Part shown: positions 1 through 64,000 of the stretch, piece by piece
Layout: each line of letters starts with the position of its first letter
Numbering within the stretch: position 1 is the stretch's first letter
NCBI RefSeq assembly: GCF_008629685.1
Contig: NZ_VWSF01000011.1
Span: 1-64,000, forward strand
Direction of reading: 5' to 3'
Source: Adhaeribacter rhizoryzae
Lineage (GTDB): Bacteria > Bacteroidota > Bacteroidia > Cytophagales > Hymenobacteraceae
DNA length: 64,000 nt
The notes under the pieces: model-generated
Databases searched by the model: none
What the model was told of the DNA's origin: nothing
Seen by the model: only the letters and a program-made list of their open reading frames with translations
Made by a program: the position numbers and the translations under genes

Positions 1-1682
1 GGCATTTGCTCTAAGTATTGTTGCTGCCCGTTAGCGTACAGGAAAACTTTGGCGCCCACGCCAGCCGTGTTTTGGCCGCTGCCCGCCAGTTGCAGTTGCA
101 AGTAGTGGTGGCTTAGTTGCTTACTGGATTGGTTCTGGTAAATAAAGGCGGGTTGGTTCAGGTTATTTGTAATCAGGTCTAAGTCGCCGTCGTTGTCCAG
201 GTCGGCGTAGGCCGCTCCGTTGCTGTTTGAGGGTATATTAAAGCCCCAATCGGCACCTTTATTAGCAAACGTAAGATTACCGTTATTTTTATAGATATAA
301 TTATTTACGTTAGACGAAGGTATTTTCTCTAGTAAATTTTTAATATCCTGCGACCCAACTTGCCCATTTATGCTTTGAATGTAAGAACTTCTGTACTTAA
401 TAAAATCGAGGTTGGTGAAATCGCGCAGAAAGCCATTCGTAACAAACAAGTCTTTCCAGCCATCATTGTCGTAATCGGCAAACAAAGGTGCCCAGCTCCA
501 GTCGGTGTTAGATATTCCGGCTAATTGCCCTACTTCGCTGAAAGTGCCATTGCCGTTATTTACCTGCAGCATGTTGCGCATGTATTGGTAATGAAAGCCT
601 GCGCGCAGAAAAAGGTTAAAATGCTCGTAATTATCCGGTGAAAATAACAGCTTTTGCCGGCGATTATCTTCCGGCAACATATCCAAAGTATAAATATCCG
701 GTAAGGCATCATTATTAATATCTGCAATATCGTTCCCCATGGAGTAAATGGGGATATGCCCGATGCCGGAACGTAGCTTGTTGCTAAAGGTGCCATTGCC
801 ATTATTTATGTAAAGATAATCGGGCGCAGAGTAGTCATTCGAAACATAAATATCGGGCCAGCCATCTGCATTAATATCGGCAATGCCGGCTCCTAAACCG
901 TAGGTAAGAGCCGAGCCGTGCAGGCCGGCTTTGTCCGATACATCTGTAAAATGCCCGTTTTCGTTGCGGAACAATTTTACCCGCATCATAGGTTCGGTTT
1001 GCTTTAATATTTCCTTAAAGGCTATATCGTCGAGGTTGCGGAACAAGGCCGGATTGTGATTTAACAAGAACATATCCAGGTCATTATCGCGGTCGTAATC
1101 AAAGAAACTGGCATGCGTGCTGAAAGCCGAATCGGCTAACCCGTATGCTTTAGCCTGATCTATAAAGGTAGGGGTACCGTTAGCATCTGCGCCCTGGTTA
1201 ATAAAAAGCTGATTTACACGGCTTTCTTCGGGCATATTACCCGAGTAGCAAACATAAATATCCGGTAAATTATCGCCATTAACATCGGCCATGGTTACCC
1301 CGGTTTTCCAAGCATATTCTTTACCCGCAACACCTGCTTGCTGGGTAATATCTACAAACTGCATATTGCCTTTGTTCAGGTAAAGGCGGTTTGGGGTCAT
1401 ATTGCCAGCAAAATAAATATCCTGCAAGCCATCATTGTTTATATCGCCAACGGCTACACCGCCCCCATTATAAAAATATTGGTAGGTTAGTACATTGCCG
1501 GCGGCACTCTCGGTAAGCGTATTGCTAAACTGTATATTAGATTTTTCGGGGGATAATAAAGAAAATAAAGTTTCGGCGGGAGGCGTATTTTTTACTTCTG
1601 TTGTTTTCTTGTTTTCACAGCCTGGTAAAAGACATACGGCTAGTAGCAGGCATAAGAACAGACTAGTACGGAACAATGGCAT
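1..1682 (-). CDS. VCBS/FG-GAP repeat lipoprotein, CRTAC1-like (partial, C-terminus outside window)
   Basis: The minus strand is open from an ATG at 1682-1680 to the window edge, giving 560 codons with no stop, so the gene continues to the left. The N-terminus is a lipoprotein signal with lipobox LPGC (Cys22). The body carries repeated calcium-loop-like FG-GAP/VCBS motifs (DINNDG, DVNGDN, DYDRDN, DINADG, DYDNDG, DLDNDG) spaced by about 50-100 residues, as in beta-propellers of the CRTAC1 family. The last residues visible (GVGAKVFLYANG) resemble the start of an ASPIC/UnbV domain, usual at the C-terminus of this family. In Bacteroidota such proteins of about 1100 residues often sit next to SusC/SusD genes and are probably surface glycan- or protein-binding lipoproteins. 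It is divergent from the SusC gene. Function is inferred; the family is fairly secure. Confidence 0.85.
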   Translation of the reverse strand, partial: MPLFRTSLFLCLLLAVCLLPGCENKKTTEVKNTPPAETLFSLLSPEKSNIQFSNTLTESAAGNVLTYQYFYNGGGVAVGDINNDGLQDIYFAGNMTPNRLYLNKGNMQFVDITQQAGVAGKEYAWKTGVTMADVNGDNLPDIYVCYSGNMPEESRVNQLFINQGADANGTPTFIDQAKAYGLADSAFSTHASFFDYDRDNDLDMFLLNHNPALFRNLDDIAFKEILKQTEPMMRVKLFRNENGHFTDVSDKAGLHGSALTYGLGAGIADINADGWPDIYVSNDYSAPDYLYINNGNGTFSNKLRSGIGHIPIYSMGNDIADINNDALPDIYTLDMLPEDNRRQKLLFSPDNYEHFNLFLRAGFHYQYMRNMLQVNNGNGTFSEVGQLAGISNTDWSWAPLFADYDNDGWKDLFVTNGFLRDFTNLDFIKYRSSYIQSINGQVGSQDIKNLLEKIPSSNVNNYIYKNNGNLTFANKGADWGFNIPSNSNGAAYADLDNDGDLDLITNNLNQPAFIYQNQSSKQLSHHYLQLQLAGSGQNTAGVGAKVFLYANGQQQYLEQM

Positions 1683-2797
1683 TTTAAATATTTAAGAAAA
1701 TATAAAATTAAGCAATCCGAAGCAGAACTCTATCTGCGGCTAAAGATTTAATCTGAAAAACAGAATTATTAGCAGATAAATTTCATAGAATAGATTAGAG
1801 GAGAATAAAAAAAGCAGCAGACTTTTATTTTGCTGCACTACATAAAGTTGAAGTTAGACGAAAACAGCAGAGATATCAACCAATATTTTACTGATTAACC
1901 CCATAAAAGTACTAAATGTAAACTGCCTAACTGGTAGGTTTATCCTTAATATTTATAAAATAAGTTAAACCAAGCCTTTGTTTAGTGCTTTTTCAATAAA
2001 GCTTTATTTTCATTGAAAAGTATTCTGATATAAACAGATTCTTTAGAAAAATATACTGTAAAAAGTACGTAAAGGATATAAATTCAAAAAACGATATTAT
2101 TAAATATGTTCTAAATTAAGAATAGCTCTTATCAAAAAATATTCAGCCTAAACTTAAAACAGCTATTACAGCACTTTAAACTACTTTGGTTATTGACCTT
2201 TCCGCAATTGGCCCTCTTTCTTGCTTAAAAACACCTGTTTTTAACCAAAAAGCCTACGTTGTTAACATTTCGACCCTATATCTAAAACATTTGAAATCCA
2301 TTAATTAACAGAATGTGCCTACATTTATGTTAGCAGAAAGGAGTAAGTGCTCTGAAATATTGGAGGTAGCAAGGTTTTATCGAAAGCATTAGGCCGCAGA
2401 AAGCAAAAATCAGAAATTAAATATTTATTTAAGTAGCTACTGGGTTTGCGGAAAAATACAATATTTTAAAATTGGGCAATTAGCTGGTTGGCAGAGAAAG
2501 ATAGATGCTGCCGGTACTGATAAACAGACCAATAACGCAAAGATTTATTTTTCTGAGTAGTTCCGAGTGAATAGTAACTAAAGCGTGCAAATAAATACAC
2601 TGGTAATTTAAACATATAAGAAGCGGGAAGCTCTGCGTGGTTGAGGCTTAAAAGCCAAACATTAAAGTAATAAGTAATTGAAATAGTAATTTTTTAAATA
2701 GAGTTAAACCCTTAAAACTTTAGTAACACCAAGATTGAACAACCTAATAATTAATGCACACACAAATTAAAATTTACCACCTAATTCAAATTCCTTT
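1683..2797. other. Long AT-rich divergent intergenic region upstream of susC
   Basis: About 1.1 kb without a credible ORF, lying between the divergent VCBS lipoprotein and SusC genes. It should hold the promoters and the binding site of the hybrid two-component regulator. Only weak matches to the Bacteroidota -7 element were seen (TACATTTA near 2321 and AACATTTG near 2287), neither with a good -33 partner, so no promoter is called. Confidence 0.5.
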
Positions 2798-5700
2798 ATG
2801 AGTAAAAACATGTACCCAGACAAAGATTATCTAAAAAGTAATCGTGTCTTTAGATTTAAAACTGCCTGGAAAGTTATGGCTATTTTAATGGCCATTTTTA
2901 TCCAGGCTTACGACGGTATGGCGCAAGCCGCCAGACGTGCCGTTACGGGTAAGGTAACTTCAGCTACCGATAACTCGGCTTTACCGGGCGTTAGTATTGT
3001 AGTTAAAGGCACTAATAATGGTGCGGCTACCGATGTAACCGGTAATTTCTCTTTAGAAGCGGCTCCTACTGATGTTTTAGTAGTATCGTTTGTGGGTTTT
3101 GTAACCCAGGAAGTAACAGTAGGTAACAGAACAACCATTAACATTGGCCTGAAAGAAGACGCTAAAATGCTGAGTGAAGTAGTTGTTACGGGTTACGGCG
3201 AAGTAAAACGCAGTGATTTAACAAGTGCTCAGACTACTATTGGAGCGGCCGAAATTCAGAAAACAGTAAACACTACGGTAGAGCAAGCCATTCAGGGCCG
3301 CGCTGCGGGGGTGTATGTTACCCAAAATACCGGTCAGCCGGGCGGTGGTGTTTCGGTAAATATTCGGGGTATTAACTCTATTAACGGAACCAACGAACCA
3401 CTTTATGTTATTGATGGGGTTCAATTACAACCAGGTAACGTAAGTTTTGGCTCAACCAGTTCTTCTAACCCATTAGCCGGCTTAAACCCCGCTGATATTG
3501 AATCGATGGAGATTCTGCAGGGGCCATCGGCCACTGCGCTTTACGGTTCCAGAGGAACGAACGGGGTAGTTTTAATTACTACCAAAAGAGGTAAAGCCGG
3601 CGACATGAAGGTTAATTATGGCTATACCTATTCTTTGCAGGATAAACCTAAGCAAGTAGAGGTAATGAATTTGCAGGAATATGCCATCATGACCAACGAA
3701 ATGCGGGCCTTAACCGGTGCAACGCCAAACCTCGATTTCCAGGACCCTTCTATTCTGGGTAATGGCACTAACTGGCAAGAAGCGCTTTTCAGAAGATCGC
3801 CATTAAATAAGCATCAGTTAAGTTTATCAGGCGGTGGCGAGAAAACGCAGGTTTATATTTCGGGTGAATATTTCGACCAGGACGGTATTGCCGTTGGTTC
3901 TAATTTCAAACGTTATTCTTTCCGGTTAAATGCCGACAATCAAGCGCGTAAGTGGCTTAAATTATCGACCAATATTGCAGTTAACCAGACAAATGAAAAC
4001 TTAGCGGCCACGCAGGAAAACGTAATTATTACGGCACTGCAAATGTCGCCGGGTATTTCTGTAGTAAATCCTAATGGTAGCTGGGGTGGTGCCGATGAAA
4101 CAAACGGCGCGGCAGTGCAATATACTCCGTTAAACCCGATTGCAATGGCCAATTTAGTGGAAAACACCCTGCAAAGAAGGGGCGTTATTGGGGGCTTAAA
4201 CGCAGATTTCAGCATTTTTAAAGGTTTAACTTTCCGTACCTCTTTAAGTGGTAATGCTAATTTTGGCAAGTCTAATTATTTTGTTCCTTCTTACCAGATT
4301 GGTGGCCGTAACAACCCAACCGCTACCTTAAATGCTAGCAACTCAACCAGCACTTACTGGAACTGGAACCAGTTGTTGCAATACAACAGAACCATTGGCA
4401 AGCACGCCATTAATGCCATGGCCAGCCACGAATCTCAGTCCGGAAACTACGAAGATATTTCGGGTAGCAGACAAGGCTTTTTATCTAATGACTTTCCGGT
4501 ATTAAGAGCAGGTAATACCCAAGGCCAGACTAATAATAGCAACCTGAGCGATTGGTCTTTAGAATCTTATTTAGGCCGGGTTATTTATACTTTCAACGAC
4601 AAATACGTGTTGCAAGGTGCTATCCGTACCGATGGTTCTTCCAACTTTGGTCCGGATAACCGTTGGGGCGTTTTCCCATCTGTTTCTGCCGCCTGGAATA
4701 TTTCGCAGGAGACTTTCATGAAATCGTTACCGATGGTGAACGACTTTAAACTGCGGTTTGAAACTGGTTTAACCGGTAACCAAGGCTCTGGTGGTATTTA
4801 TGCCCCCATGACTACTATTCCTACTACCTGGGGTTCAGGCTTCGTGGTTGGTCAGTACGGTAACCCTAGTTTACAATGGGAAGAAACCAAAACCAACAAC
4901 ATTGGATTTAACCTGGCTTTATTAGATAACCGGATTCAGTTAGAAGGTGATTTTTATATTAAGAAAACCGATAACCTTTTAATGACCTTGCCTTTGCCAG
5001 ATTACATGGGTGCTACCGGAAACGGCAGTATTGGTAAACCAAATGTAAATATTGGTGCACTGGAAAACAAAGGTTATGCCATTAGCTTAAATACCGTTAA
5101 CATCGACCGCGGCGGCTTTACCTGGAATACCAATTTCAATGTTTCGGGTTTCCGGCCTAAAGTAACCGAATTCTATTCCGCTTCGGCTATTGTAGAGCGT
5201 TCAGCCTGGTTTATGCGTGCCTTTACGCAGCGGGCAGTAGTTGGTCAGGCTCCTTGGCAGTTCTATGGCTATATCGAAGATGGTATTTTCCAGTCGAGAC
5301 AAGAGATTGAGGCCAGTGCCTTGCCAACCCGTAACGGGGTAGAGTTACCAATTGAAGTAAAGAATGCTGATGGCGTTATTACAGTTGAAGGCGTTTCAGT
5401 AGGTGACACGAAGTACAGAGATATCAATGGCGATAATGTAATTGACGAAAGAGACCAGGCTTTTATTGGTAATCCTTGGCCAAAAGCAACCTTCGGTTTC
5501 ACCAACACCTTCAATTACAAAGGCTTCGACCTGATGGTATTAATAACTGGTTCTTATGGCAATGATGTTTTCAACTATGTTCGGTTCTATAACACCAACC
5601 CCAATAACATTAACCTTGGGCAGAACATGATGAAAGAAACCTTCAACTACGCCAGAATTGGAGGCGATGCCAATAATCCTACCTTGTTAAACCCAGGTTA

Positions 5701-6037
5701 CGATGTGCCCCGGATTACGTCTGCTAACGTTAACGGTAACTTCCAGCGTATTACCAGCAAGTATGTAGAAGACGGCTCCTACCTTCGTTTGAAAAACGTG
5801 CAGATTGGCTATAATATTCCAAAAACACTGTTAGACAGACAAGGTGTTGTACAAGGCGCCCGCTTAACCTTTGGGATACAGAACTTAGCTACTTTCACCA
5901 AATACAAAGGCTTCGACCCGGAAGTGGGCGCTTATGTAGGTCGTGATGCGCAGGTAAGTGCGCAAACCATTGGGGTAGACTTTGGTCGTTATCCATTAAC
6001 CCCAATGTATACTTTAAGTGTAGGAGTAGATTTTTAA
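2798..6037 (+). CDS. SusC/RagA family TonB-dependent outer-membrane transporter
   Basis: This 1079-aa protein imports oligosaccharides across the outer membrane together with the SusD-like lipoprotein encoded 18 bp downstream. A signal peptide ends near AQA (residue ~44). It is followed by a carboxypeptidase-regulatory-like domain (about residues 47-125, starting VTGKV), a TonB-dependent plug domain with the SusC-type stretch ending ITTKRG (about 130-270), and a 22-strand-type barrel to the C-terminal Phe. Length and architecture are normal for SusC. An in-frame Met at residue 5 is an alternative start. Expression is probably driven by the hybrid two-component regulator at 15.3-19.5 kb, by analogy with other PULs. 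Substrate is not readable from this protein alone. Confidence 0.95.
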   Translation: MSKNMYPDKDYLKSNRVFRFKTAWKVMAILMAIFIQAYDGMAQAARRAVTGKVTSATDNSALPGVSIVVKGTNNGAATDVTGNFSLEAAPTDVLVVSFVGFVTQEVTVGNRTTINIGLKEDAKMLSEVVVTGYGEVKRSDLTSAQTTIGAAEIQKTVNTTVEQAIQGRAAGVYVTQNTGQPGGGVSVNIRGINSINGTNEPLYVIDGVQLQPGNVSFGSTSSSNPLAGLNPADIESMEILQGPSATALYGSRGTNGVVLITTKRGKAGDMKVNYGYTYSLQDKPKQVEVMNLQEYAIMTNEMRALTGATPNLDFQDPSILGNGTNWQEALFRRSPLNKHQLSLSGGGEKTQVYISGEYFDQDGIAVGSNFKRYSFRLNADNQARKWLKLSTNIAVNQTNENLAATQENVIITALQMSPGISVVNPNGSWGGADETNGAAVQYTPLNPIAMANLVENTLQRRGVIGGLNADFSIFKGLTFRTSLSGNANFGKSNYFVPSYQIGGRNNPTATLNASNSTSTYWNWNQLLQYNRTIGKHAINAMASHESQSGNYEDISGSRQGFLSNDFPVLRAGNTQGQTNNSNLSDWSLESYLGRVIYTFNDKYVLQGAIRTDGSSNFGPDNRWGVFPSVSAAWNISQETFMKSLPMVNDFKLRFETGLTGNQGSGGIYAPMTTIPTTWGSGFVVGQYGNPSLQWEETKTNNIGFNLALLDNRIQLEGDFYIKKTDNLLMTLPLPDYMGATGNGSIGKPNVNIGALENKGYAISLNTVNIDRGGFTWNTNFNVSGFRPKVTEFYSASAIVERSAWFMRAFTQRAVVGQAPWQFYGYIEDGIFQSRQEIEASALPTRNGVELPIEVKNADGVITVEGVSVGDTKYRDINGDNVIDERDQAFIGNPWPKATFGFTNTFNYKGFDLMVLITGSYGNDVFNYVRFYNTNPNNINLGQNMMKETFNYARIGGDANNPTLLNPGYDVPRITSANVNGNFQRITSKYVEDGSYLRLKNVQIGYNIPKTLLDRQGVVQGARLTFGIQNLATFTKYKGFDPEVGAYVGRDAQVSAQTIGVDFGRYPLTPMYTLSVGVDF

Positions 6038-6055
6038 TAATTAACAGCTTAGAAA

Positions 6056-7717
6056 ATGTTTAACATAAATTATAAAAAATTTGCAGCGGGCCTGATGCTA
6101 TTAGGTTTGTTCACCAGCTGTAAAGAAGATTTCCTGGACCGTCCGCCTTTAGATAGGATTACGGATATAGAATATTACAAAACCACCGATCAGGTTTTAA
6201 TGGCAACCGCCCCTTTATATAGTGGTGTGTGGTTTGGTTACAACGATAAAGCTGCTGTTGGTATTGGTGACGGCCGTGGCGGAACATTCTTTTCGCCTTC
6301 CTATGAAATGGAGCACGTGCGGTTAGCCAGTTCTCCTACGCAGGAATCGGTAAATGGTGCTTGGCAGTCATTTTTTAACATTATTGGGCAATCAAATGCG
6401 GTAATTAATAATGTGCAGAAATACGCGGCGCCAACAGTACCAGATAATATTAAGCTGCATGCTATGGGTGAGGCCCGGTTCTTCCGGGGCTTGGCTTACT
6501 CTTATCTGGTGCAAACTTTCGGGCCAGTACCTCTAATTGAGGATAACACGAAAATATTAACAGATACTTCTGTAACCCGCAATACCGTAGAAAGTATTTG
6601 GGAGTTTGTTATCCGGGATATCAGATATGCCTCTAAAGTATTACCGGCCACTCCGGTACAAAAATCGCGGCTTACCAAATATGCTGCTCAAGGTATGTTA
6701 TCGCGCATGTTCCTGACCCGGGCTGGTGTAGGTAGTAATGGCACGCGCCGCCAGGCAGATTTAGATAGCGCTGCTTACTATGCTAAAAGCGTTATGGATG
6801 CCAATGCTTATAAGTTGCTGCCAGTTTATGAAGATTTGTTTTTAACCAAAAACAATGGCAACGAAGAAACAGTAGCGGCTTTGCAGTGGGTATACAACGG
6901 TGGTAATACTTATTGGGGTGCGCAAAATACCCAGCAAGCTTACATGGCTTTCTCTTCGAGCATTACCGGCTTCGGCGATGGTTGGGGTGGCGACCACGGT
7001 GCTACCATGGATATGTTAAAAACCTACGAAACTGGTGATAAACGGCGGAAAGCTACCTACATGTTCCCTGGCGATACTTATTCTTACATTACCGAAGAAG
7101 TAAACGACCCGAATAAACCAGGCGCCAAAATGAAGCGGCCATTACAGGTAACCACCGATAATAATGGAGCAGATGCTTTCAAATCGCGGGCTAATATTAA
7201 AAAATATGTAGTAGGCCGTCCGGAAGATAATGATGGTAAAGTAATCCAAATGGGTACCGAAATCCAGACTTACCTGATGCGTTATGCCGAGATATTGTTA
7301 ATTTACGCGGAAGCTGTTTTGGGTAATAATGCTTCTACGTCTAATGTAGCAGCTTTGGAGGCCTTTAACGCGGTGCGCGTAAGAGGTGGTGTGCCGGCTA
7401 AAACAAGCATTACCTGGGAAGATATTTACAAAGAAAGACGGGTAGAGTTAGCTATGGAAGGCCAATCTTGGTACGATATTGCGCGGTTACATTATTATAA
7501 CCCGACTTTGGCTTTACAAAAGTTAAGCCAGCAAGACAGAGGAACGTACCGGATTATTCCTAATACCAAAGTAAATGCTACTTCCTGGACCATCGAATCG
7601 GTTACGCCGCAGTTTTATTCAGTAGATGAGGCTAGCTTCTTTGTGCCATATCCGGCGGCAGAGCTTAGCCGGGCTCCTAACTTACGGAAAACGCCAGTTC
7701 CTTATCAATTTCAATAA
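6056..7717 (+). CDS. SusD/RagB family outer-membrane glycan-binding lipoprotein
   Basis: A 553-aa SusD-like lipoprotein with a signal peptide and lipobox FTSC (Cys22), followed by the typical early motif KEDFLDRPP. The region around residues 135-160 (EARFFRGLAYSYLVQTFGP) is the characteristic SusD helical segment, and the C-terminal part has YAEILLIYAEA and the ERRVELAMEGQSWYDI stretch seen in nearly all RagB/SusD proteins. It caps the SusC barrel at the cell surface and helps capture glycans. It is co-transcribed with susC (18-bp gap). No anomaly in length or motifs. Confidence 0.95.
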   Translation: MFNINYKKFAAGLMLLGLFTSCKEDFLDRPPLDRITDIEYYKTTDQVLMATAPLYSGVWFGYNDKAAVGIGDGRGGTFFSPSYEMEHVRLASSPTQESVNGAWQSFFNIIGQSNAVINNVQKYAAPTVPDNIKLHAMGEARFFRGLAYSYLVQTFGPVPLIEDNTKILTDTSVTRNTVESIWEFVIRDIRYASKVLPATPVQKSRLTKYAAQGMLSRMFLTRAGVGSNGTRRQADLDSAAYYAKSVMDANAYKLLPVYEDLFLTKNNGNEETVAALQWVYNGGNTYWGAQNTQQAYMAFSSSITGFGDGWGGDHGATMDMLKTYETGDKRRKATYMFPGDTYSYITEEVNDPNKPGAKMKRPLQVTTDNNGADAFKSRANIKKYVVGRPEDNDGKVIQMGTEIQTYLMRYAEILLIYAEAVLGNNASTSNVAALEAFNAVRVRGGVPAKTSITWEDIYKERRVELAMEGQSWYDIARLHYYNPTLALQKLSQQDRGTYRIIPNTKVNATSWTIESVTPQFYSVDEASFFVPYPAAELSRAPNLRKTPVPYQFQ

Positions 7718-7783
7718 AGGTTAATATGCTGTCTGCACTAATATTTTAGGATTTTAGGGCAGACAGATAAAATAAATTAATGT

Positions 7784-9025
7784 ATGAAGAAGTTTACCAT
7801 AAATTCAATCAATCGAATAAGCTTTCTGCTGCTGTTGTTCGTGGCAGGAGCCCTTTTCTCCTGTGAAGAAGAAGACCCTACGGCACCGGCTGAAGCCAAG
7901 GCGGCCCCTGTAATTGAGGCTGTCCGCTCTATGGACCCAACCAAGGCCGATAGTACTTTTAAACAATCAACCTTAGGTTCAATCATTGTTATTAAGGGCA
8001 GAAACCTGGAAGATACCCGTTTTATTACTTTTAATGGGTACAATGCTAGTTTTAATACCGCTTATGCGTCTGAAAACTATGTGATTGTTCGCATTCCGGA
8101 ATTAACCCCTACAGTTGCTACTGCCACCAATGTTTCTAATAAACTGGTTGTTAGTAATTCTAAAGGCGAAGCCGTTTACGATTTTACGGTATTGCCGCCT
8201 GCTCCAATAATAGAAGCCATGAGTAATGAGGCTGCTAAGGCGGGCGATGTACTTACGCTTTACGGTAAATATTTCTACTTTGTGAAAGATGTAACTTTCC
8301 CGGGTGGTGTAAAAGCTACAAACGTAACTGCATCGGCAGACGGAACTACGCTAACTGTAACGGTGCCTGCTGGTGTTACCCCTGCTCAGGGAAGTGTTAT
8401 TGTAACTTCAGAAAGTGGTAAGTCTGCGGCTAATGCCAGAACCCAGCTTTATAGCACTTTAGGTTTAATCTCTAATTTCGATAATAAGAGCTTTTTTGGT
8501 TGGGGCATACCTGGCGAAAATATTGTAACCAGCGCACCAGGTATAAATGGCCTTGATGGTAAATTTGGAACAGTTCAAATGGCAGTTCCGGGTAACGGTG
8601 GTTGGGCTAACGCCAGAGTAATGCATTTTGCCGATTATGGTGCAGGCTCTCAGATTTTGCCAACAACGCCGGCCGCTAACTATAATGCCAATGACCCAAT
8701 TGCTAATTTTGAAGTTAGAATGGAAGTAGCTGCAGCTAATACTAATTTAAACGGTATTCAAGTGCAGGTAATGATTCCGGCCGCCGATGGTAAAGAGTAT
8801 GACGCTAAAGTAGACCTGAAAAACTTTGTTCGTTCAACCGATGGTAAATGGTATACCGTAGCCGTTCCGCTTGCTAATTTAGCCAATGGCTCAACTAAGT
8901 ATAGTAAATACAGCGATGCACTGGCAAGTAAACAAATCCGGGTTGCTGCTTTTAATACCAATGCGGCTGATGTGCCTGTAACCCTTGGTTTTGATAATAT
9001 CCGGATTATTAATACAACAAAGTAA
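7784..9025 (+). CDS. Surface glycan-binding lipoprotein with IPT/TIG domains (SGBP-B-like)
   Basis: A 413-aa lipoprotein (lipobox LFSC, Cys27). Two IPT/TIG-type immunoglobulin-like domains follow: one around residues 40-135 (GSIIVIKGRNLEDT) and one around 140-225 (AGDVLTLYGKYFYFV). A C-terminal beta-sandwich region (about 230-413) ends in LGFDNIRI. This layout matches SusE-position surface glycan-binding proteins, including the SGBP-B type known from xyloglucan loci. It lies 66 bp after susD, in the third position usual for SGBPs, and is followed by a strong hairpin. Binding glycans at the surface is known for the family; the exact ligand is not visible. Confidence 0.8.
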   Translation: MKKFTINSINRISFLLLLFVAGALFSCEEEDPTAPAEAKAAPVIEAVRSMDPTKADSTFKQSTLGSIIVIKGRNLEDTRFITFNGYNASFNTAYASENYVIVRIPELTPTVATATNVSNKLVVSNSKGEAVYDFTVLPPAPIIEAMSNEAAKAGDVLTLYGKYFYFVKDVTFPGGVKATNVTASADGTTLTVTVPAGVTPAQGSVIVTSESGKSAANARTQLYSTLGLISNFDNKSFFGWGIPGENIVTSAPGINGLDGKFGTVQMAVPGNGGWANARVMHFADYGAGSQILPTTPAANYNANDPIANFEVRMEVAAANTNLNGIQVQVMIPAADGKEYDAKVDLKNFVRSTDGKWYTVAVPLANLANGSTKYSKYSDALASKQIRVAAFNTNAADVPVTLGFDNIRIINTTK

Positions 9026-9094
9026 TATTCCTGTTGGCAGCTACTTATTCTGCCACGTTTGATTTTTATAATCAAATATTAAGACTAACCTGAT

Positions 9095-9126
9095 AAATAA
9101 TGGCAAGTGAGAGCTTGCCATTATTT
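9095..9126 (+). terminator. Perfect 13-bp stem-loop after the glycan-binding protein gene
   Basis: Arms 9095-9107 and 9114-9126 are perfectly complementary with a 6-nt loop TGAGAG. The hairpin is followed by an AT-rich stretch rather than a pure T-run. It probably ends, or partially attenuates, the susC-susD-SGBP transcript before the GH9 gene. Confidence 0.55.
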
Positions 9127-9368
9127 ATTAAAAGAAAATTATAAAAGAACCTATACTGCAAAAAGAATGCCGGCACAAACAACCTGGAGTTGTTGCCACA
9201 ATAATTATTACTGGCAAAGGCCTAAAAGCTCCTTTTCATTTAAAGTAAAATCTTATTTAGGATTTCCGGACTTACAAGCAAAACCAATCTTTTAAGGTAT
9301 AGGCTATCGATTATAAATAATATGTCACTAATCATTTCATACGCTTAACCTACTTTACTTTACTAAAC

Positions 9369-11150
9369 ATGCATGCATTAAAAAAAATACTTTCTATTGC
9401 CTCCTTTTCTTTATTTATTTCGGCGGTGCAAGCGCAGAGCATTGCCGATAATATCCGGCTTAACCAAATTGGGTTTTACCCGGCGGCCACCAAAGTTGCT
9501 GTGGTAGTAGGCGAAAATAATGGGGGTAAGTTTTACCTGAAAACCGCCGATGGCAGCAAAACTGTTTTTACCGGTCAGCTTACCCAAAGCAAACCCAACG
9601 AATTCTCGAAAAAGCCAACCCGCATTGCCGATTTTTCCGGCTTCAATAAACCAGGTACTTATGTTTTGGAAATTCCCGGAGTAGGTAAGTCCTATACCTT
9701 TAGTATCAAACCTGAGGTACATAAAGCCGTGGCCGATGCCGGCTTAAAAGCTTTTTATTACCAGCGCATGTCGATTGATTTGCCGGAGAAATACGCCGGT
9801 AAATGGCACCGGAAAGCCGGCCACCCTGATAGCAAAGCTATCGTGCATCCTTCGGCGGCTTCGGACAAACGCCCAACTGGTACGGTTATTTATTCAACCC
9901 GAGGCTGGCTGGATGCCGGCGATTACAACAAATATATTGTAAACAGTGGCATTACTACGGGCACGCTGCTGGCAGCTTACGAAGACTTTCCGGCATATTT
10001 TAAAACCCAAAAATTAAATATTCCGGAAAGCAATAACCAGGTGCCTGATGTTTTAGATGAAGCCTTGTGGAACCTGCGCTGGATGCTGACCATGCAAGAC
10101 CCGAACGATGGTGGCGTTTACCATAAGTTAACGAATCCGGCTTTCGATGGCATGGTTATGCCCGATAAATCTGATAAACCGCGTTATGTGGTACAAAAAG
10201 GAACGGGCGCGGCTTTAAATTTTGCCGCCGTTATGGCCCAGGCCAGCCGCGTGTACAAAAACTACAACAAAGATTTTCCGGGTTTAGCCGATAGTATGTT
10301 AACCGCCGCTACCCGCGCCTGGGAGTGGGCGCAGAAGAATCCGAAGGTAATCTACGACCAGGAAACTAATAATAATCAATTTGAACCCAAAATAACCACC
10401 GGCGCTTACGGCGACCGTGAGTTCAGCGATGAATTTATTTGGGCCGCTTCGGAATTATACGCTTCTACCAAACAGGATAAATATTACACCGCCGTAAATT
10501 TATTTCCGGATACCAACATGCCGCTCCCAAGCTGGAACCAGGTGCGGTTACTGGGTTATTACACGCTTGCCCGCCACCAAAACAGCTTAACTCCGGTAGC
10601 TAAAAAAGATTTGCCAGAGCTGAAAAAGCGTTTAGTAACCTTCGCCGATGAATTAATAGCCGGCGCAAATGAGCGTACTTATCGTACGGTAATGGGCAAA
10701 ACCGAGAAAGATTACATTTGGGGCAGCAGTTCGGTGGCGGCCAACCAAGGCATTGCCCTGATTAATGCCTATAAATTGACCAACGACAAAAAATACCTGG
10801 AAGGAGCCATTTCTAACCTCGATTATTTACTTGGGCGCAATGCGGTTGGCTTTTCTTTCTTAACCGGCTTCGGCAAAAAATCTACTATGAACCCGCACCA
10901 CCGCCCTTCGGTGGCCGATGGCATTAAAGAACCAATACCGGGTTTGTTATCGGGCGGCACCAATGCCCGCGCCAATGTGCAGGATAAATGCGCCGGTTAC
11001 CCCTCTAATGCCTCCGCCGACGAAATGTACATTGACCACGATTGCTCTTATGCTTCCAACGAAATTGCCATTAACTGGAATGCCCCATTTGTGTACCTGG
11101 CCTCAGGGATCGAAGCCTTGCAGAACAAAGCAAGTTTAACAAAGAAATAA
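9369..11150 (+). CDS. Glycoside hydrolase family 9 enzyme (endo-beta-1,4-glucanase type)
   Basis: A 593-aa secreted protein with a signal peptide ending AVQAQ. The N-terminal region (about residues 25-115, starting NIRLNQIGFYP) is the Ig-like domain common in GH9 enzymes. The catalytic domain carries the hallmark DAGDY near residue 183 (catalytic base and partner aspartates), the NPHHRPS histidine motif near 510, and the NEIAINWNAP motif near 563 with the proton-donor glutamate. All key residues are present, so activity on beta-1,4-glucan or related beta-glucans is expected. No obvious C-terminal T9SS sorting domain is seen. It sits in the PUL after the Sus genes and may have its own transcript, because a hairpin and 340 bp precede it. 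Confidence 0.93.
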   Translation: MHALKKILSIASFSLFISAVQAQSIADNIRLNQIGFYPAATKVAVVVGENNGGKFYLKTADGSKTVFTGQLTQSKPNEFSKKPTRIADFSGFNKPGTYVLEIPGVGKSYTFSIKPEVHKAVADAGLKAFYYQRMSIDLPEKYAGKWHRKAGHPDSKAIVHPSAASDKRPTGTVIYSTRGWLDAGDYNKYIVNSGITTGTLLAAYEDFPAYFKTQKLNIPESNNQVPDVLDEALWNLRWMLTMQDPNDGGVYHKLTNPAFDGMVMPDKSDKPRYVVQKGTGAALNFAAVMAQASRVYKNYNKDFPGLADSMLTAATRAWEWAQKNPKVIYDQETNNNQFEPKITTGAYGDREFSDEFIWAASELYASTKQDKYYTAVNLFPDTNMPLPSWNQVRLLGYYTLARHQNSLTPVAKKDLPELKKRLVTFADELIAGANERTYRTVMGKTEKDYIWGSSSVAANQGIALINAYKLTNDKKYLEGAISNLDYLLGRNAVGFSFLTGFGKKSTMNPHHRPSVADGIKEPIPGLLSGGTNARANVQDKCAGYPSNASADEMYIDHDCSYASNEIAINWNAPFVYLASGIEALQNKASLTKK

Positions 11151-11239
11151 TTTCTGGAAAACTCTAAAACTTGTCCGGTACTGATTTTTCTTAAATGAAG
11201 CAGATATTGTAGCAAGTTTAATGTAGCTTTAAAACTTAC

Positions 11240-11288
11240 GAGCGGCTGCTTACCTAAAATATTCGGGTAAGTGGCCGCTTTCTTTTCT
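11240..11288 (+). terminator. Terminator after GH9 gene
   Basis: Stem 11241-11254 pairs with 11266-11279 with two internal mismatches, followed by TTCTTTTCT. It lies 90 bp after the GH9 stop and is a plausible Rho-independent terminator. Confidence 0.6.
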
Positions 11289-11418
11289 ACAGGATTTTAG
11301 TTCCGGTATGGTTGCTCCTCCATAATAATTATTGCTACCGAAATAAATTGCCGACTAATAGGGCTGCATAGGAAAATAATATTTCATTAAATTAGAGCGA
11401 AAATTAAGAAGTGTAGGT

Positions 11419-12369
11419 ATGAAGTTTTTAGATACACAAAAGTTACTGCTGGGCTTACTGCTGTTGTTTAGTTTTTCGGCTAACAGCCAGCAATTATTAA
11501 AAAAGGATGAGGTGCTTTTATTCTCGTACTTTAAAGGCAACGGCGATGGCATGCACCTGGCTTACAGCACCGATGGTTATAAGTGGACAGCTTTACAAAA
11601 CGATAAAATATTCCTGAAACCTACGGCTGGTAAAGACAAGTTAATGCGCGACCCCAATATTATTCGGGGCCACGACGGCAAATTTCACATGGTCTGGACG
11701 GTGAGCTGGAACGAAAAGGGTATTGGTTACGCTACTTCCGCCGATTTAATTAACTGGTCGGAGCAGAAATATATTCCGGTAATGGAGCACGAGCCCAATG
11801 CCCGCAATACGTGGGCACCCGAAATAACCTATGACCCCAAAACCAAGCAATACCTGATTTACTGGGCAACCACTATTACCGGCCTCTACCCCGAAACCCA
11901 ATCGAAAGAAGATAATGGGTACAACCACCGCATGTACTACGTTACCACCAAAGATTTTAAAACTTTCAGCCCCACCAAGCTTTTGTACGAGCCCGGCTTT
12001 AACGTAATAGACGCCAATATTGTACCCGATGGCAAAGAGTTTATTATGTTTCTGAAAGACGAAACCCGCGAGCCAGCCCAGAAAAATTTGCGAATAGCCA
12101 AAGCCAAGAATCTTACCGGCCCTTACACCAAAGCCGGCCCGCCTATTACGGGTAAATATTGGGCCGAAGGACCAACAGGCTTAAAACTGGGCGGGAAATG
12201 GATTGTGTACTTCGATAAATATACAGAGGGTAAAATGGGAGCCGTACAATCCGCGGATTTAGAAAACTGGACCGATATTTCAGAGCAAATGGTATTTCCG
12301 AAAGGAATGCGCCACGGCACCGTATTTAAAGTTACCCGCCAGGAATTTGAAAAGCTGAACCAGCCGTAA
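11419..12369 (+). CDS. Glycoside hydrolase family 43-type five-bladed propeller enzyme
   Basis: A 316-aa secreted protein with a signal peptide ending in FSANSQ. The fold signature of clan GH-F is visible: catalytic base Asp in MRDPNI (near residue 76), the WAPEITYD segment near 133, a pKa-modulator Asp in VIDANIVPDG (near 196), and a proton-donor Glu in AEGPTG (near 252). Repeated W-S/D-W motifs mark blades (STDGYKW, TSADLINW, SADLENW). Family members include beta-xylosidases, alpha-L-arabinofuranosidases and exo-galactanases; the substrate cannot be fixed from sequence reading. It lies in the PUL between GH9 and GH5 and presumably trims side chains or short oligomers. Length is close to a minimal single-domain GH43. 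Confidence 0.82.
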   Translation: MKFLDTQKLLLGLLLLFSFSANSQQLLKKDEVLLFSYFKGNGDGMHLAYSTDGYKWTALQNDKIFLKPTAGKDKLMRDPNIIRGHDGKFHMVWTVSWNEKGIGYATSADLINWSEQKYIPVMEHEPNARNTWAPEITYDPKTKQYLIYWATTITGLYPETQSKEDNGYNHRMYYVTTKDFKTFSPTKLLYEPGFNVIDANIVPDGKEFIMFLKDETREPAQKNLRIAKAKNLTGPYTKAGPPITGKYWAEGPTGLKLGGKWIVYFDKYTEGKMGAVQSADLENWTDISEQMVFPKGMRHGTVFKVTRQEFEKLNQP

Positions 12370-12456
12370 AAATAAATTTAAAGCCGCGGCCTAAACTTTC
12401 TGTAACCAAAAACCTTTGATTTGGTAGAACCTTAAAAAGTTAAAGGTATCTGCCGA

Positions 12457-13725
12457 ATGGTGAGATGGTTAAGTAAAATTAAAGTTGATTATAAATTAGT
12501 TTTAATCGTTTTTATCGCTTTTGCTGTTTTTGCTTCTGTACAAGCCTATCTAAAACCTTTATCGCTAAATGCCGGAAGCGGCCAATATTATACCCATTAC
12601 AATAACTATATAATTTTTAAGCAGTCCTTTTTTCATCTGCTGGCCGGAAAAGATTTGTACCGGCATTATTTACTGGAACATTGGGATTTATATAAATATA
12701 GCCCGGCTTTTGCGCTTTTCTTCGGCCTGTTTGCACTGCTGCCCAATTTAATAGGCTTACTCTTCTGGAATCTGGTAAATGCCTTAACGCTGTTCTGGGG
12801 AATGCGTTACCTGCCGCAATTACCCGGCAAAACCAAGGCCATAATGCTGTTGGCCGTAGCTTATGAATTATTAACCTCTACGCAAAACGAGCAAAGTAAT
12901 GCCCTTACCGGCGGCTTAATTATACTGGGGTTTGGTTTGCTGGAACGGAAATATTATTGGTGGGCGGCGGGCTGTATTGTGTTTAGCGTTTACATCAAAT
13001 TATTCGGCTTGGTAGCCATGGCCTTGTTCCTGTTTTATCCGCAGAAATGGAAAATAGGGCTATATACGGGTATTTGGGCCGGCCTATTTTTTCTATTGCC
13101 CTTAACCGTAGTAGCCGCAGACCAATTTTGGGGTTTATACCAAAGCTGGTTGCACCTGCTGGTAAACGACCACTCTATTTCGGATGGCTTTTCGGTGATG
13201 GGTTGGTTAAAAACCTGGTTTAATTTTAAACCAGATAAGCTGCATGTATTGCTGATAGGTGCCTGCTTGTTTTGTTTGCCGCTGTTGCGGGTAAATTGTT
13301 ACCAGAATTATTTTTTCCGGCTGCAAGCCTTGGCTTCGGTGCTGATTTGGGTAATTATATTTAACCATCGGGCCGAATCGGCTACTTTTATTATTGCCAT
13401 GAGCGGCGTGGTAATCTGGTATTTCTCGCAGCAACGTAAACCCGAAAACTTAGCGCTATTTGTACTGGCCTTTGTATTTACCCAACTAGCCGCTACCGAT
13501 ATTTTCCCTAGGTTTATTCGCAAAGAATATTTTCAGCCTTACGTGGTAAAAGCAGTGCCTTGTATATTAATCTGGGCTAAGATTATGTACGATATGCTGT
13601 TCTCAAAATATTCGCCCCAATTACCCAAAGCAGTTGCTAAAAACAGTGCTGAATCAGTTTCAGTTAAAAATAACCAAATCATCAACCCGGTTTCATCAGG
13701 CAACCAGATAGAAAAGCACCAATAA
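12457..13725 (+). CDS. Polytopic membrane protein, GT87/DUF2029-like glycosyltransferase
   Basis: A 422-aa integral membrane protein with about ten hydrophobic segments (the first around residues 12-32). After the first segment it has the conserved loop ending FFHLLAGKDLYRHY and then YSPAFALFFGLFALLP, the pattern of GT87/DUF2029 (ArnT-, PimE-like) lipid-linked-sugar transferases. The last ~35 residues are hydrophilic. It lies in the same orientation inside the PUL between GH43 and GH5 genes, 87 bp after the former. A sugar-transfer role at the inner membrane is inferred from the fold class only; a membrane transferase is an odd partner for a degradative cluster, so it may be unrelated to it. 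Confidence 0.65.
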   Translation: MVRWLSKIKVDYKLVLIVFIAFAVFASVQAYLKPLSLNAGSGQYYTHYNNYIIFKQSFFHLLAGKDLYRHYLLEHWDLYKYSPAFALFFGLFALLPNLIGLLFWNLVNALTLFWGMRYLPQLPGKTKAIMLLAVAYELLTSTQNEQSNALTGGLIILGFGLLERKYYWWAAGCIVFSVYIKLFGLVAMALFLFYPQKWKIGLYTGIWAGLFFLLPLTVVAADQFWGLYQSWLHLLVNDHSISDGFSVMGWLKTWFNFKPDKLHVLLIGACLFCLPLLRVNCYQNYFFRLQALASVLIWVIIFNHRAESATFIIAMSGVVIWYFSQQRKPENLALFVLAFVFTQLAATDIFPRFIRKEYFQPYVVKAVPCILIWAKIMYDMLFSKYSPQLPKAVAKNSAESVSVKNNQIINPVSSGNQIEKHQ

Positions 13726-13856
13726 GCGCGTATTTCTCAAGCTAAGGCGACCTTATAAATAAAATACTGCAGAGGCGTACAACCAAAAGAATAAGGTATT
13801 AACAAATGCCATCTTAAATTTTAACATTTTAAACAAGTTAAAGGGGCATTTTACTT

Positions 13857-13864
13857 TAACTTTG
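13857..13864 (+). promoter_or_regulatory. Candidate -7 element (TAACTTTG) upstream of GH5 gene
   Basis: TAACTTTG matches the Bacteroidota -7 consensus TAnnTTTG exactly and lies 40 bp before the GH5 start. The -33 region is weak, so this is tentative. Confidence 0.35.
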
Positions 13865-13904
13865 GTAGCAATATATTGGCGGAACTCCGGCTAAATGCTC
13901 GTGT

Positions 13905-14927
13905 ATGTATAATCCTAAGTTGTTAAAGTTTTTTCTAATGCTGTTGTTATCGCTAACTGCTATTTGCGCGCGCACACAGGCGCAAGGTACAATGCAGGTA
14001 AAAGGGCGGTTTTTGTACGACCCCAAAGGGAAGCAAGTAATATTGCGCGGGGTAAACGAAATGTTTATCTGGTCCTCGGATTTAACCGGGGAAAAAACTT
14101 TTGCCGAGATAGCCAAAACCGGGGCCAATGTGGTACGGCTGGTTTGGCTTAGCAGCGACGATAACCCCAAAGGCAGTGCCGCCAACCTGGATAAAATTAT
14201 TTCTAACTGCATAGCTCAAGGTATGATTCCGATGCCTGAACTCCACGGTGCAACGGGTAATTGGAGTAAATTGCAGCGTCAGGTTGATTATTGGGTAAAG
14301 CCCGAAATAGTAGCCGTACTAAAAAAACATGAGCCTTACCTCTTGTTAAATATTGCCAACGAAGTAGGCGGCTGGGAAATAAAAGATGAGCAATTTCGCG
14401 AAGCCTACACCAGTGCCATTACCCAAATCCGGAATACCGGCCTTAAGTGCCCGCTGGTAATTGACGGTACCGGATGGGGGCAAAACATTGATATTTTACA
14501 GGCAAACGGGCCTTATTTAATTCAGCAAGATCCGCAGAAGAATTTATTGTTTTCGGTACACATGTGGTGGACTGCTCCAGACGGTGCTAAAACCCGCATT
14601 ATTAACGAAATAAAAGAATCTGTAGCAATGAACCTGCCTTTAATAGTAGGCGAATTTGCCCCGATGGGCGTAGGTTGCAAAAAATACATCGACCATAAAA
14701 TTATTATGGAAGAATGCCAGAAAAACCAGATTGGCTGGCTGGCTTGGTCGTGGGGCTTACAAAACAACGGCGATTGTGCCCTGATGGATATGACCAACGA
14801 TGCGCAGAACGGTAAATTTGCCGGCTTAGTAGATTGGGGTTTAGAAGTTGCGGTAACCGATAAATATAGTATCCGGAATACGGCTAAAAAGACCCGTTAT
14901 TTTAAGCGGTTAAGTAAAAAAGCGTAA
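13905..14927 (+). CDS. Glycoside hydrolase family 5, subfamily-8-like endo-beta-1,4-mannanase
   Basis: A 340-aa secreted GH5 enzyme with a signal peptide ending near TQAQG. The core runs from MQVKGRFLYDPKGKQVILRG through the acid/base motif NIANEVGG (Glu near residue 149) and nucleophile motif IVGEFAP (Glu near 249) to GWLAWSWG. Several blocks (ELHGATG, VDYWVKPE, IDGTGWGQNID, DPQKNLLFSVHMW, IGWLAWSWG) closely resemble subfamily 8 beta-mannanases from bacilli, where the corresponding segments read LEVHDATG, AVDYWI, DAAGWGQYP, FSIHMY and VGWLAWSW. Hence endo-acting cleavage of mannan or glucomannan is the best guess; a cellulase annotation is the alternative. In subfamily 8 the acid/base motif is usually NEW; here it is NEV. 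Confidence 0.85.
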   Translation: MYNPKLLKFFLMLLLSLTAICARTQAQGTMQVKGRFLYDPKGKQVILRGVNEMFIWSSDLTGEKTFAEIAKTGANVVRLVWLSSDDNPKGSAANLDKIISNCIAQGMIPMPELHGATGNWSKLQRQVDYWVKPEIVAVLKKHEPYLLLNIANEVGGWEIKDEQFREAYTSAITQIRNTGLKCPLVIDGTGWGQNIDILQANGPYLIQQDPQKNLLFSVHMWWTAPDGAKTRIINEIKESVAMNLPLIVGEFAPMGVGCKKYIDHKIIMEECQKNQIGWLAWSWGLQNNGDCALMDMTNDAQNGKFAGLVDWGLEVAVTDKYSIRNTAKKTRYFKRLSKKA

Positions 14928-15132
14928 TATTTACAGTTTAAAAGCTTTTTGCTGGCAGTACCAACCTGCAATATTTAGTGCCACATTTAATCAACTAATA
15001 TATTTTAGTTGGTTCCCCGGGTTCATTGCTTATGGGTAGCAGGCAAGTAATATTGCGCCTTTATCTTAAGCAATCGGGCCTTAAACGTAATCTATTACAG
15101 TTTTTGAATATTTTAAGGGCGCAGCTCCCATT

Positions 15133-15157
15133 GGCAGAACTTTTCTGCCTTTTTTTT
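15133..15157 (+). terminator. Rho-independent terminator after GH5 gene
   Basis: Perfect 7-bp stem (GGCAGAA / TTCTGCC, loop CTT) followed directly by eight T residues. It separates the GH5 transcript from the downstream regulator gene. Confidence 0.8.
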
Positions 15158-15341
15158 CCTTTCTTGTAATACCCCGGCTAAGTACTTGTTCTTACTAGTA
15201 GTGGGTAAACCTATTTTGTAATTTTTAAGGATAATACTTTATTCTACAAGCATTATAGCGGTAGTGCCGGCAGAATTTTGGGCGCTGTTTTTTATATATT
15301 TATCTTCGTTTTGCCTTAAGCTAGTAGTGGATTTAACCCGC

Positions 15342-18300
15342 ATGCGTAATAAAATTTATTTAAGTACTTTTCTGCTTTGGTCGCTTTGTTTAGCGGTTTT
15401 TGCCCAAACCGGCGAGTATAAATTTACCCGGCTCAACAGCAGCCAGGGGCTTTTGCATAACCAAATAAACTGCATGCTGCAAGATAGTAAAGGTTTTATG
15501 TGGTTTGGTACCATGTCGGGCCTTAACCGGTTCGATGGGTATAATTTTAAGGCTTTCCGGCACGATATCCGCGATACAACTTCTATCCGTAATAATTACA
15601 TCAGCGATTTAGCCGAAGGACCGGAACAAATGCTGCTGGTGGTTACGCGGTGGTCGGGGTTAAATATTTACAACCCCAGCACCGAGCGGTTTATGAGCAA
15701 ACCCGAAAAGTACCTGCGCAAATACGGTATTCCGGATGCGGCTATTCAGAAAATAGTTAAAGACCGGAAAGGTAACTTTTGGTTTGTACATGCCCGCGAA
15801 GGTATTTTTAAATATGACAGTAAGTCAAAAAAAACTATCCGGCTGGCGCGCGACACCTCAGATTCATTGTCGATTCATTCGAACCAGATTTCGGACCTGG
15901 ACGAAGATATGCAAGGTAATATCTGGTTGATGCACCAGGATGGGGTGCTGGAGAAAATTAGTAGCCAAACAAACAAAATTATTGCCCGGAATTATTTTCT
16001 GAACCGGAGTTATGGCCAAACTCACGATGGGTATGGCCTGTTTTCGGATGCCGACGGCGAACCCTGGATATACATGAAAAACGAGGCCCGGGGTTTATTT
16101 TACTATAATGTTAAAGCCGAAACCTTCACCCACATTCACGAGGCATCGGAAAAAGTAAAATTAAACGCCAATATTGTAAAAGGCATAACCCAGGATAATC
16201 GCCAGAAAATTTGGATTGGTACCGACCACGGCGGTGTTAATTTATTAGATAAAAAAACCTTTACGATAAAATACCTGGTGCACGAGCCCGAAGATTTCCG
16301 GAGTTTGAGCCAGAACAGTATTTATGCCTTGTATAAAGATAATATTGGCACCGTGTGGGTGGGCACCTATAAAGAAGGCATAAACTATTACCACGAAAAT
16401 GTTATCCGGTTTAAATTATTTCAGCATTTGGCAACCAACACGGCCAGCCTGCCCTTTAACGATATAAACCGGGTAGTAGAAGATGCCAAAGGTAATTTAT
16501 GGCTGGGCACCAACGGCGGCGGCCTGATTTATTTCGATAGGGCCACTAACCAATTTAAGCAGTACCGCCACGACCCCAAAGACCCCAATAGCCTGAGCAA
16601 TAATATTATTGTGAGTTTGCACCTCGACCGGGACCAGAAGCTTTGGGTAGGTACTTATTTTGGCGGTTTAAACAGTTTCGATGGCCAGCAATTTACCCGC
16701 TACCGCAATAACCCCGCTAACCCCAACAGCCTGGCCGACGACCGGGTTTGGGAAATATTTGAAGATTCGAAACGTAACTTGTGGGTGGGAACTTTGGGGG
16801 GCGGCTTGGACCTTTTCGACCTAAAAACAAACACTTTCCGGCACCACCGGCAAGGTCAACCAAACTCGGTACATTCCGATTATATCTCTTCTATCATCGA
16901 AGACCACGAAGGTTATTTATGGATTGCTACGGCTTACGGCGTAGATCAATATAACCCCGCTACCGGTACGTTTACGCACTTTGTAAACAATAACAACAAC
17001 CCCAAAGGGTTAAGCAATAATAATGTAAATAGCATTATTGAAGATAGCCGCGGCCTGATTTGGATACCCACGCACGAGGGCCTGAATCTATACGATAAAA
17101 GGCGCAATAGTTTCCGGAGTTTCCGGCAAGAAAACGGCTTACTCGATAACACCGTTTTGAGCATTGTAGAAGATAATCAGCATAATTTATGGCTTAGCAC
17201 GCCTAACGGCTTATCTAATTTAGTTATAGGTAAAAAGCCCAATGGAGAGTACAGTTTTAGTTTTAAAAACTACGACCAGCTAGATGGCTTGCAAGGCAAA
17301 GCTTTTAACAATAATGCGGTTTGTAAAACCAGGCGTGGCGAACTGGTATTTGCGGGCGTACAGGGGTTTAATATTTTTCAGCCCGAGCGCATTACCTTAA
17401 ATAAAAATATTCCGGCCCTGGTTTTTACCGATTTAGAAATATTTAACCGGAGCCTGCAGGTAGGCGATACGCTGGCTGGGCGCGTAGTACTGGATAAAGC
17501 CATTACCGAAAAAAAAGAAATAACCCTGAAACACCACGAAAACATGTTTTCGGTGGCGTTTGCCGCGCTGGGGTATCTGCAGCCCGAAAAAAACCAATTT
17601 GTTTACTTGCTCGAAGGCTTTAATGATAAATGGCTGGCCGCCGATAGTAAGTTGCGGAAAGTAACCTTCACCAACCTAGACCCTGGCACTTATGTGTTGC
17701 GCGTAAAAGCTGCTAATAACGATGGACTCTGGGACGAAGAAGGTATTAAATTAAAAATAACCATTCTGCCGCCTTTTTGGCAAACCATACCGGCCATTGC
17801 GGCTTACGTGTGTTTGGCATTGCTTTTATTATGGCTAGCCCGGCATATTATGCTGGAGCGCGAACGGCTTAAATTCCGGATTGTGCAGGAGCGGCAGGAA
17901 GCCAAGCGTCGCCACGAACTTGATGTAATGAAAATTAAATTTTTCACAAACGTTAGCCACGAGTTCCGGACACCCTTAACCCTAATATTAACGCCGCTCG
18001 AAAAAATTATTAAGAACGCCACCGACGAAGGCCAGAAAAGCCACTTGTTACTTATTCACCGGAACGCCCGGCGTTTGTTAAACCTGGTAAACCAATTGCT
18101 CGATTTCCGGCGGATGGAAGTGCAGGAAATTCACTTACATCCTTCTAAAGCCGATATTGTTCATTTTATAAAAGAAACGGCTTTATCTTTTTCCGATTTA
18201 TCCGAGAAAAAGAATATCCGGTTTAACCTGGTATCGGAAGTTGACGAATTAGAAACAATGTTTGACCCGGATAAACTGGAGAAAATATTGTTTAACCTGC

Positions 18301-19517
18301 TTTCTAACGCTTTTAAATTTACACCCGAAGGCGGTGAGATTAGCCTGGCGCTAAACCTGGTAGCGGCTTCCCGGAAAAACGGCAAAAGTGCCCAGCATAT
18401 AATTATTAAAGTAAAAGATACCGGCATTGGCATTGCGCCCGAAAACCACGAAAAAATATTCCGGCAGTTTTTCCAGAGCGATATTCCGGGCTCCATGGTT
18501 AACCAGGGTAGCGGCATTGGGCTGGCTATTACCAAAAAGTTTGTGCGGCTACACGGCGGCAATATTTCGGTGCAGAGTACCCCGGGCGAGGGCAGTTGCT
18601 TTACAGTAGTATTACCGGTTACCAACACCTTTACCGCCAAGCCGGCTACTAAACCTGTAGTAGAAGAAATTCAGGCACCGGTAGCAATTTCTGCTGCAAA
18701 TAATGCTCTGGATGGCGCGCTAACTGGTAATAAAAACGGCAAAAAACCGGTGGTGCTGTTAATCGAAGACAACGAAGATTTTCGGTTTTACCTGAAAGAT
18801 AATTTGCAGGCGTATTATACCATTAAAGAAGCCGCCGACGGCAAACAAGGCTGGCAGCAGGTGCTGGCCTGTAACCCCGATTTGGTGGTAAGCGATATTA
18901 TGATGCCCGAAATGGATGGCATTACGCTCAGCCGGAAAATAAAGAAAGACCCGCGTACGGCCAATACGCCAGTTATTCTGTTAACTGCCAACGCCTCCGA
19001 AGAGCAGCAAATGACCGGGTACCAAACTGGGGCCAACGATTATATTGTTAAGCCTTTTAATTTCGAGATTCTGCTTTCCCGCATCCGCAACCTGGTTAAC
19101 CAGCACGCTAATTTCCGGGATGCGTTGCAGCCCAAAATAGAAGTTAAACCGCAAGAGGTGCAGGTTACCTCGCTCGATGATAAATTAATCAGAAAGGCCA
19201 TTGCATACACCGAAAAGAATATTGCCAATCCGGACTTTTCGGTAGAAGACTTAAGCCGCGAAATGGGCATGAGCCGGGTATATTTGTATAAAAAATTACT
19301 GGCCCTAACAGGTAAAGCGCCTTTAGAATTTATACGTACCGTTCGTTTAAAAAGAGCGGCCCAATTATTAACCGAAAGCCAGCTTACCGTTGCGGAGGTC
19401 GCCTACGAAGTAGGGTTTAATAATCCGAAATATTTTACCAAATATTTTAAAACCGAGTTTAATTGTTTGCCGTCGGTTTATGCTGCCGAAAAGAAAAAAG
19501 AGAGCCTGGTAGTTTAA
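15342..19517 (+). CDS. Hybrid two-component system sensor/regulator (HTCS), PUL regulator
   Basis: A 1391-aa one-protein signalling system when started at the ATG at 15342, which begins a clean signal peptide (MRNKIYLST...AVFAQ); an upstream in-frame start at 15264 would add 26 residues in front of it. Order of domains: periplasmic two-propeller sensor of Reg_prop repeats (about 30-690, many LWVGT/DSKGNLW-type blades), Y_Y_Y domain (about 720-800), transmembrane helix (about 815-838), HisKA with phospho-acceptor His in NVSHEFRTP (near 872), HATPase (NLLSNAFKFTP near 984), receiver with Asp in VVSDIMMPEMDG (near 1183), and an AraC-type HTH (about 1286-1383). All catalytic residues are present. 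Family members sense an oligosaccharide and activate the neighbouring susCD genes; here that would be the locus at 2.8-14.9 kb. Confidence 0.95.
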   Translation: MRNKIYLSTFLLWSLCLAVFAQTGEYKFTRLNSSQGLLHNQINCMLQDSKGFMWFGTMSGLNRFDGYNFKAFRHDIRDTTSIRNNYISDLAEGPEQMLLVVTRWSGLNIYNPSTERFMSKPEKYLRKYGIPDAAIQKIVKDRKGNFWFVHAREGIFKYDSKSKKTIRLARDTSDSLSIHSNQISDLDEDMQGNIWLMHQDGVLEKISSQTNKIIARNYFLNRSYGQTHDGYGLFSDADGEPWIYMKNEARGLFYYNVKAETFTHIHEASEKVKLNANIVKGITQDNRQKIWIGTDHGGVNLLDKKTFTIKYLVHEPEDFRSLSQNSIYALYKDNIGTVWVGTYKEGINYYHENVIRFKLFQHLATNTASLPFNDINRVVEDAKGNLWLGTNGGGLIYFDRATNQFKQYRHDPKDPNSLSNNIIVSLHLDRDQKLWVGTYFGGLNSFDGQQFTRYRNNPANPNSLADDRVWEIFEDSKRNLWVGTLGGGLDLFDLKTNTFRHHRQGQPNSVHSDYISSIIEDHEGYLWIATAYGVDQYNPATGTFTHFVNNNNNPKGLSNNNVNSIIEDSRGLIWIPTHEGLNLYDKRRNSFRSFRQENGLLDNTVLSIVEDNQHNLWLSTPNGLSNLVIGKKPNGEYSFSFKNYDQLDGLQGKAFNNNAVCKTRRGELVFAGVQGFNIFQPERITLNKNIPALVFTDLEIFNRSLQVGDTLAGRVVLDKAITEKKEITLKHHENMFSVAFAALGYLQPEKNQFVYLLEGFNDKWLAADSKLRKVTFTNLDPGTYVLRVKAANNDGLWDEEGIKLKITILPPFWQTIPAIAAYVCLALLLLWLARHIMLERERLKFRIVQERQEAKRRHELDVMKIKFFTNVSHEFRTPLTLILTPLEKIIKNATDEGQKSHLLLIHRNARRLLNLVNQLLDFRRMEVQEIHLHPSKADIVHFIKETALSFSDLSEKKNIRFNLVSEVDELETMFDPDKLEKILFNLLSNAFKFTPEGGEISLALNLVAASRKNGKSAQHIIIKVKDTGIGIAPENHEKIFRQFFQSDIPGSMVNQGSGIGLAITKKFVRLHGGNISVQSTPGEGSCFTVVLPVTNTFTAKPATKPVVEEIQAPVAISAANNALDGALTGNKNGKKPVVLLIEDNEDFRFYLKDNLQAYYTIKEAADGKQGWQQVLACNPDLVVSDIMMPEMDGITLSRKIKKDPRTANTPVILLTANASEEQQMTGYQTGANDYIVKPFNFEILLSRIRNLVNQHANFRDALQPKIEVKPQEVQVTSLDDKLIRKAIAYTEKNIANPDFSVEDLSREMGMSRVYLYKKLLALTGKAPLEFIRTVRLKRAAQLLTESQLTVAEVAYEVGFNNPKYFTKYFKTEFNCLPSVYAAEKKKESLVV

Positions 19518-19715
19518 GGTGTCCGGTTAATACTGGCTTGCCGGCAAACATTAGTTAATATAAAGCTGCTCATTTAAATAGCTGCGGTTGCCACGTGCGT
19601 AACCGCTTCTTCCCTGAATTTATTGGCCTGGTATTCGGTAAATACAGTAGTTTACAATGCCAGGAAAAAGAGCTATTCTGCCTTGGTGATAATTCTCTGA
19701 TTTTAAGCAAATTAA

Positions 19716-19746
19716 TTTGTTTTATTAACAAGTTTAGTTACCTTAA
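19716..19746 (+). promoter_or_regulatory. Bacteroidota-type promoter for the methyltransferase gene
   Basis: TTTG at 19716-19719, a 19-nt spacer, and TACCTTAA at 19739-19746 fit the TTTG-N19-TAnnTTTG pattern with two mismatches in the -7 box. It ends 26 bp before the start codon at 19773. Confidence 0.55.
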
Positions 19747-19772
19747 TAATACAGAAAATTAACGCGCCTGGT

Positions 19773-20561
19773 ATGAATTCAAAAGAAATTGTAGCCTTTT
19801 TGCGCAAACTAAAGGTGCACGAAGTACTGCGTCCGGCTAAAAAATTAATGCCTCATAAATTAAAAGAATGGGCTGAGCAGAATACCGTTCGGGAGTTAGT
19901 ATCTGTTAATGAACTGTGGCCGCAGTACCAAAAAGCCTGCTTATTTCTGGCCAGTACTGTTGGGCCGGATAATTTGGGCGATTACCTGGAATTTGGGGTT
20001 TGCCATGGCACTTCGCTGAATTGCATGTCCCAGGTTTTACAGGAGCAGCGGCTTTCAACGGTGCGGTTGTTCGGCTTCGACTCGTTCGAAGGTATGCCCG
20101 CAATTAGTAACCAAGATGATAATGGCTTTTGGCAACCGGGGCAATTTCGCAATGAATTAGCCGCTACCAAGTGTTTCTTAAGCCATAACGGCGTAGATTG
20201 GAATAAAACTTTTCTGATTAAAGGCTGGTACTCCGATACCCTTACCCCCGAGTTAAAGCAGCAGCACCAAATACAAAAAGCCAGCCTGATTATGATAGAT
20301 TGTGATATTTATACATCGGCAAAAGAGGCGCTTACTTTCTGTAAAGATTTAATTAAAGATATTGCTATTATATTCTTCGATGATTGGGGCTCTGGTAACC
20401 TGGCCAGCCTAAACCTGGGCGAAAAACGCGCTTTTCAGGAGTTTTTAGATGAAAATCCGCATTTTAAAGCCGAGGAATTTGGTAGTTATCAATACCAGGG
20501 CTTGGCCCAGGCTAAAATATTTAAAGTAGTAAACACCTTAAATTTTCCGGTGCCCGGTTAA
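19773..20561 (+). CDS. TylF/MycF-like class I SAM-dependent methyltransferase
   Basis: A 262-aa soluble protein. The segment LEFGVCHGTSLN (near residue 75) is the SAM-binding glycine-rich motif as seen in the macrocin O-methyltransferase (TylF) family, followed by LFGFDSFEGMP (near 103) and the metal-binding pattern MIDCDIYTSAKEAL (near 170) and FFDDWGSG (near 202). The acidic residues expected to bind Mg2+ are therefore present. Members methylate sugar hydroxyls of macrolides, but many in Bacteroidota are of unknown substrate and lie near cell-surface glycan genes. It is a single-gene unit with its own promoter; the sugar-methylation role is inference. Confidence 0.75.
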   Translation: MNSKEIVAFLRKLKVHEVLRPAKKLMPHKLKEWAEQNTVRELVSVNELWPQYQKACLFLASTVGPDNLGDYLEFGVCHGTSLNCMSQVLQEQRLSTVRLFGFDSFEGMPAISNQDDNGFWQPGQFRNELAATKCFLSHNGVDWNKTFLIKGWYSDTLTPELKQQHQIQKASLIMIDCDIYTSAKEALTFCKDLIKDIAIIFFDDWGSGNLASLNLGEKRAFQEFLDENPHFKAEEFGSYQYQGLAQAKIFKVVNTLNFPVPG

Positions 20562-20594
20562 CTTCTTTTAATAGGGAAATCGCAGCAATAATTA

Positions 20595-20644
20595 CGGCAG
20601 GCTTGTTTTCTACCACCTTGGGTATTATTTAAACAAACCTGCCG
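20595..20644. terminator. Bidirectional hairpin between convergent genes
   Basis: Arms 20595-20608 and 20631-20644 pair over 14 bp with one mismatch, between the convergent methyltransferase and outer-membrane barrel genes. The loop is 22 nt and no clear T-run follows, so a terminator role is tentative. Confidence 0.45.
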
Positions 20645-20680
20645 CAGCTAATTATTACTCAGAAAAAATATTAGGTAATA

Positions 20681-21274
20681 TTACCGGTTACCACGGCCGG
20701 GTAAGTAAATCTGAAAACCTAAACCTAACGACAAGCCCGACATGCCATTACCCACCGAAATATCGGCGTTGGTGCGGGTATAACTAAGTACGCCTTCTAG
20801 GGCTACGTTGCTGGCCACAAAGTGCGCATAGCCGGCGCTTAAACCAAATACCGACGAAAAAATAGCATCACCACTGCTGTCTTTCATAGAACTACCGGCA
20901 AACCCAGCTGTTGCTTCGCCAAACCAACGGTGCGTAGGGGCTGCTCCTTCCGGGAAATAATACCTTACAAATGGCGTGGCTCCGTAAAGGAAATTTTCGC
21001 CGCCATCGTAAAAGGTTGCTCCTAGTAGAGCCTGGGCACCAATAGCCGCATTGTCGCTAATAAAATAACCGGCCCGGGGCATAATATTAAGGTTAAAAGT
21101 CTCGGACTTAAAGTTATGACTAATATTACCAATGCCGGCGCCAACCAGCCAATTACCTTTTTGTATTGCATCAAATGCTACCGGCGCGGTAGACTGGGGT
21201 CTGGTAATATCCTGGGCTGCTACTTTGCCTGTAACCAGCAACAAGATTAATAATAAGGGAAATAAATTTTTCAT
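20681..21274 (-). CDS. Small outer-membrane beta-barrel protein
   Basis: A 197-aa protein with a signal peptide ending KVAAQ and then alternating amphipathic strands (WLVGAGIGNISHNFK, AGYFISDNAAIGAQALLGA, FVRYYFP, WFGEATAGFAG, LSAGYAHFVASNVALEGVLSYT) ending in LSLGLGFQIYL, a typical eight-strand OMP pattern of the outer-membrane-protein beta-barrel superfamily. It resembles the many PorT-like/OmpW-like small barrels of Bacteroidota. No function can be assigned beyond outer-membrane location. Monocistronic, convergent with the methyltransferase gene. Confidence 0.75.
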   Translation of the reverse strand: MKNLFPLLLILLLVTGKVAAQDITRPQSTAPVAFDAIQKGNWLVGAGIGNISHNFKSETFNLNIMPRAGYFISDNAAIGAQALLGATFYDGGENFLYGATPFVRYYFPEGAAPTHRWFGEATAGFAGSSMKDSSGDAIFSSVFGLSAGYAHFVASNVALEGVLSYTRTNADISVGNGMSGLSLGLGFQIYLPGRGNR

Positions 21275-21646
21275 AAATGTAAGAATTTAATAAAACAAAG
21301 TTCTGCTTATTAAAAACGCGTATTTAGCAAGGTTGTTTAGGATTTATCTGATTTATATTTAAGCAGAGGAAAAGAATTAAGGCTATGCCGCTGTTATACA
21401 AGCTATAACAATTTTTAGCTCGCCGGAATAATTAAAACGAAACCCCGGAAATGCTTGCTACAGGTTAACACCTGTGGTATATGACCCTGCATTCGCTTTG
21501 TGAAGCGCTGGAAATACTCTATACCACCGATAAAACTACAGGTATATACTAAGTGAAATATTGCTGAAGATCAACTTAATAAAACATTATTTTAGACTTC
21601 GGCGTGTATATTAGCCTTAATAAAAATAAAGCTTAAAGTAAAAAGC
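21275..21646. other. Intergenic region with nested palindromes
   Basis: About 370 bp between divergent genes. It contains ACAGGT-TAAC-ACCTGT at 21460-21475, then an 8-bp inverted repeat GTGGTATA (21474-21481) / TATACCAC (21520-21527), inside which a CGCTT/AAGCG hairpin sits (21494-21507). This could be a structured leader or operator cluster; no ORF is seen. Confidence 0.4.
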
Positions 21647-22261
21647 ATGTTTGAACTGGTAATTCGGGCGCTTTGCGATACAATTCCCCGAACCGTAGAT
21701 GCAACCTATTTATTTGCCCAAACGCCCGATAATCAGGCTTCGGTATTATTTAAAGGGCGGCAATTATTAGAGAAAAGTATTACCCCTAAAATAATGTTTG
21801 CCGAAACTGGCGAGCGGAGCGGTTATTTAGGGTACGATGCCTGGAAAAAGCAATTACTAGCCTGGAATGTAGCCGAAACTAACATGGAGGGAGTAACAGT
21901 AGGTTACGATGTAATATTACATACCTTATCGGAGGCAGAGGCCATGATGCAGCAAGTAAAGCACAAAGGTTACCAGACTGTGGTGGTGGTAGCGCCGCCG
22001 TTCCATCAACCCCGCGCCTTCATGACGGCTATTACTGCTGCCTTGCGTTTGTACCCCGAAGTTAAGCTCTATAGCCAGCCCGGCGAAACCTTGCCTTGGC
22101 TGGGCGAAGCCGTTCATTCGCAAGGCAACGAAAAGGCGCTCAGAAAAGATTTAATTCAGGGCGAGGCAGAACGAATAGCGAAATACCAGGCGCAAGGCGA
22201 TTTGGCTCAGTTTGAGGAAGTGTTAGAATACCTGAATAACCGGGATGCTGCAGTAAGCTGA
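21647..22261 (+). CDS. YdcF/DUF218-like family protein
   Basis: A 204-aa soluble protein. It opens with a Rossmann-like core and carries the DUF218/YdcF pattern: a SEAEAMMQQVKHKGYQ segment (the usual position of T-x-E-NA) followed by TVVVVAPPFHQPRAF, equivalent to the VTSxFHxPRA motif of ElyC/SanA/YdcF proteins, near residues 107-130. Unlike ElyC and SanA there is no N-terminal membrane anchor. Family members influence envelope or SAM-related metabolism, but the biochemical role is not settled. Single-gene unit followed by a convergent bidirectional terminator. Confidence 0.65.
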   Translation: MFELVIRALCDTIPRTVDATYLFAQTPDNQASVLFKGRQLLEKSITPKIMFAETGERSGYLGYDAWKKQLLAWNVAETNMEGVTVGYDVILHTLSEAEAMMQQVKHKGYQTVVVVAPPFHQPRAFMTAITAALRLYPEVKLYSQPGETLPWLGEAVHSQGNEKALRKDLIQGEAERIAKYQAQGDLAQFEEVLEYLNNRDAAVS

Positions 22262-22286
22262 TTTAGGAGCAAAAGGTATAAAAAAG

Positions 22287-22318
22287 AACTGCCCTCAGGA
22301 ATTAACCTAAGGGCAGTT
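22287..22318. terminator. Bidirectional terminator between convergent genes
   Basis: Stem 22287-22299 / 22306-22318 pairs over 13 bp with one mismatch. On the minus strand it is followed by TTCTTTTTTA, so it is a good terminator for the gene ending at 22410 and may also serve the plus-strand gene. Confidence 0.7.
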
Positions 22319-22409
22319 GCTTAAACCCTAAAAATATGCATTTGTAAAAATTATTCTCAATAAGTCTTTTTTATGCTTTAAAATATTGCCTGCTTAAATC
22401 ATAATGTAA

Positions 22410-22877
22410 TTATGCCCAAGCTTCGTTGTTGCCCAGGTAAATTTTGCCCTGCATGCTTAGCTTTATCAAAAATCCGGTAGCAGTGCCTTTGGCCTCAATC
22501 CAGCCTTGTTTCATCAGGTACAAAGCAATTTGGCCCAATTGGTTCCATTCCCGATTTTCTAAACCCGGAATCTCTGACATATCGTGAAATCTGTCCGGCT
22601 CCGTGTTAAGCGTATTCAGAATTACCTGGGTTAAAATATACAGTTCTTGCGGGGCTACCTGAGCCAGATCGGTCGCCTCAGTTGTTTGGTTAACCGAAGA
22701 TATTGCATGATTACTGCGTTTATTCTTTTCGTAAATGTCGTAACCAGTAATGCGGCCCGACAGAGGCGCATTATTACCCTGCTGCAGATTAGAAATGCTC
22801 CGGTTGGTACCAGTAGTTTTTCTTTCTTTATAGTATAACCAGGTCAACGATTTGTTCAGAATTTCGGTAGTATTCAT
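22410..22877 (-). CDS. Hypothetical protein, possible C-terminal winged-helix
   Basis: A 155-aa soluble protein not recognised. The N-terminal half is polar and probably disordered (residues ~15-75, rich in N, S, T, Q). The C-terminal half (QELYILTQVILNTLNTEP ... LGQIALYLMKQGWIEAKG ... KLSMQGKIYL) looks like a small winged-helix fold, with a helix, a turn and a wing ending in a terminal strand. A -7-like TATGTTTG lies just upstream on the same strand. It could be a small regulator; no partner is visible. Confidence 0.6.
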   Translation of the reverse strand: MNTTEILNKSLTWLYYKERKTTGTNRSISNLQQGNNAPLSGRITGYDIYEKNKRSNHAISSVNQTTEATDLAQVAPQELYILTQVILNTLNTEPDRFHDMSEIPGLENREWNQLGQIALYLMKQGWIEAKGTATGFLIKLSMQGKIYLGNNEAWA

Positions 22878-22899
22878 GGCATTGTGTGTTTTAACTATA

Positions 22900-22907
22900 C
22901 AAACATA
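22900..22907 (-). promoter_or_regulatory. Candidate -7 element (TATGTTTG) for the hypothetical gene ending at 22410
   Basis: Read on the minus strand, TATGTTTG matches TAnnTTTG exactly and lies 22 bp before the start codon at 22877. A T-rich -33 region lies about 19 nt upstream but lacks TTTG. Confidence 0.45.
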
Positions 22908-23470
22908 GGTGTTGCTATATATTTAAAAAAGGACAATGTGGGGTGTTTTGTAACATGTATTTTTTAAGGCATTTTTCTGGGTATAATGGCCTTAGTAGCT
23001 TAAAAACAGCTTTTTTTAAGATTGTAGAACTACGAAATTTAGGTGTTGTGTAACAAAAATGTATATTTTTAATTTAAATAAATAGATATTTTATAACAGG
23101 TGTTGTAAATAATTGCGTTATAAATGCTTTTAAGCGCAATTTTAAGCTTTGTCGTAGGACTTATCTTATAATTATATTTTAGATGTTAAAATTAATATTT
23201 TGGATATTACAAATATTGTAAAAACAATATGTATTTGTTTCTGATTTATGCTGAGTAAAATAAAACGTGGGAATCAGGCTAAGCAAATAAGCAATACTGC
23301 ATTTAGTTAAAAACAGCTTCTGAAGTAACTTGGTTAAGAAGTAACTTGGTTAAAAAGAAACATATTAGTTTAAATGGAATAAGGTTGTAGCAAAAATTAT
23401 TTTTAACTTAACCTTACCTGATAGGGCAAGTTTGCGGTACAAATAATTTAGAATCGGAGGGATGAATGCA
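22908..23470. other. AT-rich gene-free stretch upstream of tRNA-Phe terminator
   Basis: About 560 bp, very AT-rich, with no credible ORF. The only clear structure is the 16-bp tandem duplication at 23322-23353. Confidence 0.5.
23322..23353. repeat. Perfect 16-bp tandem duplication
   Basis: The 16-mer GAAGTAACTTGGTTAA occurs twice head to tail without a mismatch. It lies in a gene-free AT-rich stretch and looks like a recent slippage event. Confidence 0.85.
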
Positions 23471-23471
23471 T

Positions 23472-23500
23472 AAAAAAAGCCCCAGATTTCTCTGAGGCTT
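23472..23500 (-). terminator. Terminator of tRNA-Phe
   Basis: Minus-strand stem-loop (GAAGCCTCAGA ... TCTGGGGCTT, one mismatch) followed by seven T residues, placed just after the 3' end of tRNA-Phe. Confidence 0.75.
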
Positions 23501-23507
23501 CTTTAGC

Positions 23508-23583
23508 TGGTGGTGATGATTGGAATCGAACCAACGACACAAGGATTTTCAGTCCTTTGCTCTACCGACTGAGCTACATCACC
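23508..23583 (-). tRNA. tRNA-Phe (GAA), CCA encoded
   Basis: Read on the minus strand, a 7-bp acceptor (GGTGATG / CATCACC), D-arm TAGCTCAGTCGGTAGAGC, anticodon loop CTGAAAA with anticodon GAA, and T-arm with GGTTCGATTCC give a complete cloverleaf of 73 nt. Discriminator A is followed by an encoded CCA at 23510-23508, unlike the other two tRNAs of this window. Confidence 0.97.
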
Positions 23584-23674
23584 AGCCCTTTTGGTTAAAA
23601 AGTATGCAAAAGTATGTATTCTGATTCTACTACGCAATAGTTCGGCGAAATAATTTTTTATAAAAGATATAGTT

Positions 23675-23682
23675 TACTTTTG
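23675..23682 (+). promoter_or_regulatory. Candidate -7 element (TACTTTTG) for the iron-sulfur gene pair
   Basis: TACTTTTG matches TAnnTTTG exactly and lies 44 bp before the start codon at 23727. The -33 region is only T-rich. Confidence 0.45.
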
Positions 23683-23726
23683 TTATCATTACGTAACGCT
23701 ATTCAGAACCCCCAAGCTGTTGTTGC

Positions 23727-25085
23727 ATGGTTAGTAATATAATATTCTTGTTGGTAGTTATTGCGGGTATTGGCCTCTTTGTGTGGCAAGTCCGGAAAAT
23801 CCGGAAAAACATAAACCTGGGCCGCGCTAAAAATATTGCCGGCAACGCCTCTGAGCGGCTAAATAAATTGTTGCTAGTAGCTTTTGGGCAGCAGAAAATG
23901 TTTAAGCGCCCCTGGCCGGCTTTGCTGCACGCCGTAGTTTATGTAGGTTTCCTGGTGATAAATATTGAGGTACTGGAAATATTGATAGACGGTATTTTTG
24001 GTACGCACCGGGTGTTGCGTTTTCTGGGTCCGGTTTACAGTGCTTTAATGGGGGTAAACGAAATATTGGCTTTCCTGGTAATTATCGCCTGTGTTATTTT
24101 CCTGGCGCGCCGCAATATTACCAAAGTACCCCGCCTTACCCGCGGCCCCGAAATGCGCGCCTGGCCCCGGCTGGATGCGAATATCATTCTGGTGGTAGAG
24201 ATTGTGCTGATGCTGGCCTTATTTGCTTTTAATATTGCCGATTTAAAAATTTACGAGCAACGCGGCGAAGAACTGGCGGGTAGTTTTCCTATCAGTCAAT
24301 TATTCATAAATATTTTTGGCAGCGATGTAGCCACTTTGGAAGTTATCCGGACGGCTGGCTGGTGGATTCATATTCTGGGTATTCTGGCTTTTCTGAATTA
24401 TTTGCCCAGTTCCAAGCACTTCCACATTATTATGTCGTTCCCCAACGTGTATTATTCACGACTGGAACCCAAAGGCCAGTTTACCACCAACGAGAGCATT
24501 ACCCACGAGATAAAAGCCATGCTGGACCCCAGCTACCAGGTGCCAGTACTACCCGCAGGAACTGAGCCGCAAAAATTTGGGGCCAAAGACGTAGAAGACC
24601 TGACTTGGAAGCAACTGATGGATGCCTACACCTGTACCGAGTGTGGCCGCTGTACCGATGTTTGTCCGGCTAATATTACCGGTAAGTTGTTATCGCCCCG
24701 CAAAATAATTATGGACACCCGCGACCGGTTAGAAGAAAAAGGCGAACACCCGGCCATATTCCGGCCCAACCATTACCAGGAACAAGGCGAAGAACGGGTA
24801 AAAACTACCGAAGAAAAAACCTTGCTGCGCGGCTACGTAACCCCCGAAGAACTCTGGGCCTGTACAACCTGTAACGCCTGCGTAGAAGCCTGCCCCGTGA
24901 ATATCGATCAGCTTTCTTCTATTATGGACATGCGGCGCTATTTGGTATTAGAAGAATCGGCCGCGCCAAATGCCCTTAACAGCATGTTTACCAATATTGA
25001 AAATAATGGCGCGCCCTGGGCATTTTCGCCTTCTGATAGATTGAACTGGGCAGATAATTTGTTCTTAAATGAAAAAAGTAGTTAG
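23727..25085 (+). CDS. Membrane-anchored 4Fe-4S protein, HdrC/GlpC-like
   Basis: A 452-aa redox protein. Four to five N-terminal membrane segments (about residues 5-22, 65-90, 105-135, 150-175, 205-225) precede a cytosolic ferredoxin-like domain with two Cys clusters: CTECGRCTDVCP near 302 and CTTCNACVEACP near 378, each able to hold a [4Fe-4S] cluster. This is the layout of HdrC/NarI-like electron-transfer subunits joined to a ferredoxin domain. The next gene encodes a CCG-domain protein, the usual partner, so the two probably form a membrane complex that passes electrons from a soluble donor to quinones. The precise donor is not evident. Confidence 0.85.
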   Translation: MVSNIIFLLVVIAGIGLFVWQVRKIRKNINLGRAKNIAGNASERLNKLLLVAFGQQKMFKRPWPALLHAVVYVGFLVINIEVLEILIDGIFGTHRVLRFLGPVYSALMGVNEILAFLVIIACVIFLARRNITKVPRLTRGPEMRAWPRLDANIILVVEIVLMLALFAFNIADLKIYEQRGEELAGSFPISQLFINIFGSDVATLEVIRTAGWWIHILGILAFLNYLPSSKHFHIIMSFPNVYYSRLEPKGQFTTNESITHEIKAMLDPSYQVPVLPAGTEPQKFGAKDVEDLTWKQLMDAYTCTECGRCTDVCPANITGKLLSPRKIIMDTRDRLEEKGEHPAIFRPNHYQEQGEERVKTTEEKTLLRGYVTPEELWACTTCNACVEACPVNIDQLSSIMDMRRYLVLEESAAPNALNSMFTNIENNGAPWAFSPSDRLNWADNLFLNEKSS

Positions 25086-25182
25086 TGCTTAGTTATTAGT
25101 GCTTACATGGAGAATATGCTGACGCTTGCGAATTCCCGGACCATTAAACTAAAAGCTAATTACTAACACCTAATCACCTAAA
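25079..25182. repeat. Imperfect inverted word repeat between the two iron-sulfur genes
   Basis: The left arm (about 25079-25107) repeats words of the type TTAGTGCTTAG, and the right arm (about 25146-25182) carries the reverse-complementary words CTAATTACTAACACCTAA. The arms touch the stop codon of one gene and the start codon of the next. Confidence 0.55.
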
Positions 25183-25989
25183 ATGACTAACAAAAAACAA
25201 ATAACGGTACCTACCATGGCCGATTACATGGCCCGCGGCGAAATGCCCGAAATATTGTTTTGGGTGGGTTGTGCCGGCGCTTTCGACGACAGATACAAAA
25301 ATGTGACGCGGGCTTTTGTGCGAATACTGGAACACGTGGGCATTAAATACGCGGTGTTGGGTTTAGAAGAAAGCTGCACCGGCGACCCGGCCAAGCGAGC
25401 CGGCAACGAATTTTTGTTTCAGATGCAGGCCATGACCAATATTCAGGTACTGGATGGCTACGGCATTAAAAAAATTGTAACTGCTTGCCCGCATTGCTTT
25501 AACACCATTAAAAACGAATATCCGGCCTTGGGCGGCAACTACGAAGTAATTCACCACAGCACGTTTTTGCAGCAATTAATTAACGAAGGCAAAGTACGTC
25601 TGGCCGATGGCGGCGCTTTTAAAGGTAAACGTATTACCTTCCATGATTCCTGCTATTTAGGGCGGGCCAATGGTATTTACGAAGCTCCCCGTGAGGTAAT
25701 AGCCGCACTGGATGTAGATTTGGTAGAAATGAAGCGTAGCCGTGCTAATGGTTTGTGCTGCGGAGCTGGTGGCGCCCAAATGTGGAAAGAACCCGAACCC
25801 GGCCGCAAAGACATAAATATTGAACGAACCGAAGAAGCCCTGGCCCTGGAACCCAATATTATTGCTTCGGCTTGTCCGTTTTGTATGACCATGCTTTCGG
25901 ATGGCGTAAAAAATAAAGACCGGGAGCAAGACGTTAAAGTTTTTGATATTGCCGAACTGATTGCCTCGGCCGAAGGTATAAATGCTTAA
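25183..25989 (+). CDS. CCG-domain (HdrB-like) iron-sulfur protein
   Basis: A 268-aa soluble protein with two cysteine-rich domains of the HdrB/GlpC/LutA type. The first carries CAGAFDD (near residue 29), the SCTGDPAKRAGNE segment (near 66) and CPHCFNT (near 103). The second has DSCYLGR (near 157), CCGAGGAQMW (near 187) and ACPFCMTML (near 229). These CX(n)CCG motifs bind noncubane or cubane [4Fe-4S] clusters in heterodisulfide reductase subunits. It is encoded directly after the HdrC/GlpC-like membrane protein and should be its partner. A role in respiratory oxidation of a small substrate or flavoprotein-linked electron transfer is inference. Confidence 0.87.
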   Translation: MTNKKQITVPTMADYMARGEMPEILFWVGCAGAFDDRYKNVTRAFVRILEHVGIKYAVLGLEESCTGDPAKRAGNEFLFQMQAMTNIQVLDGYGIKKIVTACPHCFNTIKNEYPALGGNYEVIHHSTFLQQLINEGKVRLADGGAFKGKRITFHDSCYLGRANGIYEAPREVIAALDVDLVEMKRSRANGLCCGAGGAQMWKEPEPGRKDINIERTEEALALEPNIIASACPFCMTMLSDGVKNKDREQDVKVFDIAELIASAEGINA

Positions 25990-25991
25990 TG

Positions 25992-26240
25992 AATTGTTGA
26001 AGTGTTAGATTGTTGAATGGTTAAATTGTTAATTGCTAAATGGCTGATTGTTGAAATTAAATAGTTAATTAATTCATTAACCGGTGAAGCAATTTAATAT
26101 TGCCATCATTCAGCAATCAACTCATAAAACAATTTAACCATCCAACAATTCAGCAATTAACCATCCAACAATTCAACAATCTAACAATTCGATAATCTAA
26201 CAATTCAACAATTCGATAATCTAACAATTCAACAATTAAC
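25992..26240. repeat. Large inverted array of degenerate AACAATTC words
   Basis: The left half (about 25992-26075) is built from words like TTGTTGAATTG/TTAGATTG. The right half (about 26114-26240) is built from the reverse complements CAACAATTCAACAATCTAAC, with at least ten near-tandem copies. The arms fill the whole gap between the CCG protein gene and the next start codon and could fold into a long imperfect hairpin. Confidence 0.7.
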
Positions 26241-26247
26241 AGTAAAA

Positions 26248-26730
26248 ATGTATATCCCATTTAGTCAATTACCGGCGAATGCCCGGGTTTGGATTTACCA
26301 GGCCAGTCGTGCTTTAACCGAAGAAGAAGTAGCCGCGCTAGGTACGGTACTCGCGCAATTTTCTACGGAATGGACCAGCCATGGCGAGACCTTGCAGGCT
26401 TCGGCCCAAATATTTCATAATCGGTTTCTGGTAATCGCCAACAACGAAGATGTAAACTCTCCCAGTGGTTGCTCCATAGATGCATCGGTCCGGTTTGTAA
26501 AAGAACTCGAACAAAGATTAAACGTATCATTTTTCGACCGGACGCAACTGGCTTTCTTTAAAGATAACGGCGTAGAAGTAGTGCCGCTTAAAGCCGTAAA
26601 AGAAAAAATTAGCAGCGGCGAATTGCAAGCCGATAGCCTGTATTTTGATAATACCGTGCCTACGGCCGGTCAGGTATTAAACAGTTGGCCTAAACCGGCA
26701 AAAGAAACCTGGCTGGCACGGTATTTTTAA
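26248..26730 (+). CDS. Conserved Bacteroidota hypothetical protein
   Basis: A 160-aa soluble alpha/beta protein starting MYIPFSQLP. It resembles a small family that is widespread in Bacteroidota and often labelled 'ABC transporter ATPase', although no Walker A, signature or Walker B motif is present, so that label is not supported. Visible conserved-looking blocks are LPANARVWIYQASR, NRFLVIANNEDVNSPSGCSIDASVRFVKELE and the terminal WLARYF. The Ser/Gly/Cys cluster SGCSID near residue 74 could be a functional site. It follows the iron-sulfur pair in the same orientation but is separated by the word-repeat hairpin. Function unknown. Confidence 0.75.
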   Translation: MYIPFSQLPANARVWIYQASRALTEEEVAALGTVLAQFSTEWTSHGETLQASAQIFHNRFLVIANNEDVNSPSGCSIDASVRFVKELEQRLNVSFFDRTQLAFFKDNGVEVVPLKAVKEKISSGELQADSLYFDNTVPTAGQVLNSWPKPAKETWLARYF

Positions 26731-26815
26731 AATAATATATAAAGGAGAAAATCGTTGTAATATTGCTTTTATTCCTTTTTATTACCCTGTTTTATAAACT
26801 GCTGCAGAAAAATTA

Positions 26816-28741
26816 ATGAAGCATAAAATATATACGCTCCTTTATCTCTTCCTTTTTGTATCGCTGGCGGCTTGTGCCGTTCTCGATAAAGTTAGCAAGG
26901 CCGATAAACTCTTTGCCCGCGAAGAATATCAATCGGCGATTGCGCTTTACCAGAAAGCCCTGAAAGGCAAGGAAAATAATGCTGAACTTAACTACAAACT
27001 AGCCGAATCGTATCGGTTATCTAACCGCATCCAATTGGCCGAGCCTTTTTACAAAGCGGCGCTGGATAACGGCTATAAAAAAGACGATGTGTTTCTGAAC
27101 TACGGTTTGGCACTGCAGGCCAACGGTAAATACACCGAAGCCAGCACCGAACTAAGTAAATATATTCAGGTAGGGGCCAACAAAGTGGCTGTAGAGCGGG
27201 CTAAGCGCGAAGTAGCTAACCTGGCCGAATTGCCCCAAGTATTAAAAGCTAAAAATTATTACGAAATAACGCCGCTGGAGCAAATAAATTCCGAAGCAGC
27301 AGATTTTGGAGTGGCTATGGCCGAAGGTGAAGTAATATTTGCCTCGTCGCGCGGCGGCGGTGCTGTATTTAAAGGCAACGGCCAGGGCTTTACCGATTTA
27401 TACGCCTTTAAACCCAGCAACCCCAACGATATGCTCAGTGCCGGTTCGGTGCGCAAGTACGAAGCCCTCCTGAATTTATCCGGCATTCACGATGCGGTAG
27501 CAACTTTTACGCCCGATGGCAAAACCGTAATATTTGCCCGCGGCAACGAAGGCACTAAAAAAGGTAGAGAGAATGTAGATTTATTTATTTCGAGATTTAG
27601 ATCTGGTGCCTGGTCGGAGCCCCGCCTGATTCGGTTGAACAAAACCGATGCCTGGGATTCTACGCCATTTTTAGCGCCCGACGGTAAAACGCTTTACTTC
27701 GCCTCCGACCGCAAAGGGGGCCAGGGCGGTACCGATATTTACAAAGCCACCCTCGATGATGCCGGTAATTTCTCGGCACCCGAAAACCTGGGTGCGCCCA
27801 TCAATACCCCCGGTAACGAAAGCTTCCCGGCCGTTGGCGAAGATGGTACTTTCTATTTTGCTTCGGATGGGCATCCAGGCTTGGGCAAACTCGATATTTA
27901 CAAGGTGGTAGATAACAAGGTCGTAAATATGGGGGGCGAGATTAATTCTACCGGCGATGATTTTGGTATTTACCCCTTAAGCGCGGAATCCGGGTTATTT
28001 TCTTCGGAACGCGAAGGCGGTAAGGGCAGCGACGATATTTACTTCTTCAAAAAGAATCAGCCTAAATTGGTAGCTTTCTTTCTGGATGTAAAAGTACTGG
28101 AGCAATTGGAAGGCAATGCCGGTACCAAACCAATTAATAATATTCGGGTTACTTTACAAGATGCGCAAGGCAAACGCATAGAAGATGAACTAACCAACGA
28201 AGCCGGTGTATTAAGTTTTTCGCTCGATACCGCCAGCACGTATTCTATTATTGCGCAGCGGCCCGGCTATTTTGCTGCCCGCCAAGCGGTAACTACGCAA
28301 GGTAAAACGCCACCGCAAGCTTCGCTTACCAAACCTTTAACCGATATTCGTTTATCGGCTACCTTAACGCTGTCTAAAATAGTGAAAAACAAGCCCATTG
28401 TGGTCGAGAATATTTACTACGATTTAGATAAAGCCGATATTAGGGCAGATGCGGCGCAGGAATTAGATAAACTGGTGCAAACGCTGGTAGATAACCCGAA
28501 AATTACGATTGAGCTAAGTTCCCACACCGACGTACGCGGGAAAGATGCTTATAACTTAGATTTATCAGATAGGCGGGCTAAATCGGCCGTAGCTTATATT
28601 ATATCCAAAGGCATCGACCCTAAACGGGTAACGGCTAAAGGCTACGGCGAAACCCGGTTAATTGTGAAAAACGCTAAAACTGAAGAAGAACACCAACGCA
28701 ACCGCCGTACCGAGTTTAAAGTTACCCGGATAACGGAATAA
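26816..28741 (+). CDS. PorE-like OmpA-family lipoprotein (TPR + PD40 propeller + CRD + OmpA)
   Basis: A 641-aa lipoprotein (lipobox LAAC, Cys20). Domains in order: TPR repeats (about 25-150, LFAREEYQSAIALYQKALKG), a WD40-like/PD40 beta-propeller (about 165-410, with FTPDGKTVIFAR, LAPDGKTLYFASDRKGG, VGEDGTFYFASDG), a carboxypeptidase-regulatory-like domain (about 420-505), and an OmpA peptidoglycan-binding domain (about 530-640, with IYYDLDKADI, SSHTDVRG, NLDLSDRRAKSA). This exact order is that of PorE, a component of the type IX secretion system that links it to peptidoglycan. Cytophagales have several paralogues with this layout, so the T9SS role is likely but not proven here. Confidence 0.8.
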   Translation: MKHKIYTLLYLFLFVSLAACAVLDKVSKADKLFAREEYQSAIALYQKALKGKENNAELNYKLAESYRLSNRIQLAEPFYKAALDNGYKKDDVFLNYGLALQANGKYTEASTELSKYIQVGANKVAVERAKREVANLAELPQVLKAKNYYEITPLEQINSEAADFGVAMAEGEVIFASSRGGGAVFKGNGQGFTDLYAFKPSNPNDMLSAGSVRKYEALLNLSGIHDAVATFTPDGKTVIFARGNEGTKKGRENVDLFISRFRSGAWSEPRLIRLNKTDAWDSTPFLAPDGKTLYFASDRKGGQGGTDIYKATLDDAGNFSAPENLGAPINTPGNESFPAVGEDGTFYFASDGHPGLGKLDIYKVVDNKVVNMGGEINSTGDDFGIYPLSAESGLFSSEREGGKGSDDIYFFKKNQPKLVAFFLDVKVLEQLEGNAGTKPINNIRVTLQDAQGKRIEDELTNEAGVLSFSLDTASTYSIIAQRPGYFAARQAVTTQGKTPPQASLTKPLTDIRLSATLTLSKIVKNKPIVVENIYYDLDKADIRADAAQELDKLVQTLVDNPKITIELSSHTDVRGKDAYNLDLSDRRAKSAVAYIISKGIDPKRVTAKGYGETRLIVKNAKTEEEHQRNRRTEFKVTRITE

Positions 28742-28920
28742 TTTCGTTGTTCGTTACTCGTTGTTCGTTATTCGAGAAAATGTTTTAAGATTATCTTTGA
28801 GGAATTATTATGAGAAAGCCGCTTATTAGAGCGGCTTTCTTATTTTTGCACTGTCGTGCGCGTTGCTGATTTTAAATTAATTAAATCGAACAACGAATAA
28901 CGAGTAACGAACAACGAAAT
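28741..28920. repeat. Near-perfect 36-nt inverted repeat bounding the gap before purM
   Basis: Left arm 28741-28776 and right arm 28885-28920 are reverse complements over about 36 nt with only two mismatches (TTG/TTA swap). Both are built from degenerate words CGTTGTTCGTTACT. The left arm begins at the last base of the upstream stop codon and the right arm ends one base before the purM start codon; a terminator lies in the loop. Confidence 0.85.
28813..28847 (+). terminator. Rho-independent terminator after the PorE-like gene
   Basis: Perfect 10-bp stem 28813-28822 / 28831-28840 with an 8-nt loop, followed by TATTTTT. It sits in the loop of the larger inverted repeat. Confidence 0.85.
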
Positions 28921-28921
28921 C

Positions 28922-30085
28922 ATGGAAAATCGCTATCTCCGGCGCGGCGTATCGGCTTCTAAAGAAGACGTACACGCTGCTATCAAAAATATTGATAAAG
29001 GCTTATTCCCGAAGGCATTCTGCAAAATAATTCCGGATTTATTAGCCGGCGATCCCGATTTCTGCAATATTATGCACGCCGACGGCGCGGGCACCAAATC
29101 GGCGCTGGCTTATCTGTATTGGAAAGAAACCGGCGATTTATCGGTTTGGAAAGGAATTGCCCAGGATGCCATTATCATGAATGTGGATGATTTGCTGTGC
29201 GTCGGCGCCATTGATAATATTTTACTTTCTTCTACCATTGGCCGGAATAAAAATTTGGTACCCGGCGAAGTGATTGCCGCTATTATTAACGGTACCGAAG
29301 AAATATTGCAACTGCTGCGGGATAACGGTATGGGCATTTACAGCACCGGCGGCGAAACCGCCGATGTAGGCGATTTGGTCCGCACCATTATTGTAGATAG
29401 TACCGTTACCGCCCGGATGCGCCGCGACGAAGTAATTTCTAACCACACCATACAACCCGGCGATGTAATTGTAGGTTTTGCTTCGGATGGGCAGGCCACT
29501 TACGAAACCGAGTACAACGGCGGTATGGGCAGCAACGGCCTCACCTCGGCCCGCCACGATGTATTCGCCAAATATTTAGCCCAGCAATACCCCGAAAGCT
29601 TTGACCCTAATGTGCCTGCTGATTTGGTTTACTCCGGCCAATATAAGCTAACCGATGTGGTACCTGAAGTAGGGATTACCATGGGCAAATTGGTTTTATC
29701 TCCCACCCGTACATATGCGCCGGTGGTGCGCGAAACATTGCAACAACACCGGGCCAATATTCACGGTATGGTGCATTGCAGCGGTGGCGCCCAAACCAAA
29801 GTGCTGCACTTTACGGAGCAGGTGCATATTATTAAAGATAATCTTTTCCAGATTCCGCCTTTGTTCCGCATTATTCAGGAAGAAAGCCAGACCAGTTGGC
29901 AAGAGATGTACAAAGTATTTAACATGGGTCATCGACTGGAAATATACCTATCCGAGCAGTATGCCCAGGACTTAATAAATATTGCCGCCAGCTATAACAT
30001 ACCTGCCCAAATAGTTGGCCGCGTAGAAGCTTCCGATACCAACCGCCTAACCATTACAAGCCCTTACGGCCAGTTTGAGTATTAG
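28922..30085 (+). CDS. purM: Phosphoribosylformylglycinamidine cyclo-ligase (AIR synthase)
   Basis: A 387-aa PurM-superfamily enzyme that makes aminoimidazole ribonucleotide in purine synthesis. Visible landmarks are the N-terminal YLRRGVSASKEDV, the ATP/substrate region MHADGAGTKSALAY (near residue 41), AQDAIIMNVDDLLCVGA (near 81), the glycine-rich STGGETADVGD (near 140), and PGDVIVGFASDGQ with NGGMGSNGLT (near 180-205). This is the Bacteroidota-type PurM, somewhat longer than the ~345-aa enterobacterial one. The start is fixed by the ATG directly after the inverted-repeat arm; no Shine-Dalgarno is seen. Confidence 0.9.
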   Translation: MENRYLRRGVSASKEDVHAAIKNIDKGLFPKAFCKIIPDLLAGDPDFCNIMHADGAGTKSALAYLYWKETGDLSVWKGIAQDAIIMNVDDLLCVGAIDNILLSSTIGRNKNLVPGEVIAAIINGTEEILQLLRDNGMGIYSTGGETADVGDLVRTIIVDSTVTARMRRDEVISNHTIQPGDVIVGFASDGQATYETEYNGGMGSNGLTSARHDVFAKYLAQQYPESFDPNVPADLVYSGQYKLTDVVPEVGITMGKLVLSPTRTYAPVVRETLQQHRANIHGMVHCSGGAQTKVLHFTEQVHIIKDNLFQIPPLFRIIQEESQTSWQEMYKVFNMGHRLEIYLSEQYAQDLINIAASYNIPAQIVGRVEASDTNRLTITSPYGQFEY

Positions 30086-30542
30086 CGGATCATCAGGCCT
30101 AGAATTTAGCTAAGGCCAGCGCCTGTGTCCTGTTAGTGAGATGTCTGCCGAACGCTGGCTGCTAATATTAGTAGCAGAGAAAGGAGTATTGTAAATCAAA
30201 CCACCCCTGCCCCTCCTTAGCTAAGGCGGGGAGCCGGGCTAATGCAAAACTTAGGCCTATCTAAAGCATTAGCCGCAACTCCTCCCCTAATTTAGGGAAG
30301 GTGCCCGGAGGGCGGAAGGGTTAAGTACAGCCAAGAGAAAATGAGATGCCCGCTGCACTGGTGAAAGCCGGTAAATCGAAGTCAAAGGAAAGTATTTCCA
30401 ATTGGCTTTAGCTCTCTTATTTCACCCCCTAATATTGCTGTTCGTCGACGGTTAAGTATATCACTAGCCTATATAGATTATTTGGCATAATAATTGGCTT
30501 TGGGTAAGTATGATATAAACTTTACACCTAACACTTACCCCT
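30086..30542. repeat. REP-like palindromic intergenic element
   Basis: The 457-bp gap after purM is dense in palindromes. GCCAGCG (30115-30121) pairs with CGCTGGC (30153-30159), followed by the near-palindrome CTGCTAATATTAGTAGCAG. At about 30197-30322 two inverted halves face each other: a left half reading CCCCTCCTTAGCTAAGG and a right half whose reverse complement reads CCCTAAATTAGGGGAGG. Such pyrimidine-rich CCCCTCCTTA palindromes are a familiar kind of dispersed repeat in Bacteroidota. No ORF is seen. Confidence 0.65.
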
Positions 30543-31277
30543 ATGAAATCTTTAGTGGTCTTATTCTTCGGAATGCTCCTCTGGACCCAACAAGCCTATG
30601 CCAGTCGTGCCAGCGTCGCTTTTGCCTCCAAACGCGGAGAGCCCTTTCTGGTAGCCATCGACGGCCGTTTAATTAACCGCAATCCTACTGACCGCTTACG
30701 GCTAAATGATATTCCGGCTGGGTACCATGCTGCGGAAATCCGGTTCCCGGACCGTTATGGGGCATTAGTACACCGCGCCCGCATATTCTTAGAGCCTGGT
30801 TACGAAACGGAGTTTGTGGTGCAGGTAGTTGGCCGTCGCCCCCGGGTAGTTTTAAATAGAGTAGGCCGTTACCCAATAAACGGAGGTGTTGTGCCTCCAC
30901 CGTATCCGGTACCCGAACCACCGCGTCCGCGTCCGGATTACCCCGACCGGAATGATGACCGCAACCGCGATAATGTTTGTCCGGATTTATTGGCCGGCGC
31001 CGAATTTGAGCGCTTTTTTAATACGCTGTCCAGCCGCCCCTTCGACGATGATAAGTTATCGTTGGCCAAGCAGGTAATCGGCCAGAGCACGATTTACGCC
31101 GAGGACTTGAAGCGGGTAATGAAACAGTTTAGCTTTGATAACCGGAAAACTGATTTAGCTAAGTTTGCTTACAACAACGTGTGCGACCGCCGCAATTTTT
31201 ACCTGGTTTACGATGCTTTTACCTTTGAGTCGAGCGCCCGGGAACTCGAAAGATATATTAATGACCTGGCTAAGTAA
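30543..31277 (+). CDS. DUF4476 domain exported protein
   Basis: A 244-aa exported protein with a signal peptide ending AYAS. The first part (about residues 22-110) looks like a beta-rich domain (GEPFLVAIDGRLINRNPTDR, then strands to VLNRVGRYP). A proline/arginine-rich linker (about 115-140: PPPYPVPEPPRPRPDYPDR) leads to a helical C-terminal domain (145-244) of the DUF4476 type, with FFNTLSSRPFDDDKLSLAKQ and the DRRNFYLVYDAFTF segment. DUF4476 domains are four-helix repeats common in Bacteroidota envelope proteins. Function unknown. A strong bidirectional terminator follows. Confidence 0.8.
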   Translation: MKSLVVLFFGMLLWTQQAYASRASVAFASKRGEPFLVAIDGRLINRNPTDRLRLNDIPAGYHAAEIRFPDRYGALVHRARIFLEPGYETEFVVQVVGRRPRVVLNRVGRYPINGGVVPPPYPVPEPPRPRPDYPDRNDDRNRDNVCPDLLAGAEFERFFNTLSSRPFDDDKLSLAKQVIGQSTIYAEDLKRVMKQFSFDNRKTDLAKFAYNNVCDRRNFYLVYDAFTFESSARELERYINDLAK

Positions 31278-31322
31278 AAAATTAGAATTGATTGCTTGCC
31301 GGATGGTAGCGACCAAATGAAT

Positions 31323-31355
31323 AAAAAAGCCCTTGTTTTTAACAAGGGCTTTTTT
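31323..31355. terminator. Bidirectional Rho-independent terminator
   Basis: Perfect 14-bp stem (31323-31336 / 31342-31355) with A-run on one side and T-run on the other, placed between convergent DUF4476 and DUF4293 genes. Confidence 0.9.
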
Positions 31356-31388
31356 ATTCATTTGGAAAATAGTAGCATCTTTTTAAGC

Positions 31389-31886
31389 TTACCGTAACCG
31401 ATCTACGGAGCGAACCAAATCCTCGTCGCGTTTGATGAAGCGGTTAGCCAGGGAGTTTACCACTAACCCCAGTAAGGGCAAATAAAAGCCGGCCTGGTAC
31501 TTACCCGGCGTAGTTGTTTTTATCAATGCATCGCCCTCGTACGATGAATAATAAAAAATAGTACCAATTAGAGCCGCCAGTAACAACGAGTTAAGCAAAC
31601 CCAGTTTAATTTGGGTAAACCGGTTTTTAAACTGAAAAATTTCGTAAAGGGCTACCAAGGCAATAACAATGGCTAACCCGCCAATGGCTATGGTGTTCCG
31701 GTTAATCGTGCCAATGGTGCTGGCTGCATCAGTAGGCGTAACGGCCTGGGTGCTTAAAGAGAAAGCGGTTAAAACAACTTCCTGGTTATTATCCGGATTG
31801 GTCTTAGCCCACAAAGGCAAAAACAACAGGCTTACCATGGCAATTACCAATATTAGCAGAAATACACTTTGAATTCTTTGGATCAT
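31389..31886 (-). CDS. DUF4293 membrane protein
   Basis: A 165-aa integral membrane protein with four hydrophobic helices (about residues 8-28, 65-85, 95-115, 130-150). The start MIQRIQSVFLLILVIAMVS and the terminal segment LANRFIKRDEDLVRSVDRLR are typical of the DUF4293 family, which is restricted to Bacteroidota and has no assigned function. It is divergent from the thiolase gene with a 63-bp gap. Start is secure; the Met begins the family motif. Confidence 0.85.
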   Translation of the reverse strand: MIQRIQSVFLLILVIAMVSLLFLPLWAKTNPDNNQEVVLTAFSLSTQAVTPTDAASTIGTINRNTIAIGGLAIVIALVALYEIFQFKNRFTQIKLGLLNSLLLAALIGTIFYYSSYEGDALIKTTTPGKYQAGFYLPLLGLVVNSLANRFIKRDEDLVRSVDRLR

Positions 31887-31949
31887 AGTATCGTTAATTA
31901 ACTTGCAAATCAGTTACAAAATTAGGTAAACCTAGCCGAAAGTAAAACC

Positions 31950-33152
31950 ATGCAGGCAGCATATATTGTGGATTTAGTGCGGACACCCATCGGAAAGTTA
32001 GGCGGAGCCCTGAGTACCGTCCGTCCCGATGACCTGGCGGCCCATGTTATACAGGAATTGCTGGCTCGTAATCCGGCTATTGAGCCGTTGCTGGTAGACG
32101 ATGTAATATTGGGAGCGGCCAACCAGGCCGGCGAAGATAACCGCAACGTGGCCCGCATGGCGGCTTTGCTGGCTGGCTTACCCGTAGAAGTGCCGGGCGT
32201 AACGGTAAACCGCTTGTGTGCTTCTGGTTTGCAAGCCATTATAGATGCCAGTCGGGCAATTAGGAGCGGTGATGGCGAGGTGTATATTGCCGGCGGCGTA
32301 GAAAGCATGACCCGTGCGCCCTTTGTAATGGCTAAGTCCGAAATCCCTTTTGCCCGCGACCCGCAAATTTACGATACTACTATGGGCTGGCGCTTTATTA
32401 ATAAGAAATTAGCGCAACTGCACCACCCGTATTCTATGGGCGAAACCGCCGAGAATGTGGCCCGCCAATGGCAAATTACCCGTGAGCAACAGGACGAATT
32501 TGCTTATAACTCGCAACAAAAATACCAAGCAGCGGCTGCCAGAGGGGCTTTCGAGCAGGAACTGGTAGCGGTTACAGTACCACAAAAATCTGGTGAACCT
32601 GTATTATTTGCCGTTGACGAGCATCCGCGCTTAACCAGCCCCGAGAAATTAGCTGCCCTTAAACCGGCTTTTCTGCCCGAGAACGGAACGGTTACCGCCG
32701 GTAATTCGTCGGGTATTAACGATGGTGCCGCGGCTTGCTTAGTGGTGAGCGAAAATATCCTAACCCGCTATAATTTAAAGCCGCTAGCCCGGATTGTTGC
32801 TGCTGCAGTAGCGGGTGTTTCGCCGGATATTATGGGCATGGGCCCGGTACCAGCTACGCAAAAAGCTTTAAAACTTGCCAACCTAACTAGCAACGATTTA
32901 GATTTGATTGAATTGAACGAGGCCTTTGCCGCACAGGCGCTTGCGTGTATACAAGACTTAAACCTCGACCCGAAAAAAGTAAATGTAAACGGCGGTGCTA
33001 TTGCCATTGGTCATCCGTTAGGCGCAAGCGGTACCCGTATTTCGGCTACGCTCATCCACGAAATGCAAAAACGCCAGAATATTCGTTACAGCCTGGCAAC
33101 AATGTGCGTAGGGGTAGGACAAGGAGCCGCCGTTATTTATGAGAAGTGTTAG
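31950..33152 (+). CDS. pcaF: Thiolase, probable 3-oxoadipyl-CoA/acetyl-CoA thiolase
   Basis: A 400-aa thiolase that cleaves 3-oxoacyl-CoA with CoA. The acylated Cys90 lies in NRLCASGL; the other catalytic residues are His in AIGHPLGASG (near 352) and Cys in ATMCVGVGQGAA (near 387). The first 100 residues (RTPIGKLGGALS, RPDDLA, DDVILGAANQAGEDNRNVARM) and GGVESMTRAPFVM follow the PaaJ/PcaF subgroup closely, so 3-oxoadipyl-CoA thiolase of aromatic degradation is the best specific guess. No other aromatic-pathway gene is in the window, so a general acetyl-CoA C-acyltransferase is the alternative. Confidence 0.82.
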   Translation: MQAAYIVDLVRTPIGKLGGALSTVRPDDLAAHVIQELLARNPAIEPLLVDDVILGAANQAGEDNRNVARMAALLAGLPVEVPGVTVNRLCASGLQAIIDASRAIRSGDGEVYIAGGVESMTRAPFVMAKSEIPFARDPQIYDTTMGWRFINKKLAQLHHPYSMGETAENVARQWQITREQQDEFAYNSQQKYQAAAARGAFEQELVAVTVPQKSGEPVLFAVDEHPRLTSPEKLAALKPAFLPENGTVTAGNSSGINDGAAACLVVSENILTRYNLKPLARIVAAAVAGVSPDIMGMGPVPATQKALKLANLTSNDLDLIELNEAFAAQALACIQDLNLDPKKVNVNGGAIAIGHPLGASGTRISATLIHEMQKRQNIRYSLATMCVGVGQGAAVIYEKC

Positions 33153-33258
33153 GTTTAGAGTTGTAAGTATTAAGTTATAAGTAGTAAGTTTTACGTTCTT
33201 TTCTAAATTAATCATTGTCTGTTTCTCTTAGCCTAAGACTCTTTAAATATTCTAATTA

Positions 33259-33325
33259 CCACATTAGCACATTAAAAAATTAACACATCAGCACATTAGC
33301 ACATTAGCACATTAGCACATTAAAA
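33259..33325. repeat. Degenerate CACATTAG word array before truA
   Basis: About seven near-tandem copies of an 8-9 nt word of the CACATTAG type, ending 3 bp before the truA start codon. The stretch after the thiolase stop (about 33155-33195) carries a different word family (TAAGTATTAAGT), so here the two arms are not clearly complementary. Confidence 0.7.
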
Positions 33326-33328
33326 TTA

Positions 33329-34120
33329 ATGCGATATTTTTTAGAACTGGCTTACGACGGCACTGATTACCACGGCTGGCAAACCCAACCCAATGCCCGT
33401 ACGGTGCAGGAAATATTAGATAAATGCCTTTCAACTATTTTGCGGCAACCCATTGAAACCTTGGGTAGCGGTCGCACCGATACCGGCGTACACGCGGCCC
33501 AGCAGTTTGCCCATTTCGACCTGGCCCAAGCTTTACCCGAGGAAGCTAGTTTGTGTTACCGACTCAACCGCTTGTTGCCAACAGATATCAGCGCCATCAA
33601 GCTTTACCCGGTGGGGCCGGAGGCACACGCCCGCTTCGATGCCGTGGCCCGCACCTACGAATACCACATTACGCAGGTGAAGAATCCGTTTCTGCAACGA
33701 TACGCGCATTACCTAAACCGATCCGTAAATATTCATTTATTGAACGAAGCGGCAGCCCAACTTTTAACCCATGAAGATTTTACTACCTTTTCGAAAGTTA
33801 AAGGCGATACCTTGCATTACCGCTGCCGCATGCACGCGGCGTATTGGGAAGAAATTGAAAACGGCTTACGCTTTACCATCCGGGCTAACCGGTTTTTGCG
33901 CGGTATGGTGCGCCTGGTAGTAGGTACTTTGCTGGATGTAGGAACCGGTAAAATATCGCCCAAAGATTTTAAGAATATTCTGACTGCCCAGGATCGGCGA
34001 AAAGCTAGTGCTGCGGCACCGGCTGCCGGCTTATTCTTAACCCAGGTAACTTACCCGGAAGGTTATTTTGCCGACCAGAAAGAAAAATTTATACAAGATA
34101 AAACCTCTGCCTTGCTTTAG
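33329..34120 (+). CDS. truA: tRNA pseudouridine synthase A
   Basis: A 263-aa enzyme that makes pseudouridine at positions 38-40 of the tRNA anticodon arm. It starts with the family signature MRYFLELAYDGTDYHGWQ. The catalytic Asp51 lies in GSGRTDTGVHA, and the Tyr/RNA-binding block YEYHI plus FLRGMVRLVVGTLLDVG (near residue 191) are present. Length is normal. The start directly follows an array of CACATTAG words. The rest of the operon is not obvious: the next gene is an ABC exporter 114 bp away, after a terminator-like hairpin. Confidence 0.95.
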   Translation: MRYFLELAYDGTDYHGWQTQPNARTVQEILDKCLSTILRQPIETLGSGRTDTGVHAAQQFAHFDLAQALPEEASLCYRLNRLLPTDISAIKLYPVGPEAHARFDAVARTYEYHITQVKNPFLQRYAHYLNRSVNIHLLNEAAAQLLTHEDFTTFSKVKGDTLHYRCRMHAAYWEEIENGLRFTIRANRFLRGMVRLVVGTLLDVGTGKISPKDFKNILTAQDRRKASAAAPAAGLFLTQVTYPEGYFADQKEKFIQDKTSALL

Positions 34121-34193
34121 CAGTTACACCTAAGGCTGCGGGCTACGAATAAAAGTAGTAGCTTTGCCGTTATATTTTTTAGCAGCAACGTTT

Positions 34194-34217
34194 AGCCGGT
34201 AGCCTTCCGGCTGTTTT
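34194..34217 (+). terminator. Weak terminator after truA
   Basis: Stem AGCCGG (34194-34199) / CCGGCT (34207-34212) followed by GTTTT, just before the ABC exporter start. Short stem and short T-run make it a moderate call. Confidence 0.45.
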
Positions 34218-34234
34218 AAAAAAGGAATTTACTA

Positions 34235-36004
34235 TTGGAACAGAAAACCGGTAAACAGGCAGGCAGCACCTTCGATTTTACAACTCTGAAGCGCCTCTAT
34301 GCCTTTGTTAAGCCTTATAAGCGCATATTTTATTTCATTATATTTCTCACCGTTACTTCGGCGGTATTGGCGGCGCTGCGGCCTTTTCTGGTGCAGTACA
34401 CCGTAGATAACCACATTATGGTCGGCGATTTAGATGGCCTCACTAAAATGTTTATCGGGTTGGGTGTATTGCTGATTGTGCACACGGGCGTGGAATATTT
34501 GCATACGTATTTTGCCGGCTGGCTGGGCCAGCATATTGTGCGCGATATACGGGTGTTGCTGTACAAGCATATCTTAAAACTCCGGCTTAAATTCTACGAC
34601 CGTACTCCCATTGGTACGCTGGTAACCCGTAACGTTTCGGATGTGGAGCAGCTATCGGATGTGTTCTCCGAAGGGCTAGCGGCCATGTCGGGCGATATTC
34701 TGCAGCTCGTCTTTATCCTGGGCTATATGCTCTACATCGACTGGAAGCTGACTTTGGTGAGTTTGGCTACCTTCCCGTTTTTGTTTATCAGCACGTATAT
34801 TTTCAAAGAGAAAGTAAAGAAATCTTTTCAGGAGGTGCGTACGGCCGTGGCTAATTTAAATGCGTTTGTGCAGGAACATATTACCGGCATGAACATCGTG
34901 CAAATATTTAACAACGAAGCCCGCGAAGAACGGAAATTCCAGAAAATAAACCAGGAGCATACCCAAGCCCAAATCCGGTCGGTACTCTATTATTCTATAT
35001 ATTTTCCGGTGGCCGAAGTAATTGGGGCAACCGGTACCGGCTTATTGGTTTGGTACGGGGCACGCGGTGTTATAAACGAAGAAGTAACGCTGGGTACGCT
35101 TATTGCCTTTATCATGTACATAGCCATGTTTTTCCGGCCCATCCGGCAAATTGCCGACCGTTTTAATACCTTGCAACTGGGTGTGGTAAGTACCGAGCGC
35201 ATTGTGCGCCTACTCGATTCCAAAGAATTAATATCAGATACCGGTACCTATGCACCCGCTACTATTCGGGGCGATGTATCTTTTGAGCGCGTGTGGTTTG
35301 CTTATAACAACGAGGAGTATGTATTACGCGATATTTCTTTTGAAGTAAAAGCCGGGCAAACGGTTGCTTTTGTAGGGGCTACCGGCGCTGGTAAAACGTC
35401 TATCATAAATTTATTAAGCCGTTTTTACGAAATAAACAAAGGTACCATTAAGGTCGATGGCGTTGATTTAACAGAATACGATTTAGATGTACTGCGCCGG
35501 CATATTGGGGTAGTGCTGCAAGATGTATTTTTGTTTTCGGGTTCTATTGCCGATAATATTAGTTTGGGTAACCCCCATATTACGCGCGAGCAAATTTGGG
35601 AAGCCGCCGAAATGGTAGGTGCCCGCAAATTTATTGAACGCCTGCCCGAAGGGTTAGATTACAAAGTAATGGAACGGGGTGCTACTTTATCGGTGGGGCA
35701 GCGGCAATTAATTTCGTTTGTGCGGGCCATGGTGTATAATCCCCGCATTATTATTCTCGACGAGGCCACTTCTTCGGTAGATTCCGAAACTGAAGAACTG
35801 ATTCGCTACGCCATCGACCGGTTAATGCAAGGCCGTACCTCTATTGTAATTGCGCACCGTTTGTCTACCATTCAGAAAGCCGATAAAATTATTGTGATGG
35901 ACAAAGGCGAAATAAAAGAAACTGGTAACCACGAAGAATTGCTGCAACAGCAAGGTTACTACGCGCAATTGTACCAGATGCAATACAAAGATGTGCTGAG
36001 TTAA
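34235..36004 (+). CDS. ABC exporter half-transporter, heterodimer type (YheH/LmrD-like)
   Basis: A 589-aa fused TMD-NBD exporter starting at TTG. Six membrane helices span about residues 28-310; the NBD follows with Walker A GATGAGKTS (near 383), a non-canonical signature LSVGQRQL (near 487), Walker B IIILDEATSSVD with the catalytic Glu (near 507), and switch His in IAHRLSTI. The altered LSVGQ signature with an intact Walker B is the pattern of one half of heterodimeric exporters such as TM287/288 or BmrCD. The likely partner is the minus-strand gene at 42448-44232, which has the matching degenerate Walker B. Substrate unknown; lipids or drugs are typical. Confidence 0.9.
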   Translation: MEQKTGKQAGSTFDFTTLKRLYAFVKPYKRIFYFIIFLTVTSAVLAALRPFLVQYTVDNHIMVGDLDGLTKMFIGLGVLLIVHTGVEYLHTYFAGWLGQHIVRDIRVLLYKHILKLRLKFYDRTPIGTLVTRNVSDVEQLSDVFSEGLAAMSGDILQLVFILGYMLYIDWKLTLVSLATFPFLFISTYIFKEKVKKSFQEVRTAVANLNAFVQEHITGMNIVQIFNNEAREERKFQKINQEHTQAQIRSVLYYSIYFPVAEVIGATGTGLLVWYGARGVINEEVTLGTLIAFIMYIAMFFRPIRQIADRFNTLQLGVVSTERIVRLLDSKELISDTGTYAPATIRGDVSFERVWFAYNNEEYVLRDISFEVKAGQTVAFVGATGAGKTSIINLLSRFYEINKGTIKVDGVDLTEYDLDVLRRHIGVVLQDVFLFSGSIADNISLGNPHITREQIWEAAEMVGARKFIERLPEGLDYKVMERGATLSVGQRQLISFVRAMVYNPRIIILDEATSSVDSETEELIRYAIDRLMQGRTSIVIAHRLSTIQKADKIIVMDKGEIKETGNHEELLQQQGYYAQLYQMQYKDVLS

Positions 36005-36073
36005 TATTGGTACGTTTAAAAAAATATTAGCCAAGAGCTAATCAGATACATAATATTTAGTTAGAATACGAAC

Positions 36074-36595
36074 GTGAATAAATTTTTTTTAGGGTTAATA
36101 TTATTAGTGCTGGTGGTAGGTTTTTCGGTTTATGCCTATTTAGGTGGTTTTAATAATCCTGAAATTAAAGTTACCACATCCAAAACCCAGTACATAGCCG
36201 GTACTTATTATGCGGGCCCTATAGAAGGAGAAGAATTGGGCCTTGTGTTCCGGAAAGCGGCAGAAGTTTTAGAGAAAAAAGAATTAGCCGGCCAATTAGC
36301 CAATATTTATTATAACAGCCCCGAAAAGCAAACCGATAGTCTGAAAGCTTTTATTGGTATTCTTATTCAGGATACAACTGCGCAACTGCCGGCCGGGTAC
36401 CAGTTACAAAAACTACCTGGCGGCAAAAAAGTAGTGCAGGCTACCATTAACGCGCACTACATGTTATCGCCTAAAAAACTTTACCCTGCCTTATTCGAAT
36501 ATCTTAAAAAAGAAAGCCTCAAAAACCGGCAAACCTATCTCGAAATATTCCCGAACGAGCGTTCCGCTTTCATTCAAACCGAAATTCTTCCGTAG
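36074..36595 (+). CDS. Membrane-anchored GyrI-like/effector-binding domain protein
   Basis: A 173-aa protein with a GTG start and an N-terminal signal-anchor helix (about residues 4-24). The remainder (about 30-173) has the alternating strand-helix pattern of SOUL/GyrI-like ligand-binding domains (QYIAGTYYAGP, LQKLPGGKKVVQATINAHY, TYLEIFPNERSAFIQTEILP) seen in small Bacteroidota proteins. No catalytic residues are apparent. It follows the ABC exporter by 69 bp in the same orientation and could share its transcript. Assignment to the GyrI-like fold is an inference from pattern only. Confidence 0.55.
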   Translation: MNKFFLGLILLVLVVGFSVYAYLGGFNNPEIKVTTSKTQYIAGTYYAGPIEGEELGLVFRKAAEVLEKKELAGQLANIYYNSPEKQTDSLKAFIGILIQDTTAQLPAGYQLQKLPGGKKVVQATINAHYMLSPKKLYPALFEYLKKESLKNRQTYLEIFPNERSAFIQTEILP

Positions 36596-36640
36596 TTATA
36601 CTTTCCTAAAGCTAAAAATTAAGTATTATTTTCCTATAAA

Positions 36641-36656
36641 TACCCAAAATTGGGTA
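36641..36656. promoter_or_regulatory. NarL-type 7-2-7 palindrome upstream of the LuxR-family regulator
   Basis: TACCCAA-AA-TTGGGTA is a perfect inverted repeat of heptamers spaced by 2 bp. NarL and NarP bind heptamers (TACYYMT) in exactly this 7-2-7 layout, and each arm matches six of seven positions. It lies about 24 bp before a TAAATTTG -7 element and 155 bp before the NarL-family gene, so autoregulation is plausible. Confidence 0.5.
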
Positions 36657-36679
36657 TACCCTCGTATCTGTCTAGCACC

Positions 36680-36687
36680 TAAATTTG
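36680..36687 (+). promoter_or_regulatory. Candidate -7 element (TAAATTTG) for the LuxR-family regulator
   Basis: TAAATTTG matches TAnnTTTG exactly; the -33 region lacks TTTG and is instead next to the 7-2-7 palindrome, which would suit an activator-dependent or repressed promoter. Confidence 0.45.
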
Positions 36688-36811
36688 AATAAATTAAATC
36701 TTTCTAAGTCATAAGGGCACTATACGCCTCCTGTGGGTTTAGAAATTTGAAAGAAATTGATTGAGAGAGAGCAACCAATAAGTATCCTGATAGACTTTTA
36801 AGCAGTTGACA

Positions 36812-37462
36812 ATGGTTAAGGTTGCTATTATTGATGAAAATGAACAGACCAAGCTGGAGCTCAAAAATTTTATTGATGCACAACGGGAGTTAAAGTGTGC
36901 CTGGGTTAGCAATTCTGTTTTGGAGGCGCTTACTATGCTACCAAGAAACGGAGTTTTGCACGTGCTGTTAATTAGCCTGGCCGACGATAACCTAAGCAAA
37001 TTATCGCCGACACAGTTAAGAAAAGTAAAGGAAACGAATCCGGAAATCGAAATAATAATATTGGCTAATAGTCCTGACACAAAGAAGGTTATAACCCTAT
37101 TGCGGGCCGGCGTAATAGGGTACTTGCCCCGGCATACGCCCCTGGCGCAACTAAAAGAAGCGATCTTGGGTAGCCGGCAGGGCGGGGCTTACATTGTACC
37201 GGTTATGGTTAGGCGGATGTTGGATTTTTTCCGGTCGCAAGAAGATTTTGAAGATGTACTAACCGATCGGGAAAAAGAAATTGTCCAGTGTTTGGTAGAA
37301 GGCATGAGTTATAAATTAATCGCTTTTAAGCTGGATGTTGCCCTGGATACCGTGCGATACCATTTGCGTAATATTTACAAAAAGCTCAATGTACATAGCA
37401 AAGCGCAGGTAATTAGCAAGGTTGTTACCGGCGAATTGGGGGTAAAAAATGAAAAATTGTAA
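36812..37462 (+). CDS. NarL/LuxR-family regulator with degenerate receiver domain
   Basis: A 216-aa protein with an N-terminal receiver-like domain (1-120) and a C-terminal LuxR-type HTH (about 145-205: LTDREKEIVQCLVEGMSYKLIAFKLDVALDTVRYHLRNIYKKLNVHSKAQ). An ATG at 36812 gives the start MVKVAIIDENE; a TTG two codons upstream is less likely. In the receiver, the position of the phospho-acceptor Asp is Ser55 (HVLLISLADD where canonical proteins have DVVLLDI), and the conserved Lys of the GYLLK motif is Arg (GYLPRHTP). It is therefore probably not phosphorylated, or uses Asp58/59. No histidine kinase gene is adjacent. DNA-binding domain looks intact. Confidence 0.85.
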   Translation: MVKVAIIDENEQTKLELKNFIDAQRELKCAWVSNSVLEALTMLPRNGVLHVLLISLADDNLSKLSPTQLRKVKETNPEIEIIILANSPDTKKVITLLRAGVIGYLPRHTPLAQLKEAILGSRQGGAYIVPVMVRRMLDFFRSQEDFEDVLTDREKEIVQCLVEGMSYKLIAFKLDVALDTVRYHLRNIYKKLNVHSKAQVISKVVTGELGVKNEKL

Positions 37463-37510
37463 TAGAAACTAAGTCAGAAAAAATTTAATTAAACCTACCC
37501 AAACATGTAG

Positions 37511-37541
37511 TTGACAATACACTAATTAAGTTGTACCTTTA
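37511..37541 (+). promoter_or_regulatory. Bacteroidota-type promoter for the 51-aa ORF
   Basis: TTG at 37511-37513, a 20-nt spacer and TACCTTTA at 37534-37541 fit the TTTG-N19/20-TAnnTTTG pattern well. It lies 84 bp upstream of the small gene starting at 37626. Confidence 0.6.
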
Positions 37542-37625
37542 AATCGTAATATTTATAAATAATACGAAAATAATTAAATCCGAGCTCTTAAAATTGTAAC
37601 TAACTCACATAAACTTTAAACGCGT

Positions 37626-37781
37626 ATGAAAACAAAAGGTAATTTCTTAAGCTATATAGCTGCAGAAAAAAAGCAAAGAAAAGAAGAAGTTAAATCTCCT
37701 AACAACCAAAACTCTTATAACGGCTCTAAGTCGAAAAATTCTTCAGCTAGAAGCGAATCGGCACATTATCAAGTATCTTAA
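37626..37781 (+). CDS. Small basic hypothetical protein, 51 aa
   Basis: A 51-aa ORF that starts MKTKGNFLSYIAAEKKQRKE and continues with a Ser/Asn/Lys-rich, probably disordered tail ending SAHYQVS. It is very hydrophilic after a short hydrophobic patch. Support for it being real comes from its context: a good promoter upstream, an ATG start, and a strong terminator 190 bp downstream. No family is recognised; it might be a nucleic-acid-binding or regulatory peptide, but that is a guess. Confidence 0.5.
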   Translation: MKTKGNFLSYIAAEKKQRKEEVKSPNNQNSYNGSKSKNSSARSESAHYQVS

Positions 37782-37970
37782 TTACAGCTTATCGATTAAA
37801 TTTACTTTTCAGAACTCTTAAAAAACACCTTTTTAGCCATACCCAATTTTAAGTTTGTGTGGTTGAAATAAAGAAATTAATCAACTGATAACGGCTCTCT
37901 CTCCTGAAGAGCCCATAATAAGGAGGCCGCCCAAGGATTATTGCCCACCTGGCCCATTTATTATAAAACA

Positions 37971-38012
37971 AAGCCTGCCTGTTTAAGTTAATTAAACAAG
38001 CAGGCTTTTGGT
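37971..38012 (+). terminator. Strong terminator downstream of the 51-aa gene
   Basis: Stem 37971-37986 / 37992-38007 pairs over 16 bp with one mismatch and a 5-nt loop, followed by TTGGTTTT. It ends the small-gene transcript and may also act for the convergent XRE gene. Confidence 0.75.
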
Positions 38013-38072
38013 TTTATAAAAGGTTAGCCGATCCGGTAAGTTGCCGGCTTAAAATAAATTTAGGCGCAATTA

Positions 38073-38474
38073 TTACAACTTGCGGGTTAATTCGGTAATC
38101 CGGGCTTTCAAATCATCAATCTGCGATTTATTTTTCTTCGATTTTTCAATGGCATCCAGCGTTTCGAGTAAGTGCTGCATTTCTTGCAGGTGCTTAAGGC
38201 GGTGCTTTTGCATGGTTGCGCTATCTGCATCGTGCGGCGTAGTATCAGATTTAAAAATATTGCCTTCGCCGTAAATTACCCAATGCGGATTTAGTTCGGG
38301 TATATTATTCAGTACCGATAATAAATCGTCCATGCAATAATTTTTACCCGCAATAATATTTGAAATTAAAATGGCAGATGTGTTGGTAAATTCGCCTAAG
38401 GCAAAAATATCCATGCCTTTAATTTTCATGAAAAAGCGAAGCCGGGTTCCTATCTGTTCTAAATTAGCTGCCAT
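38073..38474 (-). CDS. XRE-family helix-turn-helix regulator with C-terminal coiled coil
   Basis: A 133-aa protein. The N-terminal 70 residues follow the XRE pattern (IGTRLRFFMKIKGMDIFALGEFTN ... ILISNIIAGKNYCMDDLLSVLNNIPELNPHWVIYGEGNIF), a style common in Bacteroidota regulators that end the HTH with NPxWxxxGEG. From about residue 85 the helix is highly charged with a Leu-rich heptad pattern (LKHLQEMQHLLETLDAIEKSKK ... LKARITELTRKL), consistent with a dimerising coiled coil. It starts the accessory stretch. A target is not visible. Confidence 0.75.
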   Translation of the reverse strand: MAANLEQIGTRLRFFMKIKGMDIFALGEFTNTSAILISNIIAGKNYCMDDLLSVLNNIPELNPHWVIYGEGNIFKSDTTPHDADSATMQKHRLKHLQEMQHLLETLDAIEKSKKNKSQIDDLKARITELTRKL

Positions 38475-38760
38475 TTTTTATCTTTATCAAGGTGTTTAAC
38501 TGTTCCGGAAATATTTAAAGCAGGCGTTTAGGCCTGTTGTAAGAACTCAATTGCCAAACTTAGCTTATAGCTAGCGGCTAAATATTTAATAATTTAAGTA
38601 CAACAGGTATTATACGTTGCGGGGTAGTTAAGTAGTTTAACTGCGGCATTTAAAAAACGGCTAATTAAAAAACGGTAGTAAACAGAAAAGCCTGGTTAGT
38701 ACCAGGCTATAGGCAAATTAATACTTAAAAGTTAGTTTAACAGGTGGTGTTGGGTACTAA

Positions 38761-38931
38761 TTAATTTTCAGAAAAAGCATAAAGGCCAAAATCCGGAATA
38801 ATAATATAAGCATAAAACCGATTGGTATCGTTAGCTTTCACTTCTTTGTTATATAAAATGCGCGCTGTTAAATCATTTTTGAGCCGGTTGCTGTAACTTA
38901 ATTCTGAGGGTAATCTTATTCCTTTTTTCAT
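38761..38931 (-). CDS. Possible small protein, 56 aa
   Basis: An ATG-started reading frame of 56 codons (MKKGIRLPSELSYSNRLKND...) ending with an IIIPDFGLYAFSEN tail. Amino-acid composition looks protein-like (charged first half, a hydrophobic strand near residues 40-48). It lies in the accessory stretch and no relative is recognised. Confidence 0.35.
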   Translation of the reverse strand: MKKGIRLPSELSYSNRLKNDLTARILYNKEVKANDTNRFYAYIIIPDFGLYAFSEN

Positions 38932-39122
38932 GATGCTATACGGTTAAGGTAAAAGAATAGCCAAACCTGTTTGTTTATGAGCCTGACAATTATGGTAGAT
39001 TACCCACGCCTAATTAAGGGTTGCAGGTTTCTGACCCGAAAACATATACGACTGCTTTAATTTTTTAAACGGTACTTTTTTAAGAAAAGCATTGCACTCT
39101 TAAAACTTTTCTATACAACAAT

Positions 39123-39272
39123 GTGGCAGTAATTCAGATAGTTGACAATGAAGCGCGTAAAAGCTGGCTGGTTTTTCAGTTCCAATTCGAGCCTTATTCA
39201 GCCGCCCGCGCTTATTTATTATACCTTCACTATCTCCCGTTGCTGTTAGGTTTGTTGGCCGCCATAGCCTAG
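39123..39272 (+). CDS. Possible small membrane protein, 49 aa
   Basis: A GTG-started frame of 49 codons that opens MAVIQIVDNEARKSWLVFQF and ends in a hydrophobic stretch of about 18 residues (YLHYLPLLLGLLAAIA). Codon composition is protein-like, but there is no ATG and no Shine-Dalgarno. It could be a fragment of a decayed gene. Confidence 0.25.
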   Translation: MAVIQIVDNEARKSWLVFQFQFEPYSAARAYLLYLHYLPLLLGLLAAIA

Positions 39273-39791
39273 CAAGTCAAATAAATTTATTTACCCATTA
39301 TAAAACCTGAACAGGCCTATGCTCATTATGTTCATGCTGTCAGCAATTTTCCTGTAGCTACCGGCTGTTTTATTCAGAGCGTTTTAGTAGACTGCCTAAA
39401 AGCTGCCAGGGAACGCGCCCTGTAAAATTCAGGCACCAGAACTTGCAACAACATTATCCGGTAAGTTTTTCCGGCAACAACGTTCCTCTAAATACTTAAT
39501 GGGTATCTTAAGCATAGGAAGTATGTATTAAGCCATCATAAAACCATAATTATTATAACTTAAGCAGCTACTTAATACACCAATAGTACTTGTGCGCTCA
39601 ATCGAAGCATCGTCTTTTATAATGGAATGGCCCATTCTCTTCCCTGGAAGGGCCAGGGGTAACTTTAGAAATTATTTAACTTTAGCTATTCCCGTTCTTA
39701 AATGCGCATAATAATTCAATATTGGTGTAAAGATATAAATACACTTAGGCTTGTTGCTTTTACAAAGGTCGTAATGCTTTGGTGCAGCTCT

Positions 39792-39980
39792 TTATATGCC
39801 AGTATGGCTACTGCCTTTTTTATTTTCTTTTTTTATTCGTTTCTGCTCGTAGGCAATTATAGAGTATATATGTTCTTTTAATTCTAAAGCTCCGGGTGTG
39901 CGGGGTTCAGCATCTACCAGTTCTTCTATGCGCTTGGCAATAGCATCGTAGTCGCGGTTGTTTTTAATGGTGTGTTTCAT
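39792..39980 (-). CDS. HigA-like antitoxin fragment lacking the HTH (62 aa)
   Basis: The first ~45 residues, MKHTIKNNRDYDAIAKRIEE followed by LVDAEPRTPGALELK and an IAYEQKR segment, match the N-terminal helix region of HigA/COG5499 antitoxins (usual pattern: DY..AL.RIEEL.DAEPGTPEGDELE.L). Full antitoxins are about 110-130 aa and continue into an HTH; this one stops after a short lysine-rich tail. No HTH-coding continuation was found on the minus strand below 39792, and no toxin ORF lies beside it. It may be a degraded remnant or a stand-alone short form. Confidence 0.55.
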   Translation of the reverse strand: MKHTIKNNRDYDAIAKRIEELVDAEPRTPGALELKEHIYSIIAYEQKRIKKENKKGSSHTGI

Positions 39981-40036
39981 TCGTGTGTAGTATTAAGGGC
40001 TTAGAAAAAGTAATTAATGGTTGTGTTGGTAGTGGT

Positions 40037-40219
40037 TCAGGAGTTGTTGGTAAAATTGCCGCTGGTTATATTTAGGCCAGGAGTATCTTCTTTTTCGTGG
40101 GTTTTACGCTGTTTAAGGCTCTTATTTTTAATCCATGCCTCGTGTAATTCCCATAAGCTTATGGTAATTAATAACATAACAAATACAACGTAATACCCCA
40201 AAGCTGTTACCATTTTCAT
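40037..40219 (-). CDS. Small single-pass membrane protein (60 aa), start uncertain
   Basis: A frame with one hydrophobic helix (VTALGYYVVFVMLLITISLW) followed by a basic, then polar C-terminal tail. The frame stays open up to 40345, but the extra 42 codons lie in extremely AT-rich DNA and are unlike coding sequence, so the Met at 40219 (or 40213) is preferred. Topology and small size are all that can be said; it sits in the small-gene accessory stretch. Confidence 0.4.
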   Translation of the reverse strand: MKMVTALGYYVVFVMLLITISLWELHEAWIKNKSLKQRKTHEKEDTPGLNITSGNFTNNS

Positions 40220-40345
40220 AACCAATGCATTTGCCGAAAGGATTACAACATATATACCAAAATACTTATATATTATAAGTTTATATAAAAATGATAATAG
40301 TGAGCACTTTATATATAAAAAATTATATATAAAATTTTGCTGCAT

Positions 40346-40862
40346 TCTTCAGCTTTCCAGATAATGGAAAAGCTGTGCTAAATTTTGGAAATATTTGAAA
40401 TAAAGCGTTTTAAACTACATTAAGAGGAGTATATTGCTTGTAAAATCAGGTGTGCATACCAGGGAAAGTAAAACTGATTGGGCTAAGAATTTGCCCTGAA
40501 AAGTTAAATACGGGAAGATAATTCTGGTAAAAAGTTTGTGCAGGAAGCTTAAGCCGGAAACTTACTAATATTTAAAAGCTGCGGTATTAGCTAATAAGCG
40601 TTTCCAAAATTTGTAAAATAGTTATTAGGTGTTTTGGCTTACAGCCGGGTACTAATATTGCAAGAGGCAGGATGCAATTTATTGGGTAGGGTTAAATAAT
40701 ATAAGCCCAGATAGGAATTAAATTTATTTCGACTTTATGCCTAAAGGTTAAGCAAAAGTTAATCTAAAGCGTAATAAATTTTTTATTGCCACTATTAAAA
40801 TAATATTCACCAGAATGCCGGCTTTACTTTCGCCATCTAATAAACAGAAACCTTGAGAAAAC
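40346..40862. other. Gene-free AT-rich stretch
   Basis: About 500 bp without an ORF of note or clear repeat; nothing further seen. Confidence 0.45.
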
Positions 40863-41120
40863 TTATTCTTTGCTGGTAAATGCCCGGATGCCTGCTACTT
40901 CGTTCGATTTATTATCATACCAAACTTCGGCAAAAAAGGTGCTCAGGTAGTACGTGTTTATGCGGTATAACTCACAATAACGAGTAGCTAGGTAAGTACC
41001 ATCGGTTATTAAATAATCTAATTGTTCGTAATAGGGCAGCAATTTAAAATCATGAAGACCCAAGGTGGCCTCTTTGGGTTTTTCGGTAATTGCTGCTGAA
41101 TACTCTTTATCGTTAATCAT
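40863..41120 (-). CDS. Hypothetical protein, 85 aa
   Basis: A soluble 85-aa protein, not recognised. It has a Tyr-rich central part (LLPYYEQLDYLITDGTYLATRYCELYRINTYYLSTFF) followed by AEVWYDNKSNEVAGIRAFTS, which looks like a small alpha/beta fold with a beta-hairpin at the end. Composition is protein-like and the ATG is clear. It is one of several isolated minus-strand small genes in the accessory stretch. Confidence 0.5.
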   Translation of the reverse strand: MINDKEYSAAITEKPKEATLGLHDFKLLPYYEQLDYLITDGTYLATRYCELYRINTYYLSTFFAEVWYDNKSNEVAGIRAFTSKE

Positions 41121-41581
41121 TGGGTTACTTACGTATTGTAGAAGTTAATATATTAACTGCTTTTCAGAAGTAGGCTTAATAAAACAGTTTCTGTTAGTAC
41201 CTGGGTTAAACCCGTGCCTATTGCCGCCTATATTTAATATTATTACTGTTTAATTAAAACAAAGCGCTTTCTTTCTCTCCATTAGCTCTGCCATAAATTT
41301 AAAAATTTGCCAAAAACCCAGAATAAATTTAGTACTAGGTAAGCCACTAAGCTTGTTTAGACTACTGCTTTACAAGCCTTTGTTAATGCAAATTTTTATA
41401 AGTAAAGTAAAGTTGCCAAATAATCCTAATAAAGCCCTAAAATATTACGCTAGACATATGATGATATTAATAGCCGCTAAATTAAAGTTATTCTAAATCA
41501 AGTATTTCTGCTTAAAGTTGCTTTTCGGAAGCCCGTACGAACTGCGGCGGCAGTTAAGTAAAAATATTGAAGCGGCTAAAG
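41121..41581. other. Gene-free AT-rich stretch
   Basis: About 460 bp with no ORF, hairpin or repeat that stands out. Confidence 0.45.
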
Positions 41582-41821
41582 TTAAACTGGCTCGTTCAGG
41601 CGCAACTGCCCACCTTCCAGGCGCAGGCCGCCCCAGAAAAATGCCTCCGGTATATTCAGAGCATGGGCAAGTTGTTTAATAAAGCATATATTCCCTTGTT
41701 CCAGGTTTTCGTGAATTTCTGTAAGGGGCATATCAAACTGCTCGCAAAGTAAAGCGGGTGTTTTGTGGCGAAATTCTAGTGCTTGGTAAAGCAATTCGTA
41801 ACGGCTGTAGATGATTCCCAT
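41582..41821 (-). CDS. Small XRE-like protein, 79 aa
   Basis: A 79-aa protein whose middle (TPALLCEQFDMPLTEIHENLEQG, then FIKQLAHALNIPEAFFWGG) has the helical rhythm and the closing 'ALNIP...FF' of XRE-type HTH domains (normal ending: LA.aL.vp...lf). The DNA-recognition helix would be MPLTEIHENLEQ. The N-terminal helix before it is RYELLYQALEFRH. It resembles the HTH of the regulator at 38073-38474 only weakly. A REP-like hairpin lies 95 bp upstream. Confidence 0.5.
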   Translation of the reverse strand: MGIIYSRYELLYQALEFRHKTPALLCEQFDMPLTEIHENLEQGNICFIKQLAHALNIPEAFFWGGLRLEGGQLRLNEPV

Positions 41822-41916
41822 GTTAAGGAGATGCTAAAAAGAATAATTACTAATAAATAACTGCTATTAAGCAAAATTAAATGGTATACTTTCCATTTGT
41901 CTTTGAAGCCCATCTC

Positions 41917-41973
41917 TGTCATTCAGGAGGAAACTATTTGGCTGCCTGCTACATAGTTTCCTCCTGAATGACA
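41917..41973. repeat. REP/MITE-like perfect 21-bp inverted repeat
   Basis: Arms 41917-41937 and 41953-41973 are perfectly complementary with a 15-nt loop; the core word is GTCATTCAGGAGGAAACTA. Outside the arms CCCA and TGGG extend the symmetry. It carries no T-run, so it is not a terminator. Palindromes beginning TGTCAT are a common dispersed repeat type in Bacteroidota. Confidence 0.75.
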
Positions 41974-42229
41974 AATGTGGGTTACTTAAAGTTTCACTGC
42001 TTTGGCTTTTGCGTAACATCAGTAAATAACTATTTGCGAAATAGTATTAATGGATAATTTATAAAGTAGAATAACTGAGCTGTAATAAGTTACCGGAAAA
42101 TTTCGGTAAAGGAAAGAAGTACGTTTTTAAAATTGGCGTACATTAAAAATTATGGTGCCAATCTAAATTCAAGATAAAATTTACACTAAATATTTTGAAA
42201 AGGCGATTAATTATTTATAGCAGAAAAAC

Positions 42230-42260
42230 AAAAAAACCTCCTAAACTTACGTCTAGAAGG
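42230..42260 (-). terminator. Terminator of tRNA-Pro
   Basis: Minus-strand stem CCTTCTA (42260-42254) / TAGGAGG (42243-42237), one mismatch, followed by seven T residues. Confidence 0.65.
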
Positions 42261-42269
42261 CTTTATTAG

Positions 42270-42343
42270 TCGGGATGGCCGGATTTGAACCGACGACCTC
42301 CAGCACCCCATGCTGGCGCGATACCGGGCTACGCTACATCCCG
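42270..42343 (-). tRNA. tRNA-Pro (GGG)
   Basis: Read on the minus strand: acceptor CGGGATG / CATCCCG, D-arm TAGCGTAGCCCGGTATCGC, anticodon stem CCAGC/GCTGG around loop ATGGGGT (anticodon GGG), T-arm GTCGGTTCAAATCCGGC, discriminator A. 74 nt; no CCA is encoded. Confidence 0.96.
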
Positions 42344-42447
42344 AGCGTGCTGCAAAACTAATTAAATTTTAATAATCCGAAAAGCCTGGCGCTAAAATCT
42401 CTTTATTAATATTTAAGCCCGTGTGTTTCTTTACTGAACCAAATAAG

Positions 42448-44232
42448 CTACTCGATGTCTTCGGTTTGGAGTTGCTTTTCGTAGAGGGCTTTGTAGAGGC
42501 CTTCCTTCGCCAGTAAATCGGTGTGGGTGCCGTGCTGCACTACTTCGCCGTCGTCAAGTACCAGAATATGGTCGGCGAGTTTGGCCGAGGAAACCCGGTG
42601 CGAAATAATAATGGTGGTGCGGTTCTCCATAATGCGCTGCAAGTTGTTCAGAATAGCGTTTTCGGTTTTGGTATCTACCGCCGAAAGCGAATCGTCGAGA
42701 ATTAAAATTTGTGGCTCTTTTACGAGGGCGCGGGCAATGGATACCCGTTGCTTCTGCCCACCCGAAAGCGTAATGCCGCGCTCACCCAGCTTTGTCTCGA
42801 ATTTTTCCGGGAAACGCATAATATTTTCGTATACGTCGGCGTCTTTGGCGGCTTGTACCATTTTGTCTTCGCTAATTTCATCCATGCCAAAGCCAATATT
42901 ATTCCGGATGGTATCGGAAAACAAAAACACATCTTGCGGTACGTAGCCAATCTGGCTGCGCAAAGTAGGTATGTCGTAATCCCGAATATCAGTGCCATCG
43001 ATGGTGATAGCGCCGTCCGTAGCATCGTAGAGCCGGCAAAGTAAATTGGCAATCGTGCTTTTACCTGAACCCGTATTACCAATTACCGCTAAAGCTTCGC
43101 CGTGCTTAATCCGGAAACTTAAATCTTTTAGCGCGTGAATTTTGGTATCAGGGTAAATAAAATTAACATCCTGGAAAACTACATCGCCGGTGAGTTCCTT
43201 CTTAATATTTGCCCGCGAAACAAGGTCGGTTTTGGTTTGCAGAAACTCGTTTATGCGCTCCTGCGAAGCCGCGGCGCGTTGCACCAAGCTGGTAGTCCAG
43301 CCCAGGGCGGTAACCGGCCAGGTAAGCATGTTTACGTAAATTAAAAACTCGGCAATATTACCGGCCGTAATGCTGCCGTTTATTACTTCTTTGCCACCAA
43401 TGTACACCGTAATAATGGTGCTCATGCCAATTAAAAACAGAATAAGCGGGAAGAAAAGCGCGTTTACAAAGTTCAACTCCAGCGATTTATCTTTGTAGTG
43501 GTTGCTGGCTACGGTAAAATTCTGGTGCGAATCGTCTTCGCGCACAAAAGATTTAATAACCCGAATACCCGAAAAAGCTTCCTGCACAAAAGTAGTAATA
43601 CCCGAAAGACTTTTCTGAATTTCATCGGACTTGCGCTCAATAATGCTGTTTACGTAATAAATGCTAACCGATAATATTGGCAGCGGCAACAAGGTATAAA
43701 GCGTGAGGCGTGGGTTTACCGAAAACATATAGGGCACCACCAGCAAAAACAAAGAAATTAAGTTAATACCGTACATAATGGCTGGCCCCAAATACATGCG
43801 CACGCGACTAACATCTTCCGAAATGCGGGCCATTAAATCGCCGGTGCGGTTTTTCCGGTAAAAGCTTAGCGGCAACGTTTGGTAATGGTGGTAAATTTCG
43901 TTTTTAAGATCGTTCTCGATTAACCTGGACATTACAATAATAGTCTGGCGCATGTAAAACGTAAATACGCCTTTAAGCAAGGCCATTACCAGAATAATAC
44001 CGGCGTACAAACTTACGTTGCGGGCAAATACATCGTAAATATCCTGTTGTTTATCCAGGCCCGAATACAGGTTATGCAGGGTAATGCCTTCTTTTACCAG
44101 ATCAAAAGCGTGCCGTACTATCTGGGCCGGAATAATAGCGAAAATATTAGCCAGCACTACAAACAAAATACCCAGCAAAAACCGGAACCGGTACTTATAT
44201 AAATATTTATTTAAATGGCTTAGAGACTTCAC
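42448..44232 (-). CDS. ABC exporter half-transporter with degenerate Walker B (YheI/LmrC-like)
   Basis: A fused TMD-NBD exporter of 594 aa from a GTG at 44232, which begins the usual MKSLSHLNKYLYKYRFRFLLG; the frame stays open to an ATG at 44316 but the added 28 residues do not resemble the family. Six membrane helices lie in about residues 15-300. NBD: Walker A GNTGSGKST (near 376), canonical signature LSGGQKQR, and Walker B ILILDDSLSAVD, where Asp replaces the catalytic Glu, followed by switch His in ISHRVSS. The Asp is typical of one half of heterodimeric exporters, the partner having the altered signature; the gene at 34235-36004 fits that partner. Confidence 0.9.
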   Translation of the reverse strand: MKSLSHLNKYLYKYRFRFLLGILFVVLANIFAIIPAQIVRHAFDLVKEGITLHNLYSGLDKQQDIYDVFARNVSLYAGIILVMALLKGVFTFYMRQTIIVMSRLIENDLKNEIYHHYQTLPLSFYRKNRTGDLMARISEDVSRVRMYLGPAIMYGINLISLFLLVVPYMFSVNPRLTLYTLLPLPILSVSIYYVNSIIERKSDEIQKSLSGITTFVQEAFSGIRVIKSFVREDDSHQNFTVASNHYKDKSLELNFVNALFFPLILFLIGMSTIITVYIGGKEVINGSITAGNIAEFLIYVNMLTWPVTALGWTTSLVQRAAASQERINEFLQTKTDLVSRANIKKELTGDVVFQDVNFIYPDTKIHALKDLSFRIKHGEALAVIGNTGSGKSTIANLLCRLYDATDGAITIDGTDIRDYDIPTLRSQIGYVPQDVFLFSDTIRNNIGFGMDEISEDKMVQAAKDADVYENIMRFPEKFETKLGERGITLSGGQKQRVSIARALVKEPQILILDDSLSAVDTKTENAILNNLQRIMENRTTIIISHRVSSAKLADHILVLDDGEVVQHGTHTDLLAKEGLYKALYEKQLQTEDIE

Positions 44233-44513
44233 AAAAGCAACTTTAAGTAGAAAACGGTTAAACGTAAATAATCGGCATTGGGCTATTAAAAATAAAGCGT
44301 TAATTTTGCACCCCAATTTACCGGCTCGCGTTTAAACGGTCTTGCAAAGATAACAGCCGCAGCCGAAAACAAAGGTGCCGGATTGGTAACAGTTTTTATA
44401 ATAAAAAATTTACGGCAGGCAACGGAGCTGGCAAAAAGTACACAAACAGGCCAACTTCTGCTCCCGAAAAGCTGTATTCTTAAAAGTATTACACGTTCTT
44501 TAACATATCGCTT

Positions 44514-45689
44514 ATGCTTAACCGCAGAACATTACGAATAAAGGCCATGCAAGCCATTTACGCTTATCAACAGGCCGAAGGCTCGGACTACCTGATGGCC
44601 CTGGACCGCATTGAAGATCAGTTCGCGCCCGACTTAATGTCGATGGAGCCGCAGGACCGCAAAAAATTGCAAGGCCAGAAAGAAATAGCCGCCATTTCTT
44701 TTAAAGAGTGGTACGAAACCCGCCGCTTCGACAACGACGAAACAGACCCCGAAATTAAAGCTGCTGTTAACCAGGCTGTTGTTTTTTATCAGAATCAGCT
44801 AAAAAAAGATTTTAAATATTTTGGTAACCAGATGCTGCAGGCCGTAGAAAAAATTTACGACCACTACCTTGGTACGCTGCAAATAATGGATGTTTTTATA
44901 AAACTGATTGGGGAAGAGCAGCAGCGCCGCAGCAACCGCTACACCGAAACTACCGAGAAAAGCGCGGAGCCGTTTTTACACAACAAAGTGCTGCAAAAAC
45001 TGTTAGCTAATAAATCGTACCAAAACTATATTGTGCGGCGCAATATTAAATGGGGCGAAGGCGATTTAGACGTTATCCGGCAGTTATATAAAACCGTGTT
45101 GCGCAAAGACGAGGCGTTTTTAAACTATATTTCGGGTGGTGCGCATACCTACGAAGAAGACCACCAGCTAATCAAACATATTTTTAAAAACATTATTTTT
45201 AAAGATAAAAACTTACAATCTTTGTTTGAAGAGCGGGATATGAACTGGGAAGAAAACCGGGTAATTGTGAAAAATCTGGTAAATAAAACGGTAAAGCTCC
45301 TGGACGAAGAAAGCGACGAAAACCTAATGCTGCTGGATCTTTCGTCGAACTGGGAAGACGACCGGGCATTTTTTGAAGAGCTTTATCACAAAACCCTGGA
45401 AGAAGACACCCACTACGAAGCGTTAATTATGAGCCACATTCAGAACTGGGATGTAGAGCGGGTGGCTTTAATAGATAAAATTATTTTGAAAATGGCGCTC
45501 TGCGAAATGCATATTTTCCGGAGCATTCCCGTAAAAGTAACCATAAACGAATATATAGAAATATCGAAGCTTTACAGTACGCCCAAAAGCAAGCAGTTTA
45601 TTAACGGCGTACTAGATAAACTGGCCCAGGAATTAACCGAAAACGGGACAATCCGTAAATCCGGTAGGGGTTTAATAGATAATAAATAA
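44514..45689 (+). CDS. nusB: Transcription antitermination factor NusB (long Bacteroidota form)
   Basis: A 391-aa protein. It starts with the NusB motif MLNRRTLRIKAMQAIYAYQQAEG; the C-terminal part (about 260-375) carries the canonical NusB core ending, WDVERVALIDKIILKMALCE and then VTINEYIEISKLYSTPKSKQFINGVLDKLA. The first ~270 residues hold additional charged helices, so it is about three times the size of E. coli NusB (139 aa); such long forms occur in Bacteroidota. It binds boxA RNA with NusE (S10) to aid rRNA transcription. It heads a conserved block leading to yajC and coaE. Confidence 0.9.
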   Translation: MLNRRTLRIKAMQAIYAYQQAEGSDYLMALDRIEDQFAPDLMSMEPQDRKKLQGQKEIAAISFKEWYETRRFDNDETDPEIKAAVNQAVVFYQNQLKKDFKYFGNQMLQAVEKIYDHYLGTLQIMDVFIKLIGEEQQRRSNRYTETTEKSAEPFLHNKVLQKLLANKSYQNYIVRRNIKWGEGDLDVIRQLYKTVLRKDEAFLNYISGGAHTYEEDHQLIKHIFKNIIFKDKNLQSLFEERDMNWEENRVIVKNLVNKTVKLLDEESDENLMLLDLSSNWEDDRAFFEELYHKTLEEDTHYEALIMSHIQNWDVERVALIDKIILKMALCEMHIFRSIPVKVTINEYIEISKLYSTPKSKQFINGVLDKLAQELTENGTIRKSGRGLIDNK

Positions 45690-45798
45690 CCGCCCCGCTC
45701 AGTTATAACCAGGTATTAAGGCCAGAGTGGTTAATAAAATTGGTTAAAACCGGTTTTATAGCGCAACAGGCTTACATAACCTAAACATAGATACTAGT

Positions 45799-46107
45799 AT
45801 GAGTAAGAAAATTCTTAATACTTTATTAGCTTTTATATCCGGCGCCGCTACTGGCGCGGCTTTTGGTGTTTTGTATGCACCCGATAAAGGCCGTGAAACC
45901 CGCGATCGCCTAACGTATCAGCTTTACCGCTACCGCGATATGTTAAACGACTTAACCGATAGCTTACGCGACGGTAAAGAAGATGTGCCTTCTACAGCTA
46001 AATCGGAAGGCCAGCGCGTTATAAAAGACGCCAAAGACAAAGCCGAAAAATTACTGGGCGATGTAGATTCACTCATTAACCAGATTAACAAACAAAGAGA
46101 AGTATAA
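45799..46107 (+). CDS. YtxH domain protein
   Basis: A 102-aa protein with an N-terminal hydrophobic segment (about residues 4-28, LLAFISGAATGAAFGVLYAPDKG) typical of YtxH, followed by an amphipathic, charged helix that continues as a coiled-coil (SEGQRVIKDAKDKAEKLLGDVDSLINQINK). YtxH proteins are small membrane-associated stress or envelope proteins; exact function is unknown. Positioned 109 bp after nusB in the same orientation. Confidence 0.85.
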   Translation: MSKKILNTLLAFISGAATGAAFGVLYAPDKGRETRDRLTYQLYRYRDMLNDLTDSLRDGKEDVPSTAKSEGQRVIKDAKDKAEKLLGDVDSLINQINKQREV

Positions 46108-46110
46108 ATA

Positions 46111-46235
46111 TTGGTTGTTAGTTAATGGTTGCCAGGTATTACTGGTTACTTCTATTGTAGTATACCAGAAAAAAAGCAATTTATGATTATTGTAGCATAA
46201 ACGCCGATAACCGACAACTAGCAACCAACAACTAA
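46111..46235. repeat. Imperfect inverted word repeat between ytxH and IDH genes
   Basis: Left arm (46111-46133) reads TTGGTTGTTAGTTAATGG and the right arm (46203-46235) carries the reverse-complementary words CGACAACTAGCAACCAACA. The right arm ends 8 bp before the next start codon. Same style as the other gene-bounded word repeats but with a different word. Confidence 0.6.
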
Positions 46236-46243
46236 AAATAAAT

Positions 46244-47278
46244 ATGAAACACGTAACACTGATTCCTGGTGATGGAATAGGTCCGGAGATTACAGAAGCC
46301 GTAAAAGCTATTTTTGAGGCCGCGCAGGTGCCGGTGGTATGGGATGTGCATAATGCCGGGTTAGCCAGTTTAGAAGCCGGTCAGGAATTAATACCCGCCT
46401 CCCTATTAGACTCGCTGAATAAAAACCGGGTAGCTTTAAAAGCACCTATTACCACGCCCGTAGGAAAAGGGTTTAAAAGTATAAATGTGCAGTTGCGCCA
46501 AAAATTTGATTTATATCAGAATATTAGGCCCGCTAAATCTACCGAAGGCATTAAAACCCGCTACGGCAACGTAGATTTGGTGCTGTTCCGGGAAAATACT
46601 GAAGGCCTGTATTCTGGTTTAGAAATGTACGACGAGCGTTTGGGTATTTCGGATTCTATAGCCCGCATTACGCACGTTGGCTGCCAGAAAATTTGTGATG
46701 CGGCCTTTGAATACGCGCACAAGCACAACCGCAAAAAAGTAACCATTATTCATAAAGCCAATATTTTAAAAACGGCCGGCAAAATATTACTCGATGCTGC
46801 TGCTAAATCATCGGCCCGGTTCCCGCACATTAAACTTGAAGATAAAATTATCGACAACATGTGTATGCAACTCGTAGACCGGCCGGAGCAATTTGATGTG
46901 CTGGTAACCACTAACCTGTTCGGCGATATTCTGTCGGATTTATGTTCGGGTTTGGTAGGCGGCTTGGGCGTAGTAGCCGGGGCCAATATTGGCAAAGATA
47001 TGGCTATATTTGAGGCCGTACACGGCTCGGCGCCCGATATTGCGGGTAAAGGCATTGCTAACCCAACGGCTATATTGCGTTCGGCTTTAATGCTGTTGCA
47101 CCACATAGATGAGCACGGCCAGGCGTTTAGAATAGAAGCAGCTCTGGAAAAAACTTTACTCAACAAAGAGCAATGTACCGGCGATTTAGGTGGTAAAGCA
47201 ACTACCATGGAGTTTGCCCAGCACGTAATTGATAATTTGGCTGCCTATGCTCCCGGTGGTATAGCCGTGGAGGCATAA
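46244..47278 (+). CDS. NAD-dependent isocitrate dehydrogenase
   Basis: A 344-aa decarboxylating dehydrogenase of the isocitrate/isopropylmalate family. It begins MKHVTLIPGDGIGPEI (nucleotide loop), has the substrate-binding segment with GFKSINVQLRQKFDLYQNIRP, RENTEGLYSG (near 107), the catalytic Lys/Asp block KVTIIHKANILK (near 165), VDRPEQFDVLVTTNLFGDILSDL (metal Asps near 225) and the cofactor loop EAVHGSAPDIAGKGIANPTA (near 262). The short length and loops suit the NAD-type, archaeal/eukaryote-like isocitrate enzyme seen in Bacteroidota; homoisocitrate dehydrogenase is the alternative. Located inside the nusB-coaE block, which is unusual company but same-strand. Confidence 0.85.
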   Translation: MKHVTLIPGDGIGPEITEAVKAIFEAAQVPVVWDVHNAGLASLEAGQELIPASLLDSLNKNRVALKAPITTPVGKGFKSINVQLRQKFDLYQNIRPAKSTEGIKTRYGNVDLVLFRENTEGLYSGLEMYDERLGISDSIARITHVGCQKICDAAFEYAHKHNRKKVTIIHKANILKTAGKILLDAAAKSSARFPHIKLEDKIIDNMCMQLVDRPEQFDVLVTTNLFGDILSDLCSGLVGGLGVVAGANIGKDMAIFEAVHGSAPDIAGKGIANPTAILRSALMLLHHIDEHGQAFRIEAALEKTLLNKEQCTGDLGGKATTMEFAQHVIDNLAAYAPGGIAVEA

Positions 47279-47382
47279 ATAGATTTTTACTTTACCGGAA
47301 ATCTATATAATTTTAAGCAGTATTACCCGTTTTGGCATTATTAGCTAAACAGTAGATTTTCAAAATATTATTAATTATAAAA

Positions 47383-47913
47383 ATGAAAAAGAATATATTA
47401 CTAGCTGCCGCAGCCGCTTTATTTTTTACCACCAGCTGCGATCAGAAAACCAATACCACTGCCAGCGCCGATGAGGCAACCGCAACCAACGCTACTTCTG
47501 AGGTAGCCCACAACACGGTGCATAACCCCAACACTACCAATGCGCAGGAAATAACTGCCAGCGCCGATGCTCCAGCCATGAGCTTTAAGGAAACAGAACA
47601 TGATTTTGGCAGCATTGAAGATGGCAAGGTGGTAAGGCATACATTTACGTTTACCAACACCGGTAAGTCGCCGCTGGTAATCGAAAGCGCTACTTCTACC
47701 TGCGGTTGCACTGTACCCGAAGTTCCCAAAGCACCAATTGCGCCGGGTGCCGAAGGTAAAATAGAAGTAGAGTTTAACAGTGCTGGTAAAGCCGGACAGC
47801 AGGTGCTGAAGGTTATTAGCATAAAAGCCAATACCCAGCCCGAAATTACCCAGGTTAATATTAAAGCCGATGTTAAGCCTGCGGCAGGGGCTAACGGGCC
47901 TTTTCGTTCTTAA
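47383..47913 (+). CDS. DUF1573 lipoprotein
   Basis: A 176-aa lipoprotein (lipobox TTSC, Cys19) with a Thr/Ala-rich linker (about 22-65) and a single immunoglobulin-like DUF1573 domain (about 68-165) containing the family pattern FKETEHDFGSIEDGKVVRHTFTFTNTG and the SATSTCGCTVPE cysteine pair near 105. DUF1573 domains are common periplasmic Ig-like modules in Bacteroidota with unknown ligand. It is 13 bp from yajC and part of the yajC-ybbR-coaE transcription unit. Confidence 0.9.
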   Translation: MKKNILLAAAAALFFTTSCDQKTNTTASADEATATNATSEVAHNTVHNPNTTNAQEITASADAPAMSFKETEHDFGSIEDGKVVRHTFTFTNTGKSPLVIESATSTCGCTVPEVPKAPIAPGAEGKIEVEFNSAGKAGQQVLKVISIKANTQPEITQVNIKADVKPAAGANGPFRS

Positions 47914-47926
47914 TTTATAAAATAAC

Positions 47927-48256
47927 ATGCTTCTTCAAATATTATTACAGGCGCCCGCCGGTGGCAGCAATATTTCCTCCTTAGTTTTTATAGGAGCCAT
48001 GGTGGTGGTCTTTTATTTTTTTATGGTGCGCCCCCAGCAAAAGAAAATCCGCGACCAGAAAAAATTCCGGGAATCTTTAACCAAAGGCGCCCAGGTAGTA
48101 ACGCTTGGCGGCTTGCACGGCAGAGTAGTAGCCGTAGAAGATACCACAGTAGTGCTGGAGGTAGACCGGGGTATGCGTTTAACGTTTGAAAAATCGGCTA
48201 TTGCCTCGGAGAAGACAGGTGCAACTGTACCCGCCCCGGAAGTAACTTCTAAATAA
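47927..48256 (+). CDS. yajC: Preprotein translocase subunit YajC
   Basis: A 109-aa protein with one N-terminal membrane helix (about residues 15-32, VFIGAMVVVFYFFMV) directly followed by RPQQKKIRDQKKF, and the cytosolic motif LTKGAQVVTLGGLHGRVVAVEDTTVVLEV. This is the standard YajC signature; the protein accompanies SecDF in Sec-dependent export. Start ATG at 47927, only 13 bp after the DUF1573 stop. Confidence 0.95.
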   Translation: MLLQILLQAPAGGSNISSLVFIGAMVVVFYFFMVRPQQKKIRDQKKFRESLTKGAQVVTLGGLHGRVVAVEDTTVVLEVDRGMRLTFEKSAIASEKTGATVPAPEVTSK

Positions 48257-48267
48257 TAACCATTGAT

Positions 48268-49248
48268 TTGCCGGCTGAGAGATCGAAATTATTTATTTTA
48301 TGGTTGCTAAAACCATTTTATTCAAACGATAGGCAATACTGGAAAGTAGTGCTGCTGTGTTTTATGGCAGCCGCTACTTTCTGGTTTCTCAATGCGCTTA
48401 ATAAAAATTACTCCAACATCCGGACGTCCTATCCCATTCATTTTGTTTACGACGAAGCCAAACTAATACCTTTAAAGCCACTGCCCGAGCAGGTAGAAAT
48501 AAATGTAAGCGGCAAAGGCTGGAAACTGCTCCGGAAAAGTTTGATGTTGGATGTCCGCCCCGCCGAAATTGTGGTATTTTCGTTGCCCCGCCAGCCTTAT
48601 TTAACAGGCTCGGCTTTGCGCCCTAGTATTTCGGGCGTGCTCGACGGCTTGCAGCTAAATTTTGTTTTAACCGATACCGTTCATTTCAGTTTCGATAGGC
48701 GCATACAGCGGCACATACCTTTGGCCGTAGATTCAACCAAGATTAAAATTGCCAATAATGTGGTAATTGCTTCGCCTATTGCCATTAATCCGGATTCGGT
48801 AACCTTCGATGGGCCGGCTTCTATCATAAATACTTTCCCTTCGCCTTTTCCGGTTCAGTTGCCTATTACCAACATTGATCGGAGCTTTAAGCGTTTTGTG
48901 CCATTGGCATACAACAATACTTCGTTGGTAAAGGCAAATATACCCGAGGTAGAAGTTTCGTTTGCGGTAAGTCCGCTTACCTGGGAAGAAAAAGTGATTG
49001 CGCCTACCATTATTAATGCGCCGGAAGGTGTGCAGTTACAGGTGTATCCCCAAGCTATTACTATCTTGTATGGGTACCGGCAAAGCAATGCCGCACCCAT
49101 TAAGCCCGAACAGTTTGGCCTTACCCTCAACTACGCCACCCTAAACCCCGCCGATTCTACCGTAGCTGTAGAAATTGTCCGGAAGCCGGTACAGGTGCAT
49201 CAGTTTGTAATAAAGCCCCAGCGCGTTAAAATAATACCCGTTTTATAA
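48268..49248 (+). CDS. YbbR/CdaR-like domain membrane protein
   Basis: A 326-aa protein starting at TTG (11 bp after the yajC stop; no ATG fits). One N-terminal transmembrane helix (about residues 26-46) anchors a periplasmic region with YbbR-type beta-repeats, seen as RTSYPIHFVYDE...LPEQVEINVSGKGW and later QLPITNIDRSFKRFVPLAY and PEGVQLQVYPQAI segments. YbbR (CdaR) proteins in firmicutes regulate the diadenylate cyclase CdaA; in Bacteroidota YbbR-like genes are linked to yajC and coaE as here. No cdaA gene is in the window, so a c-di-AMP role is not established. Confidence 0.8.
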   Translation: MPAERSKLFILWLLKPFYSNDRQYWKVVLLCFMAAATFWFLNALNKNYSNIRTSYPIHFVYDEAKLIPLKPLPEQVEINVSGKGWKLLRKSLMLDVRPAEIVVFSLPRQPYLTGSALRPSISGVLDGLQLNFVLTDTVHFSFDRRIQRHIPLAVDSTKIKIANNVVIASPIAINPDSVTFDGPASIINTFPSPFPVQLPITNIDRSFKRFVPLAYNNTSLVKANIPEVEVSFAVSPLTWEEKVIAPTIINAPEGVQLQVYPQAITILYGYRQSNAAPIKPEQFGLTLNYATLNPADSTVAVEIVRKPVQVHQFVIKPQRVKIIPVL

Positions 49249-49249
49249 A

Positions 49250-49843
49250 ATGCTGAAAGTAGGGATAACCGGTGGCATCGGCTCGGGTAAAACCATTGTT
49301 TGCCGAATTTTTGCTTTATTGGGCGTACCCATTTACGACTCCGATTACCGGGCCAAGTGGGTCATGCACCACGATACCTGGCTGCGGCAGGAACTAACCA
49401 AAGCTTTCGGCGACAAAGTTTATACGCTTAAAGGTGAGCTTGACCGCCCCTACTTAGCCAGCCTGGTATTTAACCAGCCCGATAAATTGGCCTTACTAAA
49501 CGGCCTGGTACACCCGCGCGTAAAAGATGATTTTACCAATTGGGTTGCCGCACACCACAACCACCCCTATATTTTAAAAGAGGCCGCTCTGATGTACGAA
49601 AGCAATGCCTATAAACAGGTGCAGCGTGTAATTACCGTTAACGCGCCATTAGAGGTACGCCTGGCCCGGGTACTCCAGCGCGACCCGCACCGCAAAGCCG
49701 CCGATGTGCAGGCCATCATAGATAAGCAGCTTACTGAAGCCGAACGCCAGCAACGCGCCGATTACATTATTTACAACAACGACCAGCAACCCGTTATTCC
49801 GCAGGTGCTGGCCTTGCATGAGGTATTGGTGCAATTAAGTTAG
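49250..49843 (+). CDS. coaE: Dephospho-CoA kinase
   Basis: A 197-aa P-loop kinase that phosphorylates dephospho-CoA in the last step of CoA synthesis. Walker A is GGIGSGKT (residues 8-15), followed by VPIYDSDYRAKWVM, LDRPYLASLVF, a lid VRLARVLQRDPHRKAADV near 140 and the C-terminal DYIIYNND typical of CoaE. The start is 1 bp after the YbbR stop, so translation is probably coupled. Length is normal. Confidence 0.95.
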   Translation: MLKVGITGGIGSGKTIVCRIFALLGVPIYDSDYRAKWVMHHDTWLRQELTKAFGDKVYTLKGELDRPYLASLVFNQPDKLALLNGLVHPRVKDDFTNWVAAHHNHPYILKEAALMYESNAYKQVQRVITVNAPLEVRLARVLQRDPHRKAADVQAIIDKQLTEAERQQRADYIIYNNDQQPVIPQVLALHEVLVQLS

Positions 49844-49904
49844 GAAATTTTTATTGCCAATATGGTTGAATAGCGTTGTTTTTGCCGGAAAACGCGCCGT
49901 AATT

Positions 49905-51491
49905 TTATCTTAGTTTAAAAATTGATAATATTTTAAAATCGTTTACTTGAATCGTATAAATTTCGTTGGGGTAAGGATAGGTGCCGGGGTGCCACCGATA
50001 TTCTGTTAAAAAATAAGTAGCTTCTGATAGCGGTACAAGTTTAAATCGCTGCCGGTGCCGCTCCGGGAGTATAAAGGTATTTAACAATCCTGGTGGGTTA
50101 GCACAATTATATTTAATAACGGCGCTGCTGTCTTGTTGCAAAATAAATTCCAACCCCTGCCGATAAGATAAGCCCCAGTAATCTCTTTCAAAATTCTGTT
50201 CAACGGCTTTGCCCTTTAAAAAACTAAAGTATACGTTTTGGTGCGGATGATTCCGGACCATAAACCAAAGCGAATGGATCAAGCTAATGCCCACTAACGT
50301 TACCAAGAATATTCGTCCGTACTGCTGGTACAAGGTAAGTTTAGTTGTTAATTGCCACAGGTTTTCCAGTCCTACTAAGCTTATCAGCAAAAAAGCGAAG
50401 TAGATAAAGTATAAGTGCCGCCAGCCATCGTAAACGACCGAGTTTAGAAGTATTACTGCTGCAATAGGTATAAATAAAAACAGGATACAGGCTAGATCGA
50501 ACTGAAAGATATTTTGGGTAATAGCCCCATCAGAACTAAAAACACGATTAAGGATAAAACCCAGACCTATAAAGAAAAGAATTGAATATACTAAAGGCGT
50601 AGTAATTATCAGCCACACCGGAATATAATGCCATGGCAAATTTGTGGCCAGCACAGCATGGCCCATGTAAAAAACGGTTTCATACCACCGAAATCGTTGC
50701 ATGTTCCGGAACACTAAAATAAACCGATCTATTGGGTCTTCCCATAGGTAAGGCCAAAGCGCCACCATAATAGGTGCCAATAAGAGAAGGTAAACCCCAA
50801 AGTAAAGTACATAGGTCCGAAGGCTACTTTTAGAGCGGAATATTGCTATTAATACCAGTACTGCTGTAATAAAAGGCAAAATAACGCCCATAATGCGGGT
50901 GTCTATTGCCAACGCACAGGTAATGGCATGAAAAAAAGCTGTTTTAAAAGAAGGCGCTTTCATAAACCGGATTAAGGTGTAAGCACCCATAATCATAAAG
51001 CTTAGAAAGGGAATATCTTTGGAGTTATAGAAGGCTTCGGCAAATATCCGAGGGCTTAATACCAGTATGAGGCACCCCAATAATGCTACTTTTGGGTCCC
51101 GGAATCTTTCCCGGGCAAGCAAATAGAAAAAGAAGACCCCCACGTAAAATATTAGAAAAGTTAAAAGGTGCCGCAGTAAAAAGGTTTCTTGCCAGGTATG
51201 AATACCCAAAACAGCTTTCAGGATGGCAAAAGGCAGCAATACCGTTACACCATGATCCGCATCCACATAGGTTTCCAGTGGGGGTACATTTTTCAGCCAT
51301 TCGTGTTGGGTAAGCAATTGGGGCGCAAATAATTCAACGAGGTATTTTAAGGAAACGAGCCCGGTTTGTAATTCAAAAAATTCATCGAAAGAAATGCCAT
51401 AATCCGGATAAAGCTCTAAGCCGGCTACTAACAGCAAGCTAAAAAAGAGGAACAGTACCAGTTTATTAGTTAAGGACCGGAAAGAAAACAT
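49905..51491 (-). CDS. Polytopic GT39/PMT-like glycosyltransferase
   Basis: A 528-aa integral membrane protein with about ten to twelve hydrophobic segments. The first large loop contains DYGISFDEFFELQTG (near residues 28-42), equivalent to the acidic DE catalytic motif of GT-C glycosyltransferases of family 39/ArnT, and a downstream loop has SPRIFAEAFYNSKDIPF, a pattern seen in this family. The C-terminal ~100 residues are a soluble domain (WGLSYRQGLEFILQQ). It probably transfers a lipid-linked sugar to an envelope acceptor. Convergent with coaE; acceptor and sugar are unknown. Confidence 0.7.
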   Translation of the reverse strand: MFSFRSLTNKLVLFLFFSLLLVAGLELYPDYGISFDEFFELQTGLVSLKYLVELFAPQLLTQHEWLKNVPPLETYVDADHGVTVLLPFAILKAVLGIHTWQETFLLRHLLTFLIFYVGVFFFYLLARERFRDPKVALLGCLILVLSPRIFAEAFYNSKDIPFLSFMIMGAYTLIRFMKAPSFKTAFFHAITCALAIDTRIMGVILPFITAVLVLIAIFRSKSSLRTYVLYFGVYLLLLAPIMVALWPYLWEDPIDRFILVFRNMQRFRWYETVFYMGHAVLATNLPWHYIPVWLIITTPLVYSILFFIGLGFILNRVFSSDGAITQNIFQFDLACILFLFIPIAAVILLNSVVYDGWRHLYFIYFAFLLISLVGLENLWQLTTKLTLYQQYGRIFLVTLVGISLIHSLWFMVRNHPHQNVYFSFLKGKAVEQNFERDYWGLSYRQGLEFILQQDSSAVIKYNCANPPGLLNTFILPERHRQRFKLVPLSEATYFLTEYRWHPGTYPYPNEIYTIQVNDFKILSIFKLR

Positions 51492-52120
51492 AAATTAGGT
51501 AATGTATTTAAAACAGATAATAACTCCAGTATCCTGAAGGAATCGGAATATCTGAATTATTTATGAATAGCAGCTTAAAAATTAAATTGGGGCAACTGGC
51601 CTGCTTTAAACTTCTTCCGATTTGGTCTTATTCTTGTCAACACTCTCCCAGAATAGCTAAAGAATTTACATTCATCAGAAATGATTAATGTGCTTTTATA
51701 TAAAACCAAAACCGTACTGCACCATGTCAATTGTTCGGGAGGGTAATATTGAGCGCTTGCTAAGTAAGTTCTTCTGGAATAATTAAACTTATTAAATAAG
51801 AAAAGAATGGTCTTTTAGCTTAATTAAACCAGTTGCTTAAAATGGCTGGGTAGTCTTTCAATTAAATGGCGACTTGTTTTGGCAGTTCCCCTACCCAGGA
51901 AGCGTTTAAGCATATAACTTTATATATTTCTATTGTTTTTTAGAATATTAATAACTATTTTAAGTAGGATATATAGAAATTCAATCTGACAAAACCACAA
52001 GCTGATATTAATTTCGGTTTTAAACTCCTGAGAAACACTTGCTTTTTTAATAAGGAGATAAAATTGTAAAAACGAAGCAAGCATTCTTTACTTGACTTTA
52101 ACCTTATAAATTTAAAACTA
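51492..52120. other. AT-rich intergenic region before the two-gene membrane cassette
   Basis: About 630 bp with no convincing ORF. A CTTGCTT / AAGCAAG inverted pair lies near 52039 and 52076, flanking an AAGGAG sequence. No promoter match was good enough to call. Confidence 0.45.
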
Positions 52121-52405
52121 ATGGCAACTAAGTTAGACAATACAGTTAAGGCTATTAAAGAGTTAGTTGCTTTATTTAAAATTGAAAGAACAGTTTATTT
52201 AACTATTACTTTAGTATCGGTTCTGGTGCTTATTGTAACCGCTATTTCTTTAATTCTAAGAAGTGATAGCCAGGAGAATACAATAGCTATTATGGGGCTT
52301 TTTGGATCTACAGGCGGTATTGTATATTCAACCGGAAGGCTTTTAAAAATGTGGTCTGAGGCAATGCAGCTTATCCAAAAAGTCTTAGAGCAAAATGATA
52401 GATAA
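52121..52405 (+). CDS. Small two-helix membrane protein of the pYEATS cassette (YLATT-like candidate)
   Basis: A 94-aa membrane protein. It has an amphipathic N-terminal helix (residues ~1-22), a transmembrane helix near 24-46 (YLTITLVSVLVLIVTAISLIL), a second near 53-74 (NTIAIMGLFGSTGGIVYSTG), and a C-terminal charged helix (EAMQLIQKVLEQNDR). Its gene overlaps the next one by 11 bp, so the two are translationally coupled. I recall a family of small multi-TM proteins that associate with pYEATS proteins (YLATT); whether this protein belongs to it cannot be verified here. It could be the effector or anchor of a membrane module. Confidence 0.6.
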   Translation: MATKLDNTVKAIKELVALFKIERTVYLTITLVSVLVLIVTAISLILRSDSQENTIAIMGLFGSTGGIVYSTGRLLKMWSEAMQLIQKVLEQNDR

Positions 52406-52955
52406 AAATATAATCAAGAAAAGGTCGCGGCAGGCTGCAATTATTTCTGCTATTGGGTTTTTAATAATCATTTTGGCTTTTGGTTTTGCCTCCTGGCAAT
52501 TAAAAAGATTAAATTCAGCAGTAGCAGCCAAAAACAAGGAAATTAATGCCCTCGACGCGCTTATTAAGAACCGGAATAAAGATATAAAAGCTAAGAAAGT
52601 TTTAATAGATACTTTAATCAGCGAAATTAATAAACTTAAAGACCCCAGAATTCAGCCAAAAGTGCGGGCTGTTGCAATACCAGGAGTTTTCGATTCACAA
52701 AAAAGGCAAGTTTATGATTTTACGGTCTGGGTTACTTCCAGTCAGCATACCCTAAATAAGATTTCCAAAGTTAGTTATCAGTTTGGGCATGATACCTTTA
52801 TCCTGCGAAATAGAGAATCCAATGATAACTCAAATGGTTTTTTAGTCAGCTATAGGGGATGGGGATGCCTATCGATAGTAAAAATTATAGTAGCATATAG
52901 AGAAGGAAATAATGAAGTGCTGTACTTCGATATGTGCAATGCTTTAAACTGGTGA
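52395..52955 (+). CDS. Membrane-anchored coiled-coil protein with C-terminal prokaryotic YEATS-like (pYEATS) domain
   Basis: A 186-aa protein with one transmembrane helix (about residues 14-34), a coiled coil (about 35-78, KRLNSAVAAKNKEINALDAL), and a C-terminal beta-sandwich-like domain (about 85-186). The latter follows the pYEATS rhythm: YDFTVWV (first strand), LNKISKVSYQFG (the loop where others have V.Y.LHptF), RNRESNDNSNGF, SYRGWGCLSIVKIIVAY (GWG-containing strand pair) and REGN. The start ATG overlaps the upstream gene by 11 bp. Such domains are thought to sense or bind small ligands or modified lysines in conflict and signalling systems; function here is unknown. Confidence 0.6.
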   Translation: MIDKNIIKKRSRQAAIISAIGFLIIILAFGFASWQLKRLNSAVAAKNKEINALDALIKNRNKDIKAKKVLIDTLISEINKLKDPRIQPKVRAVAIPGVFDSQKRQVYDFTVWVTSSQHTLNKISKVSYQFGHDTFILRNRESNDNSNGFLVSYRGWGCLSIVKIIVAYREGNNEVLYFDMCNALNW

Positions 52956-53078
52956 AACCGAGCCGTATCATATTGTTGCTTGTTTGGTTAAGCTGCTGCA
53001 TCAGGTAATATTTATCCTGTTGTGCGATTGCTTACAGAACCATTAATTTAATATTGAATTGAGTTGCACCAAAACAAA

Positions 53079-53108
53079 AAAGCCTCACGATTTATATCGT
53101 AAGGCTTT
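53079..53108 (-). terminator. Terminator of tRNA-Val
   Basis: Minus-strand stem AAAGCCTTACGAT / ATCGTGAGGCTTT, 13 bp with one mismatch and a 4-nt loop, followed by TTTGTTTT. Confidence 0.8.
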
Positions 53109-53116
53109 AATTATTG

Positions 53117-53191
53117 TGGGGCGTACTGGATTCGAACCAGTGACCCCCTGCTTGTAAGGCAGGTGCTCTGAACCAGCTGAGCTAACACCCC
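53117..53191 (-). tRNA. tRNA-Val (TAC)
   Basis: Read on the minus strand: acceptor GGGGTGT / ACGCCCC (one G-T pair), D-arm TAGCTCAGCTGGTTCAGAGC, anticodon stem CCTGC/GCAGG around CTTACAA (anticodon TAC), T-arm with GGTTCGAATCC, discriminator A. 75 nt, no encoded CCA. Confidence 0.97.
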
Positions 53192-53317
53192 TTTTTGTAC
53201 CGTTAACAACCTGCTGTTGTTGTTTGGTGATGCAAATGTCGTGGTTTTTTTTGAATCTGCAAGTACTTGTTCAAAAAAAATAAAAAAAATATTTAAGCCC
53301 CGTTGCCGTTCAAAAGC

Positions 53318-53348
53318 TTGGGTAGTTTAACAGACTACTGTATCTTTA
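53318..53348 (+). promoter_or_regulatory. Bacteroidota-type promoter for the AsmA-like gene
   Basis: TTG at 53318-53320, 20-nt spacer, TATCTTTA at 53341-53348: close to TTTG-N19/20-TAnnTTTG. The start codon lies 22 bp downstream, giving a very short leader. Confidence 0.6.
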
Positions 53349-53370
53349 ACTCTGGACAAAAGTAAATTGC

Positions 53371-55944
53371 TTGAAGGCTAAACAAATAGGTAAGCTCTTG
53401 GGGTGGACGGTAGGTGGCTTGGTTTTGCTTATCTGCCTGGCGGCCAGCTTGGTTTATTTTTACCAGGACAAAGTAATTGCGCTATTTGTAGCAGAAGCCA
53501 ACAAGCACATTAAAACCAAGGTGCAGGTAAGGCAAATAGCGCTTTCGTTGTTCGATAAATTTCCGCAGGTATCGGTTACGCTCGACGGGGTACAGGTAAT
53601 GGAATCGGTAGCGGGCAGCCAGATGCCCTTAGCCAGCGCCGATAAAATATTCTGCACGTTTAGTATGCTGGATATTCTGCTGAAAAAGTACCAGGTGCGC
53701 GAATTGTTTATGGAAAACGGCGAAGTGCACGTAAAGGTGTTGCCTTCCGGCGAAATAAATTACCGCATCTTCGGGAAAGATACCACCGCCGCACCTAATG
53801 AGAAATTTGCCTTTAACCTGCAAAAAATCTCGCTCCGGAATGTGCTGGTAACCTACAACGACCAACCCCTGCAACAGTACGACAAAATAATGGCCCACCA
53901 GGTACAGGCCGCCCTGACGGTTAACGGACCCGAAATAACTATTCAGGGCGAAGGCCAGGCTTATGTACACACAGTACGGCTGCGCGAAAACGAATATTTC
54001 AAAAATAAAGAGGCTTATATTAAATCGTCGTTGCGCCTGAACCTGGATACGAAAAGTATTTGGTTAGCGCCTTCGCTGGTGCAGGTAAACAAAGCCAGTT
54101 ATGAGGTGGCCGGGCAAATTAATTACGCCCGCAATATTTATTACGATTTAATATTTAAAGGCCGCAATACCAGTGTGCAGTCGGTGGTGGCTTTGTTGCC
54201 CGAAAAATATTACCGCCAATACGGCCAGTATGAAAGCAGCGGGGCGGTTTATTTTAATGGTTTGGTAAAAGGGCATTTATCGCCTACCGAATCGCCGTTG
54301 GTAAATATTAGTTTTGGTTGCCGCAATGCTGCTTTTTACCAACCCGATTATAAACAAAAAATAACGCACTTAAGCCTGAATGGGAGCTTTACCAACGGAG
54401 CTCGCCACAAAAGCGCTACCTCGGTGCTGGCGCTGAAAAACTTTAAAGCACGTTTGGCCGGCGAGCCAATAGTCGGCAACCTGGTATACCGGAACTTCGA
54501 TAATCCTTACCTGGAACTGGACCTGAAAGGGAAATTAGCCATTGCGGATGTGCTGGGAATATTTCCGGTTGCCGAAATAAAAAGCGGCAGTGGTCAGGCC
54601 CAGGTGGCGGTGGCATTTGCGGGACCCCTTAAATTGTTCCGGACGGGCGGTGGCGAGGCGGCTGTAAAGGCTAACGGCGATATAACGTTGCATAATGCCA
54701 TGCTGCAACTAAGTGGTTACCAACTCCCATTTCGGGGGCTATATGGTAATTTCTTAATTCGCAAAAACGATGTAGCCGTAACCAATTTTAGGGGTTGGCT
54801 GGGAAATTCTGATTTTAAATTAAACGGCTTTTTTAAAAATGCGCTGAGCTGGCTTTTTCTCAAAAATCAGGGCTTACGCATCGAAGCAGATCTGGAATCT
54901 AAATTTATAAACGGCGACCAGCTACTAAGGGGTGGGGTGGCTCAAACGGCAAATAAGCGCCAGCATAATTCGGCTAAAGGCATAAATAATTACCGGTTGC
55001 GGGTTTCGCCCCGTTTTTCTTTCGATATTAATGCCTCGGTGCGCCATCTGCAATTCCGACGGTTTCGGGCTAAAAATATTAAAGGCAACGTGCAATTACA
55101 ACGCCAGGTAGTTTCTTCGCCGCAAATTTCGATGAACGTGGCCGGCGGGAAATTTACGTTGCATGGCCGCATGGATGCCCACGTGCCCGATAATATTAAA
55201 ATTACAACTACGGCTAACCTGGCCAATATGCAGGTAGATAGTTTATTTTATGAATTCGAAAATTTTGGGCAGCAATTTATTCTGCAACAGCATCTCAGAG
55301 GCGTCTTAACCGCCAATATTAATTCTGATTTATATTTTAACAGCCGCCTGCAGGCTAAAACCGATTTAATGGAAGCGGAAATCAAGGCCATGGTCCGGAA
55401 CGGGCAGCTTCTTAATTTTGAACCGTTGCAAAAGCTATCGCGATTTTTAAAACGCAAGGAACTGGAAAATATCCGGTTTGCCGAATTAAGCAATAATTTC
55501 TGGATTCAGAAACGTACTGTTTTTATTCCCGAAATGGAAATCCGGACCGATGTTACACGGGCTTCGGTTATTGGTGTGCAGGGCACGCATACCTTCGACC
55601 AGGAAATGGATTATAAATTCCGGATACCTTTAATTTTGCGGAAGGTGCGTTTGCCGGAAGAATCGGGTACGCCGGTTGCGGTTACGGCTGGTACGCCTAA
55701 TCTTTTCCTGACGTTGAAAGGCAACGAGCAAGATTATAAAGTAGCGATGGATAAATCGCGCGTAAAAAATAAAATTACCTTGAATCTACGGCGCGCACCC
55801 ACACCTGAATCGGGCAACGCGGAAGAACGTAAAACGCCCGCCCCAAAAGAGAAAGTAGGTTTAAAAGAAGTTCTAAAAAATAAAAGGCCCGAAAAGAGAA
55901 AAGAAGAAGTAAAGCCCGAAGAAGGTGAATATTTTGATTTCTAA
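53371..55944 (+). CDS. AsmA family protein
   Basis: An 857-aa protein started by TTG, which immediately precedes the signal-anchor helix (about residues 10-31). Behind it is the AsmA N-terminal pattern (KTKVQVRQIALSLFDKFPQVSVTLDGVQV, near 46-75), a long periplasmic beta-rich region and the AsmA C-terminal region (about 640-790, LLNFEPLQKLSRFLKRKELENIRFAEL and FRIPLILRKVRL). The last ~70 residues are basic and low-complexity (KRPEKRKEEVKPEEGEYF). AsmA-like proteins are inner-membrane lipid-transport bridges; this one resembles the family in order and size. Alternative ATG starts are inside the helix, so TTG is preferred. Confidence 0.85.
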   Translation: MKAKQIGKLLGWTVGGLVLLICLAASLVYFYQDKVIALFVAEANKHIKTKVQVRQIALSLFDKFPQVSVTLDGVQVMESVAGSQMPLASADKIFCTFSMLDILLKKYQVRELFMENGEVHVKVLPSGEINYRIFGKDTTAAPNEKFAFNLQKISLRNVLVTYNDQPLQQYDKIMAHQVQAALTVNGPEITIQGEGQAYVHTVRLRENEYFKNKEAYIKSSLRLNLDTKSIWLAPSLVQVNKASYEVAGQINYARNIYYDLIFKGRNTSVQSVVALLPEKYYRQYGQYESSGAVYFNGLVKGHLSPTESPLVNISFGCRNAAFYQPDYKQKITHLSLNGSFTNGARHKSATSVLALKNFKARLAGEPIVGNLVYRNFDNPYLELDLKGKLAIADVLGIFPVAEIKSGSGQAQVAVAFAGPLKLFRTGGGEAAVKANGDITLHNAMLQLSGYQLPFRGLYGNFLIRKNDVAVTNFRGWLGNSDFKLNGFFKNALSWLFLKNQGLRIEADLESKFINGDQLLRGGVAQTANKRQHNSAKGINNYRLRVSPRFSFDINASVRHLQFRRFRAKNIKGNVQLQRQVVSSPQISMNVAGGKFTLHGRMDAHVPDNIKITTTANLANMQVDSLFYEFENFGQQFILQQHLRGVLTANINSDLYFNSRLQAKTDLMEAEIKAMVRNGQLLNFEPLQKLSRFLKRKELENIRFAELSNNFWIQKRTVFIPEMEIRTDVTRASVIGVQGTHTFDQEMDYKFRIPLILRKVRLPEESGTPVAVTAGTPNLFLTLKGNEQDYKVAMDKSRVKNKITLNLRRAPTPESGNAEERKTPAPKEKVGLKEVLKNKRPEKRKEEVKPEEGEYFDF

Positions 55945-56558
55945 TGAAACCTGCCGGCCTTTTTAATCCGGAAATATTACTTATCCTGAAGTTGCTTACC
56001 AAAATATTCCTGCCTCAGCATCCTAAATCTCGTAGCAGAAAATTTTACCCTATTTTAATATTTATCCGCTTAAATATTATTTAATAACCAAGTGAATTAG
56101 GAATACATCCACCCTAATTTCCCTGTGGAGTGGAATAAGCTATTACAAGTTGTAAGTTGATGCCATGATTAAGCGAATTAATCTAAATTCAACGTATTAT
56201 TTTCTTTATCATTAGGAGAAGGCAGTAGCTACGAAGCATACTACACTAGTTTGGGCGATGAGGGCCTTTCAGGTTTCCGGTGCGCAGCATTCCGACGGAG
56301 GAGGAAAGGAAAGATGAGCAGCCCGAATGACCAAACGGGCCCTCGCGGGCTAGAGCAATCTTAGACGGAAGCTAACAGTTAGCACCTTCACCTTGAAAGA
56401 TGTAATCTTTCAAAAGATAATCACCCCAATTATTTTAATATTCACCTTTCCTACAAATTAACTTTAGCAGGCAACCTGTGTTTTCCCATAACGTCACATT
56501 TACTTTTTATCTGCGTTAAGTATAGCTCCAATTGTAAACACCCTTAAACCGATAAATT
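55945..56558. other. Intergenic region with a GC-rich palindromic element
   Basis: About 610 bp without an ORF. An AT-rich frame flanks a GC-rich core at about 56215-56415 (listed separately). No tRNA, riboswitch or known ncRNA pattern could be matched. Confidence 0.5.
56215..56415. other. GC-rich, strongly palindromic element of unknown nature
   Basis: A ~200-bp stretch clearly richer in GC than its surroundings. Foldable parts: CTTTC-agg-TTTCC (56266-56278) opposite GGAAAGGAAAG (56303-56313); GCCCG (56321-56325) with CGGGC (56336-56340), or alternatively AGCCCG (56320-56325) with CGGGCT (56346-56351), or GCCC/GGGC at 56339-56350; GCTAAC-A-GTTAGC (56371-56383); and a perfect 9-bp stem TTGAAAGAT/ATCTTTCAA (56393-56413). 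Could be a small RNA, a mobile repeat or a structured leader. Confidence 0.5.
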
Positions 56559-57407
56559 ATGAATGAGCAGGAACCCCAATTACTAAAAGATTATTCAGAG
56601 CAAGAGAAAGCCGCTTATTTAGGAGCCATTGCCAGTGTAGCTTCCGCCGACCGGGTGGCTTCTCCGGAAGAAGTTCAGTTTTTAACGTTGCTTGCCCAAT
56701 CGGCGGGCTTATCCGCCGAAGGACAGCAAGAAGTAGTAGCGGCTGCGCACGATTCTTCTAATATAAGCATCCGGCAATGTTTAGATATTTTAAAAAACAG
56801 CGAACTGCGGTTTTCTTTTATTACCGATGTCATGAGTTTTGCCAAAGCCGATGGTAAACTGGATGCACAGGAGCAAAGCAAAATTCAGGAAATGGCGCAA
56901 TACCTGAATATTAACCAGCAACAATTTGGCGCGTTGCAGCAATTTGTACACAAAGCCGAAGAAGCCCAGCAACACGGCGAAAACCCCACCGATCCTAATT
57001 TTTTGCAACGAACGGGCTTAGCCAATTCTTTAGGGCAGGCAGGTGTGCCTACCGGCGGCATGATGCAAGGTTTAATAGGAATTTTAGCGCCGATAATTAT
57101 TTCTAAAGTATTAGCGGGCCGGCAAGGGAGTACCGGCAACACCGGTGGCGGTATGGGCGGCGACTTACTAGGCGGATTATTAGGCAGTGTTATGGGTGGC
57201 GGTGCTGGTAATATGGGTGGTTTAGGCAATTTAGGTGGCATTCTCGGCGGTAACCAGTCCGCGCAGCCTGGGCGTGCCGGGCAACAGCCGGCAAGTGGCG
57301 GTTTAGGGTCTTTAATGGGAGTGTTAGGCGGTTTGGGCCGGCAACAAGGCTACAACAGCGGTGGGCTTGGTTCTATCCTGGGCTCGGTATTAGGTGGGCA
57401 TCGCTAA
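56559..57407 (+). CDS. TerB-like domain protein with glycine-rich C-terminus
   Basis: A 282-aa protein. Residues ~10-135 form a TerB-type helical domain (EKAAYLGAIASVASADRVAS, PEEVQFLTLLAQSAGLS, FAKADGKLDAQEQSKIQEMAQYL), including an acidic EF-hand-like D-G-K-L-D-x-x-E loop. After a linker, the last ~130 residues are Gly/Met-rich tandem stretches (GGLLGSVMGGGAGNMGGLGN), the kind seen in DUF937-like and OMP-linked tails. TerB domains occur in tellurite-resistance and other stress proteins; the role is unknown here. Single-gene unit. Confidence 0.75.
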   Translation: MNEQEPQLLKDYSEQEKAAYLGAIASVASADRVASPEEVQFLTLLAQSAGLSAEGQQEVVAAAHDSSNISIRQCLDILKNSELRFSFITDVMSFAKADGKLDAQEQSKIQEMAQYLNINQQQFGALQQFVHKAEEAQQHGENPTDPNFLQRTGLANSLGQAGVPTGGMMQGLIGILAPIIISKVLAGRQGSTGNTGGGMGGDLLGGLLGSVMGGGAGNMGGLGNLGGILGGNQSAQPGRAGQQPASGGLGSLMGVLGGLGRQQGYNSGGLGSILGSVLGGHR

Positions 57408-58099
57408 TGCTTGATTATAGATTAATTAATGCCGGAGTGGTTTTATTAATTGCACAAGCAGGCGTACTACCGGTATATTAAGTAAAAATAGCAGAAATTA
57501 TGGCAGCAGTTGCTAGAAGCAATAATTTCTTTTAAGCGCCGTTTTTACCGTAATTTTAAGCAATTGTAAGTATGATGCTTAGCGGCTGCCGGACCATAAA
57601 CTATAATTGGGGTTTGCCTGCTACTGGCTAATAAGAGCCAAACAGGTTGCAAAGAGCTGGTTATAGTTAAAGTATTAGAAAATTTACATGTACCACGAAA
57701 GAAATTCATTTTTAAAATATTTACATAGATGAATTTTTTTGTAAACTTGAGTGGTGTTTGACCGTAAGTATCTTGACAGACAATAAATTGCAAAAAAAAT
57801 TGCTTTTTTAAATTAATTTTTTGCTATTTTTAGGCAGCTATATATAAAAATCTATAAGTATTTAGTATTTTATATATCCAATTGTTATTTTTATGCGTAA
57901 ACAGGCAGTATGCTAAGTCGACTCCATCCAGTGCGGTGCCCGGCTTTAACCGCTAACTAATTTAGTATTTGAGTGTCTGGAGGAACTGATTGCTAGTAAA
58001 ACAGATAAGGCAAATAATACGGCGGATTGTGGCACTTGTTTCATTTGACGTGTAAGTAGTGAGTGTTGTAAGTAATGATGTGTTAAATTGTTTTGAATT
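57408..58099. other. AT-rich intergenic region upstream of the ArsR gene
   Basis: About 690 bp; only AT-rich sequence and short A/T runs. Near 58028-58060 there is an array of TAAGTAGTGAGTGTTG-like words, a one-sided version of the gene-bounded word repeats, ending before the ArsR gene. Confidence 0.45.
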
Positions 58100-58414
58100 A
58101 TGAGTATGCGAAATTTATTGTCCAGGGTTGAGTCCAAAAAGATCGACAAAGCTGCTTCGATGCTGAAAGTATTGGCGCACCCCAAACGGCTGGCTATAGT
58201 GGATCTTTTAGGAAAAGAGGAGAAGATGACCGTGACCGAGATCTACCAGTACCTGGACCTGCCACAAGCAATTGCCTCACAGCATTTAATTACACTCAAA
58301 GACAAAGGGGTGCTCTCATCTTTTAAGGTGGGTACAAAGATTTATTATTCTTTGTCTATCCCGAAACTCATTGATGTGATTGATTGCCTGGAAGAGTGTT
58401 GTACCGACATGTAA
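58100..58414 (+). CDS. ArsR/SmtB-family winged-helix regulator
   Basis: A 104-aa winged-helix repressor. Helices ADK-LKVLAHPKRLAIVDLLG (about 22-40), the recognition helix IASQHLITLKDKGVLSS (about 66-82) and the wing KVGTKIYYSLS (about 85-95) fit ArsR. The metal-site cysteines of typical ArsR/SmtB (helix 3 CVC) are absent; the only cysteines are in the last ~10 residues, LEECCTD. It may therefore sense something else, such as redox state. It is not next to a metal or efflux gene. A good terminator follows. Confidence 0.85.
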   Translation: MSMRNLLSRVESKKIDKAASMLKVLAHPKRLAIVDLLGKEEKMTVTEIYQYLDLPQAIASQHLITLKDKGVLSSFKVGTKIYYSLSIPKLIDVIDCLEECCTDM

Positions 58415-58440
58415 TCTGATGTATCACCAGATTTTCTATA

Positions 58441-58472
58441 AAAGGGCTGTGATTATTTGCAGCCCTTTTTTC
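58441..58472 (+). terminator. Rho-independent terminator after the ArsR gene
   Basis: Stem AAAGGGCTG (58441-58449) / CAGCCCTTT (58460-58468), 9 perfect base pairs with a 10-nt loop, followed by a T-run. Confidence 0.9.
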
Positions 58473-58544
58473 GTGTTTTTCTAAAAGCAACTAATAAACC
58501 TGGTATCACAAATATTAGGTAAAATGCCTGTACCTTTCTGTTCC

Positions 58545-58994
58545 TTACGGCGCCATATTTTGTTTTAACGAGGCGAGTTCTTCCTGTAGCTTCTGAATCA
58601 TGGCTTGTTGTTCCTGAATGGCGCCCACCAGTAAGGGTACTAATTTCTCCATCTCCACCATCGGGATTACTGCTGCCGCCTGACTGTTTTTGCCGGTGTT
58701 ATAAAACTTAACTTCGTTTTTAACCAGGTTTGGCATTACTTGCTTAAATTCTTCTGAAATAAAACCGTAAGAGCCGCCAGCCGGTAGCTGCAAATGCCGG
58801 AACTGTTGGGTGTTGTACTCAAACCGTTTGGGTTGCAGTTGCACAATATATTCCAAAGAATTATTTAAAGCAGAAATATTGGTTTTAAGCTTATAATCCG
58901 GAATTACCTGCTGGGCGTGGGCACCGTAATTAGCTATAATTATAAAAGTGGCAACTACTAAATAAACGAGTACATATTTTTTCTGGAAAGTCAT
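58545..58994 (-). CDS. Exported protein with S74/endosialidase-chaperone-like domain
   Basis: A 149-aa exported protein (signal peptide ending near NYGAHAQ). Its body matches the intramolecular-chaperone (peptidase S74, tail-fibre) pattern: ALNNSLEYIVQLQPKRFEYN, GGSYGFISEEFKQVMPNLV, and the terminal amphipathic helix MVEMEKLVPLLVGAIQEQQAMIQKLQEEL. In phage tailspikes this domain sits at the C-terminus and autoprocesses; here it is free-standing after a signal peptide. The catalytic Ser-Lys residues cannot be assigned with confidence, so it is likely a chaperone-only or surface protein. Not linked to phage genes. Confidence 0.7.
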   Translation of the reverse strand: MTFQKKYVLVYLVVATFIIIANYGAHAQQVIPDYKLKTNISALNNSLEYIVQLQPKRFEYNTQQFRHLQLPAGGSYGFISEEFKQVMPNLVKNEVKFYNTGKNSQAAAVIPMVEMEKLVPLLVGAIQEQQAMIQKLQEELASLKQNMAP

Positions 58995-59068
58995 AACAAT
59001 GGTGGTTTAGGAAATTTGGCCACAAATTTAAGTGGTAATACAAAGAAGTGGTACTAAAAATAGGACGC

Positions 59069-59109
59069 AAAAAAAGCGGCAAGGTTTTTAAACCCGGCCG
59101 CCTTTTTTA
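59069..59109 (-). terminator. Terminator downstream of hemA
   Basis: Imperfect minus-strand stem (GCGGC/GCCGC with flanking GG/CC) flanked by A- and T-runs (59069-59075 and 59103-59108). It lies between hemA and the minus-strand gene at 58545-58994. Confidence 0.65.
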
Positions 59110-59125
59110 GTATCGGTAAATATAT

Positions 59126-60400
59126 TTATTTCTGCGTTGGTTCCGGCTGATTTTCCAGGTTAAACAAATCGTTCAGCACATCAATCAGGGTTTCGGCTTC
59201 GCCGCGTTTGCAGGCGGCTTTTAGTTGCAATACCGGCAGTTTAATTATTTTCTGCATAATATTGCGCGTAACATCGTCTATCAGCTTGGTTTCTTCGGGC
59301 GTTAATTTCTTTAAATGGCGGGCTAGTTCTTCCTGCCGAATATTTTCCAGCGCATTTTTAAGCTTATGAATAGTTGGCGAAACAACCATTTCTTTGGTCC
59401 AGTCCTGAAACTGCTCAATAGACTCCGAAATAATTTGTTTTACTTTGGGCACCGAAGCCAGACGTTGTTCCAGCGCCGCCGTAGCTTTGTTCTGAATAGT
59501 ATCTATGTTATATACCAGCACGCCCGGAATATTTTCTACTTCGGGTTCAATGCTGCGGGGCACCGATAAATCAATAAAAAATTTATAAGACAGCACATTC
59601 AGCCGCTTTATCATTTCGGCGGTAAAAAAAGGTGAGTCGCGCGAAATAGACGAAATAATAACATCGGCTTCTTTCAGGCCTTGTACCAGGTTCTCAAAAG
59701 GCAATACTTCAAAACCACATTCTTCGGCTAGTAATTTTGCTTTAGCGTTGGTGCGGTTGGTAATTACCACATTTTTCAGCGCCGAGTCTTTCAGGTTCCG
59801 GCAAACATCGGCCCCAATTTCGCCAATGCCTACTACTAAAATCCGCGGGTTATCAATATCGTTGGTAAGTTCTTCTACCAGCTCCACGGTAGCGTAAGAA
59901 GTAGAAGCGGCACCATCGCGGAAAGAAGTTTCCTGCACTACGCGTTTGTTGGTAAAGAAAATAGTATGCAGTAAACGGTGCAGAAACGGTCCGGCTGTTT
60001 CGTTATCCGCGGACCATTGGTAGGCCTGCTTTACCTGGTTCGAAATCTGAATATCGCCGACCACCTGGGCTTCCAGGCCCATAGCTACATCAAATAAATG
60101 TTGTACGGCATCGTGGTGGGTATTAATAATGGTAAAATAATCGAAATATTGGGTAATATGCGCAATACCTTTTTGTATACCCAGCAGCTTTATAATTTCC
60201 TGACTGTAATCTACATCGGCGGTATAATAAACCTCGGTGCGGTTACAGGTAGATAGTACCAGAATATCGCTGGCCTGAATGAAATCTTTAAGGGTACGCA
60301 AAAATTGATTACACGCTGATTCGTCTAATGCAATTAGCTCCCGTATGTCTAAAGGCGCTTTTTTGTATGATAAGGTTACTGCCTTGAAGTTGTGAAGCAT
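59126..60400 (-). CDS. hemA: Glutamyl-tRNA reductase
   Basis: A 424-aa enzyme (from the ATG at 60400) that reduces glutamyl-tRNA to glutamate-1-semialdehyde, the first step of tetrapyrrole synthesis. The catalytic Cys52 lies in LSTCNRTEVYY; the NADPH-binding region carries ILVVGIGEIGADVCRNL (near 185), and the tRNA-binding C-terminal helices end QPEPTQK. A TTG two codons upstream is open but the ATG is the usual start. Divergent from the histidine kinase gene. Confidence 0.93.
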   Translation of the reverse strand: MLHNFKAVTLSYKKAPLDIRELIALDESACNQFLRTLKDFIQASDILVLSTCNRTEVYYTADVDYSQEIIKLLGIQKGIAHITQYFDYFTIINTHHDAVQHLFDVAMGLEAQVVGDIQISNQVKQAYQWSADNETAGPFLHRLLHTIFFTNKRVVQETSFRDGAASTSYATVELVEELTNDIDNPRILVVGIGEIGADVCRNLKDSALKNVVITNRTNAKAKLLAEECGFEVLPFENLVQGLKEADVIISSISRDSPFFTAEMIKRLNVLSYKFFIDLSVPRSIEPEVENIPGVLVYNIDTIQNKATAALEQRLASVPKVKQIISESIEQFQDWTKEMVVSPTIHKLKNALENIRQEELARHLKKLTPEETKLIDDVTRNIMQKIIKLPVLQLKAACKRGEAETLIDVLNDLFNLENQPEPTQK

Positions 60401-60691
60401 ATTCAAGTCCTAAAACTAAGCCTGCAAAATTAACTGCTAGTTATGGTAAAGTAAAACTAAATTTTCTTTTATTTCTAATTTATTAAGCCCAATGCCAAAA
60501 AAGCAGCAATAAGTGCCGGAAATTGAACTTTGAATTATAAAATTTATAGCCAAGCTAATTTTATACCATACATATACTTTTATAGTATGAATACGTTTAT
60601 TTAGTGCTTCTGCTATAAGTAATATTTTATTTTTACAAAAATTAACAAAATACCAAAAGCTTAAAGCTCGCGGCTATTTACCTAACAAAAA

Positions 60692-61867
60692 ATGCTCCCA
60701 ATTTATTCTCAAAAGTCACGAATAAAATTATTATTACTTTTGGTGGCCTTAATTATTGGTACTGCTACGGTGGTTTACACCAATATTCTGGTTTCTAAGT
60801 TAACCGAGCGCGAGCGGCAACTTATTGATTTATACGCCAAAGGGCAAGAGTTTATGACCCGCAACACGGGCAGCGAAGATAACCTGGTTTTTATTCTGGA
60901 AGAAGTAATAACGGCCAATAAATCGGTGCCGGTAATTTTAACAGATGCCAACGAGCAGGTTATTAGCTCACTTAACCTGAATTTGCCGCCTAATATGCCG
61001 GAAAGCCGGAAAGAAGCCTTTTTCCGGCGTGAAATAGTGCGTATGAAAGCGCAGCACGAACCCATTGTGGTAACGTTTGGCGAAAACAAAAACTATATAT
61101 TTTACAAAGATTCTGACCTGCTGGTGCAACTGCGCTACTACCCTTATGTGCAGCTAACGGTTATGGCCTGTTTTTTTATGATGGCTTATTTTACGTTTAG
61201 TTATTCGCGCAAAGCCGAGCAAAACCGGGTTTGGGTGGGCTTGGCCAAAGAAACTGCGCACCAGTTGGGTACACCGCTTTCGTCGCTTATGGCCTGGTAC
61301 GAATATTTAAAAGCCAGTTCTAAGTTTGCCGATGAACCCATTGTGGAAGAACTGGGCAAAGACGTAAAACGCCTCGAAATTATTACCGAACGTTTTTCCA
61401 ATATTGGGTCGGTGCCGGCCTTAAAAGACGAAAATATATTGCGGGTAACCGAAAACGCGATTGCTTACCTGCAAAACCGGGTGTCTAAAAAAGTAGAATT
61501 TAAGATTAAAGCCGAGTTCCCGTCCGATACGCCCGCCAAGGTAAATATTCCGTTGTTTGAGTGGGTAATCGAAAATATCTGCAAAAATGCCATTGATGCC
61601 ATGGAAGGCAAAGGCAAAATAGACCTGACTTTATCTTACGCCGGTAAAAATAATATTGCCATTGATATTCGCGATACCGGTAAAGGCATTCCCAAAGCCA
61701 AAGTAAACGATGTGTTTTTGCCGGGTTATACCACTAAAAAGCGGGGCTGGGGTTTAGGTTTGGCCTTGGCTAAGCGCATCATCGAAAACTACCACGACGG
61801 CAAACTTTTTGTAAAATGGTCGGAGGTAGGCAAAGGCACTACTTTCCGGTTATTACTTAATCGGTAA
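60692..61867 (+). CDS. Membrane-bound sensor histidine kinase
   Basis: A 391-aa sensor kinase. Two transmembrane helices (about residues 11-32 and 152-172) flank a periplasmic domain of about 120 residues, which is rich in polar residues and not recognised. The H-box is KETAHQLGTPLSSLM with His190; N-box ENICKNAIDAMEG (near 285), G1 IRDTGKGIP (near 325) and G2 GWGLGLALAKRI complete the kinase core. Family members often pair with a response regulator; none is adjacent, so it is an orphan in this window. Divergent from hemA. Confidence 0.9.
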   Translation: MLPIYSQKSRIKLLLLLVALIIGTATVVYTNILVSKLTERERQLIDLYAKGQEFMTRNTGSEDNLVFILEEVITANKSVPVILTDANEQVISSLNLNLPPNMPESRKEAFFRREIVRMKAQHEPIVVTFGENKNYIFYKDSDLLVQLRYYPYVQLTVMACFFMMAYFTFSYSRKAEQNRVWVGLAKETAHQLGTPLSSLMAWYEYLKASSKFADEPIVEELGKDVKRLEIITERFSNIGSVPALKDENILRVTENAIAYLQNRVSKKVEFKIKAEFPSDTPAKVNIPLFEWVIENICKNAIDAMEGKGKIDLTLSYAGKNNIAIDIRDTGKGIPKAKVNDVFLPGYTTKKRGWGLGLALAKRIIENYHDGKLFVKWSEVGKGTTFRLLLNR

Positions 61868-62057
61868 GGCTAAAACCAGTAGTTTTAATTGGCCTGAATA
61901 CACACTTTCTTTGCCCAATATAATCTAAACCGGATAACGGCTGTTTTAAATAAATTTAAAAAATAACTTTAGGCTGCATCTAACTAAGGCTGGTAGTTGT
62001 TAAATTCGCCGTATTTTCTAATTTATTCCTTAACTTTTGCCTCAAATTAGCGGGTTC

Positions 62058-63815
62058 ATGGGTTTCAGACAGCTTTTCCGGAAGAAAGATATAAATACAA
62101 TGCTGGCCGATTTACAGGCCGAAGGACAAGAAGGACACGGTATAAGCCTGGTAAAGAACCTAACCCTGCGCGACCTGACTGCTTTGGGAATTGCGGCCGT
62201 TATTGGCGCCGGTATATTTAGTACCATTGGCAATGCCAGTGCCGCCGGCGGACCAGGTGTTTCGTTGTTGTTTATTTTTACGGCTATTGCCTGCGCATTT
62301 TCGGCGTTGTGTTATGCGCAGTTTGCCTCTACCTTACCCGTAGCCGGTAGCGCCTACACTTACGCTTATACTTCTTTCGGCGAGCTGATTGCCTGGATTA
62401 TTGGCTGGGATTTATTAATGGAATACGCTATTGGCAATATTGCCGTAGCTATTTCGTGGTCCGATTATTTTACCGGTTTATTAGCTGGCGTGGGCCTGCA
62501 CGTACCGGCTTACTTAACCATGGATTTTTTGAGTGCCTCCCGCGGTTTTGACGAAGCCGAAGCCCTGCTGGCCGGCGGAACAGCTTTTGCCAACTTAACA
62601 CCTAATTTGCAAGCTGCACATCAGGCCTGGGCCAATGCGCCCCGCCTGGGTAACCTGCCCCTGGTAGCCGATTTGCCGGCTTTATTAATTGTGGTGGCCA
62701 TTACGTACTTGGTTTATATTGGCATTAAAGAATCTAAACGAACGGCTAATTTGCTGGTGCTGTTAAAGTTGCTGGTAATTGTGCTGGTAATATTAGTAGG
62801 CATATTTTACGTTACGCCGGCTAACTGGAGCCCGTTTGCCCCCAACGGCGTAGGCGGTATTTTAAAAGGTGTATCGGCTGTATTTTTTGCTTACATCGGT
62901 TTCGATGCTATTTCTACAACCGCCGAAGAATGCCAGAATCCGCAGCGCGATTTGCCCCGGGCCATGATTTATTCGTTAATTATTTGCACGGTGCTGTATG
63001 TATTGGTGGCCCTGGTACTAACCGGTATGGTGCCGTTTCAGGAATTAGCCGTTGGCGACCCATTGGCGTATGTTTTTGAAAGAGTAGACTTAGACTTTGT
63101 TTCGGGGGTAGTGGCCGTAAGTGCCGTTGTTGCCATGACCAGTGTTTTATTGGTGTTTCAGTTGGGCCAGCCGCGCATCTGGATGTCGATGAGTCGCGAT
63201 GGATTGCTGCCGAAAGTTTTTGCCCGTTTGCACCCGCGCCATAAAACACCTTCATTTTCTACAATTATTACCGGTATTGTAGTGGCCGTGCCCGCTTTGT
63301 TTATGAACCTGACCGAAGTAACCGATCTCACCAGCATTGGTACTTTGTTTGCTTTTGTACTGGTGTGCGGGGGCATTCTGCTCATGGATAGTACCGGTCA
63401 GCACAAAGGCCGCTCCGGGTTTAAAGTGCCGTATTACAATAGTAAATATATTGTGCCGCTGCTGATGGTGGCTTTAATAGTGTTGCTTTATAGTTTTAAC
63501 CAGGCCGGTTTGCAAAGTTTTTTTAGTTTAAGCAACGGCGAGGAACAGGGTTGGGACGTGTTTAAGCACAAAATTCCGATGATTGGGTTTATTATATTTT
63601 GTATAGTTATTACCATTCTTTCCTTTCTGCGCAATTTATCGCTTATTCCGGTGCTGGGGCTTATTACCAACCTCTACCTCATGACCGAACTGGGCATAAC
63701 CAACTGGAGCCGCTTTTTAATCTGGCTAGGACTGGGCTTAGTAGTTTATTTCTTTTACGGTAACCGCCACAGCAAACTTAACCAGGCCGCATCCTCCAAT
63801 AATACTTCTCTTTAA
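62058..63815 (+). CDS. APC-family cationic amino-acid permease
   Basis: A 585-aa transporter from the ATG at 62058 (MGFRQLFRKKDINTMLADL); a TTG seven codons upstream is open. The core shows the APC fold with about 14 helices: AVIGAGIFSTIGNASAAGGPG (substrate/Na+ loop GAGIF), LLMEYAIGNIAVAISW, and FAYIGFDAISTTAEECQNPQRDLP, the hallmark of the CAT subgroup for basic amino acids. A long cytosolic loop of ~70 residues lies between the third and fourth helices. Substrate (lysine/arginine) is inferred from the CAT-like signature. Confidence 0.87.
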   Translation: MGFRQLFRKKDINTMLADLQAEGQEGHGISLVKNLTLRDLTALGIAAVIGAGIFSTIGNASAAGGPGVSLLFIFTAIACAFSALCYAQFASTLPVAGSAYTYAYTSFGELIAWIIGWDLLMEYAIGNIAVAISWSDYFTGLLAGVGLHVPAYLTMDFLSASRGFDEAEALLAGGTAFANLTPNLQAAHQAWANAPRLGNLPLVADLPALLIVVAITYLVYIGIKESKRTANLLVLLKLLVIVLVILVGIFYVTPANWSPFAPNGVGGILKGVSAVFFAYIGFDAISTTAEECQNPQRDLPRAMIYSLIICTVLYVLVALVLTGMVPFQELAVGDPLAYVFERVDLDFVSGVVAVSAVVAMTSVLLVFQLGQPRIWMSMSRDGLLPKVFARLHPRHKTPSFSTIITGIVVAVPALFMNLTEVTDLTSIGTLFAFVLVCGGILLMDSTGQHKGRSGFKVPYYNSKYIVPLLMVALIVLLYSFNQAGLQSFFSLSNGEEQGWDVFKHKIPMIGFIIFCIVITILSFLRNLSLIPVLGLITNLYLMTELGITNWSRFLIWLGLGLVVYFFYGNRHSKLNQAASSNNTSL

Positions 63816-64000
63816 CAGACTAAAATAAAGAATATCTTTTTTATTAATCCATTTGCTTTGGCAACATGGGCGAGATAAATATTTTATACATTTTCTATTT
63901 TTTTAGAAAAGAAACGCTGCATTATTAAAATTTTTGAATTTATTAATATTATTATTTATATTAAGCTAGCATATAGGTAATTCTACTTATATAAAAGCAG
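63816..64000. other. AT-rich end of window
   Basis: No ORF or clear structure; strongly AT-rich. Confidence 0.5.

Follow-up and report, generated by a model that had tools for sequence, protein, structure and literature searches.

A two-gene membrane unit in Adhaeribacter rhizoryzae pairs a constant two-helix protein with a bacterial YEATS-type domain: a possible sensor-effector module

Do two small overlapping genes beside a tRNA in Adhaeribacter rhizoryzae form a unit, and what might such a unit sense and do? The genes lie in a window of 64,000 nucleotides (positions 1 to 64,000 of contig NZ_VWSF01000011.1, assembly GCF_008629685.1), the whole stretch of DNA analysed here. Gene A (52121-52405, plus strand) begins with ATG and encodes 94 residues with two hydrophobic segments; gene B (52395-52955, plus strand), which also begins with ATG, encodes 186 residues arranged as a transmembrane (TM) segment, a coiled coil, and a pYEATS domain. 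The two ORFs have 11 bp in common (52395-52405, plus strand). Upstream lies an AT-rich intergenic stretch of 629 bp (51492-52120, GC 0.31) whose ORFs are all short (at most 61 aa), flanked by a divergent gene (49905-51491, minus strand) for a 528-aa membrane protein that is glycosyltransferase-like by eye. A promoter is presumably situated within 51492-52120; sigma-70-like sites showed no excess over shuffled sequence in 51480-53380 (8 against 7.1, sd 3.2). On the other side, tRNA-Val (tac) (53116-53191, minus strand) has B on its 3' side, with its 3' end 160 bp downstream of B, and a terminator-like hairpin (53079-53108, minus strand) sits between B and the tRNA, on the tRNA 3' side. An 857-aa gene (53371-55944), which we take to be AsmA-like, adjoins tRNA-Val (tac) in all seven congeners. 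Between 51400 and 53400, neither tandem repeats nor RNA families other than tRNA-Val were found. A first-pass annotation of this DNA had described two ORFs overlapping by 11 bp between gene-free DNA and tRNA-Val, the first encoding a two-helix membrane protein of 94 residues and the second running from a TM helix through a coiled coil to a pYEATS-like end with YDFTVWV and SYRGWG; all of these points were borne out, and an HDTF motif is seen in B as well.

Protein A has two TM helices at approximately residues 27-45 and 54-72, and its structural model likewise consists of two helices (residues 2-47 and 51-93; pLDDT 79), for which a fold search against the PDB gave no match (best E 4.2). Searches of Pfam and NCBIfam with 11 A proteins yielded no convincing model, the best Pfam score of window A being 14.9 bits where the cut-off is 27, and no SLATT model appeared among the matches of the 11 proteins at E up to 1. 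A YukC match in three of the 11 (best E 0.0087) was weak and scattered and was taken as chance. The A proteins nevertheless form a coherent family: when each of the 11 members was held out, it scored 76-113 bits with the profile of the other ten, against 14.5 bits for the best shuffle, and conservation is centred around the motifs FKxERxVYL and GRxLKMW. The closest homologue of window A, from a Flavobacteriales metagenome-assembled genome (L034), is identical at 68 of 93 aligned residues (73%). For this pair pN is 0.18 and pS 0.82 (saturated), and the low pN relative to pS indicates purifying selection on A. A defines a rare family that is new here and lies outside Pfam and NCBIfam (11 A proteins) and PADLOC (window A).

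The rarity of A is seen across several searches. A pattern scan of one genome per species, covering 84,980 species, gave five loci. In overlapping family, phylum, and class samples, A turned up in 2 of the 204 genomes sampled from the family and in 5 of the 395 from the phylum (window genome included in both), with matches in 3 of 345 sampled genomes (window genome included) and 4 of 197 sampled genomes, one match being dropped from each of the latter two sets. By eye, the dropped matches were a short cytochrome-biogenesis-like ORF (G903) and a sugar-transferase-like ORF of 470 aa (G245). In all, 11 distinct A loci were kept: the window, G200, G464, L034, L036, L037, L038, G378, G448, G453, and G900 (G464, L033, and L035 are one locus, counted once). 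The hosts belong to Bacteroidota, including G464, which its record L035 places in Ignavibacteria, and to Luteimonas, with Luteimonas saliphila as the host of L036. No A homologue was found in plasmid records, in phage records, or, with the A alignment as query, in viral contigs. At one locus (L045:4360-4638), a TAG interrupts the A homologue before its last helix while the frame of the TPR partner is open; only the part before the TAG was used.

At all 11 kept loci, A is followed by a gene encoding a TM-coiled-coil protein, at a spacing of -17 to +41 nt (the 17-nt overlaps of L034 and L036 assume the first possible B start codon). The first-pass annotation had staked its case on co-occurrence of the two genes in related genomes, and the neighbourhood survey agrees with it, the two-gene unit recurring at 11 of 11 A loci in distant genomes. 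The C-terminal part of B, readable at 10 of these loci (the contig of L037 ends inside the partner gene), varies between them. A pYEATS end is found in the window and in G464. The L034 partner ends in a PG_binding_1 domain (45.4 bits against a cut-off of 23), with TPR below the cut-off; TPR exceeds the cut-off in the partners of L036 and L045; and the L043 partner has an NlpC/P60-like end at 22.6 bits, just under the cut-off of 23. For the C-terminal parts of the L038, L044, L009, and L049 partners, Pfam gave no match at E of 0.01 or below. The C-terminal part of the L049 partner (L049:4002-4685) carries the segments RYYPK ... IWFGPKV ... ALFLLRAGI, and a gene that looks by eye like an IS110-like transposase adjoins it.

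The N-terminal parts of these partners are related. A profile built from the first 100 residues of the nine partners lacking pYEATS recovers the two partners that do have it (47.6 and 30.0 bits), against 10.0 bits for the best of 1000 shuffles, and window B matches the N-terminal profile trained without pYEATS members at E 8e-8. When N-terminal parts were held out in turn, seven of 11 were recovered at E<0.001 (window, L034, L033, L049, L038, L043, and L045), L036 was borderline (E 0.0043), and L009, L037, and L044 were not significant (E 0.14, 0.11, and 0.68); all 11 scored above their own best of 200 shuffles. For L009, L037, and L044, B is counted as a partner by position and layout. Taken together, the held-out and profile results indicate that in much of the partner series a shared N-terminal module is joined to differing sensor ends. 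Searched with a profile of this module, seven genomes, all of them in its seed, each contain a single copy, located beside A. When the window is compared with L034, A shows 73% identity, whereas in B only 27 of 79 aligned positions agree over the first 100 residues and the C-terminal domains come from different families; the sensor side thus evolves faster. A is therefore the constant part and the C-terminal domain of B the part that differs, a pattern suggestive of sensors that plug into a common system, possibly one used in defence.

How did the pair reach this site? Within the genus, both pYEATS and A were detected in the window genome only, with none in seven congeners (one of them 78% complete). 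Of the 44 non-overlapping ORFs of at least 90 aa in the window, A has the lowest GC3 (0.26) and B the third lowest (0.33). The flank of tRNA-Val (tac) opposite the 857-aa gene differs between congeners, and only two of the seven carry a match to the divergent gene (49905-51491), in neither case beside this tRNA-Val. Within the window, no exact direct repeat of the tRNA 3' end that could mark an attachment site was seen; the longest exact repeat of 53091-53200 is inverted, 12 bases long, and shares four bases with the tRNA 3' end. In G001, the congener whose 857-aa protein is most similar (81%), the tRNA-Val 3' flank holds an island (L082:4438-11421) with matches to WYL, a RecD-like protein, a defence-type reverse transcriptase, and BrxL (E 1e-237), together with two further genes without a PADLOC match. 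The corresponding flank of G006 (L088:3561-8547) holds type I-B CRISPR-Cas genes, for Cas6, Cas8b, Cas7b, and Cas5b; two small genes (89 and 113 aa) are seen there between cas6 and cas8b. G002, G003, G004, and G005 had one flank gene scanned each, without a PADLOC match (four of the six congeners with a readable flank), and the contig of G007 stops 84 bases beyond tRNA-Val. The earlier suggestion of an acquired element at the tRNA is in keeping with three of these signs, namely the lack of A and pYEATS in the seven congeners, the low GC3, and the defence genes on the tRNA flank in G001 and G006. A literature search for a tRNA-Val integration hotspot in Bacteroidetes found none. Elsewhere in the window, a second ORF-poor stretch (38475-42268), which contains a low-GC3 ORF (40037-40345), adjoins tRNA-Pro (42269-42343).

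Known defence genes are sparse around A itself. PADLOC returned no family for A or B of the window at E up to 10, and of the 27 neighbour proteins scanned across the 11 loci, four matched, all at two loci: L038, where bSEFIR follows the pair, and L044, where the pair is followed by two methyltransferases and a type II restriction enzyme. The scanned neighbours at the other nine loci, including the two in the window, had no PADLOC match. Matches at only two of 11 loci make a direct link between A and defence suggestive but not strong. The L033 pair is preceded by a patatin-like gene that ends 56 nt upstream of A and has no PADLOC match. At L044:165-9988 (G448), the pair has the type II restriction-modification genes on one side and, on the other, a second pYEATS protein, this one multi-TM; a papain-like gene and a gene that is phosphodiesterase-like by eye are also present.

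Our preferred reading is that A and B are an inner-membrane sensor-effector module, horizontally acquired and most likely serving in conflict (phage or envelope attack); we hold this reading tentatively, at somewhat less than an even chance. That the A/B pair is a module at all we rate more highly than the whole sensor-effector conflict reading, and a role in conflict is plausible from context. Among the points against a conflict module, the TPR, NlpC/P60, and peptidoglycan-binding partners would fit envelope maintenance too. In the foremost rival explanation, A would anchor B, and the periplasmic ends of the B proteins would act on peptidoglycan, by binding or cutting it, or attach to envelope proteins; conflict would play no part. 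This explanation draws support from the PG_binding_1 end of L034, the NlpC/P60-like end of L043, and the TPR ends of L036 and L045 (below the cut-off in L034), and from the nine of 11 A loci at which PADLOC recognises none of the scanned neighbours. Envelope genes with a house-keeping role tend to belong to the core genome, however, and A is patchy even within the family and phylum samples (2 of 204 and 5 of 395 genomes, window genome counted in both). The absence from the seven congeners examined, the low GC3, and the variable tRNA flank also weigh against a maintenance function, and we regard it as an unlikely explanation that still deserves attention.

The sensor-effector reading depends on what the C-terminal end of B is. 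In Pfam, B matches pYEATS (PF20305) at 50.7 bits against a cut-off of 26.9, over residues 107-181 (52713-52937, plus strand); the eukaryotic YEATS model reaches 15.4 bits, under its cut-off of 22. An AlphaFold2 model from 12 aligned sequences (mean pLDDT 92.2) shows a helix spanning residues 4-81 followed by seven strands within residues 87-178, which in the pYEATS domain form a YEATS-type, immunoglobulin-like beta sandwich. The helix (52404-52637, plus strand) is predicted as a single one comprising the TM segment (approximately residues 14-32) and then the coiled coil, and it constitutes the N-terminal module common to A partners with other C-terminal domains. A Foldseek search of the model against the PDB gave 1131 matches at E up to 10, of which the best 50, those at E of 0.001 or below, are all eukaryotic YEATS proteins (best E 4e-5; top match 5sva_n, Taf14). 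The pYEATS-like identity proposed for B from its motifs thus holds both in the HMM search and in the predicted structure. Near full-length matches to B were limited to the window genome and G464 in a search that matched 20 genomes; the other 18, which were set aside, matched through the coiled-coil stretch only (within residues 29-104, E 1e-4 to 7e-4). No B homologue was found in plasmid records or viral contigs, and a fold search of BFVD with B returned nothing at E of 0.001 or below.

In eukaryotic cells, the YEATS domain reads acylated lysines. When the profile of the B alignment was compared with solved chains, YEATS2 was found at E 3.4e-8, and the HPSY and GWG of YEATS2 share alignment columns with the HDTF and GWG of B. 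In YEATS2, acetyl-lysine is described as clamped by Y262 and W282, with H259, S261, and G283 among the contacts (PMC5651844, from which the residue numbering is taken). H132-D133-T134-F135 of B (52788-52799, plus strand) aligns with H259-x-S261-Y262 of this cage, and W156-G157 (52860-52865, plus strand) with W282-G283. Over 12 aligned pYEATS sequences, position 132 is H in 10, position 134 is S or T in nine, position 135 is F or Y in 10, position 156 is aromatic in 10, and position 157 is G in nine. By alignment, the acyl-lysine cage positions are therefore retained in B (H132, T134, F135, W156, and G157), and B may bind acyl-lysine. B and the eukaryotic readers YEATS2, AF9, and Taf14 have the same fold and the same kept positions (H, S/T, F/Y, W/Y, and G); unlike these readers, B is a membrane-anchored bacterial protein whose YEATS domain is probably periplasmic.

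The side of the membrane on which this domain lies separates two readings. Within 15 residues on each side of the TM segment, the 11 B proteins carry 43 K/R before and 25 after it, with 20 and 24 D/E, respectively; in window B, five K/R precede the segment and three follow. Summed over the 11 A proteins, each end has a net charge of +11 and the loop -2. The charge bias of B is modest; together, the counts favour an arrangement in which B exposes its C-terminal domain beyond the inner membrane and A keeps both ends inside, so that the short ends of A are probably cytoplasmic. The PG_binding_1 and NlpC/P60-like ends of L034 and L043 agree with this orientation of B, N-in and C-out, which would leave the YEATS domain facing the periplasm. 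Other proteins join pYEATS and a peptidase on one chain: L012:5467-6624 and L060:676-2118 with a metzincin-like peptidase (near the Pfam cut-offs), and L013:3713-5437 with a papain-like domain. By eye, the N-termini of these three look secreted, and YEATS domains may thus work outside the cytoplasm. The rival to a periplasmic sensor is a cytoplasmic acyl-lysine reader, in which the end of B would lie inside the cell and, as a means of regulation, draw acylated proteins from the cytosol to the membrane. In its favour are the conserved cage positions and the abundance of acylated proteins in the cytoplasm of bacteria. Since the positive-inside count favours C-out, related partners bear peptidoglycan-facing domains, and the three pYEATS-peptidase proteins look secreted, we consider a cytoplasmic reader quite unlikely.

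If A and B do act as sensor and effector, B would sit N-in/C-out with its YEATS domain in the periplasm, and the coiled coil would multimerise B and couple it to A. The ligand bound by B could then be an acylated lysine, a different planar acyl group, or some component of an invader that resembles one; the ligand-bound B would change, and A would change in turn. Finally, A might open or perturb the inner membrane and thereby stop growth or phage entry. With no PDB match for the model of A, it is the two TM helices that suggest pore formation. The small two-TM protein, the overlapping genes, the patchy distribution, and the tRNA neighbour could also describe a toxin-antitoxin unit, with A as a small membrane toxin and B as its membrane-bound neutraliser. 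A neutraliser would not be expected to differ as widely in its C-terminal domain as B does, unless neutralisation is the task of its N-terminal part, and we judge a toxin-antitoxin unit very unlikely. That A and B are two unrelated small overlapping genes, neighbours by chance, is scarcely credible given their pairing at 11 of 11 kept loci in distant genomes. Beyond the sensor-effector reading lies a bolder one, namely an undescribed class of two-gene membrane immune module with a constant two-TM effector and interchangeable periplasmic sensors, one of them a working YEATS acyl-lysine reader; we think it quite unlikely that all of this will prove correct.

Several known systems resemble the pair in part. 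SLATT proteins are predicted pore-forming effectors with two TM helices (PMC7159879). They share with A the two-TM form and a possible conflict setting; however, none of the 11 A proteins matched a SLATT model, and the A/B pair comes without a nucleotide-signal enzyme. The S-2TM-beta effectors include Cap15 of CBASS, which disrupts the inner membrane, and OptE of Panoptes, for which the same is proposed (PMC12657218). Panoptes and A/B are alike in having two genes, one of them encoding a two-TM membrane protein. Cap15 and OptE carry a ligand-binding beta barrel on the two-TM chain itself (PMC12657218), whereas A lacks a soluble domain and the sensor of A/B belongs to a second chain, the TM-coiled-coil protein B.

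The first-pass annotation had instead likened A to YLATT, a name for three-TM proteins said to accompany pYEATS. Both are small membrane proteins adjoining a pYEATS domain, but A has two TM helices, no convincing Pfam match (none to YLATT, the presence of a YLATT model in the Pfam copy being unconfirmed), and partners without pYEATS as well, so the assignment is not supported. In the literature searched, there was no relevant paper on YLATT and none on pYEATS. The pYEATS sensor domain was already known (Pfam); what is new in this predicted membrane conflict module is the constant partner A, the partner series, and the layout. The A partner series was found neither in Pfam and NCBIfam (11 A proteins) nor in PADLOC (window A and B).

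B offers a compact bacterial YEATS protein with its cage positions kept, in a clonable two-gene unit. If B works as proposed, it would be, to our knowledge, the first bacterial protein shown to read acyl-lysine, and its YEATS domain the first to work outside the cytoplasm. A 2021 review posed as an open question whether bacteria possess acetyl-lysine reader domains such as YEATS (PMC8556138). The combination of the same A with different sensor ends amounts to a natural experiment on whether the triggers differ, and the A family provides a handle for related modules absent from PADLOC.

Beyond the A loci, pYEATS occurs in other membrane settings. In L002:442-1749, L057:1462-2652, L059:1462-2583, and L061:1462-2643, a multi-TM segment with an ISDWLTKII-like motif (by eye) and pYEATS are on one chain. 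The pYEATS of L061 is below the Pfam cut-off, and the membrane parts of all four reach no Pfam cut-off; their multi-TM segment differs in sequence from A. In G512 (L062:2171-4619), a short TM-pYEATS gene directly follows a gene whose end appears, by eye, to be phage-tail-collar-like.
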